Shown here: in pieces, positions 1 to 64,000 of the stretch | Layout of the letters: each line of letters starts with the position of its first letter | Numbering within the stretch: position 1 is the first letter of the stretch | Origin: Winogradskyella sp. MH6 | GTDB taxonomy: Bacteria > Bacteroidota > Bacteroidia > Flavobacteriales > Flavobacteriaceae | NCBI RefSeq assembly: GCF_022810765.1 | Contig: NZ_CP094494.1 | Location: 2,480,001 to 2,544,000 of the forward strand | Length of the DNA stretch: 64,000 nt | Direction of reading: 5' to 3' | The notes under the pieces: model-generated | Told to the model about the DNA's origin: nothing | Database searches by the model: none | Seen by the model: only the letters and a program-made list of their open reading frames with translations | Translations under genes and position numbers: made by a program

Positions 1-65
1 AAAATGCGAACCTTAAAGGTATAACAGACTTTATTAAATAAAAACTGACAATTTTATTTAAAATG

Positions 66-293
66 TTAATTAGAATCGTCTTGGAGCTCGTCTTCAGGGC
101 GATTTTTTATGGTATCGTTTTTTAGTGCACGCCAAATGGCAAAGATCAACATACCTCCAAAAAGTGTAAATAATAAAGCTTTAATTATAAAATAATCCAA
201 TACCTCAAACATTCCGGCAGCAAAGAAACCAAATGTAATAAGTGTAGCTAATAATAAGGCTATAGAATTTTTACTTAGAGGAAAGAATCTCAT
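66..293 (-). CDS. Small two-helix membrane protein coupled to purB
   Basis: A 75-residue protein with two hydrophobic segments (about residues 10-30 and 35-55) and a charged acidic C-terminal tail, so an inner-membrane protein is likely. I do not recognise a named family. Its ATG overlaps the purB stop codon in an ATGA arrangement on the minus strand (positions 293-290), which suggests translational coupling to purB. Function is unknown; the coupling does not by itself prove a role in purine metabolism. Confidence 0.75.
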   Translation of the reverse strand: MRFFPLSKNSIALLLATLITFGFFAAGMFEVLDYFIIKALLFTLFGGMLIFAIWRALKNDTIKNRPEDELQDDSN

Positions 294-1633
294 ATACCAG
301 TATAATTGCTTGGTGATATTGCTTTTAGTTCAGATTTTATAGTATCCGAAACCTCTAATGTATCAATAAATTCTGAAATAGATGTTTTTGTAATCGCTTC
401 GTTGGTTCTTGTTAAGCCTTTTAAAGCTTCATAAGGGTTAGGATACCCTTCACGACGAAGAATTGTTTGAATCGCCTCTGCAACAACAGCCCAATTGTTT
501 TCTAGATCTTGTTCAAATTTAGCGGCATTTAACAATAATTTACCTAAACCTTTTAAAGTCGATTTAAAACCAATAATGGTGTGACCAAATGGTACACCAG
601 CATTTCTTAAAACAGTACTATCAGTAAGATCGCGTTGTAATCTAGAAATCGGAAGTTTAGCAGCAAGGTGTTCAAAAATGGCATTGGCAATACCTAAGTT
701 ACCTTCACTGTTTTCAAAATCTATTGGGTTTACTTTGTGTGGCATAGCAGAGCTACCAACTTCACCTTTCTTGATTTTTTGTTTAAAGTAATCCATAGAC
801 ACATAGGTCCAGATATCTCTGTCTAAATCTATAATAATGGTGTTGATACGTTTTAAAGCATCAAACAACGCAGCCATATGATCGTAGTGCTCTATCTGCG
901 TTGTTGGAAAAGAATGCTGTAAACCTAATTTTTCTTGTACGAACGACGTTCCAAAAGCTTTCCAATCAATGTTTGGGTAAGCCACTTTATGTGCATTAAA
1001 GTTACCGGTAGCACCACCAAACTTTGCAGCACTTGGCACATCGTTTAAAAGATTGAACTGTTCTTTTAATCTCACCACAAAAACATCAATTTCTTTACCT
1101 AAGCGAGTAGGTGAAGCAGGCTGACCATGTGTTCTGGCAAGCATTGGCACATCCTTCCACTCTTCTGCTAATTCTTCAATTTTCTTTAGTAAGGTTAAAT
1201 ATTCAGGAACATACACATCATTCATGGCCTCCTTAATACTTAATGGAATAGCAGTGTTGTTGATATCCTGAGATGTTAATCCAAAATGAATAAATTCTTT
1301 ATGGTCAGATAAACCTAAAGCATCAAACTTTTCTTTTATAAAATACTCAACCGCTTTAACATCGTGGTTAGTTACTTTTTCAATCTCTTTTATGGCAGCC
1401 GCATCAACAGGAGTAAAGTTTTTGTATATAGCTCTTAAGTCTTCAAAAACACCATCAGATACCGACTCTAGTTGAGGTAAAGGCAATTCGCAAAGTGCAA
1501 TAAAGTATTCTATCTCTACAAGAACACGATATTTTATTAAAGCTTCTTCAGAAAAATAATTACCCAAAGCTTCTACTTTAGATCTGTATCTACCATCTAT
1601 TGGTGAAATTGCGCTAAGTGCTGTAAGTGCCAT
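290..1633 (-). CDS. purB: Adenylosuccinate lyase PurB
   Basis: Cytosolic enzyme of purine synthesis that cleaves SAICAR to AICAR and adenylosuccinate to AMP, releasing fumarate each time. The 447-residue length is normal for bacterial PurB. The fumarase/aspartase superfamily signature is visible as SSAMPHKVNPIDFEN near residue 285, along with the HFGLTSQDINNT and ARTHGQPASPT segments that carry substrate-binding and catalytic residues. It starts with ATG and overlaps the downstream small membrane-protein gene by four bases. The next upstream minus-strand gene (1723-2292) probably shares its transcript. Confidence 0.97.
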   Translation of the reverse strand: MALTALSAISPIDGRYRSKVEALGNYFSEEALIKYRVLVEIEYFIALCELPLPQLESVSDGVFEDLRAIYKNFTPVDAAAIKEIEKVTNHDVKAVEYFIKEKFDALGLSDHKEFIHFGLTSQDINNTAIPLSIKEAMNDVYVPEYLTLLKKIEELAEEWKDVPMLARTHGQPASPTRLGKEIDVFVVRLKEQFNLLNDVPSAAKFGGATGNFNAHKVAYPNIDWKAFGTSFVQEKLGLQHSFPTTQIEHYDHMAALFDALKRINTIIIDLDRDIWTYVSMDYFKQKIKKGEVGSSAMPHKVNPIDFENSEGNLGIANAIFEHLAAKLPISRLQRDLTDSTVLRNAGVPFGHTIIGFKSTLKGLGKLLLNAAKFEQDLENNWAVVAEAIQTILRREGYPNPYEALKGLTRTNEAITKTSISEFIDTLEVSDTIKSELKAISPSNYTGI

Positions 1634-1722
1634 TTAAGTTGATTTTTAAGAAGCATCAAAGATAGCAAAGTTAGGCTGAAGCACGAAAGTACTCTGCAAG
1701 AAGTTTTTTGTGATGAGGTATT

Positions 1723-2292
1723 TTATTTCTTTGAATTTATTTTTTTAAGGATATGCCTTGCTCTGGCTTTAAAACCTGAGCTTTGCATTTGAAAATCACG
1801 TTCTAAAATTATGGCGAGTTCTGGGTGAATCCAATCATACTCTGTGCCTAATAAGTATAACGAATTCATAGAGTAGGCTTTAGGAGCAATTTTTTCATCA
1901 TTAATCATCCAATCAAAACAAGCTTCAATGATTTTTTCTTTGTGTGATTCGCTGAGATGCTGTTTTATTTTGGTATCAGAATTTCCGTAGTAAGCAGTCG
2001 TTAAATATTCGCAGATTTTGGCCATAGGACGTACCGCAGGATCTAGATGTACTCTGGAAATGTTTTGTGTAAAGGTATCTAAATGCGGAATAATAGCTTC
2101 AAGGTTTTCGCCACACATAAATTCAAACACCCAAGCAGCTCTGGACGAAATTTTATCATCAACATCAAACAAAATTTCCAGAAGTGGTTTTACCAATTCT
2201 GGTTGATTTAAAACCAAATTTGCATAATACAAGCGTTTTTCGCGTGAGTGGTTAACGTAATTTAATTCTTTATAAAGTTGCGCTTTTGTCAA
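1723..2292 (-). CDS. Conserved helical-repeat protein of unknown function
   Basis: A 189-residue soluble protein with no signal peptide or membrane segment. The sequence is rich in helices with a HEAT/ARM-like feel (for example KPLLEILFDVDDKISSRAAWVFEF), but the repeats are too weak for me to call a domain. It lies 89 bases upstream of purB on the same strand, so the two may be co-transcribed. It is divergent from the haem-binding gene, with 39 bases between start codons. No function is proposed. Confidence 0.7.
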   Translation of the reverse strand: MTKAQLYKELNYVNHSREKRLYYANLVLNQPELVKPLLEILFDVDDKISSRAAWVFEFMCGENLEAIIPHLDTFTQNISRVHLDPAVRPMAKICEYLTTAYYGNSDTKIKQHLSESHKEKIIEACFDWMINDEKIAPKAYSMNSLYLLGTEYDWIHPELAIILERDFQMQSSGFKARARHILKKINSKK

Positions 2293-2331
2293 TTTAATTT
2301 CGCTAAATTTAGATTTCTAAATTAATCAAAA

Positions 2332-2805
2332 ATGAAAATCCTTAAAAAACTCTTACTGTTAATTTTAGTAGTCTTTATAATTGCTCAATTTTTTGGGCCA
2401 GAAAAGAATGATGGGGATATTGCTACTGTAGATGCCTTTCTTGCAGATACCAATCCACCTGAAAATGTACAGTTAATTTTAAAAAATGCTTGTTTAGACT
2501 GTCATAGTGACCATACGCGTTATCCTTGGTATAACAATATTACACCTGTAAACTATTGGTTAGCAAGTCATGTTAATGACGGTAAAAAACACTTTAATGT
2601 CTCTAAGTGGAACGATTATTCTGATAAGAAAAAAGACCATAAACTTGAAGAACTTGCCGAAGAGGTAAAAGAAGGACACATGCCTTTACCTAGCTACACT
2701 TGGACGCATAGCGACGCTAAGCTTTCTAAAGAGCAGATTGAAGCTGTTGAAAATTGGGTAAAAATGGCTAGAGTTCAATATATCTTCTCAAAAGAACCAC
2801 AATAA
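2332..2805 (+). CDS. Haem-binding domain protein (Haem_bd type, CxxCH)
   Basis: A 157-residue exported or membrane-anchored protein. It begins with a hydrophobic N-terminal segment (about residues 5-20), followed by a single haem-attachment motif, CLDCH, near residue 54. The surrounding pattern, with a conserved YPWYNNITPVNYWLASHV stretch, matches the Bacteroidota haem-binding domain family (Haem_bd). These proteins are usually periplasmic c-type haem carriers of uncertain redox role. The axial ligand and partner cannot be read from the sequence. The gene is divergent from the helical-repeat gene. Confidence 0.85.
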   Translation: MKILKKLLLLILVVFIIAQFFGPEKNDGDIATVDAFLADTNPPENVQLILKNACLDCHSDHTRYPWYNNITPVNYWLASHVNDGKKHFNVSKWNDYSDKKKDHKLEELAEEVKEGHMPLPSYTWTHSDAKLSKEQIEAVENWVKMARVQYIFSKEPQ

Positions 2806-2846
2806 TCAGTTTGCAATAACAGTAGACCGTTAGCAGTATTTTTAGT

Positions 2847-4076
2847 TTGAATAAATTATTAATTATTGGTTTTGTATGGCCAGAGCCCAAAAGTTCTGCG
2901 GCTGGTAGTAGAATGTTGCAGTTAATTGAGCAATTTCTCAATCAGAATTTTGAAATTACCTTTGCATGTGCTGCCAAAACTTCTGATAATACTTACGATT
3001 TATCGCAGCTTGGTGTAAAAACACAAACCATACTTTTGAACGATTCTTCTTTTGATGAATTTGTAAGTCAACTGCAGCCAGACGTGGTGCTTTTTGATCG
3101 GTTTATGGTAGAAGAACAATACGGTTGGCGTGTGGCAGAACATTGCCAAAATGCCTTACGTGTTTTAGATACCGAAGATTTTCATGGCTTGCGAAAGGCT
3201 AGGGAACTAGCTTTAAAAGAAGGTGTTGATGTTACAGTTGAACACTTACAAAACGATACCACCAAGCGCGAAATTGCCAGCATCTACCGTTGCGATTTAA
3301 GTTTGATAATCTCAGTAGCAGAAATAGATATTTTAACCCAACAATTTAAAATTGACGAAAGCTTACTCTATTATCTACCTTTTTTATTAGAACCAATACA
3401 AGAAGAAGCTATTAACGGTTTACCAACTTTTGAAGAACGCCAACATTTTATAACCATTGGCAATTTTTTACATCCACCAAATTACGATGCCGTGTTATAT
3501 TTAAAGCAAAGTATTTGGCCATTAATAAGACAACAGTTACAAAAAGCAGAGTTACATATTTATGGTGCTTACGAATCTCAAAAAGTAACGCAGCTACATA
3601 ACGAAAAGGAAGGTTTTTTAATCAAAGGGTTTGCAGAAGATGTTGATATAGTGATGCAACAAGCAAAAGTATGTTTAGCTCCTTTACGATTTGGCGCAGG
3701 GTTAAAAGGCAAACTAGTAGACGCTATGCAAAATGGTACACCTTGCGTTATGTCTGGTATAGCAGCCGAAGGTATGTTTGGAGAACTAGAGCTCAACGGT
3801 TTTATAGAAAACCATCCAGAAATTTTTGCTCAAAAAGCAGTAGAGCTCTATACCAATGCAGAAGTTTGGAAAGCCAAACAAAACAGCAGTTTTAAAATTT
3901 TAAATCAACGTTTTGATAAAGCTAATTTTAAAGATGAGTTTGCACAAAAAATAGAAGGCCTAAGTAAAGATCTAAAAAACCATCGTCAAAATAATTTTAT
4001 TGGTCATATACTACAACATCAGACTTTGCAAAGTACTAAGTATTTGAGTAAGTGGATTGAGGAGAAGAATAGTTAG
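2847..4076 (+). CDS. Glycosyltransferase (GT-B fold, family 1/4-like)
   Basis: A 409-residue probable glycosyltransferase using a nucleotide sugar. The C-terminal half has the GT-B donor-site signature: a family-1-like segment with GNFLHPPNYDAV, HIYGAY, and APLRFGAGLKGKLVDAMQNGTPCVMS, where the E/G-rich loop normally holds the donor. The start is a TTG at 2847. It is preferred because the first beta strand KLLIIGFVWPE follows directly and the next in-frame ATG (residue 23) would remove it. The acceptor and pathway are unknown; no polysaccharide cluster surrounds it. Confidence 0.85.
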   Translation: MNKLLIIGFVWPEPKSSAAGSRMLQLIEQFLNQNFEITFACAAKTSDNTYDLSQLGVKTQTILLNDSSFDEFVSQLQPDVVLFDRFMVEEQYGWRVAEHCQNALRVLDTEDFHGLRKARELALKEGVDVTVEHLQNDTTKREIASIYRCDLSLIISVAEIDILTQQFKIDESLLYYLPFLLEPIQEEAINGLPTFEERQHFITIGNFLHPPNYDAVLYLKQSIWPLIRQQLQKAELHIYGAYESQKVTQLHNEKEGFLIKGFAEDVDIVMQQAKVCLAPLRFGAGLKGKLVDAMQNGTPCVMSGIAAEGMFGELELNGFIENHPEIFAQKAVELYTNAEVWKAKQNSSFKILNQRFDKANFKDEFAQKIEGLSKDLKNHRQNNFIGHILQHQTLQSTKYLSKWIEEKNS

Positions 4077-4128
4077 GGTTAAATAGATAAATACAAGTAA
4101 TCGCTTACAGTTAATGAGTAAAGCGTTT

Positions 4129-4731
4129 TTAATCAATTTGGATTTCAATGAATTCCGAAATTATTTTACCATTTTTTGAATTTATCTTTATCACTTTTGA
4201 TTGGTTGTTTTTCAGTTTACTTTTTAAAGTCCAAATTAGTTTTCTCTTTTCATAATCAATATCCCAAAAGTATATTTTATCCAGACCATTTTCTTTTCCG
4301 ATTTCAATTGCTTTTTTTAGGTCGATTTTTGTTTTGCTTTCTAAAACTTTTAAATAAGGTTTTAGAATTTCATTGACGTCTTCTTTATTCCAAGATGTAG
4401 TGCAATTAAGATTGTAAGGAACTAATAACTCAGTAAAATCAAGGTTTTGGTAAGTTATTTTATAATTTAACCAAAATTGTATCGCTGGATATTCGGATTT
4501 TTTAAATTCTACCAAGCTTATTCGTTGAAGCCCTTTTTCAGGATTATTAACTTCAATAATTGTTTTTGATTCATTGAATTCAAAGTTTGTTTCCAATATG
4601 TCTTTGTCAACGATAAATCTCAATTTTTCATCAAATTGATGTTTTGCACACGAAACAATTTTCTCAATGAAGTTTTGAGAGTTAGAAACCCCAAAATTTA
4701 AAAGAAATAATAATATCAGAAAGTGTTTCAT
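4129..4731 (-). CDS. Secreted protein of unknown function
   Basis: A 200-residue protein with a clear N-terminal signal peptide (MKHFLILLFLLNFGVSNSQ), so it is probably periplasmic or secreted. The C-terminal stretch, ending in a strand-rich KINSKNGKIISEFIEI segment, resembles the end of a PepSY-like domain, but this is only a similarity of pattern. It stands alone on the minus strand between the glycosyltransferase and the membrane/XRE pair. I do not recognise the family. Confidence 0.65.
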   Translation of the reverse strand: MKHFLILLFLLNFGVSNSQNFIEKIVSCAKHQFDEKLRFIVDKDILETNFEFNESKTIIEVNNPEKGLQRISLVEFKKSEYPAIQFWLNYKITYQNLDFTELLVPYNLNCTTSWNKEDVNEILKPYLKVLESKTKIDLKKAIEIGKENGLDKIYFWDIDYEKRKLIWTLKSKLKNNQSKVIKINSKNGKIISEFIEIQID

Positions 4732-4838
4732 TTAAATGTTTTACAACGTGTAGAATATCAATCTATTTCAAGAATTTATATCCATCGCTAACGAAGTTCG
4801 CCTAAAAAAATGACAATGTCAAGTTTTAGTTAAAAACA

Positions 4839-4919
4839 TTTGTGTAAAACAAAAATGTAAAATATATTTGTCATATAGTAAAAACAATTTCACTAATTAT
4901 AAAATATATTTGTCAATTA
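4839..4919 (+). promoter_or_regulatory. Promoter and 16-bp direct repeats upstream of the membrane/XRE pair
   Basis: A TTTG at 4839-4842 is followed after 20 bases by TATATTTG at 4863-4870, a good fit to the Bacteroidota promoter. The box lies inside TAAAATATATTTGTCA (4858-4873), which is repeated exactly at 4900-4915. The copies are 42 bp apart, close to four helical turns, and the second ends just before the ATG at 4919. They could be operator copies bound by the XRE protein encoded downstream (inference). Confidence 0.55.
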
Positions 4920-5362
4920 TGAGTAAGAATAGTTTAATGCAATGTGAGCGTTCAAAAATTGAAAAATGGTCGCAATTTCAATTAGATAATCACTGGAAAA
5001 TAAAAGGAATACTATTTTGTATTGTCATATTTATAGCAATGATAACCCTAAAATTTAGCGATGTAAATAACGAGTGGGTAAAGTTTGGTTTGCGTAAAGG
5101 TTTGTTAGTTGGTCTTTTGGTAATAGCACTCAGTAAAGAAAAAACAGAAGATGAAATGATAGTTTCGTTAAGAGCTAAATCATTTAGGTTGGCATTTGTT
5201 TTAGCGGTTTTATACGCTTTAATTCAACCTATTGTTGATGTTTTGGTTTTTAACTTATTAGGCAAGCCAACGTCTTTTGGTTCTTTTAGTTATTTTCAGG
5301 TATTATCATTTATGCTGATAATTCAGATTATGTTTTTTGAAGTTTTAAAGCGTAACCGATAA
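4919..5362 (+). CDS. Four-helix membrane protein paired with an XRE regulator
   Basis: A 147-residue protein with about four transmembrane segments (roughly residues 33-50, 63-78, 97-115 and 127-142). I start it at the ATG at 4919. An upstream TTG at 4868 would also be in frame, but it lies inside the promoter box. The stop codon overlaps the ATG of the XRE regulator by one base (TAATG), so the two are translationally coupled. Such membrane protein/small HTH pairs are common in Bacteroidota and Firmicutes; function is generally unknown. Confidence 0.75.
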   Translation: MSKNSLMQCERSKIEKWSQFQLDNHWKIKGILFCIVIFIAMITLKFSDVNNEWVKFGLRKGLLVGLLVIALSKEKTEDEMIVSLRAKSFRLAFVLAVLYALIQPIVDVLVFNLLGKPTSFGSFSYFQVLSFMLIIQIMFFEVLKRNR

Positions 5363-5562
5363 TGGAAAACACAATAAAAGTAGAGCGCGCTATTCTAAAC
5401 CTAACTCAAGGAGATTTAGCAGAAAAAATAGGTGTGTCTCGCCAAACTATAAACTCTATTGAAGCCAATCGATATGTGCCATCTACGGTTTTGGCGTTAA
5501 AATTATCTAAGGTGTTTAATAAGCCTGTTAATGAGTTTTTTAAGTTGAGTGAAAACGATTAA
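5362..5562 (+). CDS. Small XRE-family HTH transcriptional regulator
   Basis: A 66-residue DNA-binding protein that is essentially a single Cro/C1-type helix-turn-helix. The HTH spans residues 10-45, with TQGDLAEKIGVSRQTINSIE as the HTH core and the characteristic RYVPS and NEFF tail. It belongs to the short YgzD-like class usually encoded next to a membrane protein, as here. It is probably an autoregulator acting on the 4858-4915 repeats, inferred only from position. Confidence 0.88.
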   Translation: MENTIKVERAILNLTQGDLAEKIGVSRQTINSIEANRYVPSTVLALKLSKVFNKPVNEFFKLSEND

Positions 5563-5579
5563 ATAGTTCTTAGAGTTTC

Positions 5580-6251
5580 TTACAAAACCTCAAGAATATC
5601 CTTCATACCTTCAGTTGCTGGTTTTGCAATCACATTAATATTCTGATTGCGAACCACAGCAGGTTTTGGGTCTATATAGTAAATAGGAGTATCGTCACTA
5701 ACATAGTGCATTAAACCTGCAGCAGGATACACTTGCATGCTTGTTCCAATTATTAAAAGTATGTCAGCTGTAAGACAAATTTCAACAGCTTTTTCTATCA
5801 TTGGTACGTCTTCACCAAACCATACAATGTGTGGTCGTAATTGGTAACCATTTTCGCAGGTATCACCTAAGGTAATATCGTCTGTCCATACCTTGATGTC
5901 TCTTGGGTTTCCTGTACTTCGTACTTTTCTAAGTTCACCATGAAGATGTACTACATTGGTACTGCCAGCACGCTCGTGCAAATCATCTACGTTTTGGGTT
6001 ATAACTGTAACTTTGTAACTGGCTTCAAGCGACGCTATATCTTTATGCGCTTGGTTTGGTTGTACCTCTTTGAGTTGTCTCCGTCTTTGGTTATAAAAGT
6101 CTAAAACCAATTCTGGATTTTGTCTAAAACCTTCAGGTGAAGCCACTTTCATTACATCGTGCCCTTCCCAAAGACCATCGTGGTCTCTAAAGGTTTTTAC
6201 ACCACTTTCGGCACTCATTCCAGCACCTGTTAATATGACGATGTGTTTCAT
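5580..6251 (-). CDS. cobB: Sir2-family NAD-dependent protein deacylase
   Basis: Removes acyl groups from lysines using NAD. The 223 residues contain GAGMSAESG (9-17), TQNVDDLHERAG (86-97), catalytic His105 in HLHGE, and RPHIVWFGE. Tyr53 and Arg56 form the YxxR pair that marks class III sirtuins preferring succinyl- or malonyl-lysine. The zinc-binding CxxC pairs are absent: only one Cys (in DTCENG) is found where four would be expected. The gene follows the TPR protein gene after a single base and is probably in one operon with it. Confidence 0.92.
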   Translation of the reverse strand: MKHIVILTGAGMSAESGVKTFRDHDGLWEGHDVMKVASPEGFRQNPELVLDFYNQRRRQLKEVQPNQAHKDIASLEASYKVTVITQNVDDLHERAGSTNVVHLHGELRKVRSTGNPRDIKVWTDDITLGDTCENGYQLRPHIVWFGEDVPMIEKAVEICLTADILLIIGTSMQVYPAAGLMHYVSDDTPIYYIDPKPAVVRNQNINVIAKPATEGMKDILEVL

Positions 6252-6252
6252 T

Positions 6253-7455
6253 TTAAGATTTAGATTTCCAGTCTTTATAAATTTCAGATTCTACAAAAGC
6301 CTCTAGCTCGTTTGAGCCATCTGCTTCTTTTTCTTCAAAAAATTCGGTGAGGTCTTTTTTGTCATAGCCTTCATCAACAAGGTTTTTTGCTATGGCTAAT
6401 GTCTCTTCAAAACGATTTTGATATGTAAGGCTTATCATTTCACCAATATAAGCAGAAAAGCTGGCAGGATAATTAGTTTTAATATAGTTGTAATTTTTTT
6501 CAGCATTAATGAAGTCTCCTTGCAATAAATATGCATGAGCTTTCATAAGGTTTAGAAAATCATCTTCGGTTTCATAGATTAATTTATCTATATAGATATG
6601 AACCATTTTGTAATTTTCCTTTAAGAAATAATAATCTATAAGTTTTAAGTACAATGTAGGATCGTCTGGATACAATTTTGCAAACTCTCCAAGGGTGTTT
6701 TCATATATTTTATCGTCATATGAAGATGCTATTAACGCCTTTATTAAAAGAAAAAACTTTTCATTTTTTATTGGCCCTGTAATACCATCAACCATCTCAT
6801 AAGCTTCTTTAGCTTTTCCTTCTTGAAGCAATTTCTGAGCGTTCATTACTTTAAACATACTATTTACAGTACTCCCTTTAGAATTAAATGTATTGTTTTT
6901 TTCATCCTCTAACGACATTTTGAATATACGACTCAAGGTTTCTGAAAAGTGCTCACCAGATAGATAGATATAAATATCATTTACCTTGATATTCTTGCCA
7001 TCAGAGCATACTTTATAATCGTGATAATTAATTCCGGTTTCTTCAGAATACATTCTGAATGTAAAGTAGTAGGCTTTTTCTACGATATTATATCTATAGT
7101 TTATGAGGTTGTAGTATGCACCATTTTCAATTTCATTTAGCACTTTTAATGCTAATTTATCTCCTGCTTTTCCAACACCATTTAAAAACCCTTTAACATA
7201 AGATTTATTAGAATCAACATCAATACCGTTAACTAGTTTTTGTTTGAACGACTCAGTATCAAAATATTTGTTGAATCCCTCAGTACTTAAATCATGGAAA
7301 GAAGTTTCTATTTCTTGTGCAATAGCAGAAACTTTTTCATCATTTTCTTTAGATTCTTTCAGTAATTCGCAAGAACAAATAGATTTGCCCTGAAATGCTA
7401 CTGCAAGTTGAAAAATGAAAAGAAACAGAAAAGAAATAGGGTATTTTAACTTCAT
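6253..7455 (-). CDS. Secreted TPR-like protein
   Basis: A 400-residue protein with a signal peptide (about residues 1-20, ending near AFQGKS) followed by CSCELL. The N-terminal half is a globular region of unknown type. The C-terminal half (about 205-370) has helical repeats of tetratricopeptide character, such as AYLLQGDFINAEKNYNYIK. It is likely a periplasmic or surface protein. It is upstream of the sirtuin gene with one base between them, but a functional link is not evident. Confidence 0.7.
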   Translation of the reverse strand: MKLKYPISFLFLFIFQLAVAFQGKSICSCELLKESKENDEKVSAIAQEIETSFHDLSTEGFNKYFDTESFKQKLVNGIDVDSNKSYVKGFLNGVGKAGDKLALKVLNEIENGAYYNLINYRYNIVEKAYYFTFRMYSEETGINYHDYKVCSDGKNIKVNDIYIYLSGEHFSETLSRIFKMSLEDEKNNTFNSKGSTVNSMFKVMNAQKLLQEGKAKEAYEMVDGITGPIKNEKFFLLIKALIASSYDDKIYENTLGEFAKLYPDDPTLYLKLIDYYFLKENYKMVHIYIDKLIYETEDDFLNLMKAHAYLLQGDFINAEKNYNYIKTNYPASFSAYIGEMISLTYQNRFEETLAIAKNLVDEGYDKKDLTEFFEEKEADGSNELEAFVESEIYKDWKSKS

Positions 7456-7491
7456 AATAGTATATTATTGGTCAATAAATATAATCTTTTT

Positions 7492-8148
7492 ATGCACGAA
7501 ACAAAGCTTCTAGAATATTTAGAATCCCATCTCACAGAAAACCGAAGAGAACGCTTTAAAAAAGTATTAGCTCAACGTACCAAACATTTTACTGTAGCTA
7601 CAGAAGATGTATATCAGTTGCATAATACCAGTGCTGTAATTCGTTCTTGTGATGTATTTGGCATACAAGAAGTAAATATTGTAGAAGAGGTAAACTCTAA
7701 GCGTATTGATAGAGAAATTGCCATGGGAGCACAAAAATGGGTAGATCTTAACCGTTATCATACGACTAAATCGTGTATTAAAGATTTAAAATCTAAAGGC
7801 TATCAGATTGTAGCAACAAGTCCACATGCAGAAGATTGCGACCTTATTGATTTTGATATTACTAAACCATCATGTTTCTTTTTTGGACGCGAAACCGAAG
7901 GCTTATCACAAAATGTATTAGATGAAGCTGATTGTTTTTTAAAGATACCAATGGTAGGTTTTACTGAGAGTTTAAATATTTCGGTTTCTGCGGCAATCAT
8001 TCTTCAGCATGTTACTTCGAGGTTGCGTAAGTCTGATATTAATTGGCAATTGAGCCAAGAAGAATACATGGAAAAACGCTTCGATTGGATTAAAAAGACC
8101 TTAAAAGATTACGATGCCATTGTAGAACGCTACAAATCGAAACATTAA
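7492..8148 (+). CDS. trmH: tRNA (guanosine-18-2'-O)-methyltransferase TrmH
   Basis: SpoU/TrmH (SPOUT) methyltransferase that modifies G18 in the D-loop of tRNAs using SAM. The knot motifs are clear: NTSAVIRSCDVFGIQ, the FGRETEGLS motif and LNISVSAAIIL. The C-terminal extension with RFDWIKKTL is typical of TrmH rather than RlmB. The ATG at 7492 is chosen (218 residues). An in-frame TTG at 7468 would add eight residues that are not needed by the fold. The gene is divergent from the secreted TPR gene. Confidence 0.88.
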   Translation: MHETKLLEYLESHLTENRRERFKKVLAQRTKHFTVATEDVYQLHNTSAVIRSCDVFGIQEVNIVEEVNSKRIDREIAMGAQKWVDLNRYHTTKSCIKDLKSKGYQIVATSPHAEDCDLIDFDITKPSCFFFGRETEGLSQNVLDEADCFLKIPMVGFTESLNISVSAAIILQHVTSRLRKSDINWQLSQEEYMEKRFDWIKKTLKDYDAIVERYKSKH

Positions 8149-8189
8149 ATTTTGTAATTTTAAGTACTAACTAAAAAAAATCAAGAATT

Positions 8190-8720
8190 ATGATGACCGC
8201 ACTCTACATCGTACTCGCCATTATTGCCCTTATTGTATTATTGGCATTAGTTGCACCAAAGACCTATAATGTAAGCCGAAGCATTACAATTAACAAACCA
8301 ATAAGCGAAGTATTTGACTATTTAAAGTATATTAAAAATCAGGATAATTGGTCGCCTTGGAAAAAGAAAGACCCAAACATGAAACAAGAACATACAGGTA
8401 CAGATGCTACTGTTGGTTTTGTTGCCAGATGGGAAGGTAATAAAGATGTTGGTACAGGCGAACAAGAAATTACCAAGATTACAGAGAATCAGTCGGTAGA
8501 AAGTCAACTGCGTTTTTATAAGCCATGGAAATCACAATCAGACGCTTACCTAACAACTAGAGCTGTTGGCGAAAACGCCACCGAAGTGGTTTGGGGATTT
8601 AGAGGTGTAAATAAAATGCCTTCTAATATCTTTTTCTTATTTTTTAATATGGATAAAACCGTTGGAAAAGATTTTGAGGAAGGTCTAAACGATTTAAAAC
8701 AAATTTTAGAATCTAAATAG
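8190..8720 (+). CDS. SRPBCC (polyketide cyclase/START-like) membrane-anchored protein
   Basis: A 176-residue protein with one N-terminal transmembrane helix (residues 3-22), then an SRPBCC-fold domain starting at SRSITINKPISEVFDYL. This fold binds hydrophobic ligands. The central segment NWSPWKKKDPNM and the end FEEGLNDLKQIL are family-typical. The ligand is unknown. The VOC gene follows seven bases later and is probably co-transcribed. Confidence 0.82.
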   Translation: MMTALYIVLAIIALIVLLALVAPKTYNVSRSITINKPISEVFDYLKYIKNQDNWSPWKKKDPNMKQEHTGTDATVGFVARWEGNKDVGTGEQEITKITENQSVESQLRFYKPWKSQSDAYLTTRAVGENATEVVWGFRGVNKMPSNIFFLFFNMDKTVGKDFEEGLNDLKQILESK

Positions 8721-8727
8721 TCACGCT

Positions 8728-9090
8728 ATGGTAGGATGGTTCGAAATTCCGGTAAGCGATATGGCTCGTGCTAAAAAGTTTTATGAAACCTTTTTTAAGG
8801 TTGAAGTTAAAGATGTTGACTTTGGTGGTTTAAAAATGGGATGGTTTCCAGACAATAATGGTGCTTATGGTGCAACAGGTACTTTAATACAGCAAGAATC
8901 TTATATTCCAAGTCAAGAAGGTACATTGGTTTATTTTATGTCTGAGGATGTACAAAACGAATTGGATAGGATAGAAGCAGCAGGTGGTAAAATTTATCAA
9001 CCTAAAACTAAAATTTCAGACGAACACGGTTTTATGGGAGTATTTATAGATACTGAAGGGAATAGGGTAGCTTTGCACTCTAATGCTTAG
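8728..9090 (+). CDS. VOC-family (glyoxalase-fold) protein
   Basis: A 120-residue single vicinal-oxygen-chelate module beginning WFEIPVSDMARAKKFYE and ending FIDTEGNRVALHS. This is the flavobacterial type often annotated as glyoxalase/bleomycin-resistance-like. Metal ligands are only partly evident, so a catalytic role is not assured. It is convergent with the 9097-9903 gene, with a six-base gap. Confidence 0.85.
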   Translation: MVGWFEIPVSDMARAKKFYETFFKVEVKDVDFGGLKMGWFPDNNGAYGATGTLIQQESYIPSQEGTLVYFMSEDVQNELDRIEAAGGKIYQPKTKISDEHGFMGVFIDTEGNRVALHSNA

Positions 9091-9096
9091 AGGATT

Positions 9097-9903
9097 TTAA
9101 GCTTTATCTTTTTTCTTGTTCTTACGTTCTTTACTACGTTGAATTACCTTGTATTCTTCGTAACATTCACTTATTGCATCAAGAATTTGAAGATCGTTTG
9201 CAGTATTTATAAAGTCTTTTGAGTAGTTACATTGGTTAACAATTTCATCTAAATCGTACTTAGTAACCTGTAATAAAACCATTAGCATTTCTCTGTCAAA
9301 ACGTTTCGCTAACTGGTTTCTAATTTCATCATCTTCCTTAATCTTTTTAAGCTTATGCATTTCATTTGGCTTCTTGCCAAACATGTTATAAAGAAAATCT
9401 GCAGGATTAAAAATAGCACCTAAAACTTTGGTTGCAATATTAGGTTTTCTACCTTCATAAGCTTTACCATACAGACCAGAAATACGATACTGATTATTGT
9501 TTGTTATAGGTACTTGCTTCATATCTACCTCTAAGTATCCTGTAAGTTCCAAAGATTTTACCGTAACCTCCTCTAAGGCTAAGGCTAATTCTGTCATTAC
9601 AATTTCAGTATTACCAAACTTTAACCAGTCGTTGGTAACTCTTACTTTAATAGATTTGTAACCGATGTAAGATAAGTGGAGTGTATCGTTAACCTTTGCT
9701 TTAATTTCAAACTTACCATCATCATCTGTTGCAGTACCAACAACCTGATTTATATTCACGATATTAACTTCACTCAAAGCTTCTTTAGTTGCAGAACTAG
9801 TAATGGTTCCTTTAACCGTTTCTGGTGTTTTTGTGGCAGTACTATCTTGACTATAGCTGTAAACTGTAGTAAAGCAGAAAAATATAAATAGTAGGTGTCG
9901 CAT
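9097..9903 (-). CDS. Carboxypeptidase-like regulatory domain protein (outer-membrane associated)
   Basis: A 268-residue exported protein with a signal peptide (1-18), then a CarboxypepD_reg-like beta-sandwich (about residues 28-110: VKGTITSSATKEALSEVNI, LHLSYIGYKS). The C-terminal half is helical and charged and ends in a lysine-rich tail. In this phylum the domain is found in TonB-dependent receptors and related envelope proteins. This copy lacks a barrel, so it is a stand-alone envelope protein. The substrate is unknown. Confidence 0.82.
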   Translation of the reverse strand: MRHLLFIFFCFTTVYSYSQDSTATKTPETVKGTITSSATKEALSEVNIVNINQVVGTATDDDGKFEIKAKVNDTLHLSYIGYKSIKVRVTNDWLKFGNTEIVMTELALALEEVTVKSLELTGYLEVDMKQVPITNNNQYRISGLYGKAYEGRKPNIATKVLGAIFNPADFLYNMFGKKPNEMHKLKKIKEDDEIRNQLAKRFDREMLMVLLQVTKYDLDEIVNQCNYSKDFINTANDLQILDAISECYEEYKVIQRSKERKNKKKDKA

Positions 9904-10061
9904 AGTGTTAAATACAATGTAAAGGTAATAAACAAAACGGATTTTGCCCTTTTAGGCAAAAGATTTGACTAAATATTAACAACATCAAAAGGCTTTTGCT
10001 ATATTGTTGCTTAATTTTTTTTGAAAAATTTTCTCAAAAAACCATCGCTTAAAAAGAAATT

Positions 10062-12422
10062 TTGAAAAAAATAACCTACTTGTCTGTTTTAATGGCGCTT
10101 TGTCATTTTACTGCTTTTGCTCAAGCCGAAGCTTCTAAATGGTATTTTGGTACTAATGCAGGCATAGATTTTAGTAGTGGAGGACCAATAGTATTAACAG
10201 ACGGTCAGTTGTCTACAGATGAAGGTTGTGCCACGATATCTGAAAACAATGGAGATTTACTTTTCTATACCGATGGAATTACCGTTTGGGATAGGCAACA
10301 TAATATAATGCCCAACGGCACTGGTCTCACAGGAGATTCCTCAAGTACACAATCTGCTATCATTGTTCCTAAACCCGGAAACACTACAACTTATTACATT
10401 TTCACAGTTGATGATTTGGCAGGTCCTAATGGTCTTAGGTATTCTGAAGTTGATATGACTCTAAATGGAGGAAATGGAGATATAAATAATCAAAAAAATA
10501 TCGAATTGAATGCATCTACTACCGAGAAAATTTCTGCGGTTAAACATGCCAACGGTATTGACTTTTGGGTAGTAACACACGATTGGGACAACAATAATTT
10601 TTTATCCTATCGGGTCACAGCAGCAGGTGTCAATATGACTCCTGTTACGTCTTCTGTAGGTGAAATTCACGGAGATAACGGTTTAGATTCAAAAGGATAT
10701 ATGAAGATTTCACCAGATGCATCTAGGCTAGCTTTAGCCTCTTGGTCTGGAAATAGTGTAGTGGAAATTTTTGATTTTAATAACTCTTCAGGTGTTGTAT
10801 CTAATCCAATTTTAATTGGAAATGGATTCTTTTCATCAGGACCAGCTTCAGGAGCTTATGGTATTGAGTTTTCGCCAGATAGTAATTTACTGTACGTTAC
10901 AGACCAGAAATTTTTATTTGGCTTTATTACAAGTCGTTTATTTCAGTTCGATTTAAGTCTTGCCACAGCTGGTGATATGATAAATTCTGCAACTACGCTT
11001 TATGAAGATAATAATACTAATCTCATATTAGGAGCACTTCAACTTGCTATTGATGGAAAAATATACATTGCCAGAGCACAAGAGCAATATCTAGATGTTA
11101 TTGAAAACCCAGATGAAATTGGCTTTGCTTCAAATTATTTGCAAAATGCTGTAAGTTTAGGGAATAGATTTTGTGGCGCAGGTTTACCGCCTTTTATAAC
11201 ATCGTTTTTTAATTTTTCAATACTAACGCAAGGCACATGTTTAGGGCAAGGCTCAGAATTTACATTAAACACTAATACAGAAATTAATTCTATACTTTGG
11301 GATTTTGGGGATGGTATTACTTCAACAGAAATTAATCCAATACATTACTATCAAAATGCTGGCTCATACACCATTACAGTAGAGATAAGCGCGCCAGGAG
11401 AAACTATCTTTTTATCCAATCTTGTAACTATTAACAATTTTCCAATTGCAAATACTCCAAATGATATGTTTCTCTGTGATGATATTGAAAATGATGGTTA
11501 CGAAATTTTTGACTTAAGTACTCAGGATAGTGAAATTTACAACTTACCAGGTGTTAATATTACTTATCATTTATCAGAAGATGATGCTATTGATAATATA
11601 GATCCCATAGAAACTAATTATGAAAATATAAGTAATCCTCAAACCATTTTTGTCAGAGTGCAAAATAATTTAAGTTCAGATTGTTTTGATGTTACTAGTT
11701 TTCAATTACATGTTTTAGAAACACCGATATCTAGTGAAGAGACAGCTTATTTGTGTACTAATGAATCTATTGTTCTAAGTGCAGGTGAAGGTTATGATTA
11801 TTACAATTGGTCTAATGGTGAAACAACAGAGTCTATTACTGTAGATGCTACAGGAAGTTATTCTGTGGAAATTATTAATAGTTTACAGACAGCAGATGGA
11901 GAAATAACATGTATTGGGAGTAAAGTTTTTACAGTTATTGAGTCTGATGAGGCTTCTATTACTAACGTTGAAATTACAGATTGGACAGAAAATAATAATA
12001 CTATTTCTGTTTTTGTAGAAGGTATAGGTGATTATGAATATTCTTTAGACAATGTTACTTATCAAGATGCGAGTGTGTTTACTAACCTCTTGCCTGGTGA
12101 ATACATTGTATATGTAAGGGATAAGAACAATTGTGGTACTGTAACAGAAGAGGTTTATTTATTGTACTATCCTAGATTTTTTTCGCCCAATGGAGATGGT
12201 GTAAATGAATATTGGCAAATAGAGTTTTTGGATTTAGAACCTGGAATAGAAATCTTTATTTATGATAGGTATGGTAAGCTTCTTACACAGGTATATCCAA
12301 ATTCTCTGGGATGGGATGGTACTTATGAAGGTGTTAAAATGCCTGCTACTGACTACTGGTTCAAAATAAAAAGACCTGGTAAAAATAATGTTTACACAGG
12401 TCATTTTAGTCTTAAACGTTAA
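10062..12422 (+). CDS. T9SS type B sorting-domain surface protein with PKD domain
   Basis: A 786-residue secreted protein. After the signal peptide (cleavage near FAQAEA) comes a beta-propeller-like region (about 25-370) and a PKD domain near residues 390-465 (SILWDFGDGITSTEINPIHYY). The C-terminal type B (gliding-motility-like) sorting domain shows FFSPNGDGVNEYW and IFIYDRYGKLL. It should pass the outer membrane through T9SS. The start is a TTG at 10062, because it precedes a perfect signal peptide (MKKITYLSVLMALCHFTAFA) and no suitable ATG exists nearby. It is convergent with the RNA helicase gene. Confidence 0.9.
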   Translation: MKKITYLSVLMALCHFTAFAQAEASKWYFGTNAGIDFSSGGPIVLTDGQLSTDEGCATISENNGDLLFYTDGITVWDRQHNIMPNGTGLTGDSSSTQSAIIVPKPGNTTTYYIFTVDDLAGPNGLRYSEVDMTLNGGNGDINNQKNIELNASTTEKISAVKHANGIDFWVVTHDWDNNNFLSYRVTAAGVNMTPVTSSVGEIHGDNGLDSKGYMKISPDASRLALASWSGNSVVEIFDFNNSSGVVSNPILIGNGFFSSGPASGAYGIEFSPDSNLLYVTDQKFLFGFITSRLFQFDLSLATAGDMINSATTLYEDNNTNLILGALQLAIDGKIYIARAQEQYLDVIENPDEIGFASNYLQNAVSLGNRFCGAGLPPFITSFFNFSILTQGTCLGQGSEFTLNTNTEINSILWDFGDGITSTEINPIHYYQNAGSYTITVEISAPGETIFLSNLVTINNFPIANTPNDMFLCDDIENDGYEIFDLSTQDSEIYNLPGVNITYHLSEDDAIDNIDPIETNYENISNPQTIFVRVQNNLSSDCFDVTSFQLHVLETPISSEETAYLCTNESIVLSAGEGYDYYNWSNGETTESITVDATGSYSVEIINSLQTADGEITCIGSKVFTVIESDEASITNVEITDWTENNNTISVFVEGIGDYEYSLDNVTYQDASVFTNLLPGEYIVYVRDKNNCGTVTEEVYLLYYPRFFSPNGDGVNEYWQIEFLDLEPGIEIFIYDRYGKLLTQVYPNSLGWDGTYEGVKMPATDYWFKIKRPGKNNVYTGHFSLKR

Positions 12423-12434
12423 TCCGTATTTTTC

Positions 12435-14234
12435 TTATTTTCTTCTAGATCTACGTGGTCTATCAGAAGTAGAACGTCTTCCTTTTTTAGGTGATCTATC
12501 GGAACGTCTTCCTTCTGGCTTATTAGAGTCGTTGCTACGTCTAGGTCGCTTTTCACCTCTTGGTCTATCGTTACCTTTACGTTTTCCACCACGACCTCTA
12601 TCACGTCTTCCGCCACCACTTCGTCCTTTGTTTTCACTAACTTCTACATTGACAAAACGGCCGTTGTATTTAAAATCAGTAAAAAATGCTAAGACTTTCT
12701 CTTCATTTTCTTTTTCAGTGTTGAAGAATGAAAAACTATCTTTCACGTCTACTTTAAAAACATCATCTCTACCTAGCTCTAAAACTTCTTTTAAGAAATC
12801 TTTTAAAGACATCCAGTCATAACCATCTTTACGACCTACATTAATAAAGTAGCGTGTGTCATTACCAGAAGATCTTCCTTCATCATTACTACTACTGCTG
12901 TTACCAGAATCGGAAACAGATAAATCCTTTGAGTTTTTATAGTAGTTGAAGAAGCGTGTAAACTCAACCGAAAAGAATTTTTTAATCAATTCATCTCTTT
13001 CGGTATCTTCAAATAATTCATTAATGCTATCTAAGTATTTGTCAATCTCGTGATTAACCTCAGTATTGTGTATTTTTTTAGCTAGACTCATTAGTTGCAC
13101 TTCGCAGATTTCCATGCCAGATGGAATATCTTTCTTTTCAAACTGCCTTTTAATGATGCGCTCTATACTTTTTATCTTACGTACTTCACTTTTAGCAACG
13201 ATGACCATAGAAACACCTGTTTTACCAGCTCTACCTGTACGACCAGAACGGTGAGTATAGGTTTCAATTTCATCAGGTAATTGGTAGTTAATAACATGGG
13301 TAATATCATCAACGTCGATACCACGAGCGGCAACATCTGTAGCTACTAGCATCTGTATTTGCTTGTTTCTAAAGGATTTCATTACCAAATCGCGCTGATT
13401 TTGACTCAAATCACCATGTAATGCTCCTGCACTGTAGCCATCTTCAATCAGTTTTTCGGCAATCTTTTGTGTATCGCGTTTTGTTCTACAGAAAATTACA
13501 GAGAAAATATCAGGATTGGCATCTGCCAAACGTTTTAATGCTAAATAGCGATCACGACCATTAACCAAATAATATTCATGAGATACATTACTTGTGCTTT
13601 CATTTTTGTTACCCACTGTAATTTCAATTGGGTCGTACATAAAATCTTTGGCAATAGTAGCGACCTCTTTTGGCATGGTTGCAGAAAATAACCAAGTGCT
13701 TTTGTCTGTAGGAGTATGAGCCAAAATTTCTGTAATATCCTCATAAAATCCCATGTTTAGCATTTCGTCGGCTTCGTCTAAAACGCTGTATTGTATTTTT
13801 GAAATATCAACCAGATTACGGCTAATCATATCTTTCATACGGCCAGGAGTAGCCACAACAATTTGTGCTCCTTTTTTAATTTGTTTAGCCTGGTCTGTTA
13901 CGCTTGCACCACCATAAATGGCTACAACATTTAAGCCCTTGCAGTATTTACCGTAAAGTTTTAATTCGTTGGTAATTTGTAAACATAACTCTCTGGTAGG
14001 AGAGAGGATAAGACCTTGTGTGGTTCTGCTGTTAACGTCAATTTTTTGCAACATAGGAAAACCAAATGCTGCAGTTTTTCCGGTACCTGTTTGAGCTAAA
14101 GCCACTAGGTCGCGTTCTTCTTCTAAGAGAACTGGAATTGCTTTTTGTTGAACTTCGCTAGGTGTTTCAAATCCTAAATCTGAAATAGCGTTGAGAAGGT
14201 CTTCGTTAAGACCAAGTTGTTTGAATGTACTCAT
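12435..14234 (-). CDS. DEAD-box ATP-dependent RNA helicase
   Basis: ATP-dependent RNA unwinding, probably in ribosome assembly or cold-adapted RNA metabolism. The 599 residues carry the Q motif (residues 1-30), AQTGTGKT (Walker A), PTRELC, TPGR, DEAD (LDEADEMLN), SAT and HRSGRTGRAG. They are followed by a DbpA/CsdA-like RNA-binding domain (about 455-545) and an Arg/Gly/Ser-rich basic tail of about 60 residues. The leader upstream of the ATG contains three perfect hairpins (see 14261-14371), suggesting RNA-level control as for cold-shock helicases. Confidence 0.95.
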   Translation of the reverse strand: MSTFKQLGLNEDLLNAISDLGFETPSEVQQKAIPVLLEEERDLVALAQTGTGKTAAFGFPMLQKIDVNSRTTQGLILSPTRELCLQITNELKLYGKYCKGLNVVAIYGGASVTDQAKQIKKGAQIVVATPGRMKDMISRNLVDISKIQYSVLDEADEMLNMGFYEDITEILAHTPTDKSTWLFSATMPKEVATIAKDFMYDPIEITVGNKNESTSNVSHEYYLVNGRDRYLALKRLADANPDIFSVIFCRTKRDTQKIAEKLIEDGYSAGALHGDLSQNQRDLVMKSFRNKQIQMLVATDVAARGIDVDDITHVINYQLPDEIETYTHRSGRTGRAGKTGVSMVIVAKSEVRKIKSIERIIKRQFEKKDIPSGMEICEVQLMSLAKKIHNTEVNHEIDKYLDSINELFEDTERDELIKKFFSVEFTRFFNYYKNSKDLSVSDSGNSSSSNDEGRSSGNDTRYFINVGRKDGYDWMSLKDFLKEVLELGRDDVFKVDVKDSFSFFNTEKENEEKVLAFFTDFKYNGRFVNVEVSENKGRSGGGRRDRGRGGKRKGNDRPRGEKRPRRSNDSNKPEGRRSDRSPKKGRRSTSDRPRRSRRK

Positions 14235-14260
14235 TCTTGTTTGTGATGTATGCGATAAAT

Positions 14261-14371
14261 TAATGTAGTGTTACATTAGAAGCGTATCGACATACTTAAA
14301 CCCAAACTTCTGGTAACACACCTCGCTCTGAGGTCTTCACGTTATTTTACGTGAATTTTTGTGCAAAGATA
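14261..14371 (-). promoter_or_regulatory. Promoter box and hairpin-rich leader of the DEAD-box helicase gene
   Basis: On the minus strand a TATCTTTG box (14371-14364) sits about 130 bases upstream of the helicase ATG. Between them are three perfect inverted repeats. TTCACGT/ACGTGAA (14336-14342 and 14349-14355) has a 6-base loop. ACCTC/GAGGT (14320-14324 and 14330-14334) has a 5-base loop. TAATGTA/TACATTA (14261-14267 and 14272-14278) has a 4-base loop. No TTG element is seen at the usual -33 distance. A thermosensing or autoregulatory leader is inferred. Confidence 0.45.
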
Positions 14372-14412
14372 TACTTTTATTTTAGTATTTGATTATTAAT
14401 AAATTAAACCTG

Positions 14413-14442
14413 TTGTAATTGTTTCAATTAATTCTATATTTG
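14413..14442 (+). promoter_or_regulatory. Bacteroidota-type promoter for the 14463 gene
   Basis: TTG at 14413-14415 and TATATTTG at 14435-14442 are separated by 19 bases and match the TTG-N19..23-TAnnTTTG pattern. Transcription would begin near 14449, leaving a leader of about 14 bases before the ATG at 14463. Confidence 0.6.
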
Positions 14443-14462
14443 AGATATCTAAAATATTTAAA

Positions 14463-14951
14463 ATGAAAAAATTATTATTTGTAGCGGCTTTGTTCATTGG
14501 TCTTTTTGTAAACGCTCAGGAGACTGATACAGAAAAACAAGCACGTGCCATGGAGTTAATGTCTAAAAAAGTAGAAATAACAGTTGATGAAGCGTTGTTT
14601 AAGGCTGTAATGCAAAATACCTATGTATCAGAAAGTCCTAAAGCTGTAATTATGGGTATGTACGTGCCTGAAACATTCGAAAATGCCAAGAAAAAACTAG
14701 AGGAAAATACTGAAGATCAAAAGTTTGAGGTTACTGACCATGGGGAAAAGGAGATAAATGGTGTTAAGGTACTTTATATGTACGGAAAATCAACAGCTGA
14801 AGGAGTAGCATTAGATAACAAGGTCTATTGTTATGAAATAGATAAAGACACCTGCTTAATGCTTATAGGAATGTATGAGGTTGGCGTTGACAAAAAGTAT
14901 TCAGATGCAGTAAATACGGCACTTAATTCTGCTATTAAGAAACAAGATTAA
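14463..14951 (+). CDS. Small secreted protein of unknown function
   Basis: A 162-residue protein with an N-terminal signal peptide (residues 1-18, MKKLLFVAALFIGLFVNAQ) and a mature domain of mixed charge. A single GMYVPETFENAKKKLEE segment and two cysteines (near residues 122 and 130) are visible. I do not recognise the family. It has its own promoter and is convergent with marC, with a seven-base gap. Confidence 0.72.
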   Translation: MKKLLFVAALFIGLFVNAQETDTEKQARAMELMSKKVEITVDEALFKAVMQNTYVSESPKAVIMGMYVPETFENAKKKLEENTEDQKFEVTDHGEKEINGVKVLYMYGKSTAEGVALDNKVYCYEIDKDTCLMLIGMYEVGVDKKYSDAVNTALNSAIKKQD

Positions 14952-14958
14952 GCAATTA

Positions 14959-15570
14959 TCAAATGTTGTTAAAATAGCTGCTTATGCCATTCAATATACT
15001 TTGTGTGGCATAAGAAGCTAATATAAGCCCCATAATCTTACTCAATACGGTAATACCGTAATCTCCGATAACTTTTTGAAGACGGTTAGCAATTAGCAAT
15101 ATAAGGCAAGTAATACCAATAACACCAAGAACGATTAGTGTAGTAACTGTTTGTTGCTTTATTGAATAAATATGATTGTTGGTCATAAGTACTACAGCCA
15201 TTATGGCACCAGGTGATGCAATAGACGGAATAGCAATTGGAAAAATGGTAACATGCTTATAATCTGTAATGTTACTCTTTTCTTGTTCGGGTTTGCCAGC
15301 ACCAAAAATCATAGTTAAAGCAAATAAAAAAAGAATAACACCTCCAGAGATCTGAAAAGCATCTAAAGAGACAGACATACCTTCTAAAATTAGCTGTCCA
15401 ATAACAATAAAAAATAAAAGGATAAAAAAGGCGATAACCGATGCTCTGACTGCAATTTTCTTTTTATGTGCTAAATCAAATTCTTTAGTAGCTTCAAGAT
15501 AAACAGGTATAGACCCAATAGGATCTACTACAGCAAATATTAAGAAGATGGTCGATAAGATTTCAGCCAT
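14959..15570 (-). CDS. MarC-family integral membrane protein
   Basis: A 203-residue protein with six predicted transmembrane segments and the family opening FLIFAVVDPIGSIPVYLEAT. The FQISGGVILFLFAL and PIAIPSIASPGAI motifs also fit MarC (UPF0056). Family members were once linked to multiple antibiotic resistance, but transport activity has not been established. It is last in a probable rdgB-DUF3124-marC operon on the minus strand, three bases after the DUF3124 gene. Confidence 0.9.
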   Translation of the reverse strand: MAEILSTIFLIFAVVDPIGSIPVYLEATKEFDLAHKKKIAVRASVIAFFILLFFIVIGQLILEGMSVSLDAFQISGGVILFLFALTMIFGAGKPEQEKSNITDYKHVTIFPIAIPSIASPGAIMAVVLMTNNHIYSIKQQTVTTLIVLGVIGITCLILLIANRLQKVIGDYGITVLSKIMGLILASYATQSILNGISSYFNNI

Positions 15571-15573
15571 ATA

Positions 15574-16080
15574 TTATTTAATTCTTTTGGCTTGAGTTGT
15601 AAATGATAACCCTTGTTGTCCCATGGTAGAGGTCATAATGCCTTCAAAAAGAGGTTCTGGACAATCATTAGGAATTTTCCATTCAAAAATAAAATTAGAG
15701 CCTGTTCCACCAGAAACATCTATTTCATCTATAACAATCTCTGTAGTTTCCATAGGCGAAAGATAAATAGGATAATCAAAATACTTTCTAACAGACTTAC
15801 CATGTGTGTCGTAGTATTCGGCTCTTAAAAGATAAATAGTGTCTTTATCACTTGTGTTTCTCATACTTACCATAGAGGTTAAGTTGTGTTTGGTGTGTTC
15901 GGTTAAACTATAAATCTGAGAATAAATAGACAGATAAGACTTTCCGTATTCTAAAGAATCATTTGCTTTTAGTTCAATAGCTCTTTTAGACCAGTTTTCG
16001 GGATTTAAAGAGGTGTTTTCCTTTTTTGTTTCGCAGCTAAAAACAATGAGTGCAATAAAAAGTAATTGAAGAAGTTTCAT
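15574..16080 (-). CDS. DUF3124 lipoprotein
   Basis: A lipoprotein of about 168 residues. I start it at the ATG at 16080 because MKLLQLLFIALIVFSC is a perfect lipoprotein signal with the lipid-modified Cys at 16. An upstream in-frame ATG at 16101 would add seven residues before it. The mature part has the DUF3124 pattern (SIYSQIYSLTEHTKHNLTSM and IDEIDVSGGTGSNFIFEW). Its role is unknown. It lies between rdgB and marC. Confidence 0.85.
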   Translation of the reverse strand: MKLLQLLFIALIVFSCETKKENTSLNPENWSKRAIELKANDSLEYGKSYLSIYSQIYSLTEHTKHNLTSMVSMRNTSDKDTIYLLRAEYYDTHGKSVRKYFDYPIYLSPMETTEIVIDEIDVSGGTGSNFIFEWKIPNDCPEPLFEGIMTSTMGQQGLSFTTQAKRIK

Positions 16081-16144
16081 AAACTTGAATTTATTAAGCA
16101 TATTTAAAGATAACAGTAAAGTGTGTTAATTCACATAATTTTTG

Positions 16145-16720
16145 TTAAAACTGATTTAAAAATTCAATCAAAAGGGAAACAGCCTTACCGCGATGTCCTA
16201 TTTTATTTTTTTCTTCTAAAGAAATTTCTGCAAAAGTTTGTGTATAGCCTTCTGCCTTAAAAATCGGGTCGTATCCAAAGCCTTTATCACCTTGTTTTTC
16301 TGTAGTTATTTCACCTTTACAGATTCCTGTAAACGTTGTAAGTTGTCCGTTGAGGTGCAAGGCAATTACGGTTTTAAACTGTGCAGAACGAGAGGTCGCA
16401 TTTTTAAGGTTAAAAAGCAATTTGTTCATATTATCTTCAGCACTGCGTTGCGGCCCAGCATAATATGCAGTGTCTACACCTGGCTCGCCATTTAACGCTT
16501 TTACTTCTAACCCTGTGTCATCTGCAAAGCAATCGTAACCATAATTATCTTTTACATAACTGGCTTTTTGTTGCGCATTACCTTCTATAGTACCAGTGGT
16601 TTCAGGGATTTCTTCATTACAACCAATATCTTCTAAACTTAACAGTTTGATATGTTCTGGAACCAAAGATTGTACTTCTTTAATTTTGTTTTTATTATTG
16701 GTGGCGAATACGATTTGCAT
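16145..16720 (-). CDS. rdgB: Non-canonical purine NTP pyrophosphatase (RdgB/HAM1)
   Basis: House-cleaning enzyme that hydrolyses dITP, ITP and XTP to monophosphates, preventing their incorporation into DNA and RNA. The 191 residues show FATNNKNKIKEV at the N-terminus (triphosphate binding), FADDTGLEV, and the GFGYDPIF segment that recognises the base. Length is normal. It is the first gene of the minus-strand run that continues into DUF3124 and marC. Confidence 0.96.
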   Translation of the reverse strand: MQIVFATNNKNKIKEVQSLVPEHIKLLSLEDIGCNEEIPETTGTIEGNAQQKASYVKDNYGYDCFADDTGLEVKALNGEPGVDTAYYAGPQRSAEDNMNKLLFNLKNATSRSAQFKTVIALHLNGQLTTFTGICKGEITTEKQGDKGFGYDPIFKAEGYTQTFAEISLEEKNKIGHRGKAVSLLIEFLNQF

Positions 16721-16878
16721 GTAGAAAAATTTTATTCAAAAATAGGCTATTAAAATGTTATCAAGAAGTTGTCTTTTGTTTTAAATTTTAGCTTTACTTT
16801 ATGATAAATATCAGTATAGACTCATGTAAAATATTGTATCTTCGATAAAGGAATTATTAATTAAAGACAAGTAAAATT

Positions 16879-17178
16879 ATGACTGTGAATTTTCAATATG
16901 TAAACACAGATGTAAGTGAAACATTATCAGCGTTTACAACAGAAAAGTTAGAGAAATTAGCGGATAAATTTGAATTTTTAATCTCAGCTCAAGTTTATGT
17001 AAAACACGATGATAAAGACCACGAAGCTGGTAAAATTTGTAATATAGAATTAAGTCTTCCTGGACCACGCATTTTTGCAACGTCTAACAAGGCAACATAC
17101 GAAATGGCAGTTAATGAAACTATTAACGACTTAACACGCCAATTGAAAAAGAGAAAAGAAGTATTTAAAACACACTAA
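16879..17178 (+). CDS. Short-form ribosome hibernation-promoting factor (HPF/RaiA)
   Basis: A 99-residue S30AE-fold protein that binds the 30S subunit and inactivates ribosomes in stationary phase. It has the beta-alpha-beta-beta-beta-alpha pattern with DVSETLSAFTTEKLEKLADKF and the C-terminal basic helix NDLTRQLKKRKE. It lacks the long-form dimerisation tail, so it is the short type. It is convergent with rlmH, with a UUCG-loop hairpin between them (17189-17204). Confidence 0.92.
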   Translation: MTVNFQYVNTDVSETLSAFTTEKLEKLADKFEFLISAQVYVKHDDKDHEAGKICNIELSLPGPRIFATSNKATYEMAVNETINDLTRQLKKRKEVFKTH

Positions 17179-17188
17179 AATTGAAATA

Positions 17189-17204
17189 AAACGTTTCGAC
17201 GTTT
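17189..17204. other. UUCG-tetraloop hairpin between hpf and rlmH
   Basis: AAACGT and ACGTTT form a perfect 6-bp stem around a TTCG loop in the 53-base gap between the convergent hpf and rlmH genes. There is only a short T run, so it is at best a weak terminator. Confidence 0.35.
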
Positions 17205-17231
17205 AATTATACCAGAGGGTTTACTGGTTGG

Positions 17232-17705
17232 TTATCTATGATGATATGGTTCGTTCTTTAAAATAGTAAACCCTCTGTATAATTGTTCTGTAAAAAATAA
17301 GCGAACCATTTGATGCGAAAAGGTCATTTTAGACAATCCTAGCTTTCCGTTGGCTCTTTTGTAAACCTCTTCAGAAAAACCATACGGACCACCTATAACA
17401 AAAATCAATGTTTTTATTCCAGAATTCATGTGTTTTTGTAAGTAGTTAGAAAAAGCTACAGAATCCATTTGCTTTCCATTTTCATCCAACAAAATTAGCA
17501 CGTCTGAATTTTGAGTTTTAGCCAAGATTAGTTCTCCTTCTTTTTCTTTTTGTTGTTCTTCAGAAAGATGCTTCACGTTTTTGAGATCTGGTATAATCTC
17601 AAATTCAAATTTTATATAGTGACTCAGTCGTTTTTTGTAGTCTTCAATTAAGGTTTGAAGGTTTTTATTATCCGTTTTGCCTATGGCGATGAGTTTTATT
17701 TGCAT
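17232..17705 (-). CDS. rlmH: 23S rRNA (pseudouridine-1915-N3)-methyltransferase RlmH
   Basis: SPOUT methyltransferase that adds a methyl group to pseudouridine 1915 in helix 69 of 23S rRNA. The 157 residues include the SAM-binding FVIGGPYGFS knot motif, LLDENGKQMDS, and the conserved end LYRGFTILKNEPYHH. Length is normal. It is downstream of a secreted protein of unknown function on the same strand, 12 bases apart. Confidence 0.96.
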   Translation of the reverse strand: MQIKLIAIGKTDNKNLQTLIEDYKKRLSHYIKFEFEIIPDLKNVKHLSEEQQKEKEGELILAKTQNSDVLILLDENGKQMDSVAFSNYLQKHMNSGIKTLIFVIGGPYGFSEEVYKRANGKLGLSKMTFSHQMVRLFFTEQLYRGFTILKNEPYHHR

Positions 17706-17717
17706 TGTGTGATAAAC

Positions 17718-18614
17718 TTAATAACCAGAACTAAAGCAAGATTTATATGCAGGGTGACTTAGAGCATTAGCTTCAAAAGCTTCGCGTATCTCTTTTTTGT
17801 TCATATATTGGGTAATTGTTATTTTCTGTCCTTTTGTTCTTGGAGGTCGTTTATATTTAAATCTAATCTTCGGTTTTTTTGGTGAGTGCTTTTTGGCTTC
17901 ATTGAAATCATCAATAAGAATATTCCAATCTTTAAAATCAATAACAGCTTCAACCCAACTATCAGCTGTTTCAATATATTTATAGAATAAACCATTGGGT
18001 TTTAATATTACAACGCTAGATTTATTTTGAAAAAACAATTTACGCAATTGAGAATTAATTTTTTGCCAATTAATATTGTTGTATATGTAAGTGTCATTAA
18101 AGTCGGTTTCATATAAATACAAGTGCTTTATATTATTTGCTTTAGCGTTTATTGCGCATTTTTTTTGATGATTATCAAATTCAGTTCTACTCCTAAAGTA
18201 GATACTAGGTGTAGTTCTAATTTCAACTGTATCACCATTAATCATTCTATGAATGAAGTATGGTTTTCTGTATTTTCTTATAGCAGAATAACTAAATAAA
18301 GTGTCTCTAAAGTGAATTACTGTAGTTTGGTCTAATTTAAAATTGTATTCTTTTTTTAACATTTTTTTTAAATCGATCAACAAGGAATCATTCAATGTAC
18401 CAAACTCTTCATTCAATTTTAAAACATGTAATTTTCCTGAATCGGTTTTTATGATTTTTTCATGATATATGTAGCTTTTCTTCTTCTTTTTAAATTCATC
18501 TCTTTCTATAGTTTGAAATTCTTCGTTTAGATAAATATTAACTTTATCTTTGTTTTGAGTGAAGCTATTTAAAGCTAGTAATAAAGTAAAAAATAAAGAT
18601 AGAAAATACTTCAT
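17718..18614 (-). CDS. Exported protein of unknown function
   Basis: A 298-residue protein from the ATG at 18614, whose first 20 residues (MKYFLSLFFTLLLALNSFTQ) are a signal peptide. Upstream in-frame starts would overlap nadC and put non-signal residues first. The mature protein is lysine- and tyrosine-rich with no motif I recognise; the last residues include a KKEIREAFEANAL helix. It is divergent from nadC with 25 bases between ATGs, and is probably co-transcribed with rlmH. Confidence 0.7.
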   Translation of the reverse strand: MKYFLSLFFTLLLALNSFTQNKDKVNIYLNEEFQTIERDEFKKKKKSYIYHEKIIKTDSGKLHVLKLNEEFGTLNDSLLIDLKKMLKKEYNFKLDQTTVIHFRDTLFSYSAIRKYRKPYFIHRMINGDTVEIRTTPSIYFRSRTEFDNHQKKCAINAKANNIKHLYLYETDFNDTYIYNNINWQKINSQLRKLFFQNKSSVVILKPNGLFYKYIETADSWVEAVIDFKDWNILIDDFNEAKKHSPKKPKIRFKYKRPPRTKGQKITITQYMNKKEIREAFEANALSHPAYKSCFSSGY

Positions 18615-18639
18615 AGATTCAGATTTAATCCTAAATGTA

Positions 18640-19497
18640 ATGATTTCAAAAGAACAATTCCAAACCGAAATAGATTTAATTATAGCCAATGCCATAAGAG
18701 AAGATGTTGGTGATGGTGACCATAGCTCTTTGGCATGTATACCAGCTTCTGCAACCGGAAAAGCTAAACTTTTAGTAAAGGATGAAGGGATTATTGCAGG
18801 TGTTGAATTTGCAAAACAAGTGTTTGCTTATGTAGATAAAGACATGAAAGTTGAAACACTTATTGAAGATGGGAGTAATGTAAAGTATGGAGATATTGCG
18901 TTTTATGTAGAAGGAGCTTCTCAGTCCATTCTAAAAGCTGAACGTTTAGTCCTAAATGCCATGCAACGCATGAGTGCTATTGCTACTAAAACCAGGAAAT
19001 TTGTGGATTTATTAGAAGGTACAGGTACCAAAATATTAGACACACGCAAAACCACACCAGGCATTAGAGCGCTTGAAAAATGGGCAGTAAAAATTGGAGG
19101 TGGAGAAAACCATAGATTTGCACTATACGACATGATTATGCTAAAGGACAATCATATCGATTTTGCTGGTGGAGTTTCAAAAGCTATTGAAAAAACAAAA
19201 CAATACCTTAAAGACTCTAATAGAGATTTAAAAATTATTGTTGAAGCGCGTGACCTCGAAGAAATTAAAGAGATTTTAGAATGTGGTGGAGTTTACCGTA
19301 TTTTGATTGATAATTTTAATTACGAAGACACCAGAAAAGCAGTAAAACTTATAGGTGACCAGTGTCTTACAGAATCATCGGGAGGTATTAACGAAAAAAC
19401 GGTAAGACATTATGCCGAATGTGGTGTAGATTATATTTCATCAGGTGCCTTAACGCATTCCGTTTATAACATGGATTTAAGCCTAAAGGCAGTTTAA
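18640..19497 (+). CDS. nadC: Nicotinate-nucleotide pyrophosphorylase (carboxylating) NadC
   Basis: Converts quinolinate and PRPP to nicotinate mononucleotide in de novo NAD synthesis. It is 285 residues from the ATG at 18640, where the family's N-terminal helix begins. A longer in-frame reading from 18559 runs into the divergent gene and is rejected. Diagnostic motifs are REDVGDGDHSS, KTTPGIRALEKWAVKIGGGENHR (quoted in part as DTRKTTPGIRALEKWA) and LKDNHID. No nadA or nadB is in the window. The YihY gene starts one base after its stop. Confidence 0.95.
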   Translation: MISKEQFQTEIDLIIANAIREDVGDGDHSSLACIPASATGKAKLLVKDEGIIAGVEFAKQVFAYVDKDMKVETLIEDGSNVKYGDIAFYVEGASQSILKAERLVLNAMQRMSAIATKTRKFVDLLEGTGTKILDTRKTTPGIRALEKWAVKIGGGENHRFALYDMIMLKDNHIDFAGGVSKAIEKTKQYLKDSNRDLKIIVEARDLEEIKEILECGGVYRILIDNFNYEDTRKAVKLIGDQCLTESSGGINEKTVRHYAECGVDYISSGALTHSVYNMDLSLKAV

Positions 19498-19498
19498 T

Positions 19499-20455
19499 AT
19501 GACAAAGCATATAGAAGATAAACTAGATAAAATTCCTGTAATTAATTTATTGGTTCGCTTTTTTAAAGAAATTCGATTACCAGGTTTTGAGGGCTTATCT
19601 ATCTACGATTTGTTAGAACTTTATGTAAGAGGTATTGTAAAAGGTGCATTAACAACAAGAGCTAGTGCCATTGCTTTTAGCTTTTTTACGGCTATTTTTC
19701 CATTTTTACTGTTTGTTATCATCTTAATGCCTTACATACCAATTGAAGGTTTTCAGATAGAGTTTGAACGGTTTCTAAACGATTTTTTACCACCGCAAAC
19801 CTCAGAGTTTTTCTTTGCAAATATTTTTGAAAATATTAGTGGAGGCTCAGGTGCAGGATTGTTGTCTTCGGTATTTTTGCTTTCCATGTTGTTAATGGCC
19901 AATGGTGTAAATGCTGTGTTTTCTGGTTTCGAAAACTCATACCACGAGCAGTTAACACGCAATGTGTTTCAGCAATATATGTATGCGCTTGGCGTGGCTT
20001 TAATTTTGGCGTTTTTGGTGCTTTTAACGGTTGCTATTTTTGGGTATTTTCAAATTTATGTTCTGAGTCCCATCTACGAGAGTTTTAGTGGTGAAGTACT
20101 AGGTGATAATAGTCAAGGGGTGGGCTGGATTATATTTGCAAAATATATGTTCTTTGTTATCATGGTGTACTTGGCAACAGCAACCTTGTATTATTTTGGT
20201 ACCAAAGAAGGAAAAAATACTCGGTTTTTTTCAATAGGAGCCTTACTTACCACATTGCTCATTATTTTAACATCGTATTTATTTGGTATTTATATTGATA
20301 ATTTTTCACAATACAATAAGTTATATGGCTCAATTGGTGCCTTATTAATTCTATTGTTGTACCTCTGGCTTAATGCTAATATTTTGCTTTTGGGTTATGA
20401 GTTGAATGCCTCATTACGATTACTCAAAAAGATTAATACCAATAGCAATAAATAA
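19499..20455 (+). CDS. YihY/BrkB-family inner-membrane protein
   Basis: A 318-residue protein with six transmembrane helices and the family core RASAIAFSFFTAIFPFLLF near residue 60. A charged N-terminal region and KLYGSIGALLILLLYLW near the end also fit YihY/BrkB. The family was formerly annotated as RNase BN, which is now considered incorrect; its function is unclear. It starts one base after the nadC stop (TAATATG), so the two are likely co-transcribed with priA following after 23 bases. Confidence 0.9.
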   Translation: MTKHIEDKLDKIPVINLLVRFFKEIRLPGFEGLSIYDLLELYVRGIVKGALTTRASAIAFSFFTAIFPFLLFVIILMPYIPIEGFQIEFERFLNDFLPPQTSEFFFANIFENISGGSGAGLLSSVFLLSMLLMANGVNAVFSGFENSYHEQLTRNVFQQYMYALGVALILAFLVLLTVAIFGYFQIYVLSPIYESFSGEVLGDNSQGVGWIIFAKYMFFVIMVYLATATLYYFGTKEGKNTRFFSIGALLTTLLIILTSYLFGIYIDNFSQYNKLYGSIGALLILLLYLWLNANILLLGYELNASLRLLKKINTNSNK

Positions 20456-20478
20456 GATTATCACAAGAGTGTTCTAAG

Positions 20479-22932
20479 ATGAACTATTTTCTAGATGTCA
20501 TATTACCAATTCCACTTCAAAAGGCTTTCACCTATCACATTACCGAAGCTGAAGCTCAATTCCTAAAAACAGGAATGCGAGTTGCTGTACCGTTTGGCAA
20601 AAGTAAAATTTACACCGCCTTAGCTTTTAAAATTCATAATAATGCACCTACGGCTTATGACGCTAAAACAATTCATCAAATTCTAGACGAAGCGCCAGTT
20701 ATAACAGAATTACAACTGAAACATTGGCAATGGATAGCCAGTTATTATATATGTAGTTTGGGTGAAGTAATGCGTGCAGCTATGCCAAATGCGTTCATTA
20801 TAGAAAGTGAAACCATCCTTGTAAAAAATGAAAGTGCAGAAGTGTCAGAGGCTGATCTTAAAGATGACGAGTTTTTAATCTACGAAGCCTTACAATATCA
20901 GTCATCTTTAAAGATTGAAGATGTCATTTCTATTTTAGATAAAAAGCGAATTCTTCCTGTGGTAAACCGTTTGGTAGAAAAAGGCGTTCTACAATTACAA
21001 GAAGAACTTTACGAAAAGTACAAACCAAAGTTGGTACGCTACGTAAAGCTTCATACTTCTCACAAATCAGAAGAAAAGCTTCAGGAACTGTTAGAAATTT
21101 TAAGTCGTGCACCCAAGCAGCGTGAAGTTATTTTAAGCTTGTTTACACTTGAAGCTTCAGAACAAAAACCAATTAAAGTTTCAGATTTAAGTGAGCGTAG
21201 TGGAGCGTCGTCAGCAATTATTAAAGCACTGATTGATAAGTCCATTATAGAAGAATATTACATTCAAACCGATAGAGTTCAGTTTGAGGGTGAAGGGGAT
21301 GAGCAAACCAAGCACTTGAGTGATGCTCAAACAAAAGCTCTTGATGGCATTAAAACGGCTTTTGATACCAAGCCAGTAACACTTTTACATGGTGTAACAT
21401 CATCTGGTAAAACCGAGATTTATGTGAAGCTTATAGAAGAGCAACTTAAACTAGGTAAGCAAGTACTATATTTATTACCAGAAATAGCCTTAACAACACA
21501 GTTAGTTCAACGGCTACAGGATTATTTTGGTGAAAAGGTTGCGGTCTTTCATAGTAGATATTCTAGCAACGAGCGGGTGGAGGTGTGGCACAATCTAAAA
21601 AACAATTTAGAAAAAGCACAATTGGTAATTGGAGCACGCTCGTCTTTACTATTGCCTTTTTCTAATTTAGGATTAATTATTGTTGATGAAGAACATGAGC
21701 AATCCTACAAACAATTTGATCCTGCACCACGATATCATGCCAGAGATGCAGCTGTGGTATTAGCTAATATTCATAAAGCTAAAACCCTCTTAGGATCAGC
21801 AACTCCAAGTTTAGAAAGTTATTTTAACACTAGCCAAGGCAAATATGGATTTGTAGAATTAAAAACACGTTTCAACAATGTGTTAATGCCAGATATCGAG
21901 TTGGTGGATTTAGCAGATAAGTACAAACGCAAGCGTATGAAAGGTCATTTTTCGGATCGTTTAATAGAAGAAATGACTGAAACTTTAGACGAAGGTTTTC
22001 AAATTATATTATTTCAGAATAGAAGAGGGTTTTCGCCAATTGTAGAGTGTACAACCTGCGGTAATTCACCACAATGTCTTAATTGCGATGTAAGTTTAAC
22101 ATACCATCAATACAGAGACCAACTACGTTGTCATTATTGTGGCTACCATACAGTAACACCAAAAACATGTCAGGCTTGTGGAAATGCTACATTAGACACA
22201 AAAGGTTTTGGCACAGAACAGATAGAAGAAGAAGTAAAAGTGCTTTTTCCGGAAAGGAAAGTGGCGCGTATGGATTTAGACACTACTCGAGGAAAGCATG
22301 GGTTTGAAAAAATCATTAATAAGTTTGAACAACGAGAGATAGATATTTTGGTAGGGACACAAATGCTTACTAAGGGTTTAGATTTTAGACACGTGAAACT
22401 GGTTGGTATAATGAATGCCGATAACTTGCTCAACTTCCCAGATTTTAGAGCACACGAACGAAGTTATCAGTTAATGACCCAAGTGTCTGGTAGAGCTGGC
22501 CGTACAGATATAAGAGGAAAAGTGTTAATTCAAACCTATAATCCACACCATAATATTCTACAACAGGTTTCTACAAATGCTTATAAAGAAATGTTTGCAG
22601 AGCAAATGAATGATCGGTACAATTTTAAATATCCACCAATTTATCGTTTAATTAAAATTACATTAAAACATAAGGATTATAACAGAGTCAATTTAGCTGC
22701 AGATTGGTATGCTAAATCACTGCGACAAGTGTTTAAAACAAATGTTTTAGGACCTGAGTTTCCACCAATTTCTAGAATAAGAAACTTGTTTAATAAAAAT
22801 ATCTTAATTAAGATTCCTCAAAATCAATCTTTGTCAAAAACCAAAGAAGCTATTCTGAAAATTGACAACAGTTTTAATGCTGTTAAGGATTTTAGGTCTG
22901 TTAGGGTAATTCTTAATGTAGATAACTATTAA
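20479..22932 (+). CDS. priA: Primosomal protein N' (PriA helicase)
   Basis: Superfamily 2 DNA helicase that restarts stalled replication forks by loading the replicative helicase. The 817 residues contain an N-terminal DNA-binding domain (1-105) and Walker A GVTSSGKTEIY (about 308). They also contain DEEHEQSYKQ (Walker B), a zinc-binding region with CTTCGNSPQCLNC, CHYCGYH and CQACGN, and motif VI QVSGRAGR. Length is typical for Bacteroidota. A strong hairpin terminator follows at 22937-22968. Confidence 0.97.
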   Translation: MNYFLDVILPIPLQKAFTYHITEAEAQFLKTGMRVAVPFGKSKIYTALAFKIHNNAPTAYDAKTIHQILDEAPVITELQLKHWQWIASYYICSLGEVMRAAMPNAFIIESETILVKNESAEVSEADLKDDEFLIYEALQYQSSLKIEDVISILDKKRILPVVNRLVEKGVLQLQEELYEKYKPKLVRYVKLHTSHKSEEKLQELLEILSRAPKQREVILSLFTLEASEQKPIKVSDLSERSGASSAIIKALIDKSIIEEYYIQTDRVQFEGEGDEQTKHLSDAQTKALDGIKTAFDTKPVTLLHGVTSSGKTEIYVKLIEEQLKLGKQVLYLLPEIALTTQLVQRLQDYFGEKVAVFHSRYSSNERVEVWHNLKNNLEKAQLVIGARSSLLLPFSNLGLIIVDEEHEQSYKQFDPAPRYHARDAAVVLANIHKAKTLLGSATPSLESYFNTSQGKYGFVELKTRFNNVLMPDIELVDLADKYKRKRMKGHFSDRLIEEMTETLDEGFQIILFQNRRGFSPIVECTTCGNSPQCLNCDVSLTYHQYRDQLRCHYCGYHTVTPKTCQACGNATLDTKGFGTEQIEEEVKVLFPERKVARMDLDTTRGKHGFEKIINKFEQREIDILVGTQMLTKGLDFRHVKLVGIMNADNLLNFPDFRAHERSYQLMTQVSGRAGRTDIRGKVLIQTYNPHHNILQQVSTNAYKEMFAEQMNDRYNFKYPPIYRLIKITLKHKDYNRVNLAADWYAKSLRQVFKTNVLGPEFPPISRIRNLFNKNILIKIPQNQSLSKTKEAILKIDNSFNAVKDFRSVRVILNVDNY

Positions 22933-22936
22933 GCAT

Positions 22937-22968
22937 AAAAAATCCCAACAAAACTGCTGGGATTTTTT
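22937..22968. terminator. Bidirectional intrinsic terminator after priA
   Basis: AAAAAATCCCA (22937-22947) pairs perfectly with TGGGATTTTTT (22958-22968) across a 10-base loop, with A and T runs on both sides. It serves priA from the left and can stop the minus-strand LytTR regulator transcript from the right. Confidence 0.85.
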
Positions 22969-23011
22969 ATGTCAATGTGTATTGAGATGTTCTGAAAAAA
23001 GGGTAGTGATT

Positions 23012-23707
23012 CTACATATTATTCAAAGCATCTACTAATTGTGTCTTCTTATTTCGACTCAAAGGAATCTCATAAGCACCTACTTCAACATTCTTACTGT
23101 TAAAGCGATCAATTTTATCTAAATTCACAATGTAGGATTTGTGAATTCTCAAAAACTTTCCTTCCGGTAATTCTTTTTCAAAAGCTTTCATTGTAGATAA
23201 AACTACAAGGCTGTTTTCTTCTGTTACAACTTTTACGTAATCGCCTAAAGCTTCAATCCATTTAATATCCTTTATATAAACTTTACGTTTTTTAAGGTTA
23301 CTCTTCACAAAGATGTGCTCGCCATCAGTTTCGTTAAAGTCTAATTTTAACTTATGCTGTTCAATAGCTTTTTCAACAGCAGTATTAAAACGTTCTTTTG
23401 TGATTGGTTTTTGAAGATAGTCGGTAGCATCGTAATTAAATGCTTTAAAAGCATATTCGGTTTTACCTGTAACAAAAATAATTTGGGGTTTGTTGTTGAG
23501 TACATCTAGGAGTTCAAAACCGTTTAATACAGGCATCTCTATATCTAAAAAGATAAGATCTACCTTGTGCGTATTAAGACCGTTTTTTGTTTCTAACGCA
23601 CTGCTGTACTCTGCAATAAGGTTAAGTGAGGAATGGTTCTCAATTAACTTTACTATAGAGAGGCGCTGAATCGCAGAATCATCAACAACTACACAGTTTA
23701 AAGTCAT
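23012..23707 (-). CDS. LytTR-family response regulator
   Basis: A 231-residue two-component response regulator. The receiver domain (1-120) has the acidic pair VDD at 8-10 and phospho-acceptor Asp55 in FLDIEMP. The TGKTEYAFKAF and YLQKP motifs complete it. The C-terminal LytTR DNA-binding domain (about 132-231) shows IKWIEALGDYVKV and the FLRIHKSYIVN motif. No partner histidine kinase lies nearby, so the kinase is encoded elsewhere. Confidence 0.93.
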   Translation of the reverse strand: MTLNCVVVDDSAIQRLSIVKLIENHSSLNLIAEYSSALETKNGLNTHKVDLIFLDIEMPVLNGFELLDVLNNKPQIIFVTGKTEYAFKAFNYDATDYLQKPITKERFNTAVEKAIEQHKLKLDFNETDGEHIFVKSNLKKRKVYIKDIKWIEALGDYVKVVTEENSLVVLSTMKAFEKELPEGKFLRIHKSYIVNLDKIDRFNSKNVEVGAYEIPLSRNKKTQLVDALNNM

Positions 23708-23844
23708 AACATTAATATTTTATTAGGTTAAGATATCGACAATAGTACAATAATTTCGGTTAAAAAACAAATTTTACCGACAAACTGTAAAATTTAACAT
23801 AAACTTTAGGGCAAAAATTGTTTAAAACTTTCAAATAAAAAACA

Positions 23845-23875
23845 TTGCCAAAATTAGAAATATTACTTATTTTTG
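23845..23875 (+). promoter_or_regulatory. Promoter of the rpsF-rpsR-rplI operon
   Basis: TTG at 23845-23847 and TATTTTTG at 23868-23875 are separated by 20 bases, a textbook Bacteroidota promoter. Transcription would begin near 23882 and give a leader of about 28 bases before the rpsF ATG. Confidence 0.7.
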
Positions 23876-23909
23876 CACCCGTTTTAACAATAAACAAATA
23901 TAATTTATT

Positions 23910-24248
23910 ATGAATCATTATGAAACTGTTTTCATCTTGAATCCCGTTTTATCTGAAGACCAGATAAAGGAGACAGTTAAGAAATATGAGGATTTTCTCG
24001 TTTCTAAAGGAGCAAAGATGATAGCTAAAGAAGATTGGGGCTTAAAAAAATTAGCTTACCCAATCCAAAACAAAAAAAGTGGTTTTTATCACTTATTTGA
24101 GTACCAAGTAGCTGGTGAAGTTATTGAAACTTTAGAGTTAGAGTTTAGACGTGATGAGCGTTTTATGCGTTACTTAACTGTAAAATTAGACAAGCACGCA
24201 ATTGCTTGGGCTGAGAAGAGAAGACAAAGAAACAAACAAAAAGCTTAA
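23910..24248 (+). CDS. rpsF: 30S ribosomal protein S6
   Basis: Binds 16S rRNA together with S18 in the platform of the small subunit. The 112 residues begin [17 protein letters not shown] and include [10 protein letters not shown] and [18 protein letters not shown], all standard for S6. It is the first gene of the conserved S6-S18-L9 operon, with rpsR starting two bases later. Confidence 0.97.
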
Positions 24249-24250
24249 TT

Positions 24251-24547
24251 ATGTCATCAATAGAACAACAAGCAAAAGGAAAAAAAGATGGTGAGATTAG
24301 ATATCTTACACCATTAAATATAGAGACACAAAAAACGAAGAAGTATTGTCGTTTTAAAAAGTCTGGTATTAAGTACATTGATTACAAAGATCCAGATTTC
24401 TTATTAAGCTTTGTTAATGAGCAAGGTAAATTGTTACCAAGACGTTTAACAGGAACTTCTTTAAAATACCAAAGAAAAGTATCTGTGGCAGTAAAAAGAG
24501 CTAGACACTTAGCTTTAATGCCATATGTTGCTGATTTATTAAAATAA
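24251..24547 (+). CDS. rpsR: 30S ribosomal protein S18
   Basis: Forms the S6/S18 heterodimer on the 30S platform. The 98 residues include the S18 signature [19 protein letters not shown] and [20 protein letters not shown], followed by [10 protein letters not shown]. It is slightly longer at the N-terminus than the E. coli protein (about 75 residues), as is usual in this phylum. It lies 12 bases before rplI. Confidence 0.97.
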
Positions 24548-24559
24548 AATATCATAACA

Positions 24560-25021
24560 ATGGAACTTATATTAAAACAAGACGTTGAGAATTTAGGATT
24601 TAAAGACGATATTGTAACAGTTAAGAGCGGTTATGGTAGAAACTTTTTAATTCCTCAAGGACATGCTGTAATGGCTACAGCTTCTGCTAAAAAAGTTTTA
24701 GCTGAAACATTAAAGCAACGTGCTTATAAAGAAAAATCTGTTATAGCTGAAGCAGAAAAAACAGCAGAATCTTTAAAAGCATTAGAGATTAAAATTACTG
24801 CAAAGGCAGGTACAGGTGCAACAGCTGGAGATAAACTATTTGGTTCTATAACTAATATGGATTTAGCTGAAGCATTGAGAAACGAAGGTCACGAAGTTGA
24901 TAAAAAGTATATTTCTATCAACGGTGGTAATATTAAGCGTTTAGGTCAGTACGAAGCAGTAATTCGTTTACACAGATCTGTAAATGTTGATTTTACTTTT
25001 GAGGTTATTGCAGAAGCTTAA
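24560..25021 (+). CDS. rplI: 50S ribosomal protein L9
   Basis: Large-subunit protein at the base of the L1 stalk. The 153 residues have the N-terminal 23S rRNA-binding domain (MELILKQDVENLGFKDDIVTV, quoted as LKQDVENLGFKDDI; and GYGRNFLIPQG). These are followed by the long connecting helix and the C-terminal domain with TAGDKLFGSIT. It ends the operon, with a hairpin terminator 27 bases after the stop. Confidence 0.97.
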   Translation: MELILKQDVENLGFKDDIVTVKSGYGRNFLIPQGHAVMATASAKKVLAETLKQRAYKEKSVIAEAEKTAESLKALEIKITAKAGTGATAGDKLFGSITNMDLAEALRNEGHEVDKKYISINGGNIKRLGQYEAVIRLHRSVNVDFTFEVIAEA

Positions 25022-25048
25022 TAGCTTTCAAATTAAATATTAATAAAG

Positions 25049-25076
25049 ACCGTTTAGTTTTCTAAGCGGTTTTTTT
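25049..25076 (+). terminator. Intrinsic terminator after rplI
   Basis: ACCGTTTAG (25049-25057) pairs with CTAAGCGGT (25062-25070) with one G-T wobble and a TTTT loop, followed by six T. It closes the rpsF-rpsR-rplI operon just before the GDPD gene. Confidence 0.8.
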
Positions 25077-25090
25077 ATTCAATGATTTTC

Positions 25091-25966
25091 ATGAAAAGAC
25101 TTTTTGTACTATTACTCTTTGTATTTAGCTTAATAGCTTGTAAAAACACAAGTCAAAATGAGCAGTTAAAACAAGTAACGACGTCTAAGCTCATTCAAAA
25201 ATTTAGAGCTTCAAAGTCAGATTACCCAAAAATTAGTGTGCACAGAGGAGGAAAAGGTATTAAGCATTATCCAGAAAATTGTTTGGAAACTTTACAATAT
25301 GTAAGTGATAGTATTTCGGCAATTTTTGAAATAGATGTTGCTCAAACCAAAGATGGAAAATTAGTCTTAATGCATGACAATTCTATAGATAGAACTACAA
25401 CAGGAAGTGGTTTGGTAAAAAACCTTACTTATAATGAATTAAATAGTTATAATCTGGTAGATGATTACGGAAACCAGACCAATTATAAAATTCCTTTATT
25501 TTCAGAGGTTCTAAAATGGAGTAGGGAAAACAATGTTATTTTAACAATAGATATTAAGCGAAGTGTTAGTCAAGAAGATGTTATAAAAGCTATTGAATCG
25601 GCTAATGCAAAAGATATAAGCATTATTATAACTTATGATGTTGAGCAAGCTAAATCGGCTTATAGATTAGCTCCAGGTTTATTACTTTCGGTTTCAGCAA
25701 GAAACGATGAAGAATTTGATAAATTATTGAAAACCGAAATACCTACCGAAAACATGCTTGCTTTTACAGGTACTCGTTTGTCTGACAAATCTTTATATCA
25801 AAGGCTTCATAATGAAGATATAGTTTGCATTTTAGGCACACTTGGTAACTTGGATAGACAAGCAGAAGCAAGAGGTGACGATATGTATTTAAGTTGGATA
25901 AAACTTGGTGCAGATATTTTAGCCACAGACAGACCTTTTGAAGCGCATAAAGCAATAAACCAATAA
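25091..25966 (+). CDS. Glycerophosphodiester phosphodiesterase lipoprotein
   Basis: Hydrolyses glycerophosphodiesters to glycerol-3-phosphate and an alcohol, probably in the periplasm. The ATG at 25091 is chosen because MKRLFVLLLFVFSLIAC is a lipoprotein signal with Cys17; an in-frame ATG at 25082 adds only three residues. The GDPD TIM-barrel motifs are present: VHRGGKGIKHYPENCLET (catalytic His and the Glu in PEN), IFEIDVAQTKDGKLVLMHD, and SRSV-type late strands ending ADILATDRP. It lies between the rplI terminator and the DUF6495-like gene. Confidence 0.9.
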   Translation: MKRLFVLLLFVFSLIACKNTSQNEQLKQVTTSKLIQKFRASKSDYPKISVHRGGKGIKHYPENCLETLQYVSDSISAIFEIDVAQTKDGKLVLMHDNSIDRTTTGSGLVKNLTYNELNSYNLVDDYGNQTNYKIPLFSEVLKWSRENNVILTIDIKRSVSQEDVIKAIESANAKDISIIITYDVEQAKSAYRLAPGLLLSVSARNDEEFDKLLKTEIPTENMLAFTGTRLSDKSLYQRLHNEDIVCILGTLGNLDRQAEARGDDMYLSWIKLGADILATDRPFEAHKAINQ

Positions 25967-25971
25967 TTCTA

Positions 25972-26445
25972 ATGAAATACGCAAGATTAACAAAAGAACA
26001 ATTTGAAGAGTTACACCAAGAGTTTATTAATTTCTTGGCAACACAGTCTATTACTGCAGATGAGTGGGAAGATATTAAGACAAATAAACCTGAAGCAGCT
26101 GAGCAAGAATTAGACATCTTTAGTGACTTGGTTTGGTATGGTGTATTGAGTAAGGTAGAATACCTAGAGCATATTTCTTCAAATCAAATACATCTTTTTA
26201 AGTGTAGAGAAAATGACATGCACCTAATCGCCATCAAGTTAAAGGAAGATAAGGCAGATTTAACTACAAAAGAAGGGTTTCAGTGGTTAAGGGATAATTT
26301 ATTGTCTGATGATATTGAATTTTTCAACGCTAAGAAAGACTATTCAGACGATAAGCATCAGGATATTTTTAAGCTAATTCAGCAAGGAGCTAATATTACT
26401 AAAGGAGAATTATTTCAATATTTTGAAAAACTTATGAGGCAGTAA
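25972..26445 (+). CDS. Conserved Bacteroidota protein, probably DUF6495
   Basis: A 157-residue acidic soluble protein beginning MKYARLTKEQFEELHQEFIN. The run TADEWEDIKTNKPEAAEQEL and the end KGELFQYFEKLM are features I associate with a conserved family restricted to this phylum (probably DUF6495; recalled, not verified). There is no signal peptide. It follows the GDPD gene by five bases and is likely co-transcribed. Function is unknown. Confidence 0.7.
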   Translation: MKYARLTKEQFEELHQEFINFLATQSITADEWEDIKTNKPEAAEQELDIFSDLVWYGVLSKVEYLEHISSNQIHLFKCRENDMHLIAIKLKEDKADLTTKEGFQWLRDNLLSDDIEFFNAKKDYSDDKHQDIFKLIQQGANITKGELFQYFEKLMRQ

Positions 26446-26446
26446 T

Positions 26447-26627
26447 CTAAAAGCCTCTACTTTGTTCTTTACGTTCTTTGGCTCGCTTTTGTTTTAGGTC
26501 TTTTTTTTTGTCTTTCTACAGAACCGAATTTTCTATGATAGGGTAGAGGTCCTCCAAAATCTTTATCGACATCGTCAAGTAGTAAGTTTCGGATAAAATT
26601 ATTTATTCGGTTAAAAAATTTAAGCAT
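26447..26627 (-). pseudogene. Small basic protein gene with a one-base homopolymer frameshift
   Basis: From the ATG at 26627, two bases after the permease stop, a frame encodes 39 well-behaved residues (MLKFFNRINNFIRNLLLDD..., including GGPLPYHRKFGSVER). It then meets nine A on the coding strand (T run at 26501-26509). As written it stops after 52 residues at 26469. With eight A it continues as QKKDLKQKRAKERKEQSRGF to a TAG at 26447 (59 residues). The extended tail looks like the natural one. A sequencing error, a real frameshift or A9 transcriptional slippage are all possible. Confidence 0.6.
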
Positions 26628-26629
26628 AA

Positions 26630-27871
26630 TTATTCATATCTAAGAGACTCAATAGGGTCTAATTTTGCCGCTTTTGTAGCAGGATACAACCCAGAAATAA
26701 TAGCGACTATAAAGGCGATACTAGTAGCCCAAATCATCGCTACCCAAGGTGTTGAAAATTCTAACTTAAAACCGGCTGCAACTCCCCAACCAATTAGTAT
26801 GCCTAGGATTATGCCCAAAATACCACCAAGCTGACCAATAATTATGGTTTCCATAAAAAATTGAAAAGCTATAGTTTTTCGTTTGGCACCTAAAGCCTTA
26901 CGCACACCAATTTCTCTGGTACGTTCACTAACTGAAACCAACATAATATTCATTAGGGCAATAGTAGAACCAAAAATGGTAATAATACTAATTACCCAAG
27001 CAGCAATGTAAAGTGTGTTAGTATTCTCTGCTACACGGTTTATAAGGTCTTCACTGCGTTCTATGCCAAAATTATTTTCTTCTATAGGGTTAAGTCCGCG
27101 CACATTTCTAAAAGTAAGAATAGCATCATCTTGTGCGCCTTCTAACATATCAGTTTTATCCACTTTAACGCTAAGTGTATAATTAATGTTTGGATTGGTA
27201 AAAATAGATCGCGCTTTCTGTATAGGCATAATTACTCTTAAATCCTGATTGTTGCCAAACGTAGATCCTTTTTCTTTTAAAACACCAATAACCTTAAATT
27301 TAGAGCCTCTAACACTTATCGTTTTGTCTATTGGGTTTTCATCTGGAAACAGCGCTTTTTGCAAGTCGCTACCAATAACGCAAACGGCATTATTGTTTTC
27401 TACATCTGCAAAATTCATTGAGCGACCATTTTCTATTTCTAATCCAGAGTTTTCAATAAAGTGCTCATTAGAGCCAATAACCGCAACTTCAGGGTCTGTT
27501 TTTTCATTCTCATATTTTACTTCAGACGTTGCAGAACCATAGAAAGATACCGCAACTTTGGTATACGGATAGTCATAGCTATCAATAAAATCTTTAACGT
27601 TTCTGTAGCTTATAACAGGATTAACTTTTTGACGCTCTCTACTACTTTGGCGTTGCGCTCTAAACTCGTAACGTTGAAAATTAAAGGTATTGGCACCCAT
27701 TGACGAAAAATTGCTAGAAATGGTATTTTCTAAAGCTGATACACCACTTAGAATACCTACTAAGGCCATAATACCAATAGCGATAATTAAAACCGTTAAA
27801 ATGGTGCGAAGTAACTGGCTTTTTATAGAGCCAAAAGCAATTTTTACATTCTCTCTAGCTAATGAAAACAT
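26630..27871 (-). CDS. MacB/FtsX-type ABC transporter permease
   Basis: A 413-residue permease with one N-terminal transmembrane helix (about 20-42), a large periplasmic MacB-type domain (45-285) and three C-terminal helices forming the FtsX domain. VSERTREIGVRKALGAKRKTI appears at about 310, quoted as REIGVRKALGAK. This architecture fits tripartite or mechanotransmission-type exporters of peptides, lipids or drugs. The cognate ATPase is not in the window. The small frameshifted gene follows two bases downstream. Confidence 0.92.
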   Translation of the reverse strand: MFSLARENVKIAFGSIKSQLLRTILTVLIIAIGIMALVGILSGVSALENTISSNFSSMGANTFNFQRYEFRAQRQSSRERQKVNPVISYRNVKDFIDSYDYPYTKVAVSFYGSATSEVKYENEKTDPEVAVIGSNEHFIENSGLEIENGRSMNFADVENNNAVCVIGSDLQKALFPDENPIDKTISVRGSKFKVIGVLKEKGSTFGNNQDLRVIMPIQKARSIFTNPNINYTLSVKVDKTDMLEGAQDDAILTFRNVRGLNPIEENNFGIERSEDLINRVAENTNTLYIAAWVISIITIFGSTIALMNIMLVSVSERTREIGVRKALGAKRKTIAFQFFMETIIIGQLGGILGIILGILIGWGVAAGFKLEFSTPWVAMIWATSIAFIVAIISGLYPATKAAKLDPIESLRYE

Positions 27872-27951
27872 AGTTGTGTCTATAGTTAGTTGGGTTGTTT
27901 AAAACCATAAGACGTCCCAAACACCATAAAGTTACTATAAATTTAAAATTA

Positions 27952-27985
27952 CTTGGGTATGCCTCTAAAAATTATAATATTTTTG
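27952..27985 (+). promoter_or_regulatory. Probable hisS promoter
   Basis: TATTTTTG at 27978-27985 fits the TAnnTTTG box, and a TTG at 27952-27954 lies about 23 bases upstream, at the long end of the usual spacing. The hisS ATG is at 28039, giving a leader of about 45 bases. Confidence 0.45.
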
Positions 27986-28038
27986 TGACTTAAATATAAG
28001 TTTCACTAAAAGAGATTCCTGCTTTCGTGGGAAATATT

Positions 28039-29658
28039 ATGGCGCAAAAACCAAGTATTCCAAAAGGTACCAGAGATTTTAATGCAGTAGAGGTTGCAAA
28101 ACGTTCTTATATAATGGATGTTATAAAGGAGCAATTTGAGTTATATGGATTTCAACCGATTGAAACTCCAAGTTTTGAAAACTCAGAAACCTTAATGGGA
28201 AAATATGGTGATGAAGGAGATCGCTTAATTTTTAAAATTTTGAATAGTGGTGATTTTATGAAAATTTTGGATAGGGATAGATCGCGGAATTTTTTAGCTG
28301 CTAATAAGTTTCTTAAATTTTTTAATGAGTTCATTAAAAAAAATAATGAAGATTACCAAAGTAACTTAAGTTATTGCCTAGACCAATATTATTACCCAAA
28401 AAGGAATAAAAATCATGATAAGCTAAAAGACTTAATGCTCAGAGAAGAGAATAGTTTTAAAGAGATTATTAATGATGATAAATATTCTAATGAAGATTTA
28501 ATTAGAATATTTTTAATGTCTTTTCATCTAGAATTTTCTTATGATTCTAAAGAAATATCAACCAGAATCTCAGAAAAAGCCCTTCGTTATGATCTTACAG
28601 TGCCTTTTGCACGTTATGTGGTGCAGCACCAAAATGAGATAGAATTTCCGTTTAAACGTTACCAAATACAACCTGTTTGGCGAGCAGACCGTCCACAAAA
28701 AGGACGTTTTAGAGAGTTTTATCAATGCGATGCGGATGTCGTAGGTTCTAGATCATTGTTTCAAGAAGTTGAATTTGTTCAGCTTTATGATGCAGTTTTT
28801 ACTGCTCTTGATTTAAAAGGAGTGACCATAAAAATCAACAATCGTAAAATTTTATCTGGTATTGCTGAGGTTATCGGAGCGCAAGACAAGTTGATAGATT
28901 TTACTGTGGCTTTAGATAAACTTGATAAAATAGGAGAAGAGAAGGTAAAAGAAGAAATGAGTAGCAAAGGCATTTCAGAAGAAGGCATTTCTAAACTTCA
29001 ACCTTTATTCTCTTTAAAAGGTGATTTTGGTACTCAGGTTGAAAGCTTAAAATCAATACTTAATACTTCAGAAGTTGGACTAAAAGGCATTGAAGAACTA
29101 GAATTTATAGATGCTGCGATTTCAAAATTAGGATTAAAAACAGCAAACCTTCAATTAGATGTTACGCTCGCAAGAGGACTTAACTACTATACTGGTGCTA
29201 TTTTTGAAGTTGCTGCACCAGAAGGTGTGAAAATGGGCTCTATTGGTGGCGGTGGTCGTTATGATGATTTAACGAGCATCTTTGGGAAGCCAGATACCAG
29301 TGGTGTAGGTATTAGCTTTGGGTTAGATCGTATTTATTTGGTTTTAGAAGAACTTAACTTATTTCCAAAAACTATTGCAGATGCAACCAAAGTACTTTTT
29401 ATCAATTTTGGAGATAAAGAAGCTATGGCTTGTTTACAAGCGGTAACCCAATTGAGACAAAATGGAGTAAAAGCTGAGTTATATCCTGATAATGCAAAAA
29501 TGAAAAAGCAAATGACGCATGCCAATCGTCGTAATATACCTTATGTGGTTTTAGTAGGAGAGGAGGAAATGAATTCTGGTATCTACACACTTAAGAACAT
29601 GCTAACAGGAGACCAGCATAAATTAAATCTTAAAGAACTGTTATCTACATTAAAGTAA
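28039..29658 (+). CDS. hisS: Histidyl-tRNA synthetase with an unusual internal insert
   Basis: Class II synthetase that charges tRNA-His. The ATG at 28039 is chosen because [14 protein letters not shown] is the standard N-terminus; a GTG at 28027 would add four residues. Class II motif 2 ([21 protein letters not shown]), quoted as [17 protein letters not shown], and the histidine A loop [14 protein letters not shown] are intact. So are GFGLDR-like FGLDRI and the anticodon-binding domain. At 539 residues it is about 80 longer than typical for the phylum. The extra part lies at residues 74-176, between LNSGDF and [10 protein letters not shown], and is Lys/Asn-rich. A terminator follows. Confidence 0.93.
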
Positions 29659-29680
29659 ATTTTGAAACATGTAAAATAGA

Positions 29681-29710
29681 AAAAGCCCTGAGTAAATCAG
29701 GGCTTTTTTT
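29681..29710. terminator. Intrinsic terminator between hisS and a T9SS gene
   Basis: GCCCTGA (29685-29691) pairs with TCAGGGC (29697-29703) around a GTAAA loop, with A residues on the left and seven T on the right. It ends hisS and may act on the convergent T9SS gene as well. Confidence 0.82.
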
Positions 29711-29737
29711 GGTTAAGATTTAAGATTTGGGGCAAAA

Positions 29738-32700
29738 TTACTTTACTAAAACTTTCTTAGTTGATACTGAACCGCTTACAGTATATAACTTAATTACATA
29801 AGTTCCAGTGCTTAAATTCTTAACGTCATATTCAGAGTAACCGCTCTCTGAAATACTTTCAATTTTTTGGACAGATTGTCCGAGCATATTAAATAGTTCT
29901 ATAGATTTTACGTCTACTAGGTTAGGATTTATTAATACGATTTTCTCTTTGTCATTAGAGTATAATACATCTAGACTGGTGATGTTTTCGTCATCTATTC
30001 CAAGTGAACCAGCCATGATTTTAAACGTGATTTCAAAACGATCTAAATACTCACCTTCGGTTAGGAAGATTTCGTAATCGCTAACTCTTAAATCATGGAA
30101 TATGCTTAATGCTTTATCATGTAAGTAGATATTAACAGCATTTGGTACATTCTCTAGGGCATTAATAGTAAAGCTGTTTATACCATCAATACTAGTTTTA
30201 ACACCTAAAGGATAAACTGTGCTTAAATTAGCATTATCATTAGCCTGAATGATGAATTTTTCATCTCCAATCATCCAGAACATATCGTCTGTCTGATCTT
30301 CGTTTAAATGTGCATCAAAAGCCCAATCGACACCTACAGTCGCACTCTCATCTATTGTTAATAGAAGTTCTCTTTGTAAGTGCAAGGTGTTACTAGCCCT
30401 GTAGCCAATTCTAAACTTCATTCTGTCATCTGCATCTTCATTATTGCTTTGAGTGTTTGAAGAATTAGTTGTTCTCATAAATACTGATGAACTACCACCT
30501 TCTTTAGTAAATGCACGCTGATCGTTTTCAAAGTTTATTGTTCCGGCACTTATACCAGTTACAAAGAATCCTTGACTCACAGGTACATATCTTCCAGGTG
30601 TTTTAGTACCTACACCAACTTGTGCCACATCTGGATCTGGTGCTGGTGCCGGAACACCTCCTGAAAGGTTATAGATAGCATAACCACCTTGATATTCTTG
30701 TAAGATGTGAGATCCACCTCCCCAATGCTCCCAGAACATAAGTGCTCCAGTAGTATTTGGATTATCTAAGATAAATTCATCAGCATCTAATGACGAAGCG
30801 TAAGGGTTACCAACTAAATAATCGTTACCATTGTTAATAGTTAAACTGATGTCGCCATTATTTGGCTTTCCTAAGAAGACATAGTTTTGATCAGTCAAGA
30901 TTGAACCTGTACCAGGTCCTTTCATGGTAAAACCTTCTCCTGGTAAAATATTTCCAGTACGTCTTACGTGTTGCCATGCAGAATAATCATCGCTCGTCAA
31001 GTTAGCAAATTTCCATATCCAATAATCTGCAATTCTGATAGGGTTTGTTGCAGCACCATCGTATCCAGAACTAGAAAAGTTAACAGGGTTGGTGCCATCG
31101 TACATTACATCTTGTACTGTATAACGATAATTGTTAGTTGCAATATCTATACTGCCAACAGGTGCTGACCAGTAATTGTAAGTATAGGTGTCTGCAGTAC
31201 CTTGTTGATCTTTTTCAAGCTCACCGTTAATAGCTACTAACAGATCGCTATTTTCTGTTTGAATTAGTTGGGAATCTCCTTCTAAATCAATTTTACCTGT
31301 TAAGCTTAAGTAGTGTGATACTGTAAGACCGTTGCCAGTATTTGTAGCATTATCACCATTTAGAGTTAATTCATTAGCATCGACATAAAGTCCAAGTACA
31401 TTTCTATTTTCGTTGTTTCCCGCTGGTAATGAACTGTTATCCATAGTTACATTGTGAGAAGTTCTAACGATATTCCAGTCAATAGTGACAGAAGGGTTAA
31501 CTATAGAAGCTGTACCAGGCATATATTGTATGTTGCCGTTTGTCCAGGTTGAGTTGGTATCCCAATCACCGTTTTGTGTTGATACATATGGTAATGGAGC
31601 AGTTTGTCTATCGACCGTATCAAGATTTCTTAATGCACCTTGATTTCCATTACCAGAGGCATCATCTGTGTTTGTGTAAGTGTATACAGACATAGGGTAG
31701 TAGCCTGCTAAATCGTTCCATGGTACTGCATCAATGTCATTTTTGGTTATAGAGGTTGGTAATATTTTACCCATTACCTGTCCTACATTGTCTTCAATTT
31801 CTTGATTCATTACAAAGCGTAATTGATCTTCAGTTAATGCTGTGTTCCATACACGTACTTCATCAATATTTCCTCCAAAATGTTGTGTAGTAGTGCCTTT
31901 ACCAGCAGCTGCTATTAAAAATGAATCTGTGGTAGTGACGGGTGCAGTTTTAATAGCTGATTTATCTAAGACACCATCTATATAAATAGATACCATTGAC
32001 CCATCATATATTGCAGCAACATGATGCCATTCATCATCAGGAAGGCTTGTGTTGGATTGAAGGGCTTGATTTGAACCATTTTTCCAAATAATCTGAATTC
32101 TATTAGCATCTGTTAATCTAAAGTCATAACCTTGAGAAAAAGTTAAGTTTCTCTTTGATAAGATTGATTTTGTGCCTGAATCAGCAGCATCACGCTTTAT
32201 CCAAGCAGAAATTGTAAATCCAGAAGGATCTAAATCTAAATTATCTTCAATGTCTATGTAATCCACAGCACCATCAAAGTATACTGAGCGCACAACTTCA
32301 ACTTGTGGCGCATAACCAAAAGTAATATATTTAGTACCATCAAAGTCATATTCTGTTTCTAAGTTACCACTACCATCAGAAGTCATAACTCTATAATCAG
32401 CTGTTGGATCAAAGACTCCTGTGCTAGATATAAACATATAATAGCTTCCGGGAGGTGATATATTTCTTATCGCATTTTGAGGTATTCTAACTTTTACTCT
32501 TGGGATATCTCCACCTGACTCAACTACTTTCCATACACGTTGCATAGCTGTAAAGTTTACATTAGTTGTTAATGAAGGAGTTATGCCAGCACTCATATTT
32601 ACCGTAACTGTAGAGGCTGCAAGATTTAAATCTGCACCGTTATTTCCCCACATTAAAAACTCTTTGTCGTTAAAAGTCGTTGGGTTTAAAGATTTGTTTT

Positions 32701-35227
32701 CACTATTTGTGTCATAAATATCTGAAAGACCAAAGGTTAAAATACCTTCAATAAGTCCTGTGCCATCAGTAGCATCGTTTACACTACTTGATTGTTTTTG
32801 ATTAAGTTCGGATATGTCATCTCTACCAATACCAGCAATGTCATAGTTGTAACCAGAATTAGCAGATTGATCCCAAATTACAGTACCGTCACTATCAACA
32901 TAATCTTGAGAGGTGCCGTTTGTACCTAGGGTTATTCCGTATTTAATAGCTAAATAGGATTGAATTCTGTTTCTAGCTTGGGTTAAATCACTATCATTAT
33001 TTGTTGCAGAATAAGTAATAACTTCAGCTATTCTACCATCGAAACTTCCGTTCCAATATTGGCTTCTGCCTAGCCAAAATTTAGTGTCGTTCACGACTGA
33101 AAAATCTGCAGCATCATTAGTGGTGTCACCTACTTGATTAGCATTAAGATATAGTTCTACACCTGTTTCGGTGGCATCGTGGCGTATGTTTATTAAACTA
33201 ACTTGATTATAATCATTAGAGCCAGAAGTGTCTGCTCTACCGTAACCATTTACATTATTAGTAGTTCCAATACAGTATGTAAAATATTCACCACTTAATC
33301 TTGCTGTATAGCCACCATATCCAAAGCCTGTAACGTCTTCTGCTTGAGTGTCGTGAGCTGTTGGGTCTGAACTTGTAAATGTATCCAATGGTATCATTGA
33401 AGTCGTAATGGTTGGGTCTGGCATTAAGACAACAAACATATCATTACTATTAAATCCACCAGTACCAGAAAGTTCATCTCTACTACCATCGCTAATGATA
33501 TATGTCATATCCCTATTAGCGGTATTATTGTTGTTTTCAAATTCTACTACAGGATTGAAATTGAAATTTCGTGTTGTATTATTTCTGTAAACAGGCTCTT
33601 GTCCGGGTACAACAACCGTAGCATCTTGTCCACGACCATTATCTATCCATTCACTTACTAATGAAGCATCAGAGGCAACGCTACTACCGTCTAGCATATC
33701 GGCTTTTAACCAAAGATCGAGGTTAGAAACAATACCTCCTGGACCATAAGTAGGATCGCAAAAAGTTATACCAGTAATTTCAATATTATCTATATATATC
33801 TGATCATCATCATCACTTGCATTTGCTCTAACTCTAAAACGTCCTTGAGTTGTTCCTAGATTATGAACTTGTTTCCATAAAGTTACGGTTTTAGAGTAAA
33901 AAATTGCAGAAGTCGTGGTTTCAAAATCTGCATCTTTAGTAGATACGGTACCACCTTCAAAGCTTTGAATTGTAGACCAAGTAGAACCATTGTCAGAACT
34001 ATATTCAATTAAGAATTCTTCACCGTTTTCTACACTATTGGGTGAGAAGAAAAATTTAAAATCTACCTTGTTATAATAATAAAGTACAAATGCTGGTGAA
34101 GTAAAAGCTGAAGATGAGCCTGTATTATCTCTCACTCTTAAGCTATAGTTTCCACCATAAGACCAGGTTGCGTTGTTTTCTCTTGAAGCATCAACTCCTC
34201 CTGAAGTCCACCCATCTAAACCACTCTCAAAAGTTGCGCTATGAAGTGAATAAGAATCACAAGCTATTCCATTGTAACCAGTTCCTCTAATACTAAAGTT
34301 ATATGGGTTTTCATCCGAATCATCGTTTACAATTGTTATTGTTGCATTTCTATCTCCTGTAGCACTTGGATTAAAGGTTATTTCAAGAGTTGTGCTACTA
34401 CCTCCTGTTACTACAGCAGATGGACTGGACGTTACTGAAAAATCAGCAGCATTGGAGCCTGAGATGGAAATGCTACCTATATTTAAATCGGCAAACCCTG
34501 AATTTTCAATTATAAATGTTTTAGATAATGTTCCAGAAGCTACATCTTGATAACCGAAATATGTGTTGTCTGCAAATGTAGGTGTTGTGTCTCCGTCACT
34601 TATTGATGTACTGTTGCCTGTAACATTGATTTCTGGTGCACTAGATCCTGCTACCATAGAAACATTATCTATGGCTATATCACTACTCCAACCATTGCCT
34701 GATGTTGCTCTAAATCTAAGTTTTATGGTTTGTCCTGTGTAAGCTGTGAGATCAATTGTGTCGGTAAACCAAGTATTACCTAAGTTACCACTAAATGTTC
34801 TAAGGGTAGTTGGATATGAGGCACCATTATCTGTACTTACATCAACTCTTAATGATCCAACATTAGATCCATACATATGATAACTGTAAGTAAATGATGC
34901 TGCAGAAGCACTTGTTAAATTAAAACAAGGACTTTCAAAATAAGCAGTTCTATTTGGGTTGTTTGGACTTGATGCTTCAATGAACATATACCATGTGTCA
35001 CCATCTCCACTACTTGGACCGGTATTTGAGGAAGGTGTACCTCCAGAATCTCTTGTCCAGTCAAAATTATCTCCTGAACCTTGTGTCCAAGAGCCTGTCC
35101 CAGACTCAAAATTTTCAGAATAAGGAAAGCTTGATATTGTAGTGCCACATTGCGAACTTATTTGTAAGCTAAAAAGTACAGCACAAAAAAACGAACTCCA
35201 TTTAAGGGTTAAAGTAAAAGTTTTCAT
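29738..35227 (-). CDS. Giant T9SS type A cargo protein with LamG domain
   Basis: An 1829-residue secreted surface protein. Order: signal peptide (1-26); MAM-like jelly roll (about 30-190, YSENFESGTGSWTQ); choice-of-anchor D/ASH-like domain (about 195-315, IENSGFADLNIGSISI); and a second jelly roll (325-480). A LamG-associated region opens with VSNLDLWLKADMLDGS (about 495). A concanavalin/LamG domain follows (about 980-1140, FTISAWIKRD). The type A sorting domain at the end contains ELFNMLGQSVQKIE and STGTYVIKLYT. No enzyme signature is seen; adhesion or polysaccharide binding is inferred. It shares an upstream element with the M14 gene. Confidence 0.9.
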   Translation of the reverse strand: MKTFTLTLKWSSFFCAVLFSLQISSQCGTTISSFPYSENFESGTGSWTQGSGDNFDWTRDSGGTPSSNTGPSSGDGDTWYMFIEASSPNNPNRTAYFESPCFNLTSASAASFTYSYHMYGSNVGSLRVDVSTDNGASYPTTLRTFSGNLGNTWFTDTIDLTAYTGQTIKLRFRATSGNGWSSDIAIDNVSMVAGSSAPEINVTGNSTSISDGDTTPTFADNTYFGYQDVASGTLSKTFIIENSGFADLNIGSISISGSNAADFSVTSSPSAVVTGGSSTTLEITFNPSATGDRNATITIVNDDSDENPYNFSIRGTGYNGIACDSYSLHSATFESGLDGWTSGGVDASRENNATWSYGGNYSLRVRDNTGSSSAFTSPAFVLYYYNKVDFKFFFSPNSVENGEEFLIEYSSDNGSTWSTIQSFEGGTVSTKDADFETTTSAIFYSKTVTLWKQVHNLGTTQGRFRVRANASDDDDQIYIDNIEITGITFCDPTYGPGGIVSNLDLWLKADMLDGSSVASDASLVSEWIDNGRGQDATVVVPGQEPVYRNNTTRNFNFNPVVEFENNNNTANRDMTYIISDGSRDELSGTGGFNSNDMFVVLMPDPTITTSMIPLDTFTSSDPTAHDTQAEDVTGFGYGGYTARLSGEYFTYCIGTTNNVNGYGRADTSGSNDYNQVSLINIRHDATETGVELYLNANQVGDTTNDAADFSVVNDTKFWLGRSQYWNGSFDGRIAEVITYSATNNDSDLTQARNRIQSYLAIKYGITLGTNGTSQDYVDSDGTVIWDQSANSGYNYDIAGIGRDDISELNQKQSSSVNDATDGTGLIEGILTFGLSDIYDTNSENKSLNPTTFNDKEFLMWGNNGADLNLAASTVTVNMSAGITPSLTTNVNFTAMQRVWKVVESGGDIPRVKVRIPQNAIRNISPPGSYYMFISSTGVFDPTADYRVMTSDGSGNLETEYDFDGTKYITFGYAPQVEVVRSVYFDGAVDYIDIEDNLDLDPSGFTISAWIKRDAADSGTKSILSKRNLTFSQGYDFRLTDANRIQIIWKNGSNQALQSNTSLPDDEWHHVAAIYDGSMVSIYIDGVLDKSAIKTAPVTTTDSFLIAAAGKGTTTQHFGGNIDEVRVWNTALTEDQLRFVMNQEIEDNVGQVMGKILPTSITKNDIDAVPWNDLAGYYPMSVYTYTNTDDASGNGNQGALRNLDTVDRQTAPLPYVSTQNGDWDTNSTWTNGNIQYMPGTASIVNPSVTIDWNIVRTSHNVTMDNSSLPAGNNENRNVLGLYVDANELTLNGDNATNTGNGLTVSHYLSLTGKIDLEGDSQLIQTENSDLLVAINGELEKDQQGTADTYTYNYWSAPVGSIDIATNNYRYTVQDVMYDGTNPVNFSSSGYDGAATNPIRIADYWIWKFANLTSDDYSAWQHVRRTGNILPGEGFTMKGPGTGSILTDQNYVFLGKPNNGDISLTINNGNDYLVGNPYASSLDADEFILDNPNTTGALMFWEHWGGGSHILQEYQGGYAIYNLSGGVPAPAPDPDVAQVGVGTKTPGRYVPVSQGFFVTGISAGTINFENDQRAFTKEGGSSSVFMRTTNSSNTQSNNEDADDRMKFRIGYRASNTLHLQRELLLTIDESATVGVDWAFDAHLNEDQTDDMFWMIGDEKFIIQANDNANLSTVYPLGVKTSIDGINSFTINALENVPNAVNIYLHDKALSIFHDLRVSDYEIFLTEGEYLDRFEITFKIMAGSLGIDDENITSLDVLYSNDKEKIVLINPNLVDVKSIELFNMLGQSVQKIESISESGYSEYDVKNLSTGTYVIKLYTVSGSVSTKKVLVK

Positions 35228-35286
35228 AAGCGGTTAAGTTTAGTTTGGGACTAAAATTATATGACAAACATAGTTTAAATATCTGT

Positions 35287-35325
35287 AAAATGCAAAAATA
35301 TTCGACGAAATACATGTATTGTAAG
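35287..35325 (-). promoter_or_regulatory. Upstream element shared by the two giant T9SS genes (copy 1)
   Basis: A stretch 60 bases upstream of the 29738-35227 start codon is nearly identical to one upstream of the M14 gene (40184-40223). The shared core reads, on the plus strand, TCGAYGAAATACAT, flanked by AAAAYGCAAAAA and TGTAAG. On the minus strand this copy includes TATTTTTG, a match to TAnnTTTG. A shared promoter or regulator site is inferred from conservation and position. Confidence 0.6.
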
Positions 35326-35380
35326 AAATTACAATCAAATAGTGTCAAGTTTGTATTTTTTTGATTGCTTTTTTTAGCTA

Positions 35381-35410
35381 AAAAAAAGCCGAAGAGGACA
35401 TCTTCGGCTT
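35381..35410 (-). terminator. Intrinsic terminator after the M14 T9SS gene
   Basis: AAGCCGAAGA (35386-35395) pairs perfectly with TCTTCGGCTT (35401-35410) around a five-base loop. The run of A at 35381-35387 becomes a T run on the minus strand, directly after the stem, as expected for a minus-strand terminator. Confidence 0.85.
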
Positions 35411-35430
35411 TAGCTTTTATTTTTGATATG

Positions 35431-38400
35431 TTATTTTACGATTACTTTTTTGGAAATACTTGAGGCTTTATTTGAAATTTTAACCATATAGACACCTGAA
35501 CTAAAGTTTGCTGTGCTTAATGTATTAGTCGAGTTTCTATTGTTTAGTTTATCATTCAATATTTGTCTTCCTTGCATATCAAATAATGTTACTTGTGTCT
35601 CAGAAGTCAGAATGCCTTTAATTACTATTTGATCATTGTTGTAATCACTATATACTTGTATTGTTTCTAAATCAGACTCGTTGGTTGATAATGTTGTCAT
35701 ATCAAACCTTAAATAAAACCTACCTGTATCTGAAATGCTAGATGAAGGTGTAAAGGTATAATCTGATGTATTTAAGAGTGTGAATGTATTTGTAGCAACA
35801 TCTTCAAGATATATATTAGCACTAATATTTGAATCTGTTAGACTGATAGTTGCTTGTTCACCTTCACTAACATTTACGCCTAATGGAACAATAGTATTGT
35901 TATTAGCATCGTTAAAGTTTATAGCTTGTATAGCCATGTCTTTTCCATTGTTATCATTAACCAGTTCAGAATAGATAGCAAAATCCGATGGTGCTCCGTC
36001 AAAATGACTTGCATCATAACCAACATCAAGACCTAAAGATGCATTATTGGTAAAATATAAATCGGTGCTAAAGCTTTTGTCGATTGAATTTAATACGATA
36101 CTTCCAAATTCAGGTGTGTTATCGTTTCTGCCAGCAATGAAGTCGTCAGAATTTCCCGAAGTCTGCATAGAAGATGTAAAAGAAACGCTACCACCACCAT
36201 CTTTTGAAGAGACAAAGAAACCTTGTCCTGGTGCAATTAATGTATTTGGGTTGGCAGCTGCGTAAGCAAAATTCCAAATTGTCCAATAACTTCCGTTAGA
36301 ATTGTCTGCATCATAACCATAAATTGCGGCAGTTGAAGCGTCGAATTCAGTTATGTTAGCTGTTAAAAAGTCTTCCAGCTTTATATAAGAAGGATAAGGA
36401 TTTCCAATTAAATTCCATATTTCATAAGCCGAACCAGTTTTTGAAATAGGGATGTTTAAGTTTCCTGTAGTTGGAGATCCTGTAAAAGTAAATGTACTAT
36501 TATCGGTAGAAGCGGCTTTATAACCAGTTCCTGCATCTAAAGTGCTTATTTCTGTATTAGAATAGGTTAGATAATCACTTGTGGTTTTGTCAAAAGGACC
36601 AAATAAATATAATGTTTCACCTGTATTGGATACTATGTTTGAATTATTCGAAATAAAATCCACAAAGCTTTCTCCGCTAAAAGGAGGGGCAACCAAGTCA
36701 TTTCTGTTTGTGACAGAATTAACATGACGATTGTATTTTAAATCTCCAGAAGCACTGCCTGTTAATAAAAGACTTGAAAATTCATCTGAGTCTGAATTCA
36801 TTACAAATTCTCCATTGTTTGTTATGTTTCCGTTAACAGTTACAGCGTTTTCTTTACTCACGTTAAATGTAGAGCCAGAAACAACAGTAACATTATTAAC
36901 AGAAATATCTGATGACGTATTAAAAGTTCCGTCTAATAACATAACATCTTCTGAGCTTGTTAGGTCACTTGGTTCATTTGGAGTCCAAGTAGCGTTACTA
37001 TACAGTAGACCATTAAATAAATATATAGTATAGTCTTCAACTTCACCATAAGTAAAGGTTTCGCATGATGTAGGTACAGCATTATATTTTAATGCTACTC
37101 TCATTCTTACACTTCCTGTAGCTATATTAGAAGGTACTGTGAAATTTCCTGATTTTGCAGCACTACCACTTACAGGACCAGTAGAGAAAACTTGTTCTCC
37201 AGCATCTTCAAAATCACCGTCTCTGTTATAATCTATCCAAACTGAATAACCTAAATTATAACTTGTTGTAAGGTTGTATTGTGGTGTAATACTTATTGAG
37301 TAGTTGGTGTCTTTTGAAAGTGTAGTACTTAAATTAGTAAAATCAGTATACAAAGCATCACCTGAAGTATTGTCAATTGTGTTAAGTTGAACTCTATTAA
37401 TAGCAAAATATAAATTTGTATCTGTAGCTGTTGAAGTACAGTAGGTCAAATCAGTTGTTGTAAAAGTGATTGAACCTGTATAATTAGAAGTTGAAGAAAT
37501 ACATCTGCTTCTTACTTGTATTTCATAATCAGTTGTAGGATCCAAATTGGTTAAGGAATAATTTGAACTCCCAAAATCATTAATCTCAATCCAGCTAGAA
37601 GCACCTACTTCTCGGTACCTTAAATCGTATGTTGCTGAAGGAATGTTGTCCCAAGAAATATCAGCCCCTGATGCAGAAATTGAATTTGCTGCTAAATTGG
37701 TAGGCACTGAAGTTTCACAAGGAATCGTAAGACCTATGATTTTAAAGTCATCAAAAAAGAACCCTTCTCCATTTGCAGAATAGTTTTCGAATACATTGCC
37801 AGAGTCGGAACGCATTCTAAACCTAAATTGTACACTAGATGCTTCAAAAATGGAGCTGTTTTCAGAACTGTTAATAGTTACTTCTTCCATAACCCATTTG
37901 TCCATTTGGTCACCGTCGTAAATGTGACCAGAGCTGTTGTTGCCCTGGAAAGCTTCGTCTGACGTACCTTTAGCATTATGGTCGTTAGTATTAGACGAAG
38001 ATTTTGGCTTTGAGTACTTACCATTTAAAGTCGTCCAAGTAGAGCCATTTGTTGATGCTTGAAACTCTACTAAATCGAAATTACGTTCTATATCCCACTT
38101 TGAATAAAACTGAATTAAAACTTCAGACGAACCTGATAAATCATAACTACTCGTAGTGGTTAACGTTTTAGTTGTATTATTAGCATACGGTGCAGTATTT
38201 CCAGTCCTTAATGCGTTAGAGCCAGAGTAAGCGTCAGCAGATGAATTACTCCAACCAGAATTTGTCCAGCCTGTTAACCCATCAGAGTCAGCATCGTGAA
38301 AAAACAAAACAGATGGTTGGTAATACTTTTCCATATTGGCTTCATAAAAGATGCCGTCATCGTTAGAAAGCTCAATTTTATATTCAATCTTATCGTTAGG

Positions 38401-40119
38401 TTGAATACTTGGGTCTAGAGTAATTGATGCGGAAACATTACGTTGCTCTAAAATAGACATTCCTGTTTGTGTAGATGGCGAAGTAATATTTGTAATGTTA
38501 GAAGAAATCGGTGTTACCGTCAATGTAAAGTTACTGGCCGTTTGACCGAGCCTTTCAATAGCAAAATCTAAGTTAGCTGATGTGCTATTAATATCGCTTT
38601 GGGTTAAATCGTGAAATTTAGCATACTTACCTCCATAATAAGCTCCCATTAACGAAATTCGCATAGAGCGTTTAGCAATAGGAATAATACTGCTTGGAGA
38701 AGGCCAAAATCCTTCGCTACCATGTTCTGGTGTAGTGGCTAAAATATTTTGACCTGAACCTGTAGAACCATTCGAGTCCATGCTGCCTCCGACCATCCAG
38801 TCATCTGCGATTCCGTTAGCAGGCGTAAAAATGGTTGCTCCAGAGACATATCTATTATACTTAGTCATATCTTCATGCCATTTGTGCATTTCATCTTCTC
38901 TACCTGAAACATAGGTTGGATTACCACCATATGGATGAGGAATTGAATTTGCCCAAGTATGATTCCAAATAGCTGTTTTAAAATTTCTGCTTAATATGAA
39001 ATCTACCAAGATTTGAGTTTCGGGTTCCGATGCGGCACTAGGACCTCTATACGAATCACTGGTTGATGTGCCTGAAGAACCAGAACCTGCAGTTCCCCAA
39101 AAATAATCGAAGTTTCTATTGAGATCAACGCCTCTGTTTGATGATGAATTACTGGTGCCACCTGCACCTGGTCTTAAGTTTTTACGTTGCATTCCACCAC
39201 CTGATGAATTAAGGTGCTCATTCCAGCGTAAACCGTCAGGGTTAACAACTGGCACAAAATATAATTCGTTATTATCTACTAGATTTTTAACTGCAGTATC
39301 AGTATTGTAATTCTCAATGAGATACCACATGAAATAAATATTATTCATTAAAGCGCTTACTTCTCTTGAATGTATCATGGAAGTGAATAGCATTTGTGGT
39401 TTAGTGCCTTCTGATGTTGAAGATTCGTTACCAGTAATTCTTACATAATAAATTGTATTCGGATTCCAGCGTGTAGTTCCTATACCATTATAAGTTAGCC
39501 CATTATTTGTTATTGAGCTAGAAGGGTTTCCCCATGTAGTTTGATTTGTTGGAGAAGCATCTTGTTTTACAGACACAATATCTAATCCATTGTTTACAGA
39601 GTATGTTCTCATATCGTCTAGTTCGGCTTCCATTTCACTGAGTGTTAAACAGCCTCCCATTGAACCTAGATTAAACTCAGTAGGTGTTGACCAGTCTTTT
39701 TCATTAAGCTCACCATACTGTAAATAGCTTTCAATTAGGGTTTCTGATACTGAACCTCTTTGAGCTATTTGCATGTCTCTTTGAGCTAAGGTTTGTGCTC
39801 TCTCAATTTCTAATTGCATTTGAGCATTAGGAAGGTCGTTTTCCGCTCTTACTCTTTGAAATGTTTCTAAATCATTTATTTCAATAGTGTAAGGAATTCC
39901 TAATTGTTGTAACAAGTTTTTGTCATAAGATGAGACATCTAAGGTTAGATTGTTATTATCGTGATCAGCACCACATCTCAAATCTATACCTTCTTCTGCC
40001 AAGAGATTTAATGTTTCTTGGGAGGGATTTAAAATTTTGATTCTTGAATGATTCTCTTGCGAAAATGAAGTTTGCAATACTAAAATGAATACTGCAACCA
40101 AGTAGGTAATTTTTTTCAT
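35431..40119 (-). CDS. Secreted M14 zinc carboxypeptidase with T9SS sorting domain
   Basis: A 1562-residue exported metallopeptidase. The signal peptide (1-20) is followed by an N-terminal pro-like region and a peptidase M14 domain (about 165-510). That domain has HSRE (zinc ligands HxxE, near residue 247), NPDGLRWNE, RGVDLNRNFDYFWG, and TPEHGSEGFWP carrying the catalytic Glu. Then follow a jelly roll (about 620-780), a fibronectin III domain (ADISWDNIPSATYDLRYRE), a GEVED domain (VWIDYNRDGDFEDAGEQVF, ending GEVEDYTIYL) and a type A sorting domain (VTLFDMQGRQILND). It is predicted to be surface-attached or released and to trim peptides. Confidence 0.93.
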   Translation of the reverse strand: MKKITYLVAVFILVLQTSFSQENHSRIKILNPSQETLNLLAEEGIDLRCGADHDNNNLTLDVSSYDKNLLQQLGIPYTIEINDLETFQRVRAENDLPNAQMQLEIERAQTLAQRDMQIAQRGSVSETLIESYLQYGELNEKDWSTPTEFNLGSMGGCLTLSEMEAELDDMRTYSVNNGLDIVSVKQDASPTNQTTWGNPSSSITNNGLTYNGIGTTRWNPNTIYYVRITGNESSTSEGTKPQMLFTSMIHSREVSALMNNIYFMWYLIENYNTDTAVKNLVDNNELYFVPVVNPDGLRWNEHLNSSGGGMQRKNLRPGAGGTSNSSSNRGVDLNRNFDYFWGTAGSGSSGTSTSDSYRGPSAASEPETQILVDFILSRNFKTAIWNHTWANSIPHPYGGNPTYVSGREDEMHKWHEDMTKYNRYVSGATIFTPANGIADDWMVGGSMDSNGSTGSGQNILATTPEHGSEGFWPSPSSIIPIAKRSMRISLMGAYYGGKYAKFHDLTQSDINSTSANLDFAIERLGQTASNFTLTVTPISSNITNITSPSTQTGMSILEQRNVSASITLDPSIQPNDKIEYKIELSNDDGIFYEANMEKYYQPSVLFFHDADSDGLTGWTNSGWSNSSADAYSGSNALRTGNTAPYANNTTKTLTTTSSYDLSGSSEVLIQFYSKWDIERNFDLVEFQASTNGSTWTTLNGKYSKPKSSSNTNDHNAKGTSDEAFQGNNSSGHIYDGDQMDKWVMEEVTINSSENSSIFEASSVQFRFRMRSDSGNVFENYSANGEGFFFDDFKIIGLTIPCETSVPTNLAANSISASGADISWDNIPSATYDLRYREVGASSWIEINDFGSSNYSLTNLDPTTDYEIQVRSRCISSTSNYTGSITFTTTDLTYCTSTATDTNLYFAINRVQLNTIDNTSGDALYTDFTNLSTTLSKDTNYSISITPQYNLTTSYNLGYSVWIDYNRDGDFEDAGEQVFSTGPVSGSAAKSGNFTVPSNIATGSVRMRVALKYNAVPTSCETFTYGEVEDYTIYLFNGLLYSNATWTPNEPSDLTSSEDVMLLDGTFNTSSDISVNNVTVVSGSTFNVSKENAVTVNGNITNNGEFVMNSDSDEFSSLLLTGSASGDLKYNRHVNSVTNRNDLVAPPFSGESFVDFISNNSNIVSNTGETLYLFGPFDKTTSDYLTYSNTEISTLDAGTGYKAASTDNSTFTFTGSPTTGNLNIPISKTGSAYEIWNLIGNPYPSYIKLEDFLTANITEFDASTAAIYGYDADNSNGSYWTIWNFAYAAANPNTLIAPGQGFFVSSKDGGGSVSFTSSMQTSGNSDDFIAGRNDNTPEFGSIVLNSIDKSFSTDLYFTNNASLGLDVGYDASHFDGAPSDFAIYSELVNDNNGKDMAIQAINFNDANNNTIVPLGVNVSEGEQATISLTDSNISANIYLEDVATNTFTLLNTSDYTFTPSSSISDTGRFYLRFDMTTLSTNESDLETIQVYSDYNNDQIVIKGILTSETQVTLFDMQGRQILNDKLNNRNSTNTLSTANFSSGVYMVKISNKASSISKKVIVK

Positions 40120-40461
40120 TAGTTGGGGTTTTAATGAATTTGTTTCGGTGGCTAATATATCATTTTATTTTAAAATCATCCATAAAACGCAAAAAAAATC
40201 GATGAAATACATTTTTATGTAAGTTTGAGTTGTGAATGTTTATGAATTTATGACTTTTAAAAATTACTTTTTATGTTGTAAGTAGCTGAGGCAAATATGT
40301 TAATTGAACAATAATATACACATGCGTTTTTATATGTGTTTAGTGTGGAAGAACTTCGTCTTATGCTTTCTATAATTCAGGTAGTATTCTCAGTAATGAA
40401 TATAGCTGAATTTGTTTTTGTCTATTTAACTTTGCACTTCTATAAATTTAACCCAAACGAT
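40120..40461. other. Divergent intergenic region between T9SS-M14 and MBL genes
   Basis: A 342-base gap. Its left part holds the shared T9SS upstream element (40184-40223) reading leftward. The right part holds a TAACTTTG box at 40427-40434 reading rightward toward the MBL gene. An in-frame extension of the MBL reading frame from a GTG at 40336 is open, but it overlaps the promoter box and is rejected. No RNA gene is seen. Confidence 0.5.
40184..40223 (-). promoter_or_regulatory. Upstream element shared by the two giant T9SS genes (copy 2)
   Basis: This copy lies 65 bases upstream of the M14 gene start and matches the 35287-35325 element at about 33 of 39 aligned positions with one single-base gap. 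It is the same distance from its gene as copy 1, which supports a shared promoter. Confidence 0.6.
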
Positions 40462-41565
40462 ATGAAACGCTTTTTAAAAATCTTATTGGGTATTGTATTA
40501 CTTATATCTTTAATAACTGTTATGATACTTAACCAGTCAAAATTTGGACAACATCCTAAAGGCGAACGTTTAGAACGTATTAAAAAATCCTCAAACTATA
40601 AAGATGGATTATTTAAAAATTTAAGTGAGACCGCAGTTATGACCTCAGATAAAAGTACAATAGGCGCTATGTGGGATTTTATATTTGCTAAAAAGTACAA
40701 AGTAAAACCTGAAGATAGTTTACCATTCGTTTCAACAGATATTAAAGGTTTAGATGAGAAAGAAGATGTGTTAATATGGTTTGGACATTCATCTTATTTT
40801 ATGAAATTAGATGGAAAAACTTTTTTAGTAGATCCTGTATTTTGTGGTTATGCAGCACCATTTTCTTTTATGACTAATGCATTTAAAGGAGCTAATAATT
40901 ATGGTGTAGAAGATTTACCTGATATTGATTATTTAATTATTTCTCACGATCATTGGGATCATTTGGATTATGAAACAATTTTAAAGTTAAAGTCTAAAGT
41001 TGATAAAGTAGTTTGTGGGTTAGGTGTTGGTCAACACTTTGAATATTGGGGTTATAAAGCATCTAAAATTAACGAGCTAGATTGGTACGAAGCTATCGAA
41101 TTTGAAGACGTAAAATTGACAGCAACACCAGCACGTCATTTTTCAGGAAGAGGTATCAAAAGAAATAAAAGTTTATGGGCATCTTATGTGCTAAACACAA
41201 AAAGTAATAACATCTACATTGGTGGTGATAGCGGTTACGATACGTTTTATAAAGACATTGCGGCTAAATTTGGTCCTTTTGATTTGGCAATTATTGAGCA
41301 AGGTCAGTATAGCGAGAACTGGAATCAGATTCACTTATTGCCTAAACAATTATATCAAGTAGCAGAAGAGTTGAATACACAAAAGCTGTTTCCGGTTCAT
41401 AACTCAAAGTTTACACTTTCAGATCATCCTTGGTATGAGCCATTAGATGAAGCGCTAGCTAATAAAACGGAAAGTGTTTCTTTAGTAACGCCAAAAATTG
41501 GTGAAGTAGTAAAACTAAAAGATAGTACGCAAGTTTTTGAAGCTTGGTGGAAAGATTTAAAATAA
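40462..41565 (+). CDS. MBL-fold metal-dependent hydrolase (UlaG/NAPE-PLD-like)
   Basis: A 367-residue metallo-beta-lactamase-fold hydrolase. From the ATG at 40462 it starts with a membrane anchor or signal segment (residues 4-22). The metal-binding HDHWDH motif is at about 170. HSSYFMKLDGKTFLVDPV, GGDSGYD and the late FPVHNSKF complete the active site. The pattern resembles UlaG/NAPE-phospholipase D-like enzymes that cut lactones or phosphodiesters. The substrate is unknown. A TAACTTTG box at 40427-40434 lies 27 bases upstream. Confidence 0.88.
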   Translation: MKRFLKILLGIVLLISLITVMILNQSKFGQHPKGERLERIKKSSNYKDGLFKNLSETAVMTSDKSTIGAMWDFIFAKKYKVKPEDSLPFVSTDIKGLDEKEDVLIWFGHSSYFMKLDGKTFLVDPVFCGYAAPFSFMTNAFKGANNYGVEDLPDIDYLIISHDHWDHLDYETILKLKSKVDKVVCGLGVGQHFEYWGYKASKINELDWYEAIEFEDVKLTATPARHFSGRGIKRNKSLWASYVLNTKSNNIYIGGDSGYDTFYKDIAAKFGPFDLAIIEQGQYSENWNQIHLLPKQLYQVAEELNTQKLFPVHNSKFTLSDHPWYEPLDEALANKTESVSLVTPKIGEVVKLKDSTQVFEAWWKDLK

Positions 41566-41613
41566 GTCTACTGCCTTACATTGTTAAAAGACCGTTAAAG
41601 TGATGTTAGGTTT

Positions 41614-41636
41614 TAGGTTTGAATTTCTTAACTTTG
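41614..41636 (+). promoter_or_regulatory. Candidate promoter boxes of the AraC regulator gene
   Basis: Two TAnnTTTG matches occur, TAGGTTTG (41614-41621) and TAACTTTG (41629-41636), directly upstream of the ATG at 41641. The first gives a plausible leader of about 13 bases. Neither has a clear TTG at the usual upstream distance. Confidence 0.35.
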
Positions 41637-41640
41637 CTTT

Positions 41641-42510
41641 ATGGAAGTAAAAACACAACGTTCGGTATCGCCTTTTAATAGTGAGTTAAAGTTAAAAGGC
41701 TTTAATGTCTTTAGAATTGAAGAAGATAGTAGTGCTACTAAAATTTACAGTCGTAAAGATTTTTATAAAATTTGTCTGACTACAGGTAAGAGTATAATCC
41801 ATTATGCAGATAGAAGTTACGAGCAAGAAGGAACTATTCTCTTTTTTGGAAATCCGCATGTACCATATTCTTGGGAAACACTTTCTACAACATATGTAGG
41901 TTACACGTGTTTGTTTTCTGAAGAATTTTTGCAATTATCTGAGCGTACCGATAGTTTGTTGCAATCACCTTTGTTTAAATTAGGTGGCACACCTGTTTTA
42001 AAAATAACTGAAGAACAGCGTTTGTTTCTGAATGGTGTCTTCGAGAAAATGATGCAAGAACAACAAACAGATTATTCCTTTAAAGATGATTTAATCAGAA
42101 ATTATATTCAGTTAATTCTACATGAAGCTATGAAACTTCAGCCTTCAGAACAAGATGAAAAACACGCAAATGCTGCTTCTCGTTTAACATCAGTGTTTTT
42201 AGAACTTCTAGAACGTCAATTTCCTATTGAAACTGCAGATTCACCATTAAAACTTACCACAGCACAACAATATGCAGACCAATTATCTGTTCATGTTAAC
42301 TATTTAAATCGTGCTGTAAAATCAGTTACAGGAAAGTCTACTTCTACGCATATTACAGAACGAATAGTTAACGAAGCTAAAGCGTTGTTGCAACACACCA
42401 ATTGGAATGTTAGTGAGGTTGGTTATGCTTTAGGTTTCGAATATCCTACGTACTTCAATAACTTCTTTAAAAAACAAACAGGCTTAACACCAAAAACGGT
42501 TAGAGTTTAA
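41641..42510 (+). CDS. AraC-family transcriptional regulator
   Basis: A 289-residue regulator. The N-terminal 150 residues form a cupin-like sensor (YSRKDFYKICLTTGKS). The C-terminal AraC domain (about 195-289) has two helix-turn-helices, including QLSVHVNYLNRAVKSVTGKS and NVSEVGYALGFEYPTYFNNFF. Followed within 95 bases by a run of redox genes on the same strand, it is probably their activator. The next promoter lacks a -33 TTG, which would fit activator dependence (inference). Confidence 0.93.
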   Translation: MEVKTQRSVSPFNSELKLKGFNVFRIEEDSSATKIYSRKDFYKICLTTGKSIIHYADRSYEQEGTILFFGNPHVPYSWETLSTTYVGYTCLFSEEFLQLSERTDSLLQSPLFKLGGTPVLKITEEQRLFLNGVFEKMMQEQQTDYSFKDDLIRNYIQLILHEAMKLQPSEQDEKHANAASRLTSVFLELLERQFPIETADSPLKLTTAQQYADQLSVHVNYLNRAVKSVTGKSTSTHITERIVNEAKALLQHTNWNVSEVGYALGFEYPTYFNNFFKKQTGLTPKTVRV

Positions 42511-42572
42511 TTTGGTTTGAATTTTATAATTTTTGATTTGATTTTCGTTATCCGGTAATAGGTTAGCGAAAG

Positions 42573-42580
42573 TATCTTTG
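42573..42580 (+). promoter_or_regulatory. TAnnTTTG box upstream of the redox gene cluster
   Basis: TATCTTTG at 42573-42580 lies 25 bases before the acetyltransferase ATG. There is no TTG at 19-22 bases upstream; instead the imperfect dyad TTATCCGGTAATA occupies 42548-42560. This could be an AraC-regulator site. Confidence 0.4.
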
Positions 42581-42604
42581 TGCCATAGATTTTAAGATGA
42601 AAAT

Positions 42605-43174
42605 ATGAGTACAGAAAAAACCAATACTATTTTTGATAGAATACTTTCAGGAGAAACAGTTTCTTTTAATGACTCTGAGTATGATCAGCTTCACCTGCAA
42701 TCAGAACGAGCTATTAGTATTTTGGTAGATTTAAATGCTTCTAAAACTCTAGATAATATCCGAAAACACTTAAGTGAACTTACTCAAAGTAAAGTAGATT
42801 CTAGTACAACTTTATTTACACCTTTTAGTATTAATTATGGTAAGAATCTAAAGTTGGGTAAAAATATCTTCATAAACCAAAACTGTCAAATCTTAGATTT
42901 AGGTGGTGTTACTATTGATGATGATGTAATGGTAGGGCCAAGAGTTAATCTTTTATCCGAAACACATCCTGTAGAGCCAGAATCTAGAAAAGCATTGATA
43001 GGAAAACCAATTCATATCAAAACAGGAGCTTGGATTGGTGCAGGATCAACAATTTTGTCAGGTGTAACTGTTGGTGAGCATGCTATTGTTGCAGCAGGTG
43101 CTGTGGTGTCAAAAGATGTTCCAGATAGAACCGTCGTTGCTGGTGTTCCTGCAAAAATTATTAAATCGATTTAA
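42605..43174 (+). CDS. Maltose/galactoside O-acetyltransferase-like protein (left-handed beta-helix)
   Basis: A 189-residue acetyl-CoA-dependent O-acetyltransferase of the LacA/Maa/NodL type. An N-terminal helical region is followed by hexapeptide repeats (about 80-189) with INYGKNLKLGKNIFINQNCQ, the catalytic His in SETHPV, and the closing AGVPAKIIK. The acceptor is unknown. Its link to the redox genes is not obvious, although it is the first gene of the run. Confidence 0.9.
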   Translation: MSTEKTNTIFDRILSGETVSFNDSEYDQLHLQSERAISILVDLNASKTLDNIRKHLSELTQSKVDSSTTLFTPFSINYGKNLKLGKNIFINQNCQILDLGGVTIDDDVMVGPRVNLLSETHPVEPESRKALIGKPIHIKTGAWIGAGSTILSGVTVGEHAIVAAGAVVSKDVPDRTVVAGVPAKIIKSI

Positions 43175-43183
43175 AAACTAAAA

Positions 43184-43714
43184 ATGATGAAAAACACTAC
43201 ACTTGTATTAATTGCTTCAGTATTTTTTTGCTTTCAAAGTTGTAAAAAAGTAGAAAGCAATTCTAATACAGAAGAAACCAAAGAAGTAACCACAGCAAAA
43301 ACTGAAAACAAAAATTATTCAGAAGATTTAGACTTCATTTTTCCAAAAGGTCAAAAAGGACCAGATAAGAACTTTACAGGTAATGTGTATAATTACGGAA
43401 TTGTTATGGATTCAACATTAACCACAATAGTTGGTAATGTATATTTTGAACCAGGAGCAAGAAGTAATTGGCATACACATCCAGCTGGTCAAATTTTAGT
43501 TATTACTGATGGAGTTGGGTATCATCAAATTGAAGGAGAACCAATTCAAGTCATTAAAAAAGGAGATGCTGTTACTTGTCCACCAAATACAAGACATTGG
43601 CATGGAGCAAGTAAGGATAAAGGTCTTCAGCAAATGTACATTGTGCCAAATATTGAGAAAGGTATAGTCAATTGGATGGAACCAGTAACAGACGAGCAAT
43701 ACAATAACCTATAA
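43184..43714 (+). CDS. Cupin-domain lipoprotein
   Basis: A 176-residue single-cupin protein with a lipoprotein signal (Cys20 in FCFQSC), so it is anchored in the envelope. The metal-binding cupin motif NWHTHPAGQ and the second HWHGA motif are clear. It is a paralogue of the cytosolic cupin at 45882: both share [14 protein letters not shown] and the T-D-E/D-QY ending. Its substrate or isomerase activity is unknown. Confidence 0.88.
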   Translation: MMKNTTLVLIASVFFCFQSCKKVESNSNTEETKEVTTAKTENKNYSEDLDFIFPKGQKGPDKNFTGNVYNYGIVMDSTLTTIVGNVYFEPGARSNWHTHPAGQILVITDGVGYHQIEGEPIQVIKKGDAVTCPPNTRHWHGASKDKGLQQMYIVPNIEKGIVNWMEPVTDEQYNNL

Positions 43715-43724
43715 ACTTTTAGAC

Positions 43725-44939
43725 ATGAAGACTCAAGACAACCAAGAAAACAAAGGGCAATCTAGAAGAAATTTTATAAAGCAATCAGGTACTGTTGGAG
43801 CAGGAATGATGTTAATGGGATCAGTTCCACTATTTGCAAATTCAAAAAATTCAGAAGAAAAAGAAATTATAGACATGAGTAAAAATATAAAAACAAAAGG
43901 TTACGCAGCTAAAGACGAATCAGGTAAATTAAGTCCATGGGAATTTGAAAGAAGACCAGTAGGAGATGATGATATTTTAATCGATATCAAATTTGCAAGT
44001 ATTTGTCATTCCGATATACATCAAGAAAAAGGGCATTGGGGAAAACAACAATATCCTCAAGTTCCAGGACATGAAATTGTTGGTGTCGTTGCTGCTGTAG
44101 GAAAAAATGTAACCAAATTTAAAGTAGGAGATAGAGCAGGTGTTGGTTGTATGGTTGATAGTTGTATGGAATGTGAAAGTTGTACTCATGGTGAAGAACA
44201 TTTTTGCGATAGAGGTCAAACTTTATTCACTTACGGAAATAAATCTGAAGCAGAGCCAACAGGAATTACTCAAGGTGGTTATTCAGATAAGATAGTTGTA
44301 AGAGATCATTTTGCGGTTCATATTCCAGATCACATCAATTTTGAAGAAGCTGCGCCACTTTTATGTGCTGGTATTACAACTTACTCGCCATTAATGAGAG
44401 CTCAATTTAAAGTAGGAGACAAAGTTGGTGTTGCAGGTATCGGTGGATTAGGGCATTTAGCAGTTAAAATTGCAGTGTCTAGAGGCGCAGAAGTTTATGC
44501 GTTTACAACAACACCAGATAAGGTAGAAGACATCAAATCTTGGGGCGTAAAAGAAGTTATTGTTGTAGATGATGAATTTAAAAACATGCAAGCCTACAAT
44601 AAAACTTTAGATTATATGATTTCTACCATTCCGTATCAATTTAATGTGACGCCTTACGTTATGTGTTTAAAACCTGGCGGAACATTCACGTTTGTTGGTA
44701 TGCCAGAAGGATCAGAAATCACAATTAACAACTTAATGTTAGCGTTTGCACGAGTTAATTTCAATGCATCATTAATTGGTGGTATTCCAGAAACTCAGGA
44801 AGTTGTTCACTATTGTGCCGATAATGGTATCAAACCAAGTATCGAAATTATTGATGCCAACCAGATTAACAATGCTTGGGATAAAGTGGTTAACAAAGAA
44901 GCAAGATACAGATACGTTATCGACGCTTCAACGTTTTAA
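43725..44939 (+). CDS. Zinc-dependent NAD(P) alcohol dehydrogenase with Tat-type leader
   Basis: A 404-residue medium-chain dehydrogenase of the AdhC/cinnamyl-alcohol type that interconverts aldehydes and alcohols. Catalytic zinc ligands are Cys in SICHSD and His in PGHEIVG; the structural zinc Cys are in CMECESCTHGEEHFC. The cofactor loop is GIGGLGHLAVKIA. Unusually, residues 1-50 contain SRRNFIK and a hydrophobic stretch like a twin-arginine signal. The ordinary enzyme start (MSKNIKTKGYAAKDE) is an internal ATG at 43875. It follows the cupin lipoprotein by 10 bases. Confidence 0.92.
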   Translation: MKTQDNQENKGQSRRNFIKQSGTVGAGMMLMGSVPLFANSKNSEEKEIIDMSKNIKTKGYAAKDESGKLSPWEFERRPVGDDDILIDIKFASICHSDIHQEKGHWGKQQYPQVPGHEIVGVVAAVGKNVTKFKVGDRAGVGCMVDSCMECESCTHGEEHFCDRGQTLFTYGNKSEAEPTGITQGGYSDKIVVRDHFAVHIPDHINFEEAAPLLCAGITTYSPLMRAQFKVGDKVGVAGIGGLGHLAVKIAVSRGAEVYAFTTTPDKVEDIKSWGVKEVIVVDDEFKNMQAYNKTLDYMISTIPYQFNVTPYVMCLKPGGTFTFVGMPEGSEITINNLMLAFARVNFNASLIGGIPETQEVVHYCADNGIKPSIEIIDANQINNAWDKVVNKEARYRYVIDASTF

Positions 44940-44962
44940 AAAAGAATGAAAAAGAAAAAGAA

Positions 44963-45820
44963 ATGATTACAAAAGAAACATATAAATTAAATAACGGAGT
45001 AGAAATTCCAAAAATAGGTTACGGAACTTGGATGATTGACAACGATGCTGTTGTTGATGCTGTAAAAACTGCAATTAACGTTGGTTACACGCATATCGAT
45101 ACAGCCCAAGCATACCAAAACGAAGAAGGTGTTGGTAAAGCGATTAAAGAAAGTGATGTAGCAAGAGAAGATTTGTTTGTAACAACAAAACTGGCAGCAG
45201 AAGTAAAATCTTATGATGAAGCTGTAAAATCGATAGACGAATCTTTAAAAACCATGGGCTTAGACTACATAGATATGATGATTATTCATAGTCCAAAACC
45301 TTGGCAAGAATTTCAAAACGAAGACAGATATTTTGAAGGAAACTTAGAAGCTTGGAAAGCTTTAGAAGAAGCTTACGAGGCAGGAAAACTAAAAGCTATC
45401 GGAGTTTCAAACTTCAAAAAAGAAGATTTAGATAACATTTTAGAAAATGCAAAAGTAAAGCCACAAGTCAATCAAATTTTAGCGCACATCACAAACGTGC
45501 CAACAGATATGATTGAGTATGCTAAATCTAAAGACATTTTAATTGAGGCATTTTCACCATTAGGACATGGCGAATTATTCAAAAATGAAGAAGTGAAAGC
45601 AGTAGCAGAAAAATACGGAGTTTCTGTACCGCAATTAGCAATTAGATACGATTTACAATTAGGCTTATTACCATTACCTAAAACACAAACGCCAGACCAT
45701 ATGAAATCTAATACAGAAGTAGATTTTGAAATTTCTGTAGAAGACATGGAAAAACTAAATAATCTAGAAGAAATCAAAGATTACGGAGAAGCAAGTAACT
45801 TCCCAGTATTCGCAAAATAA
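44963..45820 (+). CDS. Aldo/keto reductase (DkgA-like)
   Basis: A 285-residue NADPH-dependent aldo/keto reductase. The catalytic tetrad is visible: Asp and Tyr in HIDTAQAYQNE, Lys in TTKL, and His in IIHSPKPW. GVSNFKKEDL and LPLPKTQTPDHMKSN (cofactor binding) match the 2,5-diketo-D-gluconate reductase group. Together with the adjacent alcohol dehydrogenase and AraC regulator it suggests an aldehyde-detoxifying role. A terminator hairpin follows at 45824-45852. Confidence 0.93.
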   Translation: MITKETYKLNNGVEIPKIGYGTWMIDNDAVVDAVKTAINVGYTHIDTAQAYQNEEGVGKAIKESDVAREDLFVTTKLAAEVKSYDEAVKSIDESLKTMGLDYIDMMIIHSPKPWQEFQNEDRYFEGNLEAWKALEEAYEAGKLKAIGVSNFKKEDLDNILENAKVKPQVNQILAHITNVPTDMIEYAKSKDILIEAFSPLGHGELFKNEEVKAVAEKYGVSVPQLAIRYDLQLGLLPLPKTQTPDHMKSNTEVDFEISVEDMEKLNNLEEIKDYGEASNFPVFAK

Positions 45821-45823
45821 ATT

Positions 45824-45852
45824 AAAATGCATCTTTAGAAGATGCATTTTTT
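45824..45852 (+). terminator. Intrinsic terminator or attenuator within the redox cluster
   Basis: AAAATGCATCTT (45824-45835) pairs perfectly with AAGATGCATTTT (45839-45850) around a TAG loop, with extra T after it. It separates the aldo/keto reductase from the downstream cupin gene and may reduce rather than stop read-through. Confidence 0.75.
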
Positions 45853-45881
45853 AGTATTAAAAAAATTAAAAAGAAAACATT

Positions 45882-46280
45882 ATGAAAATTACAAGAAACG
45901 GCGAATTGCCATCAATGAAAGGTCCAGAAGATTGGTTTACAGGAGATGTAATCGTAGATCCATTATATCAAAACGTAGAAAACGTAACAAAAGGCGCAGC
46001 ATCTTTAGTAACTTTTTCACCAGGAGCAAGAACCGCATGGCATACACATCCAGCAGGACAAACTTTAATCGTACAATCAGGTTTAGGATGGGTACAAAAA
46101 GAAGGCGGACCAATTGAAGAAATCAAACCAGGAGACATCATTTATTTTGAACCTAACGAGAAACATTGGCATGGCGCTTCAGCAGAAAAAGCAATGAGTC
46201 ACATAGCTGTTCAAGAAGAAGTAAATGGTGAAGTAGTAACGTGGTTAGAGCATGTTACAGATGATCAATATAAAAAATAA
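45882..46280 (+). CDS. Cytosolic cupin-domain protein
   Basis: A 132-residue single-domain cupin without a signal peptide. Metal-ligand motifs AWHTHPAGQ and KHWHGASAE are present. It is a paralogue of the envelope lipoprotein cupin at 43184. Cupins of this kind are found beside alcohol dehydrogenases and aldo/keto reductases in many Bacteroidota clusters. Its reaction is unknown. The tautomerase gene follows three bases later. Confidence 0.9.
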
Positions 46281-46283
46281 ACC

Positions 46284-46511
46284 ATGCCACATTTTCAAAT
46301 AAAATTGCTTGAAGGAAAATCTGAAGAGCAGAAGCAAAAACTAACAGAAGAAGTCATAAAAGCAGCACAAAGTGTTGTTGGTTTTGGTGAAGAATCATAT
46401 TCTGTTTCTATAGAAGAGTATACGCTTAATGAATGGAAAACAAAGGTTTATCCAAACGATATTATGGCAAAAGAAAAAGTGCTTTACAAAAAACCTGGAT
46501 ATAAGTTTTAA
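46284..46511 (+). CDS. 4-oxalocrotonate tautomerase-family protein
   Basis: A 75-residue tautomerase-fold protein. After Met removal Pro is the N-terminal residue, which is the catalytic base of this family. The pattern EGKSEEQKQKLTEEVIKAA is typical. It may act on a keto/enol intermediate of the surrounding pathway, but no substrate can be named. It is followed by the DUF2255 gene after nine bases. Confidence 0.88.
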   Translation: MPHFQIKLLEGKSEEQKQKLTEEVIKAAQSVVGFGEESYSVSIEEYTLNEWKTKVYPNDIMAKEKVLYKKPGYKF

Positions 46512-46520
46512 ATAATATAA

Positions 46521-46889
46521 ATGATGAAAGAATTAGACAATCAAGCAATAGAAATGATTTCCGAAAGGAATGATTTTCATATTGCGCCTTACAGAGAAGA
46601 TGGCGAAACTTTTGGAACACTTACTTGGATTTGGGTTGTTGAGGTAGAAGGTAGTCTTTATGTTAGGGCTTACAATGGCGTAAATTCAAGATGGTATAAG
46701 TCGGCTTTATCTCAAAAAGCAGGAAAAATTAAATCTAATGGTACTGAGTTTAAGGTTCAGTTTCAACCTATTTCAGGTGAAATAAATGATAAGATTGACG
46801 AAGCTTACAGAGTGAAATACAGTAGTAGTCCGTATTTACAATCTATGATAAGCGATAGGGCAAAAGCAGCAACAGTGAAAGTTTTTTAG
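46521..46889 (+). CDS. DUF2255 family protein
   Basis: A 122-residue soluble protein with the DUF2255 pattern: ISERNDFHIAPYREDG, WIWVVEVEGSLYVRAYNG and SRWYKSAL. Function is unknown, although the flavin-reductase-like split barrel is sometimes suggested for the family. The EamA exporter ATG immediately follows its stop codon. Confidence 0.85.
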   Translation: MMKELDNQAIEMISERNDFHIAPYREDGETFGTLTWIWVVEVEGSLYVRAYNGVNSRWYKSALSQKAGKIKSNGTEFKVQFQPISGEINDKIDEAYRVKYSSSPYLQSMISDRAKAATVKVF

Positions 46890-47798
46890 ATGAAAGAAAA
46901 ACAACAGGGATTATTAGCGGTTTTAACAGCTAATACAATTTTTGGATTAAATATTCCTGTAACTAAAGCTTTGATGGACACTTGGATGACACCTATGGGT
47001 TATACCGTAATTAGGATGTTTTTCGGTGTCCTCATTTTTTGGTTTATAGGTCTATTTTTATCAAAAGAAAAAGTAGATAAAAAAGATTTTCCAATAATTC
47101 TTATTGGAGGATTAATGGGATTTATTGGAACACAATTTTTGTTTTCCCAAGCATTGCAATATACATCACCAGTCACTTTTTCTTTGTTAATGGCGCTTAC
47201 TCCCGTGGTAGTATTAGCACTATCTACTATTTTTTTAAAAGAAGTAGTATCAGCAAAAAAGATAATAGGTATTCTCACTAGTATTACAGGAGCTGTTCTA
47301 ATTATCGTTTTAGGTGATTCGGATGGTAGCGAATCGGGTTATGCATTTTTAGGCTTACTGTACTCAGTTTTATGTGTGCTGTGTTATGCTGGTTATTTGG
47401 TTATGACAAGAAAAGTGTCTATGAAATATCAACCAGTTACTATTGCCAAATGGATGTTTTTAGTATCTGCTCTTATTGCGTTTCCTTTTAGTTTTTCTGA
47501 ATTAGACCATCAGGTTATTTTTTCTGGTGAATCAAATCTCATGGCTTATTCTTTCTTAGCATTTGCACTATTGTTTTCTACGACTTTGGCGTTTTTCTTA
47601 ATGCCGTATGCACTAAAAAGATTAGAGGCGAGCACAGTAAGTATCTTTATGAACCTACAGCCTATTATTGCATCTATAGTTGCTGTTGTGGTAGGGCAAG
47701 ACTACTTTACTTGGGATAAACCATTTGCTATTTTGTTGGTTGTTTTAGGTGTTTACTTAGTGACTCAGAATAAATCTAGGATAGCAAGGAACGCTTAA
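46890..47798 (+). CDS. EamA/DMT-family transporter
   Basis: A 302-residue inner-membrane protein with ten transmembrane helices arranged as two EamA repeats. The first begins ANTIFGLNIPVTKALMDTW; the second includes LEASTVSIFMNLQPIIASI. The drug/metabolite transporter superfamily exports small metabolites, so it is a plausible exit route for a product of the upstream enzymes. It ends the co-directional run that begins with the acetyltransferase. Confidence 0.92.
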   Translation: MKEKQQGLLAVLTANTIFGLNIPVTKALMDTWMTPMGYTVIRMFFGVLIFWFIGLFLSKEKVDKKDFPIILIGGLMGFIGTQFLFSQALQYTSPVTFSLLMALTPVVVLALSTIFLKEVVSAKKIIGILTSITGAVLIIVLGDSDGSESGYAFLGLLYSVLCVLCYAGYLVMTRKVSMKYQPVTIAKWMFLVSALIAFPFSFSELDHQVIFSGESNLMAYSFLAFALLFSTTLAFFLMPYALKRLEASTVSIFMNLQPIIASIVAVVVGQDYFTWDKPFAILLVVLGVYLVTQNKSRIARNA

Positions 47799-48028
47799 AA
47801 TAATAAGCGGATTGTTCTTATTAATATTGATTAGATTTTATTTATGGTTAATAGCTTTTAAGATTACTTTCTTTTTATATCTTTAAAGTCCCTTAAAAGC
47901 TTTTTCTAGTTTAATTTTTATAATCCTTTTAATTGTAATGAAAGAGGTAAAATAGCCTCTTGTAATTTCAAATGAAAAAGACTTATATTAAGATTAATTA
48001 AATTCAACCAAAATAAACCACTATTAAA

Positions 48029-49738
48029 ATGAAGCTATTGCCAATCCATCAACAAATTAAAACCATAACTTATTGCCTGTTATTGGTCTTGCTAGCGTCT
48101 TGCAGCAGTTCGCCAGAAAGCTTAAAAACAATACCAGAGAACACAAATGCAGTTGCCGTTATAGATGTATTTTCACTTTACAAAAAAGGAAACCTCAAGG
48201 ATTTAGAGGATCTTGAGTTTTTTAAAGCATTTCAAAAGGAAATACGAAATGAAGATAAAAAGGTAGCTAGATTTATAGATGATCTTAAAGAAGACCCAAC
48301 AATGTCTGGTATAGACTTTACAAAAGATGTCTTTTTGTACTACATCGAAGAAGCTTCGGACGAAAAGTTCTTTTGTGTATCACTAGACCTAAAAAGCGAA
48401 GAAAAGTTTGTTGAGTTTTTAGAAGATTTATTAGATAAAGGTGGTGTAGATTTTGATGTAGAGGAAGAAGACCTTTATAAATATCTTATTGTAAAAAATG
48501 AAGTAGCTTTTGCTTGGGATAGTAAGAAAGCGGTAATGTTAACTGCTGAAAATTGGTCTAGTAGAGAAAATCTAGACCTTGAGGTAGAGGCTTTATTTGA
48601 GCTAAAAGGAAATAAACAGATAAGTGCAAATAAAGAGTTTATGTCTTTTTACGGTAACAAAAAAGATATCAACTTTTGGATGTCTTCAAATTTATTTGAG
48701 TCTAACTACTATTTTAAAGACTTAGGAAAAGAATTAGATGTAGATTTAAAGGATAACTATATTTCTGCATATTTAGAATTTGAAGATGACCGTATCAGTC
48801 TTCAAGGTAAAATGTTTCCTAACGAAGAAGTGAAAGAAATGTTGAAAAAAGACAATATTTGGAATCATGATTTTAATACATCTATTTTAAACTATTTACC
48901 TAAGCAGAGTTTTGCAAGTGCCGCAATGTCTTTTGACACTTCAGAGTATTATAAACTAATGCAAGAAGAAGGAGATATAGATAAAGTTGAAAAAGAATTT
49001 GAAAAAGAAATGGGTTTTGAGTTAGAAGATTTTTTTGAAAGCTTAAATGGCTCAGTAATGTTTAATCTTTCTAACATTGAAGAAACCACATACGAGTATG
49101 AAACCTATAAAATGGTCTATAATGAAAATAAGACTAGACGTTACAATGCTTTAAATAATGAATATTATTACGAAGGTGGTTATGAATATAAGGATACTAC
49201 TGAAACCAGAACAACCACACTACCAATAATGTCTTTGGTGTTTGATATGAACACAGACAAATATTTAAAGAAAATCATAAACAAAATACCAGAAGATAAG
49301 ATTGAAGACAAAGATGATTATTACGAAGTAAAATTAGATAGATCATATTCTGGGTATTTTGCTTTTAATGATGATGTATGTTTGTTTACTAACGATAAAG
49401 CAAGTGTAAAAGCCTTTAAAGATGGTGGTTTAGGGTCTAACAGTTTGTCTAGTTCTTCAAAAGCATCAGATTTTTCAAAAGGAGGATATTATGGATACTT
49501 AAATCTAAATTATGATGAATATCCAAAAGAGATAAAGAAGCTATTAAAAGATAAGCAGAGTGATAAAGAAGAAGAAATGTTTAATATCTGGACAGATTTT
49601 GCAAGAGGTGTTGAGGTGAAAATGATAGATAATTTCACCATGGAATTTAATCTTGAAACCAAAGACAATAATAAAAACAGTTTGCAGCTACTACTAGAGC
49701 TTATAGATGAAAGTTTTGAAAGCTATTCTTCACTGTAA
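48029..49738 (+). CDS. DUF4836 lipoprotein
   Basis: A 569-residue lipoprotein with a lipobox near LLASCSSS (about Cys25) and an acidic, repeat-poor mature part. SLKTIPENTNAVAVIDVFSL at the start and the FDMNTDKYLKKIINKIPEDK region agree with DUF4836, a family of Bacteroidota envelope proteins of unknown function. It starts 230 bases after the EamA gene. The ABC ATPase gene begins five bases after its stop, so all three genes are probably one operon. Confidence 0.85.
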   Translation: MKLLPIHQQIKTITYCLLLVLLASCSSSPESLKTIPENTNAVAVIDVFSLYKKGNLKDLEDLEFFKAFQKEIRNEDKKVARFIDDLKEDPTMSGIDFTKDVFLYYIEEASDEKFFCVSLDLKSEEKFVEFLEDLLDKGGVDFDVEEEDLYKYLIVKNEVAFAWDSKKAVMLTAENWSSRENLDLEVEALFELKGNKQISANKEFMSFYGNKKDINFWMSSNLFESNYYFKDLGKELDVDLKDNYISAYLEFEDDRISLQGKMFPNEEVKEMLKKDNIWNHDFNTSILNYLPKQSFASAAMSFDTSEYYKLMQEEGDIDKVEKEFEKEMGFELEDFFESLNGSVMFNLSNIEETTYEYETYKMVYNENKTRRYNALNNEYYYEGGYEYKDTTETRTTTLPIMSLVFDMNTDKYLKKIINKIPEDKIEDKDDYYEVKLDRSYSGYFAFNDDVCLFTNDKASVKAFKDGGLGSNSLSSSSKASDFSKGGYYGYLNLNYDEYPKEIKKLLKDKQSDKEEEMFNIWTDFARGVEVKMIDNFTMEFNLETKDNNKNSLQLLLELIDESFESYSSL

Positions 49739-49743
49739 GTCTT

Positions 49744-50370
49744 ATGCAAATACGTTTAAGCAATTTAAAACCAACTTATATGTCAGAAGCAGAATTATCT
49801 GGTTCTGACATATATTTACAAAAGGAAGTGGTTTTTCAAAAAGGTCAGAGGTATTTACTCAAAGCCAACTCTGGCCATGGCAAGTCTTCTGTCTTAAACT
49901 TTATCTATGGCAGCAATTTTAACTACACAGGAGAGGTTTCATACAGCATTGAGGAAACTTCTATATTTAACCTTCGCAAAACAGAAATAAGCTACGTTTT
50001 TCAAGACTTTAAGTTGTTTCCAAGTTTAACGCTTTTTGAGAATATCCAGTTAAAAAATAAATTAACACACTATAAATCTACCGAGCAAATAGATGCATTA
50101 ATTGAAAAAATGCAATTAACCCATAGACGCGATAGTCTGGTTGGTACGCTATCTCTAGGTCAGCGCCAAAGAGCTGCTGTAATTAGAGCGTTGTGTCAAC
50201 CTTTTAGTTTTTTATTGCTCGATGAGCCTTTCAGCCATTTAGACAATTCTAATATTAAAATTATTATAGAAATTTTAAACAAAGAATTAGAGGAAAGGCA
50301 AGCAGCGGTAATTATTACAGCATTAGACAATTTACCTTTTTTTGAATTTGATAAAACCATAAATCTTTAG
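49744..50370 (+). CDS. ABC transporter ATP-binding protein with degenerate H-loop
   Basis: A 208-residue ATPase of the LolD/MacB-like class. It has Walker A with a changed first residue (ANSGHGKSS), the Q-loop FQDF, a signature LSLGQRQRA and Walker B LLLDEPFSHLD. The usual switch His (THD) reads TALD, so the H-loop histidine is replaced by Ala. This suggests slow or altered hydrolysis. It is directly followed by the permease gene (one base gap), which is its likely partner. Confidence 0.9.
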   Translation: MQIRLSNLKPTYMSEAELSGSDIYLQKEVVFQKGQRYLLKANSGHGKSSVLNFIYGSNFNYTGEVSYSIEETSIFNLRKTEISYVFQDFKLFPSLTLFENIQLKNKLTHYKSTEQIDALIEKMQLTHRRDSLVGTLSLGQRQRAAVIRALCQPFSFLLLDEPFSHLDNSNIKIIIEILNKELEERQAAVIITALDNLPFFEFDKTINL

Positions 50371-50371
50371 T

Positions 50372-51562
50372 ATGCTTATTAAACTTCAAAAGAAGACACT
50401 TGTCAAAATTCAATTAATAGGGTATGTTATAACCTTGTTTATAGGTGTTTTTATTGTGCTAACAACACAGCAATTGTATCAGGATGTAAAACCATTACTA
50501 TCAGAGCAAACAGACGTGTTTAGTGATAAATCTGCAGTAATAAGTAAAGAGGTCTCCGTATTTAAGAGTGTAAATAAAGATCGAATTTACTTTTCTTCAG
50601 AAGAGATAGAAGAATTAAAATCTCAACCTTTTATAAAAGATGTTTCTATTTTTAATAATGCGGATTTTAGGATAAAAGCGTACTCTAATCAGTCAGAAAA
50701 CATTCCGTTATTTCAAACAGATTTGTTTTTTGAGAGTATTCCAGATGATTATATAGATGTAAAAACGGAAGATTGGGTTTGGGCAGAAAATGATGAGGTT
50801 GTACCTATAATAATTCCAGAGAATTACCTAAAACTGTACAATTTTGGTTTTGCCGAAAGCCAAGGATTACCTGTGTTATCTAAAAATACCATCTCGCAAA
50901 TTACCTTTAATTTAAAAGTGTCTGGCAACTTTAGTAGTGAAGTTTTTAAGAGTAGGATAGTAGGGTTTTCTAATAAGATTAATTCTATTTTAGTGCCAGA
51001 AACCTTTTTAGAATATGCTAACACTAAATTTGGGCGTTCTAATAAATCTAGAATTAGTAGACTGTTGGTTACATTTAATAATCCTACCGACGAAAGAATT
51101 CTACAGTTTTTTAATGAAAACAATTATTCCATCAACAAAGATAAATTAGAGTTTAGCAAACTTTCTTTTTTCTTCAATTCAGCATTGGTATTCGTAATCG
51201 CTATTGCGATGATTATCCTTGTGCTTTCTATCGCTTTTATTTTATTAAGCTTTAATTTAATAATACAGAAAAACAAAGCTATGATATCAAACCTTGGAGC
51301 CATTGGATATACCCATAAATCAATAGCAAAATTTTACCAAGTCGTTATATCTGGAGCAACTTTGATAGCTATTATTCCTGCAATTATTTTAAGTATTTAT
51401 GTGCGTAACTTATACTTAGACCGATTAGAGACCTTATTTGAATTTTCAGAAGGAAGTAGTTTCATAACCGCTTTGGGTATTGCTACTCTTGTAGTACTCT
51501 GTGTGCTTTACAGCATTATTATTTTAAATAAAGTTAAGGCAATTGTTTTGCCAAAACGATAG
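50372..51562 (+). CDS. FtsX-like ABC transporter permease
   Basis: A 396-residue membrane protein with an N-terminal helix (about 13-32), an extracytoplasmic domain (35-265), and three C-terminal helices (about 268-295, 320-345, 360-390). This matches the FtsX/MacB permease topology. AMISNLGAIGYTHKSIAKFY corresponds to the coupling helix region. It works with the ATPase just upstream. The DUF4836 lipoprotein may be an accessory or cargo. Confidence 0.88.
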   Translation: MLIKLQKKTLVKIQLIGYVITLFIGVFIVLTTQQLYQDVKPLLSEQTDVFSDKSAVISKEVSVFKSVNKDRIYFSSEEIEELKSQPFIKDVSIFNNADFRIKAYSNQSENIPLFQTDLFFESIPDDYIDVKTEDWVWAENDEVVPIIIPENYLKLYNFGFAESQGLPVLSKNTISQITFNLKVSGNFSSEVFKSRIVGFSNKINSILVPETFLEYANTKFGRSNKSRISRLLVTFNNPTDERILQFFNENNYSINKDKLEFSKLSFFFNSALVFVIAIAMIILVLSIAFILLSFNLIIQKNKAMISNLGAIGYTHKSIAKFYQVVISGATLIAIIPAIILSIYVRNLYLDRLETLFEFSEGSSFITALGIATLVVLCVLYSIIILNKVKAIVLPKR

Positions 51563-51661
51563 TTAGTGACATTAGAATAAGCTTTAAGATTACCACACTA
51601 TATATAATTAAATTTGACTATTTAGTGCTGATTAATTTATACTTCAATAGGTAACAAGATT

Positions 51662-52909
51662 TTAAAATCTATTTATTAATACTTTCAAAACAGTATCTAT
51701 ATTATTAAACAAATCATTCTCTTTTTGATTAATAATTATATCTGGTTGAAGTGCGGTATTTGCCTTGTCTGATAACCTAAATAATCTTTTAGAATAGGTA
51801 ATTACCAATTTTGAACTAGGTAGAGTAAAGCTATCCATATCTTGATAACCATTAGGATTAGATCCAGTAGGCTGGCCAACTAATTTTGCGTTTAATAATT
51901 GTTTGAAAAGTGCTGCATTACTTGTACCTGCCGAAAACGTTTTATTGCTTGTTAATACAAATACACCATTTTTCCAATCTATAGAATCAGCAAGGTTTAA
52001 TGCATAGGCCAAAACAACACCAACATATAAATCGCCACCACCATTATTGCGCATATCAATAACTATTTGTTCTGGTTGGTTTTTAGAAATATATTTCACC
52101 AATTTTCCTCCAAAAACTTGCATTTCTTCAAAGGTTGGATAGCTTTCAAAATTAATATATAAAGCTTTGGTGTTTTTTATGGGTGTAAACCATAAATAGG
52201 GAAAACTAGAATCGTTAGGCTTTGTTATTTCTGGGATACCAACCGTTAAATGAACAAAATCTGTTGTTTTGATTAATGAATCTGTATCTATAGCAGTAAG
52301 CGTTGCTTTAATTTTTTGATTATTTGTATCCAGAAATGTAAATACTGCCTGATGTTCTTTTTTAGTAATATGAAGTGTATAGAGTAATTCGCTAATATTT
52401 ATATATTCACCAGTTCTTACAATTTGTGAGTGTTCGTTTTCTACAAACTGTGCGGTTTCAGAAACTTTTGTTGAAAGTTCTTCAATAGGAACATCATCAA
52501 TAGCCACCAATGATAATTTTAACAAGTTACTGTGCTCGTTACTTACTTTTACTACACGCCATTTATCATCAATAAATTTTACTTCAAAAGGAAAACGATG
52601 TATTGGCATATTTCTTAAGGAAACCGAGGTATGTCCATCATTTACAAGCCTTGTTAAGTGCATGAGTTTAAGAATAATTTCAAAATCGTTTAATGTTTCA
52701 ACATTTTTATAGATTTTATTCCACTCATTTTCAAACTCATCTTTTGTTACAGTATTGTATAAATCAATGTGTTTTTGCTCTAATGACTTTTTATAAATCT
52801 CAAGATCTTCTTTCCATTTGATTTTGTTTGGTGTTTGTGCAAATAAACCATTACTTGATAACAACACAGCAGCTAAAAAATTAATTGCAACTTTTAAAAA
52901 TGAGTTCAT
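51662..52909 (-). CDS. S41-family secreted peptidase
   Basis: A 415-residue protein with a signal peptide (cleavage near LFAQTP). The C-terminal half is the S41 (tail-specific protease/ClpP-like) fold: VIDMRNNGGGDLYVGVVLAY, then TFSAGTSNAALFKQLL with the probable nucleophile Ser, and LVGQPTGSNPNGYQD. The N-terminal half lacks a clear PDZ. It probably degrades peptides in the periplasm. The serine hydrolase gene on the same strand ends four bases upstream. Confidence 0.85.
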   Translation of the reverse strand: MNSFLKVAINFLAAVLLSSNGLFAQTPNKIKWKEDLEIYKKSLEQKHIDLYNTVTKDEFENEWNKIYKNVETLNDFEIILKLMHLTRLVNDGHTSVSLRNMPIHRFPFEVKFIDDKWRVVKVSNEHSNLLKLSLVAIDDVPIEELSTKVSETAQFVENEHSQIVRTGEYINISELLYTLHITKKEHQAVFTFLDTNNQKIKATLTAIDTDSLIKTTDFVHLTVGIPEITKPNDSSFPYLWFTPIKNTKALYINFESYPTFEEMQVFGGKLVKYISKNQPEQIVIDMRNNGGGDLYVGVVLAYALNLADSIDWKNGVFVLTSNKTFSAGTSNAALFKQLLNAKLVGQPTGSNPNGYQDMDSFTLPSSKLVITYSKRLFRLSDKANTALQPDIIINQKENDLFNNIDTVLKVLINRF

Positions 52910-52913
52910 AATT

Positions 52914-54038
52914 CTATTTGTTTTCTATTATTTTAAGTATGTCATAAACCAAAATCATTGCACTTTTAGAAGCCTCTAACTGATTTAACGTACCACAAAT
53001 GTATGTGTCTAATTGAGGGCAATACCATAAAAAAGAAGCAGTAGCACCAGAATGACCAATAAGTTGTATGTCCGATTCTGTATCGGTTAACTCATCAATA
53101 GAAACTTTTCTTATTCCGAAGCCATATTCCATACCCTTAGTTTCATACACCCAATTTTGCATGGCTAATCGCGTTTCTTTCTTTATAATTTCATCATTGT
53201 TAAAAGCTTTTAAAAAAGTAATTAAATCATGAGCAGTTGAGACTAAACCGCCTCCTCCCCAATCTGCACTTAAGCTTTTGAGTGATGATAATTCGTATTG
53301 GCTAGCATAAAATTTATCTATTGGGAGTTCATTATCTATTGGAGATGATTTTAAGTTGACATATGATTCATTCATTTTTAAAGGTTGAAAAATATGTTGC
53401 GTAAAGAACTCATCTAAAGTAATTCCACTTACGTTTTCAATAATCAATGCTAAAAGTACATACTCAGTATCTGTATAATGATAGCCAGTGCCAGGAACAA
53501 AATGAGGTGTCATTTTTTCTTTGGTAAATTGTATCATTTCTTCGGCAGACCATAATTTATTAGTGTCCATCAATATTTGATTAATGATATTTGGACTTTC
53601 ATCTTTAGTTTGATCTGTAAAATAATCTGGCAAACCAGAAGTATGCTGCAATAAATGGGCAATGGTTAAATCTTTTGAATAGTCTTTTTTACCTAAAACA
53701 TGAAGATTGTTCATAATACTATCAGGTAAATATTGAGCGATAATATCTTCAAACTTTAGTTTGTTTTCATCCTTTAAAATACCGATTGCTACTGCGGTAA
53801 ACATTTTAGTAATACTAGCTGTATAAAAAGGTTGATGCTCTACATCTATAAGATTACCTGCTGTCTTATTTTTATGAAGTGATATGTCTAAATTCTTAGA
53901 TTTAGAATAGACCTTCAATATTGCATTATTTATGTTTTTAGCACTTGAGTATTGATTGAAAATAGAATCAATCTCTTCTTGTGCCAAACAAACTTGCAAG
54001 GTGAATAGGAAAAATATGAGCTGTATTAAATGTTTCAT
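52914..54038 (-). CDS. Beta-lactamase-fold serine hydrolase (variant active site)
   Basis: A 374-residue exported hydrolase of the class C beta-lactamase/esterase fold. The SxxK motif is SITK (near residue 76) and the HxG motif is HSG (GHSGATASF). The usual YxN is YTD in YHYTDTEYVLL. The AsnāAsp change makes the substrate hard to guess; peptidase, esterase or lactamase are all possible. It is upstream of the S41 peptidase gene in the same direction. Confidence 0.87.
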   Translation of the reverse strand: MKHLIQLIFFLFTLQVCLAQEEIDSIFNQYSSAKNINNAILKVYSKSKNLDISLHKNKTAGNLIDVEHQPFYTASITKMFTAVAIGILKDENKLKFEDIIAQYLPDSIMNNLHVLGKKDYSKDLTIAHLLQHTSGLPDYFTDQTKDESPNIINQILMDTNKLWSAEEMIQFTKEKMTPHFVPGTGYHYTDTEYVLLALIIENVSGITLDEFFTQHIFQPLKMNESYVNLKSSPIDNELPIDKFYASQYELSSLKSLSADWGGGGLVSTAHDLITFLKAFNNDEIIKKETRLAMQNWVYETKGMEYGFGIRKVSIDELTDTESDIQLIGHSGATASFLWYCPQLDTYICGTLNQLEASKSAMILVYDILKIIENK

Positions 54039-54050
54039 TTTTTGATTTCT

Positions 54051-54656
54051 TTAGAATGAATAGCCTATTGAAAACTCACCATAAAATGGATCTACAAAGT
54101 CATAATCATCTCTAAAATCTCTAACCATATCATTAACCTCATTTGTATTTGGGTTGCTGCTCCAATCTTCATTTGAGAAGCCGTAACCAAGAGCAAAAGT
54201 TAAGGTAAAACCACTCTTCCAAGCCCATTTTTTACCTGCATTAATACCATAACTTACATCTGGCATTGTAAAGTCAAAACTCGTGTCGTTAATCTTGCCT
54301 TTTCCATCAAATTGTCGGTATCTGCCATAAGCACCTACAAAATACGAATTCATTTGTTTATTAAAATGATAACGGTAATTCAATATAAATGAATATCCGC
54401 TAGATTCTATACGAGCGTCTGTGTAGGTTTTAGGAATGGCTTCATAATCAAAACGTGCCACAAAGCCATGTTTTTGATTATGCAAGTACTCATAGTTTAC
54501 AGAGTAAATTCCAAAAGCTACTGCAGCTGGGCACATACTGATTGAGTGTTTAAACTCTGTTTGTGAGTTATTTGAATCTTCGGTTTCTTGTGCAAAAGTA
54601 AATACGGATAAGGACATTACTAAAGCTGTAATAATAATTTTAAAAGTAGTTTTCAT
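54051..54656 (-). CDS. Outer-membrane beta-barrel protein
   Basis: A protein of about 201 residues from the ATG at 54656, where MKTTFKIIITALVMSLSVFTFA is an evident signal peptide; an in-frame ATG at 54692 only adds residues before it. Alternating aromatic strands (YSFILNYRYHFN, YFVGAYGRYR) and a terminal aromatic Phe (GEFSIGYSF) show a beta-barrel in the outer membrane. Its cargo is unknown. It precedes the serine hydrolase on the same strand. Confidence 0.82.
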   Translation of the reverse strand: MKTTFKIIITALVMSLSVFTFAQETEDSNNSQTEFKHSISMCPAAVAFGIYSVNYEYLHNQKHGFVARFDYEAIPKTYTDARIESSGYSFILNYRYHFNKQMNSYFVGAYGRYRQFDGKGKINDTSFDFTMPDVSYGINAGKKWAWKSGFTLTFALGYGFSNEDWSSNPNTNEVNDMVRDFRDDYDFVDPFYGEFSIGYSF

Positions 54657-54935
54657 TATTTGTTCGTTTTGATTTATAATTTGATAATGCAAAGATGTAT
54701 CAGAAATGAAGGCTTATCGTCCTGAATTATGATTTCAAACCTTTTTATTTGTAATACTCAAATACTAGTTCATATTTCTGTAAGTGAGCGTTTTAAGGGT
54801 TGCGTTTTGCATTTAGGCAGAAGTCTCTAAAGATGTTTTATGGTCTACATCTTTGAGCCTAAGATGTGTTTTTAATAAGGTAATGAGAGATTCGAATTTA
54901 GATATCGTATTTTCATTTACTTTCTATTGAGTAAT

Positions 54936-55796
54936 TCAAAGTTTTTTAGCTTCTTCTATGTAGAAATCTTTTAAATGATGGTTTCCATAGCTCTCCGCTA
55001 TATTATCTTCGGCCATTAAAGTTAGAAAAAACTCTATTGGTCCATAGGTTTTGACGCTTGTGAAAGTTCTTAAAATCCAAATTGAAAACCGTCTAAGCCA
55101 ATCTGGGAAATGCGTGATTTTTACAGGTTTGTTTAAAGCTTCAAGAGCGAGTTTGCTAATATCATTAAGGCTTAAAACATCTGGGCCACCTATTGTTTGT
55201 TCTTTATTTTTATCGTCTAAATTATTTACAATAGCTCTTGCTAAATCTTCACCATGGATAGGGTTGAATTTTTGATTGCCAGATCCAAACAAATAGACAC
55301 GACCAGATTTTGCCATTTGCAAAAAATCTTTCATATCTGAGAAAAAACCATTAGGTCTTACTATCGTGTAGTTTAATCCCGAAGATTTTAAAGCATCTAC
55401 AAACTTTTCTTTGGCTTCAAATATTTTTAAATTACGGTGTTTATCTCCATTAATTGCAGAAACGTAAACAAAATGCTTTACACTAGCTTTTTTAGCTTCT
55501 TCAAGTAAATTTATATTGGCTTTATAGTCTACATCCCGATAGGTTAACCCATCTTTTTGCCTTGTAATACCAATCGTTGATATTACTGTGTCGATCCCTT
55601 TACATATGTCTCTTAAGGTTTCGGGTTTTGTAACTTCGGCTTGTTTTATTTCTAAATAGTCTTCGTTATTATTTTTTATTCTACTTGGTTGACGAGCAAT
55701 GGCTAAAACTTGATTGTGATTTTCAATTAAAATCTTTAATAAATAACCGCCTAAATAACCTGTGGCTCCTGCTAACAATACGTTGGTATGTTTCAT
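54936..55796 (-). CDS. Atypical SDR/NmrA-like NAD(P)-binding protein
   Basis: A 286-residue Rossmann-fold protein with the dinucleotide motif LLAGATGYLGGYLL at the N-terminus and TISTIGITRQKDGLTYRDV in the middle. The central Tyr-x-x-x-Lys of classical SDRs is not intact (VYVSAINGDKHR), which fits the atypical SDR/NmrA group. It may act as a redox sensor or epimerase-like enzyme. It follows the second serine hydrolase gene by 12 bases on the minus strand. Confidence 0.85.
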   Translation of the reverse strand: MKHTNVLLAGATGYLGGYLLKILIENHNQVLAIARQPSRIKNNNEDYLEIKQAEVTKPETLRDICKGIDTVISTIGITRQKDGLTYRDVDYKANINLLEEAKKASVKHFVYVSAINGDKHRNLKIFEAKEKFVDALKSSGLNYTIVRPNGFFSDMKDFLQMAKSGRVYLFGSGNQKFNPIHGEDLARAIVNNLDDKNKEQTIGGPDVLSLNDISKLALEALNKPVKITHFPDWLRRFSIWILRTFTSVKTYGPIEFFLTLMAEDNIAESYGNHHLKDFYIEEAKKL

Positions 55797-55808
55797 TATT
55801 TAAAAATT

Positions 55809-56885
55809 TTAATTAAACTCGTTTGTTAATAATTGCTCTATAATAGTATTACGTTGTAACCCTGTATTATCCTGCTTGTTGCTTAAAATTACAATTGTTG
55901 AGTCGTATTCTGGAATAAAACCAATCATGCTCCAAAAGCCATTAATATCTCCACCATGCCAATACATTGTGGTATTGCCTTCTTGAGTAGTGAACCAGCC
56001 TAAACCAAAATCAAGATATCCATTTGGTACATCTTGGGCAAATATTTCGGTTTTTTCGACTTCGGTAAACCAATTTGTTTTTACAGCGTTAATCCAAGTT
56101 TCCATATCATTTGGGCTACTGCTGAAGTCTCCTGCACCAAATGCAATAGTCATAGGGTAGGTGCTATTTGAGTTGCCGTTTAAATAACCTTGAGCATGAG
56201 TATTAATGTTAATCATATCAGCACCTTTATAAGAATTAGTCATGTCTAGCGGATTAAAAATTTTCTGCTGTATGTATTGATGGTATGGTAGTTCTGATAA
56301 TTCTTGCACTAATAAAGCTGCAATAAGATAGTTTGAGTTACTATACTGCTTGTTAGTACCTGGTGTAAAATTGAGTCCGTTTTCTGCAATTAAATTTGTT
56401 ATAACATTATAAATATCTGCTTCGTCTAATGTTTGCCCTTCTTCGAAAGCTTGTTCTACTACAAGCTGATAATCTGGGATACCAGATTGATGTGACAATA
56501 ATTGGGCAATGGTTATTTGATTTCCGTTTGGAAATTCGGTGTCAAATTCATCTAAAGTTTGATTAAAACTATTGATTAGACCATCACGTTTTAATTGCAC
56601 AATAGCTGCCGCAGTCAAAGTTTTGGTAACAGAACCTATGCGATAAGCAAGGTTGAAATCTTGAGGTAATTCAGTACTTTCATTTGCCAATCCGAAGCCC
56701 TGTCTTACTAAATCATTTCCGTTTTTAGTTACAATGGCATAGCCTTGAAAATTAATTTCATTCAATAGGTTTTCTAAGGTTGTATAGTTGTTAGGTTGGG
56801 TGTTGTCATCATCCTTGGAGCAAGATGTGAAAAGTATTAGGCTAGCTACTATAAATGTTGGTAATAATTTGTGTAAAGTTGTCAT
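55809..56885 (-). CDS. Beta-lactamase-fold serine hydrolase lipoprotein
   Basis: A 358-residue lipoprotein. The lipobox gives Cys22, followed by SKDDD, which resembles the acidic surface-export signal of flavobacterial lipoproteins. The active-site motifs are intact: SVTK (SxxK), YSN (YSNSNYL) and HGG (WHGGDINGF). It is probably a surface or periplasmic D-alanyl peptidase/esterase-like enzyme. It is paired with the SDR gene downstream and with the TPR/AraC regulator upstream. Confidence 0.9.
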   Translation of the reverse strand: MTTLHKLLPTFIVASLILFTSCSKDDDNTQPNNYTTLENLLNEINFQGYAIVTKNGNDLVRQGFGLANESTELPQDFNLAYRIGSVTKTLTAAAIVQLKRDGLINSFNQTLDEFDTEFPNGNQITIAQLLSHQSGIPDYQLVVEQAFEEGQTLDEADIYNVITNLIAENGLNFTPGTNKQYSNSNYLIAALLVQELSELPYHQYIQQKIFNPLDMTNSYKGADMININTHAQGYLNGNSNSTYPMTIAFGAGDFSSSPNDMETWINAVKTNWFTEVEKTEIFAQDVPNGYLDFGLGWFTTQEGNTTMYWHGGDINGFWSMIGFIPEYDSTIVILSNKQDNTGLQRNTIIEQLLTNEFN

Positions 56886-56982
56886 AACTGTTCGTGTATT
56901 GATTATTAATTTGAATGCAAAGATTCATTAGATTAACAAAGCAATCGTTCTAAATTATAATCTGAAACGAACTAATGATGAT

Positions 56983-58758
56983 TTACAATGTATTGGCTTT
57001 TAACCAGGCTTTAGGTGTTGTGTCTTCTATTTTTTTAAAATAGGTATTGAATACACTTTTAGAATTAAAGCCACTATCAAAAGCCAATCCGAGAATAGTG
57101 AGGTGCGAATTCTTAGGGTCTACGGCTATGGTTTTAAAGTGATTTAGACGATAGGAGTTAACAAAATCATTGAAATTGATATTAAAAGCTTGATTGATCA
57201 AGTACGATATTTTATTTGTATTCAATCCTAAAACATCTGCAACAAATTTTAAACTTAATTGCGGATTTAAAAAAGGTTCTTCTTCTTTAAAATAGGTAAG
57301 CAACTCTTCTTTTAAAACTTCTATTTGATTTTTATCTAAAATGTTTGAAGTTGATTTGTCTTCTTCTTTAGTTGTTTTAACATCTTCAATAAGCAGATTA
57401 GACTGATGTAGATCTGTAAATCCTATTGTGTTGTGTAAAGGTTGTAAAAAAGGCTCTTGCCTAAAGTTTATAATTTGACCACGTCTTTGGTTAATCATTT
57501 CTTTTAACTTAGAAAAACCAAGCTCTTTCTGGTTAGAATTACTTAGAATAAATACATCATAAGGAACGATTAAAGTTTCTTGGTTATCAAGCTCTGACCA
57601 TTTTTTTATGATTTCATCAGGAACTTTGATATGCTTTTCATTAATAATTTTGAATAATAGATTTTTCTCTTCTATCAATGATGTATTGTGTATAAATTCT
57701 TCGAATTGCTGTTTTTTGTTTAACCATATTAAACAAAAGCATTTTAAATGATGTGCTAGTTCTAATTCTGGATTAAGTGTTAATGCATAGTTTATATTTT
57801 CTAAGGCCTTGTTAAATTGTCGTTGATAGTAATATATGTGAGCTATTGTGTAATGATTATTAGCAGAAAGAGGATCAACTTCTAGCAATTTCTTGGCATA
57901 TAATAAGGCTTCATCAAAAAAACCAAGAGCAATGAACAATTCTGCCATGGCTTCTAAACCATCAATATGATTTGGATTAATATCTAAGACTTTATTAATA
58001 TGGATGTATGCATTTTTAAAATCCCATTCCTCCCAGAAAAATTTACCTACAAAAGATAAAGGATACTCTGGCAAAGAGGTATCTATTTCTTTTGCTATTA
58101 AAAGGTTACTAATAGCTAAGTTCATAGCTTCTTGATATGGCATGTAGCCCCACATTGCCAGTAAGCCATAACATTGTAGATTGGCATAGTAGGCCTTAGC
58201 ATATTGCTTATCAAGAGCAATTGCTTGATTATAAAATGAAATTGCTTGGTTTATACTTTCTGGTGTCCATTTTAATTGTAATGAGCGTCCTTTTAAAAAT
58301 AATTGATAGGCATCAATATTGTCTGTTGGCTGTTTTATCAAGTGGTCTTGCACTTCAAAATGTCCAAAATTATTTCGAACTTCATCTGCTATGGCTAAAC
58401 TAATTTCATCTTCTAAGTCGAAAATATTTATCAGTTCTCTGTCGTACTTTTTAGACCAATAGTGAATCCCTTCTTTAACATCTATTAACTGGGCTGTTAT
58501 TCTAACTTTTTCTTGAGACTTTTTTATACTGCCTTCAAGAATTGTATTTACACTTAACTGCTTGCCGATATCTCTGATGTCAATATCCTTTCCTTTAAAG
58601 GCAAATGAAGAGGTCCTTGCAATAACTTTTAGCCCCTTTATTTTGGTTAGGGCATTTATGATTTCTTCGGTGATACCATCACAGAAAAATTCGTTGTCAA
58701 TGTCGTTACTAATATTAACAAACGGTAATACAGCTATGGATTTAGAGTTGATTTTCAA
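56983..58758 (-). CDS. TPR and AraC-type regulatory protein
   Basis: A 591-residue cytosolic regulator. Residues 1-120 (KSIAVLPFVNISNDIDNEFF, ITAQLIDVKEGIHYWSKKYDRE) match the domain seen in adenylate-cyclase-associated and CadC-like regulators. Residues about 135-360 hold TPR repeats. The C-terminal part (about 490-591) has an AraC helix-turn-helix (LSLKFVADVLGLNTNKISYL, LGLAFDSGFNSKSVF). It may regulate the downstream serine-hydrolase genes, which lie in the same orientation after 97 bases. The ligand is unknown. Confidence 0.85.
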   Translation of the reverse strand: MKINSKSIAVLPFVNISNDIDNEFFCDGITEEIINALTKIKGLKVIARTSSFAFKGKDIDIRDIGKQLSVNTILEGSIKKSQEKVRITAQLIDVKEGIHYWSKKYDRELINIFDLEDEISLAIADEVRNNFGHFEVQDHLIKQPTDNIDAYQLFLKGRSLQLKWTPESINQAISFYNQAIALDKQYAKAYYANLQCYGLLAMWGYMPYQEAMNLAISNLLIAKEIDTSLPEYPLSFVGKFFWEEWDFKNAYIHINKVLDINPNHIDGLEAMAELFIALGFFDEALLYAKKLLEVDPLSANNHYTIAHIYYYQRQFNKALENINYALTLNPELELAHHLKCFCLIWLNKKQQFEEFIHNTSLIEEKNLLFKIINEKHIKVPDEIIKKWSELDNQETLIVPYDVFILSNSNQKELGFSKLKEMINQRRGQIINFRQEPFLQPLHNTIGFTDLHQSNLLIEDVKTTKEEDKSTSNILDKNQIEVLKEELLTYFKEEEPFLNPQLSLKFVADVLGLNTNKISYLINQAFNINFNDFVNSYRLNHFKTIAVDPKNSHLTILGLAFDSGFNSKSVFNTYFKKIEDTTPKAWLKANTL

Positions 58759-58854
58759 TTAGGGTGTTACAATGAAATGATTTACGTCTCGAAATTAAAT
58801 AATTTGGTAAAATCTAAAGGCAATTTAAGTAAGCAATTTTTTATAAGAATAAAA

Positions 58855-58959
58855 TTAATGTAATAATTGCTTAATTGGAATGCAGCTTTCAACGATTCTT
58901 GCTTCTTCACCCGAAAGATCAATATATTGCTTTATACCCTGTACAATCTCGTTAAACAC
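58855..58959 (-). pseudogene. Remnant of a Crp/Fnr-family regulator N-terminus
   Basis: A 34-codon minus-strand frame beginning with GTG reads VFNEIVQGIKQYIDLSGEEA and continues RIVESCIPIKQ before a stop. This matches the first helices and strand of Crp/Fnr cyclic-nucleotide-binding domains of Bacteroidota. The remaining 150-odd residues are absent. It lies next to the tRNA fragment, which fits a gene cut by an insertion or deletion (inference). It could also be a chance match. Confidence 0.4.
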
Positions 58960-59012
58960 GCTTCTTTTGTTTTAATACGTTTAAAAGTAACTAAATCATA
59001 AATATTATACAT

Positions 59013-59043
59013 AAAAAAACGGTTTAGAGTGAACTAAACCGTT
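59013..59043 (-). terminator. Terminator of the ancestral tRNA-Met transcript
   Basis: AACGGTTTAG (59018-59027) pairs perfectly with CTAAACCGTT (59034-59043) around a six-base loop. The A run at 59013-59019 gives a T run after the stem on the minus strand. It lies 25 bases beyond the 3' end of the tRNA fragment and was probably its terminator. Confidence 0.75.
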
Positions 59044-59067
59044 GATTTTGTGTAATTTAAAAATTTG

Positions 59068-59109
59068 TAGCGAGGACGAGATTTGAACTCGTGACCTCTG
59101 GGTTATGAA
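59068..59109 (-). tRNA. Truncated tRNA-Met(CAU): 3' half only, attachment-site scar
   Basis: On the minus strand the sequence runs from the anticodon loop TTCATAA through CCCAG (3' anticodon stem), AGGTC (variable loop) and a T arm with ACGAG/CTCGT and TTCAAAT. It then ends in CCTCGCT plus a discriminator A. The 5' anticodon-stem strand that should read CTGGG is TTTAA instead, and no D arm or 5' acceptor strand exists, so half the gene is missing. Such a 3' half is what remains at the distal end after integration of an element into a tRNA gene. Confidence 0.75.
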
Positions 59110-59171
59110 TTAAATCAAGTTATTTTAATTACTTGATAATCAATTAATTTTGATTGATAAATTTTTAAATT

Positions 59172-59200
59172 GTGTTCCAAATCGTGTTCGGCTTGTGTTC
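59172..59200. repeat. Three phased GTGTTC repeats beside the tRNA fragment
   Basis: GTGTTC occurs at 59172-59177, 59184-59189 and 59195-59200, with 12- and 11-bp spacing, about one helical turn each. They may be arm-type integrase sites. Alternatively, the minus strand stays open here (VNTSRTRFGTQFKNL then a stop) and could be the tail of a lost integrase gene. The two readings cannot be separated from the sequence alone. Confidence 0.35.
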
Positions 59201-59371
59201 ACAAATTTATACTCTAAAAGTAATAAAATTTTATCAAATTTATTTAGCTTACTTATAATGGTTTACCAAAGATGTTGAATCTAAACTTTTACTTTTCTTT
59301 AAGAAAGAATTATTAAAAATAAAGACATTTGGTGTGGGTAGGTAAACTTTAAAGATGAATCAAGATTAAAC

Positions 59372-60067
59372 CTATTTATGGATGTACTTTTTTATGATGT
59401 ATTTCGTAATTGATTTTAAAGTTTTTCCTGTTTCTGGATGACGACCATAATCGGTGAAAAATTCATATTCTTTATTTTTATTCTTACCATACCAAACACG
59501 CTCAGAACCATCACTGTTAAAAAATTGATAGCTAGAGTCTGGTTGAATTTTTCTGAAATTATCGATTCGTTCCTGTTTGTAAACCTTTAAGTCACTTAGT
59601 TTGTATTTATTTAAATCCAACTCTACTTCCTCATAGTGGTCTATTTTCCAAATCATAAATTTAGGTTCATTATTACTCATGAATAATAAAACTGTTATTA
59701 ATACAGCAGCTATTGTAATGAATACAAATAGATAAATTTTCTTCAGACCTGTTTTTTTATTTTCTTTTTCAACTGTAGGCTGATCTACTGTTTCTTTTGA
59801 TTTAATAAAGTCCTTATAGTCTTTAAAGCCTAAATATTTGCATAGCCCATTGATAGTTTCAATTCTAGAAATATTTATTTGCTCATCATCAAGTGCCTTA
59901 TTGTAATAATTTCTGAGTGTTCTAGAATTGGTTGAATTCTTGAGGTCTTCTGTTAAAAATGTGGCAATATGTTCTGATATAGAATTAATAGATGGATGAT
60001 TTGATCCATTTTTTATTAATATTTCTTCACCATTTTTAAAGGCTTCAAGTATTAATTCTTTATGCAT
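59372..60067 (-). CDS. Membrane protein of unknown function, controlled by phased repeats
   Basis: A 231-residue protein with an N-terminal helical domain (1-85, including SRIETINGLCKYLGFKDYKDF, quoted as NGLCKYLGFKDYKDF). One transmembrane helix follows (about 110-130), then a C-terminal domain rich in Tyr and Lys. The N-terminal domain resembles a cytosolic HTH-like module seen in uncharacterised flavobacterial proteins. I do not recognise a function. Its upstream region carries four TTTCC repeats at 60131-60168. It is divergent from the lipoprotein-kinase operon. Confidence 0.65.
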   Translation of the reverse strand: MHKELILEAFKNGEEILIKNGSNHPSINSISEHIATFLTEDLKNSTNSRTLRNYYNKALDDEQINISRIETINGLCKYLGFKDYKDFIKSKETVDQPTVEKENKKTGLKKIYLFVFITIAAVLITVLLFMSNNEPKFMIWKIDHYEEVELDLNKYKLSDLKVYKQERIDNFRKIQPDSSYQFFNSDGSERVWYGKNKNKEYEFFTDYGRHPETGKTLKSITKYIIKKYIHK

Positions 60068-60110
60068 GATAGGTTGATTGTTAGTTGCATTAAAATTAAA
60101 AATTTAAGTA

Positions 60111-60168
60111 GGAAAAGTGTGTGAAATTCTTTTCCAATTTGTTTCCATACCTTTTCCAGACTCTTTCC
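60111..60168 (-). promoter_or_regulatory. Four TTTCC sites with exact 11-bp period
   Basis: TTTCC begins at 60131, 60142, 60153 and 60164, each exactly 11 bases apart, so all lie on one helix face. GGAAAAG at 60111-60117 forms an inverted partner with CTTTTCC at 60129-60135. The array sits 64-101 bases upstream of the 59372-60067 start codon. An operator for a DNA-binding protein is inferred. Confidence 0.5.
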
Positions 60169-60272
60169 AATATACGTCAAAATATCTTTTTTCATTTGTA
60201 TCAGAATTGATTGCCACCTTAGGCGTAATAAGGTTTACGAAAATCAATTCTAATTAATGGAGTAGCAAGGTG

Positions 60273-60405
60273 AAATAGCATTGCTATTTGGGAAGTAACA
60301 ATTCTTTTTACTTCTGCTCTCCATACTTCCCAACGAAGAGGTCACTCTTCAAAATTTAGTCTGTGTTGCTGTGCTATAAATAGTCCGAAAATATCGGATA
60401 GCAAC
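60273..60405 (+). ncRNA. Candidate structured leader of the lipoprotein-kinase operon
   Basis: Several perfect or near-perfect inverted repeats follow one another in 130 bases directly upstream of the small lipoprotein gene (see the intergenic entry for arms). The largest is a 10-bp stem with a 26-base loop (60288-60297 with 60324-60333). If transcribed, this would be a folded 5' leader. No known riboswitch consensus is recognised. Confidence 0.3.
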
Positions 60406-60436
60406 ACTATTGTCAAATTTTAAAATCATTAACAAA

Positions 60437-60604
60437 ATGAAAAAAATATCTGTAATTCTGTTTACGGTTTTCCTCAATATGGCTTTCTTTTCATGTAATC
60501 CTGAGAGCATAACCGATGAAGTAATACCACAAGCTTGCTGTGGTGAAGATGGAGAAATACCACCACCGCCACCGCCACCACCTCCAACGGGTTCTGGTGA
60601 TTAA
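60437..60604 (+). CDS. Tiny proline-rich lipoprotein
   Basis: A 55-residue lipoprotein from the ATG at 60437; an in-frame upstream start at 60410 would only add nine residues. The signal peptide ends in the lipobox FFSC (about Cys20). The mature peptide has a CC pair and an acidic CGEDGE stretch, then nine consecutive Pro and a GSGD end. It is 26 bases upstream of the histidine kinase and probably co-transcribed, so it could be a signal, sensor partner or target. No function is known to me. Confidence 0.65.
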   Translation: MKKISVILFTVFLNMAFFSCNPESITDEVIPQACCGEDGEIPPPPPPPPPTGSGD

Positions 60605-60630
60605 TAGGAAATAGTTTTTAAATTTGAGGA

Positions 60631-62277
60631 ATGAAACAGTCTAACCAATCATTCCTCTTTTTTTTATTTTTCTGTGCAACTTTTTGCTTTGCGCAGAAAA
60701 GTCAGGATAGTTTATCCTATTACAGTACAATTGCACTGCATCCAAAAGAATCGATAGATTTAATAAATGCTTCAAAATATTTCAATAGACGATTAGAAAC
60801 TTCAACAAGTACTAAAGATTTTCATACCCAATTAAACAGTCTCTATTACATTTCGAGTATCAATTACAAAATTGGATCTTATGGTGAAGCTGAAAAGGCT
60901 GCTGTAGAAGCTATTAAAATTTTAGATGAAAATCCAGAGATTAATAACGAGGTAGCCTACAGAAGAAGTTTTTATAACTTATTAGGAGTTGTATATGCCG
61001 ATCAACATAATTATTCAAAATCGGTAGAGCTTTATGAGCGAGTGCTAGAAGTTGCGAGTAATACCAGAGACAGTGCTATAGTTTATAACAATATTGCTAA
61101 TGTTTATAAACGAAATGATTTAATTGAAGCATCTCACAAAGCCTCAATGGAGGCGTTTCAATTAACACCAAAAATACAAGATACTTTAACCGTTGCTTTA
61201 GTCTTAAATAATCTAGGATATATAAAAACCCAACTGCAAGACTATAATTTGGGTCGGTCATTAATGTTTAAAGCATTAAATCTTAGGAATCAAGCACAAG
61301 ACTCAACATCCCAGTACAGTAGTTATTCAAACCTTGCTAAATATTATATGGCAACAGATAGTGTAGATAAAGCAAAGTTTTATGCAAATAAGGCATTAGA
61401 CTTTGCTAATCGTCTTAATTCTGCTTCCTACAAACAAAATGCTTTAGGCTTATTGGTGGAACTAAGCCCAGATGATTATGCCAAAGCCTATAAAGTTTTA
61501 AATGATAGTCTAATATCGGAAGACAAAGCAAGGTCAAACAAATTTGCCTTAATGCGTTATGATTATTCCGAATTTGAAAGAAAAGCTTTAGAAAGTGAAT
61601 TAATGCACCAACGCCAACAATCTCGTACTATAATTGTTTCATTAGTGGCTATAGGTATAACCATAATTTCAGTTTTAGGATTCTTAATTACGAGAGCAAG
61701 ACACAGAAGAGAGAAATTGCAGCAACTTGTAGAAACTGAGTCTAGGATATCTAAACAGGTACATGATGAAGTGGCGAATAATGTCTTTCAGGTTATGACA
61801 AAATTTGAAAGTGAAACCTATGAGCATAGTGTTTTGGCAGATGAACTACATCAGTTATATCATAAAGCCAGAGATATTTCTAATCAGCATAGTTTGGTAG
61901 ATACTAAGAATTCGTTTTTAGATAATCTAGAAAGCTTATTTGAAAGTTATGAGTCTGACGATACAAATATTGTTGTAAAGGGACTAGCAGATGTAAAATG
62001 GAGTAACTATTCAGACATAAAAAAGAATACAATTTATAAAGTATTACAAGAGCTGTTGATTAATATGAAGAAGCATAGTAAAGCGTCTTTAGTATTGATA
62101 CTGTTCGAAAATGATGAGAAAAAATTAAGAATAAATTACTCAGATAATGGTGAAGGGGCTAACCTTATAAAGCATACAGGATTACATAATACGGAAAACC
62201 GTATTCAATCTATTGGAGGGACTATTACTTTTGATACACAACCAGAAAAAGGGTTTAAAGTAAAAATTGTGATATGA
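60631..62277 (+). CDS. TPR-sensor histidine kinase
   Basis: A 548-residue sensor kinase. A signal segment (1-22) is followed by periplasmic TPR repeats (about 60-300, for example KSVELYERVLEVASNTRDSA) and one transmembrane helix (about 331-353). The dimerisation domain has His378 in SKQVHDEVANN (HisKA_3/NarX-DesK class). The ATPase domain shows the N box ELLINMKKHS, DNGEG and GLHNTENRIQSIGG. It ends on the response regulator's ATG (ATGA overlap), so they form a pair. Confidence 0.92.
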   Translation: MKQSNQSFLFFLFFCATFCFAQKSQDSLSYYSTIALHPKESIDLINASKYFNRRLETSTSTKDFHTQLNSLYYISSINYKIGSYGEAEKAAVEAIKILDENPEINNEVAYRRSFYNLLGVVYADQHNYSKSVELYERVLEVASNTRDSAIVYNNIANVYKRNDLIEASHKASMEAFQLTPKIQDTLTVALVLNNLGYIKTQLQDYNLGRSLMFKALNLRNQAQDSTSQYSSYSNLAKYYMATDSVDKAKFYANKALDFANRLNSASYKQNALGLLVELSPDDYAKAYKVLNDSLISEDKARSNKFALMRYDYSEFERKALESELMHQRQQSRTIIVSLVAIGITIISVLGFLITRARHRREKLQQLVETESRISKQVHDEVANNVFQVMTKFESETYEHSVLADELHQLYHKARDISNQHSLVDTKNSFLDNLESLFESYESDDTNIVVKGLADVKWSNYSDIKKNTIYKVLQELLINMKKHSKASLVLILFENDEKKLRINYSDNGEGANLIKHTGLHNTENRIQSIGGTITFDTQPEKGFKVKIVI

Positions 62278-62945
62278 TGAAGTTTAAGAGGGTTCTTATT
62301 AATGACGACCACGATGCTATTGTGGAGAGTGTGGCTCAGGTTTTAAAGTTTAATGGGATAACTGTAATAGATAAAACACAATATTGTGATGAGGCCTACT
62401 TACAGCTAAAAAAAGCTGAATTAGAAGGAAATTCATATGATTTATTAATAACGGATTTGTCCTTTAAAGGAGATCATAGAAGCGTAAAACTTAGGTCTGG
62501 TGAAGATTTAATAGAAAAGGTGCGTGCTGAGAGTTCTGAGATTCCAATAATCGTGTATTCTATGAAAGATCAGCTTCAAAAAGTAAGAGGTTTAGTAAAG
62601 AAACAAGGTATTAATGGCTATGTGTGCAAAGATCGTAATGGTTCCAAAGAATTGAACGAAGCTATAAAAGCGGTTTTAACTGGGGATTTGTTTTTGTCAC
62701 CACAGGTGAGTAAGGCACTACAGCCAAAATCTAAAATGGAAATAGACGATTTTGACATTCAATTGATCAATCTGCTTTCAAAAGGATTATCGCAAGAAGA
62801 TATAAGTGATGACTTAAAGTCTAAAAGTATTTCACCAAACAGTATAAGTACAATTGAAAAACGGCTCAACAAATTAAAGATTCAATTTAGAGCCAATAAT
62901 ACCATACATTTAGTAGCTATTACAAAAGATTTGGGACTAATTTAG
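62274..62945 (+). CDS. LuxR/NarL-type response regulator
   Basis: A 223-residue regulator partnered with the upstream kinase. The receiver domain has the acidic pair Asp11-Asp12 and the acceptor Asp61 (LLITDLSF), plus a short insertion near residues 64-75. The C-terminal domain (about 155-223, IQLINLLSKGLSQEDISDDL, TIEKRLNKLKIQFRANN) is a LuxR-type helix-turn-helix. Start may be the ATG at 62274 or 62277. LuxR-type regulators bind short inverted repeats, and three identical-core dyads lie just downstream. Confidence 0.9.
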   Translation: MMKFKRVLINDDHDAIVESVAQVLKFNGITVIDKTQYCDEAYLQLKKAELEGNSYDLLITDLSFKGDHRSVKLRSGEDLIEKVRAESSEIPIIVYSMKDQLQKVRGLVKKQGINGYVCKDRNGSKELNEAIKAVLTGDLFLSPQVSKALQPKSKMEIDDFDIQLINLLSKGLSQEDISDDLKSKSISPNSISTIEKRLNKLKIQFRANNTIHLVAITKDLGLI

Positions 62946-62950
62946 TCATC

Positions 62951-62966
62951 TTACGGTTAACCGTAA
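62951..62966 (+). promoter_or_regulatory. Operator 1: perfect TTACGGTTAACCGTAA dyad
   Basis: A perfect 16-bp palindrome six bases after the response-regulator stop. Its TACGGTTAACCGTA core (62952-62965) ends exactly 22 bases before a TATCTTTG box (62988-62995). It is one of three such dyads in 1 kb. It is the likely binding site of the LuxR-type regulator encoded just upstream (inference). Confidence 0.7.
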
Positions 62967-62987
62967 ATCAGTGTATAACCTCTCTCA

Positions 62988-62995
62988 TATCTTTG
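62988..62995 (+). promoter_or_regulatory. TAnnTTTG box under operator 1
   Basis: TATCTTTG matches the Bacteroidota -7 element. The dyad takes the place where a -33 TTG would be, the expected layout for an activator-dependent promoter. It leads into the short transcript at about 63001-63074. Confidence 0.6.
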
Positions 62996-63000
62996 AAAGG

Positions 63001-63074
63001 ATTTTAATTAGTATTGTTGTTAATATTAATTCTTACGGGAATAAAAGGCGTGTAAATTTTACACGTCTTTTTTT
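63001..63074 (+). ncRNA. Candidate operator-controlled small RNA
   Basis: The region from the predicted start (about 63001) to a strong terminator at 63043-63074 is about 74 bases. It contains no convincing frame; an apparent 61-codon frame crosses the terminator. It would be a short RNA made under the control of operator 1. The alternative is that the terminator only ends the kinase-regulator operon. Confidence 0.4.
63043..63074 (+). terminator. Intrinsic terminator after the two-component operon
   Basis: GGCGTGTAA (63047-63055) pairs with TTACACGTC (63059-63067) with one G-T pair around a three-base loop, preceded by four A and followed by seven T. It can end both the kinase/regulator operon and the candidate small RNA. 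Confidence 0.8.
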
Positions 63075-63092
63075 GTGTTTTATATCTGTGTT

Positions 63093-63106
63093 TACGGTTA
63101 ACCGTA
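63093..63106 (+). promoter_or_regulatory. Operator 2: TACGGTTAACCGTA dyad
   Basis: A perfect 14-bp palindrome identical to the core of operator 1. It ends exactly 22 bases before TAAGTTTG (63129-63136), which lies 30 bases before the ATG of the secreted-protein gene at 63167. It is therefore placed to control that gene. Confidence 0.7.
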
Positions 63107-63128
63107 TTAAAAAAATAGTCATAGACTT

Positions 63129-63136
63129 TAAGTTTG
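63129..63136 (+). promoter_or_regulatory. TAnnTTTG box under operator 2
   Basis: TAAGTTTG matches the -7 consensus and would start transcription near 63143, giving a leader of about 24 bases before the ATG at 63167. Confidence 0.6.
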
Positions 63137-63166
63137 GAGTTATTAATTCCAACTAAATATTTAAAC

Positions 63167-63898
63167 ATGAAAAAAGTAATACTAATTACATTATTAAGCC
63201 TACTAATGATTCCTTCAAATATATTGGCTCAGGATAAAGGAGATGTGGCTTTAGGAATAGCAGGTGGATTACTTGCTATAGGATCAGGCATAGCGGCTGT
63301 AGAGCAAATGAAAGAAAGTGCAGAACTAACAGCTACGCAATGGGTATTGTCAAATTTGCCTGAAAAAACTAGTTTCTCACTTAAAACGTTAGATTTTGAT
63401 GGGAAGAAGCTAAAAGATATGTCTTCAGTTTCAGTTATTTCGTTTAAAATACAAGAATTTACTCCAGGTGACAAACCTGAACTTAACGGTAAAAAAGAGG
63501 TACTCTTAGCCTTTACGAGTCAAGGTTGGATAAATGAATATGGAATCAATTTTGATAAAATAAAATGGTTCCTGATCGATGCGGACGAATGGATGAACAT
63601 GATGGTAGCATACGTAAAAGTGGCTTCTGATGAAAAAGATGAAGCTTCATTGGAGAAGACGTTAGAAGAAGGACGTGTAGTAAATAAAGGTGTGAAAATA
63701 AAAAGTAAACTAACTATACCCTTTTATAAATTGGAAGGAGACATGTATGTAGTTACTGATTATTCTGAAGATATGAAGCTGTTATACAATGAAAGGTCTT
63801 TAGGGATCTTTCTTAAGGATACAAAAGACTTAGTACAAATGGGAAGAGGAGATTTAATCAAGATTCACGAATTTTTCTTTGATGAAGAGGATGATTAG
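63167..63898 (+). CDS. Secreted protein of unknown function, probable target of the two-component system
   Basis: A 243-residue protein from the ATG at 63167, where MKKVILITLLSLLMIPSNILA is a clean signal peptide (quoted in part as MKKVILITLLSLLMIPSNIL). An in-frame start at 63134 overlaps the promoter box and is rejected. A glycine-rich hydrophobic stretch (VALGIAGGLLAIGSGIAAVE) follows the cleavage site, then an acidic soluble domain ending DEEDD. I do not recognise the family. It lies directly under operator 2. Confidence 0.75.
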   Translation: MKKVILITLLSLLMIPSNILAQDKGDVALGIAGGLLAIGSGIAAVEQMKESAELTATQWVLSNLPEKTSFSLKTLDFDGKKLKDMSSVSVISFKIQEFTPGDKPELNGKKEVLLAFTSQGWINEYGINFDKIKWFLIDADEWMNMMVAYVKVASDEKDEASLEKTLEEGRVVNKGVKIKSKLTIPFYKLEGDMYVVTDYSEDMKLLYNERSLGIFLKDTKDLVQMGRGDLIKIHEFFFDEEDD

Positions 63899-63953
63899 CT
63901 ATTAGGCCTTATATCAATCTGAAAACGTTTTTATTTAAGGGCGTTTTTTCATT

Positions 63954-63997
63954 TACGGAAAACCGTAAAGATTATTTAAATAATTGATTTAGTTTCG
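63954..63997 (+). promoter_or_regulatory. Operator 3 with -7-like box at the window end
   Basis: TACGGAAAACCGTA (63954-63967) has the same TACGG/CCGTA half-sites with an AAAA centre. Exactly 22 bases on is TAGTTTCG (63990-63997), which matches TAnnTTTG at five of its six fixed positions. It would control a gene beyond the window. A weak hairpin (GAAAACG/CGTTTTTTC, 63921-63950) precedes it and may terminate the secreted-protein gene. Confidence 0.6.
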
Positions 63998-64000
63998 GTT

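Follow-up and report, generated by a model that had tools for sequence, protein, structure and literature searches.

Which protein reads the palindromes that stand, always at one distance from a promoter box, around a two-component system of Winogradskyella sp. MH6, and what would it control? The genome is a single contig of 3,499,064 bases, of which the window, meaning the whole 64-kb stretch that was analysed, is a part. An initial annotation had reported three TACGG-N4-CCGTA dyads there (at 62952, 63093 and 63954), each exactly 22 bp ahead of a TAnnTTTG-like box. Coordinates and gaps are exact in all three cases; the number of sites is not, for a fourth, within the kinase open reading frame (ORF), had been overlooked. 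The features are the following, with positions counted in the window:

59372-60067, reverse strand: divergent gene beside the kinase gene, one membrane helix by eye
60437..60604, forward strand: small lipoprotein, directly 5' of the kinase gene, with an SC lipobox and a CCG...IPPPPPP tail by eye
60631..62277, forward strand: sensor histidine kinase with TPR repeats and HATPase; by eye also a signal peptide and a membrane helix
62190..62203, forward strand: operator 1, TACGGAAAACCGTA, within the kinase ORF, found by motif scan
62226..62233, forward strand: -7 type box TACTTTTG, perfect, 22 bp 3' of operator 1; predicted start about 62238
62274..62945, forward strand: response regulator of NarL/LuxR type, which is proposed to activate the four promoters
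62952..62965, forward strand: operator 2, TACGGTTAACCGTA, immediately 3' of the regulator's stop codon
62988..62995, forward strand: -7 type box TATCTTTG, 22 bp 3' of operator 2; predicted start 63000
63000..63074, forward strand: short RNA of about 75 nt with a terminator hairpin at its end (folding z -5.27 over 62999-63078)
63093..63106, forward strand: operator 3, TACGGTTAACCGTA, exact dyad upstream of the secreted-protein gene
63129..63136, forward strand: -7 type box TAAGTTTG, 22 bp 3' of operator 3; predicted start about 63141
63167..63898, forward strand: secreted protein of 243 aa, signal peptide by eye, function not assigned
63954..63967, forward strand: operator 4, TACGGAAAACCGTA, exact dyad near the window end
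63990..63997, forward strand: -7 type box TAGTTTCG, five of six positions, 22 bp 3' of operator 4; predicted start about 64002, beyond the window

Could such sites be an accident? In the whole genome the exact dyad occurs four times, always at this locus, and a reversed control pattern twice. The annotation had proposed to look for dyads elsewhere that lack the 22-bp spacing; there being no exact dyad away from the locus, none does. Dyad and box sought together with at most one mismatch return just the same four sites, and with up to three mismatches the genome gives 16+13 matches versus 22+19 for the reversed control, so that nothing further stands out. A weak fifth candidate may be mentioned, made of TACGGTTTTCCATA, 22 bp and TACATTTA, with two mismatches in total (L001:13839, genome C1:2550838). 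The sequence that flanks the four sites differs from one to the other, which argues against a repeat.

Loci of relatives were gathered with the regulator protein alone (alignment A1, 30 sequences), and their DNA sites therefore make a separate test. We obtained 79 of them on titled contigs (best 80 of 384 matches), all titled Flavobacteriaceae or Flavobacteriales save L093, a 'Bacteroidetes bacterium' only; being related, they are not independent samples. Among these best 80 of 384, exact dyads number 121, in 67 of the 79 loci, while 12 loci have none. A box correct at five or more of its six positions lies exactly 22 bp to one side or the other of 116 of the 121, for a background of about 1.2% per position: this is the case of all 38 intragenic dyads, of all 27 that come right after the regulator gene, and of 51 of the 56 placed elsewhere. 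When perfect boxes are counted in these loci at spacings 0-60 in both directions, spacing 22 collects 87 cases and the runner-up two; when the half-site is permuted, TACGG yields the 121 palindromes and every other arrangement three at most. The argument that a fixed 22-bp spacing is hard to ascribe to chance, first made from three sites, is thus borne out in relatives, and the conservation that was then looked for beside orthologous kinase/regulator pairs is found for spacing and sites alike. The operator that follows the regulator gene (up to two mismatches, box at five of six or better at 22 bp) occurs in 61 of 80 loci, at 650-712 nt from the start of the regulator, and is absent from the other 19; control spacings of 16, 18, 20, 21, 23, 24 and 26 give 0 or 1 case each in the same 80 loci.

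The site inside the kinase gene asks for a separate account, as it must satisfy a protein as well. Every one of the 79 readable kinases (78 of relatives and our own; L100, with no kinase ORF, was excluded) carries an equivalent of operator 1 with at most two mismatches: 0 in 38, 1 in 20 and 2 in 21, which makes 41 imperfect sites. The box is correct at six of six positions in 75 kinases and at five of six in 4. For the 42 imperfect sites listed, the distance to the kinase stop is 85 nt in 40, 88 in one and 91 in one, and in the adjoining kinase stretch, used as a control, no equivalent site is found (0 of 80). Codon choice under the site is frozen: Arg is CGT in 79 of 79 cases (background 0.17) and Asn AAC in 70 of 70 (0.26), the two most skewed of the columns that were scored over the kinase's last 110 codons; Glu is GAA in 77 of 77 (0.76), Ile ATT in 68 of 68 (0.53), Phe TTT in 79 of 79 (0.82) and Thr ACT in 45 of 50 (0.30). 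The exact palindrome is even kept where residues are altered (T-E/D-S-R or T-E-T-R), in L087 and in Maribacter-type loci.

Two records depart from this picture. L100 has an intragenic-type site, yet the search for a kinase ORF above 150 aa beside the regulator came back empty, perhaps because the gene is broken or because the search itself was at fault. In L097 (Winogradskyella psychrotolerans RS-3) the match to the regulator measures 659 nt, which is not divisible by three, the first long ORF past the intragenic site has 127 aa, and the regulator frame looks broken in the record.

That the dyads are look-alikes, born of chance, of a mobile repeat or of some coding or terminator constraint, is hardly credible in this light. 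Some substance is lent to the idea by three loci where the short RNA ends in a terminator whose stem forms an exact TACGG-N4-CCGTA palindrome, followed by a box at 22 bp in L084 and L099 and without it in L110. Yet the genome keeps all its exact sites at a single locus, the spacing of 22 is nearly exclusive, and codons that are rare in the gene are fixed precisely over palindrome and box.

What does the spacing mean for transcription? The flavobacterial sigma-A box TAnnTTTG is located at -12 to -5 in the accessible part of the work describing it (PMC9723704). With the box so placed, the dyad extends from -48 to -35 with its centre at -41.5, and starts fall at 62238, 63000, 63141 and 64002. A centre near -41.5 would be the position of a class II activator, the start sites being predicted from the box. 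The consensus of 83 intergenic sites reads T-TACGGaWWnCCGTA-A-GG, 18 bp, T-TAngTTTG. A TTG triplet is found 15-19 nt 5' of the box in 1 of these 83 sites, and at 20-23 nt its place is taken by the dyad; at 14 nt, which is shorter than the usual -33 spacing, it is found in 16 of the 83, and among 39 intragenic sites it occurs at 19 nt in 2. The initial annotation had supposed an activator that takes the place of the -33 element, and this fits: at the locus dyad and box keep a fixed distance of 22 bp, and with no free -33 TTG in 82 of 83 intergenic sites the promoters look activator-dependent. One might prefer to see in the dyads repressor sites, the regulator at -41.5 obstructing the polymerase, all the more as activation is not proven by position alone. 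A repressor, however, has no need for a single fixed box spacing, and it would act on promoters that seem to depend on an activator; we consider this view very unlikely, and keep to activation.

The presumed activator has a readily recognised receiver domain (Response_reg PF00072, 2e-11), and D61, D12 and K119 are invariant in 30 sequences, with a conserved phospho-acceptor Asp among them. It had been labelled LuxR-type from the start. Pfam provides no GerE/LuxR match, and sequence evidence for the helix-turn-helix (HTH) is weak; the fold, by contrast, bears the label out. The AlphaFold model (pLDDT 87.5) has the receiver followed by four C-terminal helices (159-169, 174-183, 191-204 and 210-220), and its full-length PDB matches comprise RcsB, spr1814, VraR, LiaR and others, so that a C-terminal four-helix LuxR HTH is supported by the predicted structure. 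RcsB, VraR, LiaR and DesR resemble the model over their full length (TM-score about 0.5-0.65) at an identity that is low, 17-23% in full-length matches, and their DNA sites are unlike the TACGG dyad.

As for the kinase, Pfam recognises TPR_12 (1.9e-16) and HATPase_c (2.7e-4, 21.8 bits, under the 26.4 cut-off). Its best NCBIfam match is FimS of Porphyromonas gingivalis, at 64.6 bits for a cut-off of 600, far too low for membership, which is ruled out. FimS/FimR is likewise a Bacteroidota two-component pair, where the kinase is, as here, a periplasmic TPR sensor (PMC11053733, in part) and FimR activates mfa1 by direct binding to its promoter (PMC1974823, in part); it differs by its targets, which are fimbriae. 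The string 'palindrom' has no occurrence in the FimR paper (PMC1974823), and the accessible parts of both articles mention neither a fixed spacing nor an operator inside a gene nor a short RNA for this system.

The small lipoprotein next to the kinase belongs to a group of 50-60 aa proteins with tblastn matches in 38 of 79 loci (best 80 of 384), L072 and L053 included; in 34 of the 38 an ORF of 541-651 aa, which is the kinase by its position, starts at most 150 nt away. It might be a ligand, an accessory or a brake of the sensor. Homologues of the divergent gene were seen in 41 of 79 loci (again the best 80 of 384), and in L074, L083 and L121 they have a dyad of their own with a box at five of six.

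Which genes lie under the operators? Of 1883 candidate homologues of the secreted protein, 1047 pass at E<=0.001. The protein, whose predicted structure is of low confidence (pLDDT 36.5), is present in 13 of 199 genomes, in 12 of them at full length. The regulator accompanies 10 of these 12, and operator plus box at 22 bp precede the gene in 8 of the 10; in G038 the dyad has one mismatch and the box is displaced, and in G078 there is no operator, the gene being directly behind that of the regulator. The two genomes that have the protein and no regulator (G091 and G174) have no operator with box (0 of 2). The gene may stand far from the regulator, on another contig in G030, about 15 kb off in G038 and about 18 kb in G114, which implies control in trans. 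The regulon first proposed, namely a short RNA, a secreted protein and a further gene, holds in that a site is found before each, the further gene lying past the window; it was also called local, and in relatives it extends beyond the locus. Past operator 4, outside the window, come genes for four proteins, one of 162 aa, two with DUF4407 and one of 614 aa. With each target taken to be the first ORF found within 450 nt, a rule that makes some assignments wrong, the largest cluster is the secreted protein family (13 sites); the regulator, GDSL lipases, a TerY-like VWA protein, DUF2130, DUF6567, TM2, PEGA and GIY-YIG proteins, a type I restriction subunit and small proteins also follow operators. 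Submitted to PADLOC, ten proteins gave strong matches for the TerY-like VWA protein (L053) and the type I restriction subunit (L066), and weak ones for two proteins past our own operator 4 (SNc+LTD, 4.8e-7; PDC-S17, 9.8e-4); by these matches the cargo is mixed, and a defence island is ruled out.

Besides proteins, the regulator would control the short RNA. We read out 39 sites, mostly in loci chosen for a recognisable RNA, and kept 36, L074, L090 and L104 being without such a fold. The 36 RNAs are 64-91 nt long; GCUAUUA falls exactly at the predicted +1 in 17, and the typical layout is a hairpin displaying AGGGA, then the terminator. Their mean folding z is -3.97, and a 5' hairpin with a GGG or AGG loop is found in 26 of the 36, versus a mean of 11.3 and a maximum of 18 in shuffled sequences. 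The family model R1, built from 18 of these RNAs, describes the terminator helix only because MAFFT alignments failed to register the 5' hairpin. In 80 loci it makes 35 matches at E<=1, and 30 of them begin 717-865 nt past the regulator start, 18 of these 30 being the training sequences; the RNA of our own locus, a divergent copy, is matched weakly (27.4 bits, E 0.35). Covariation was counted for the terminator helix alone, in an alignment fitted to that helix: 93 cells are changed on both sides against 33.3 after shuffling, with a score of 0.716 against 0.288 (0 of 500 shuffles reach either), while 9 of 10 pairs show a change on both sides, a figure equalled in 54 of 500 shuffles. ATG is present in 24 of the 36, and some coding potential is possible; in the reading preferred here the RNA would act as a regulator. 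No convincing match with a known Rfam RNA came out of the 23 loci scanned, in a release that may not include FopS. In the Maribacter-type loci L096, L101, L112, L115, L126 and L129 a different, larger hairpin RNA (GGCC...UUCGGGGGAA...GGCC) occupies the equivalent place.

This RNA family is not confined to the kinase/regulator locus. Among 29 chosen genomes R1 at E<=0.1 is found in at least 18 of the 23 that have an orthologue of the regulator and in 0 of the 6 that have none; scoring was limited to 150 first-look candidates in each genome, and misses are therefore expected. In the twelve retrieved regions with R1 matches elsewhere (L161-L172) the copies are single or stand in tandem, four at most, and follow a TACGTA-N4-TACGTA palindrome and variants of it. 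In the three regions for which genes were listed, the copies have the gene of an orphan LuxR-type regulator on one side and odhB on the other. In our own genome two such copies are visible by eye after an orphan regulator, near C1:1569089 (L173); R1 missed both.

We can now return to the protein that reads the sites. Among 199 genomes sampled in the family, 75 have a close orthologue of the regulator (E<=1e-34, a cut-off set after inspecting the list, with counting by hand) and 52 the exact dyad with its box. The two go together: 49 of the 75 genomes with the orthologue have the element, versus 3 of the 124 without it (G010, G047 and G112; Fisher p about 1e-23, uncorrected for kinship), 26 having the orthologue without the exact element; of the 199 genomes, 2 have the reversed pattern. 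In a sample of 198 genomes of the phylum the element is found in 16, namely 12 of the family (our own included), 2 of the order and 2 of the class, and in 0 of 149 genomes from other classes. Might a different transcription factor, such as another LuxR-type regulator, bind the dyads, the neighbouring regulator being merely one target? Candidates are not lacking, since a relative's orphan LuxR-type regulator finds 22 matches at E<=0.001 in our genome, and three genomes, just named, carry dyad and box without a close orthologue. Against this stand the co-occurrence itself, the fact that the sites in the kinase gene and immediately past the regulator gene are the most constant, and the palindrome of the orphan regulator's array, which is another one, TACGTA...TACGTA. 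We judge such a substitution unlikely.

The reading that we prefer, with a probability of roughly four in five, is that the NarL/LuxR-type regulator activates, through the dyads, its own gene, a short terminated RNA, the secreted protein and variable cargo genes. It draws on what is observed in DNA sequences, that is, the sites, their exact spacing and conservation, the frozen codons, the co-occurrence and the missing free -33 TTG, from which we infer binding by the regulator, dependence on phosphorylation, and activation over repression. The TPR sensor kinase next door would phosphorylate the regulator (62274-62945), whose phosphorylated dimer would bind TACGG-N4-CCGTA centred at about -41.5 and recruit RNA polymerase to TAnnTTTG promoters devoid of a -33 TTG, in a class II type of activation. 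Four units would respond. The first is the regulator itself, driven from operator and promoter in the kinase gene's final codons, with a transcript running straight into 62274-62945; this intragenic promoter would be a positive feedback, able to raise the regulator relative to the kinase. The second would be the RNA of about 75 nt 3' of the regulator gene, the third the secreted protein (63167-63898) and the fourth the genes that begin just past the window.

A broader proposal, about which we are evenly divided, joins two propositions: that operator and promoter of the regulator are dual-coded in codons of the kinase's catalytic domain across Flavobacteriaceae, possibly also in other families of the class, and that the same regulator drives a small-RNA family also driven by an orphan LuxR-type regulator in tandem arrays behind a different palindrome. 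Two signal inputs would then converge on one flavobacterial small-RNA family.

Parts of this have counterparts. UvrY/GacA with csrB/rsmZ unites, as here, a LuxR-type regulator, a palindrome and a small RNA; the csrB and rsmZ RNAs have G-rich hairpin loops. A CsrA sponge role is unlikely for the short RNA, CsrA being found in 0 of 31 genomes searched (control genomes matched in 3 of 14). According to the accessible part of PMC4682653, the LuxR-type UvrY binds a palindrome to turn on csrB, and this 18-nt palindrome is centred at about -183, versus -41.5 here. FopS/GibS of Bacteroides is a multicopy small RNA whose conserved 5' end is single-stranded and which has a terminator; unlike the palindrome-preceded copies described here, which have the 5' AGGGA hairpin in addition, it is reported to have canonical promoters (PMC11697453, in part). 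A LuxR-type regulator, a palindrome at -41.5, autoregulation and a small-RNA target are already known in other phyla; what is new is an operator dual-coded within a gene, a promoter grammar of such rigidity in Bacteroidota, and the sharing of one small-RNA family. We recognised no published account of the TACGG dyad motif in the open-licence literature that was searched.

Bacteroidota promoters depart from the usual -35/-10 design and, to our knowledge, the phylum has few known regulons in which a transcription factor acts through defined operators. Here the promoter grammar is rigid and readily testable; it predicts its regulator, and the start sites to the base. A two-component system is tied to a short RNA, and the operator set in kinase codons makes a clear bacterial case of one stretch used for protein and control. 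Finally, the site permits prediction of the regulon across many marine flavobacteria.
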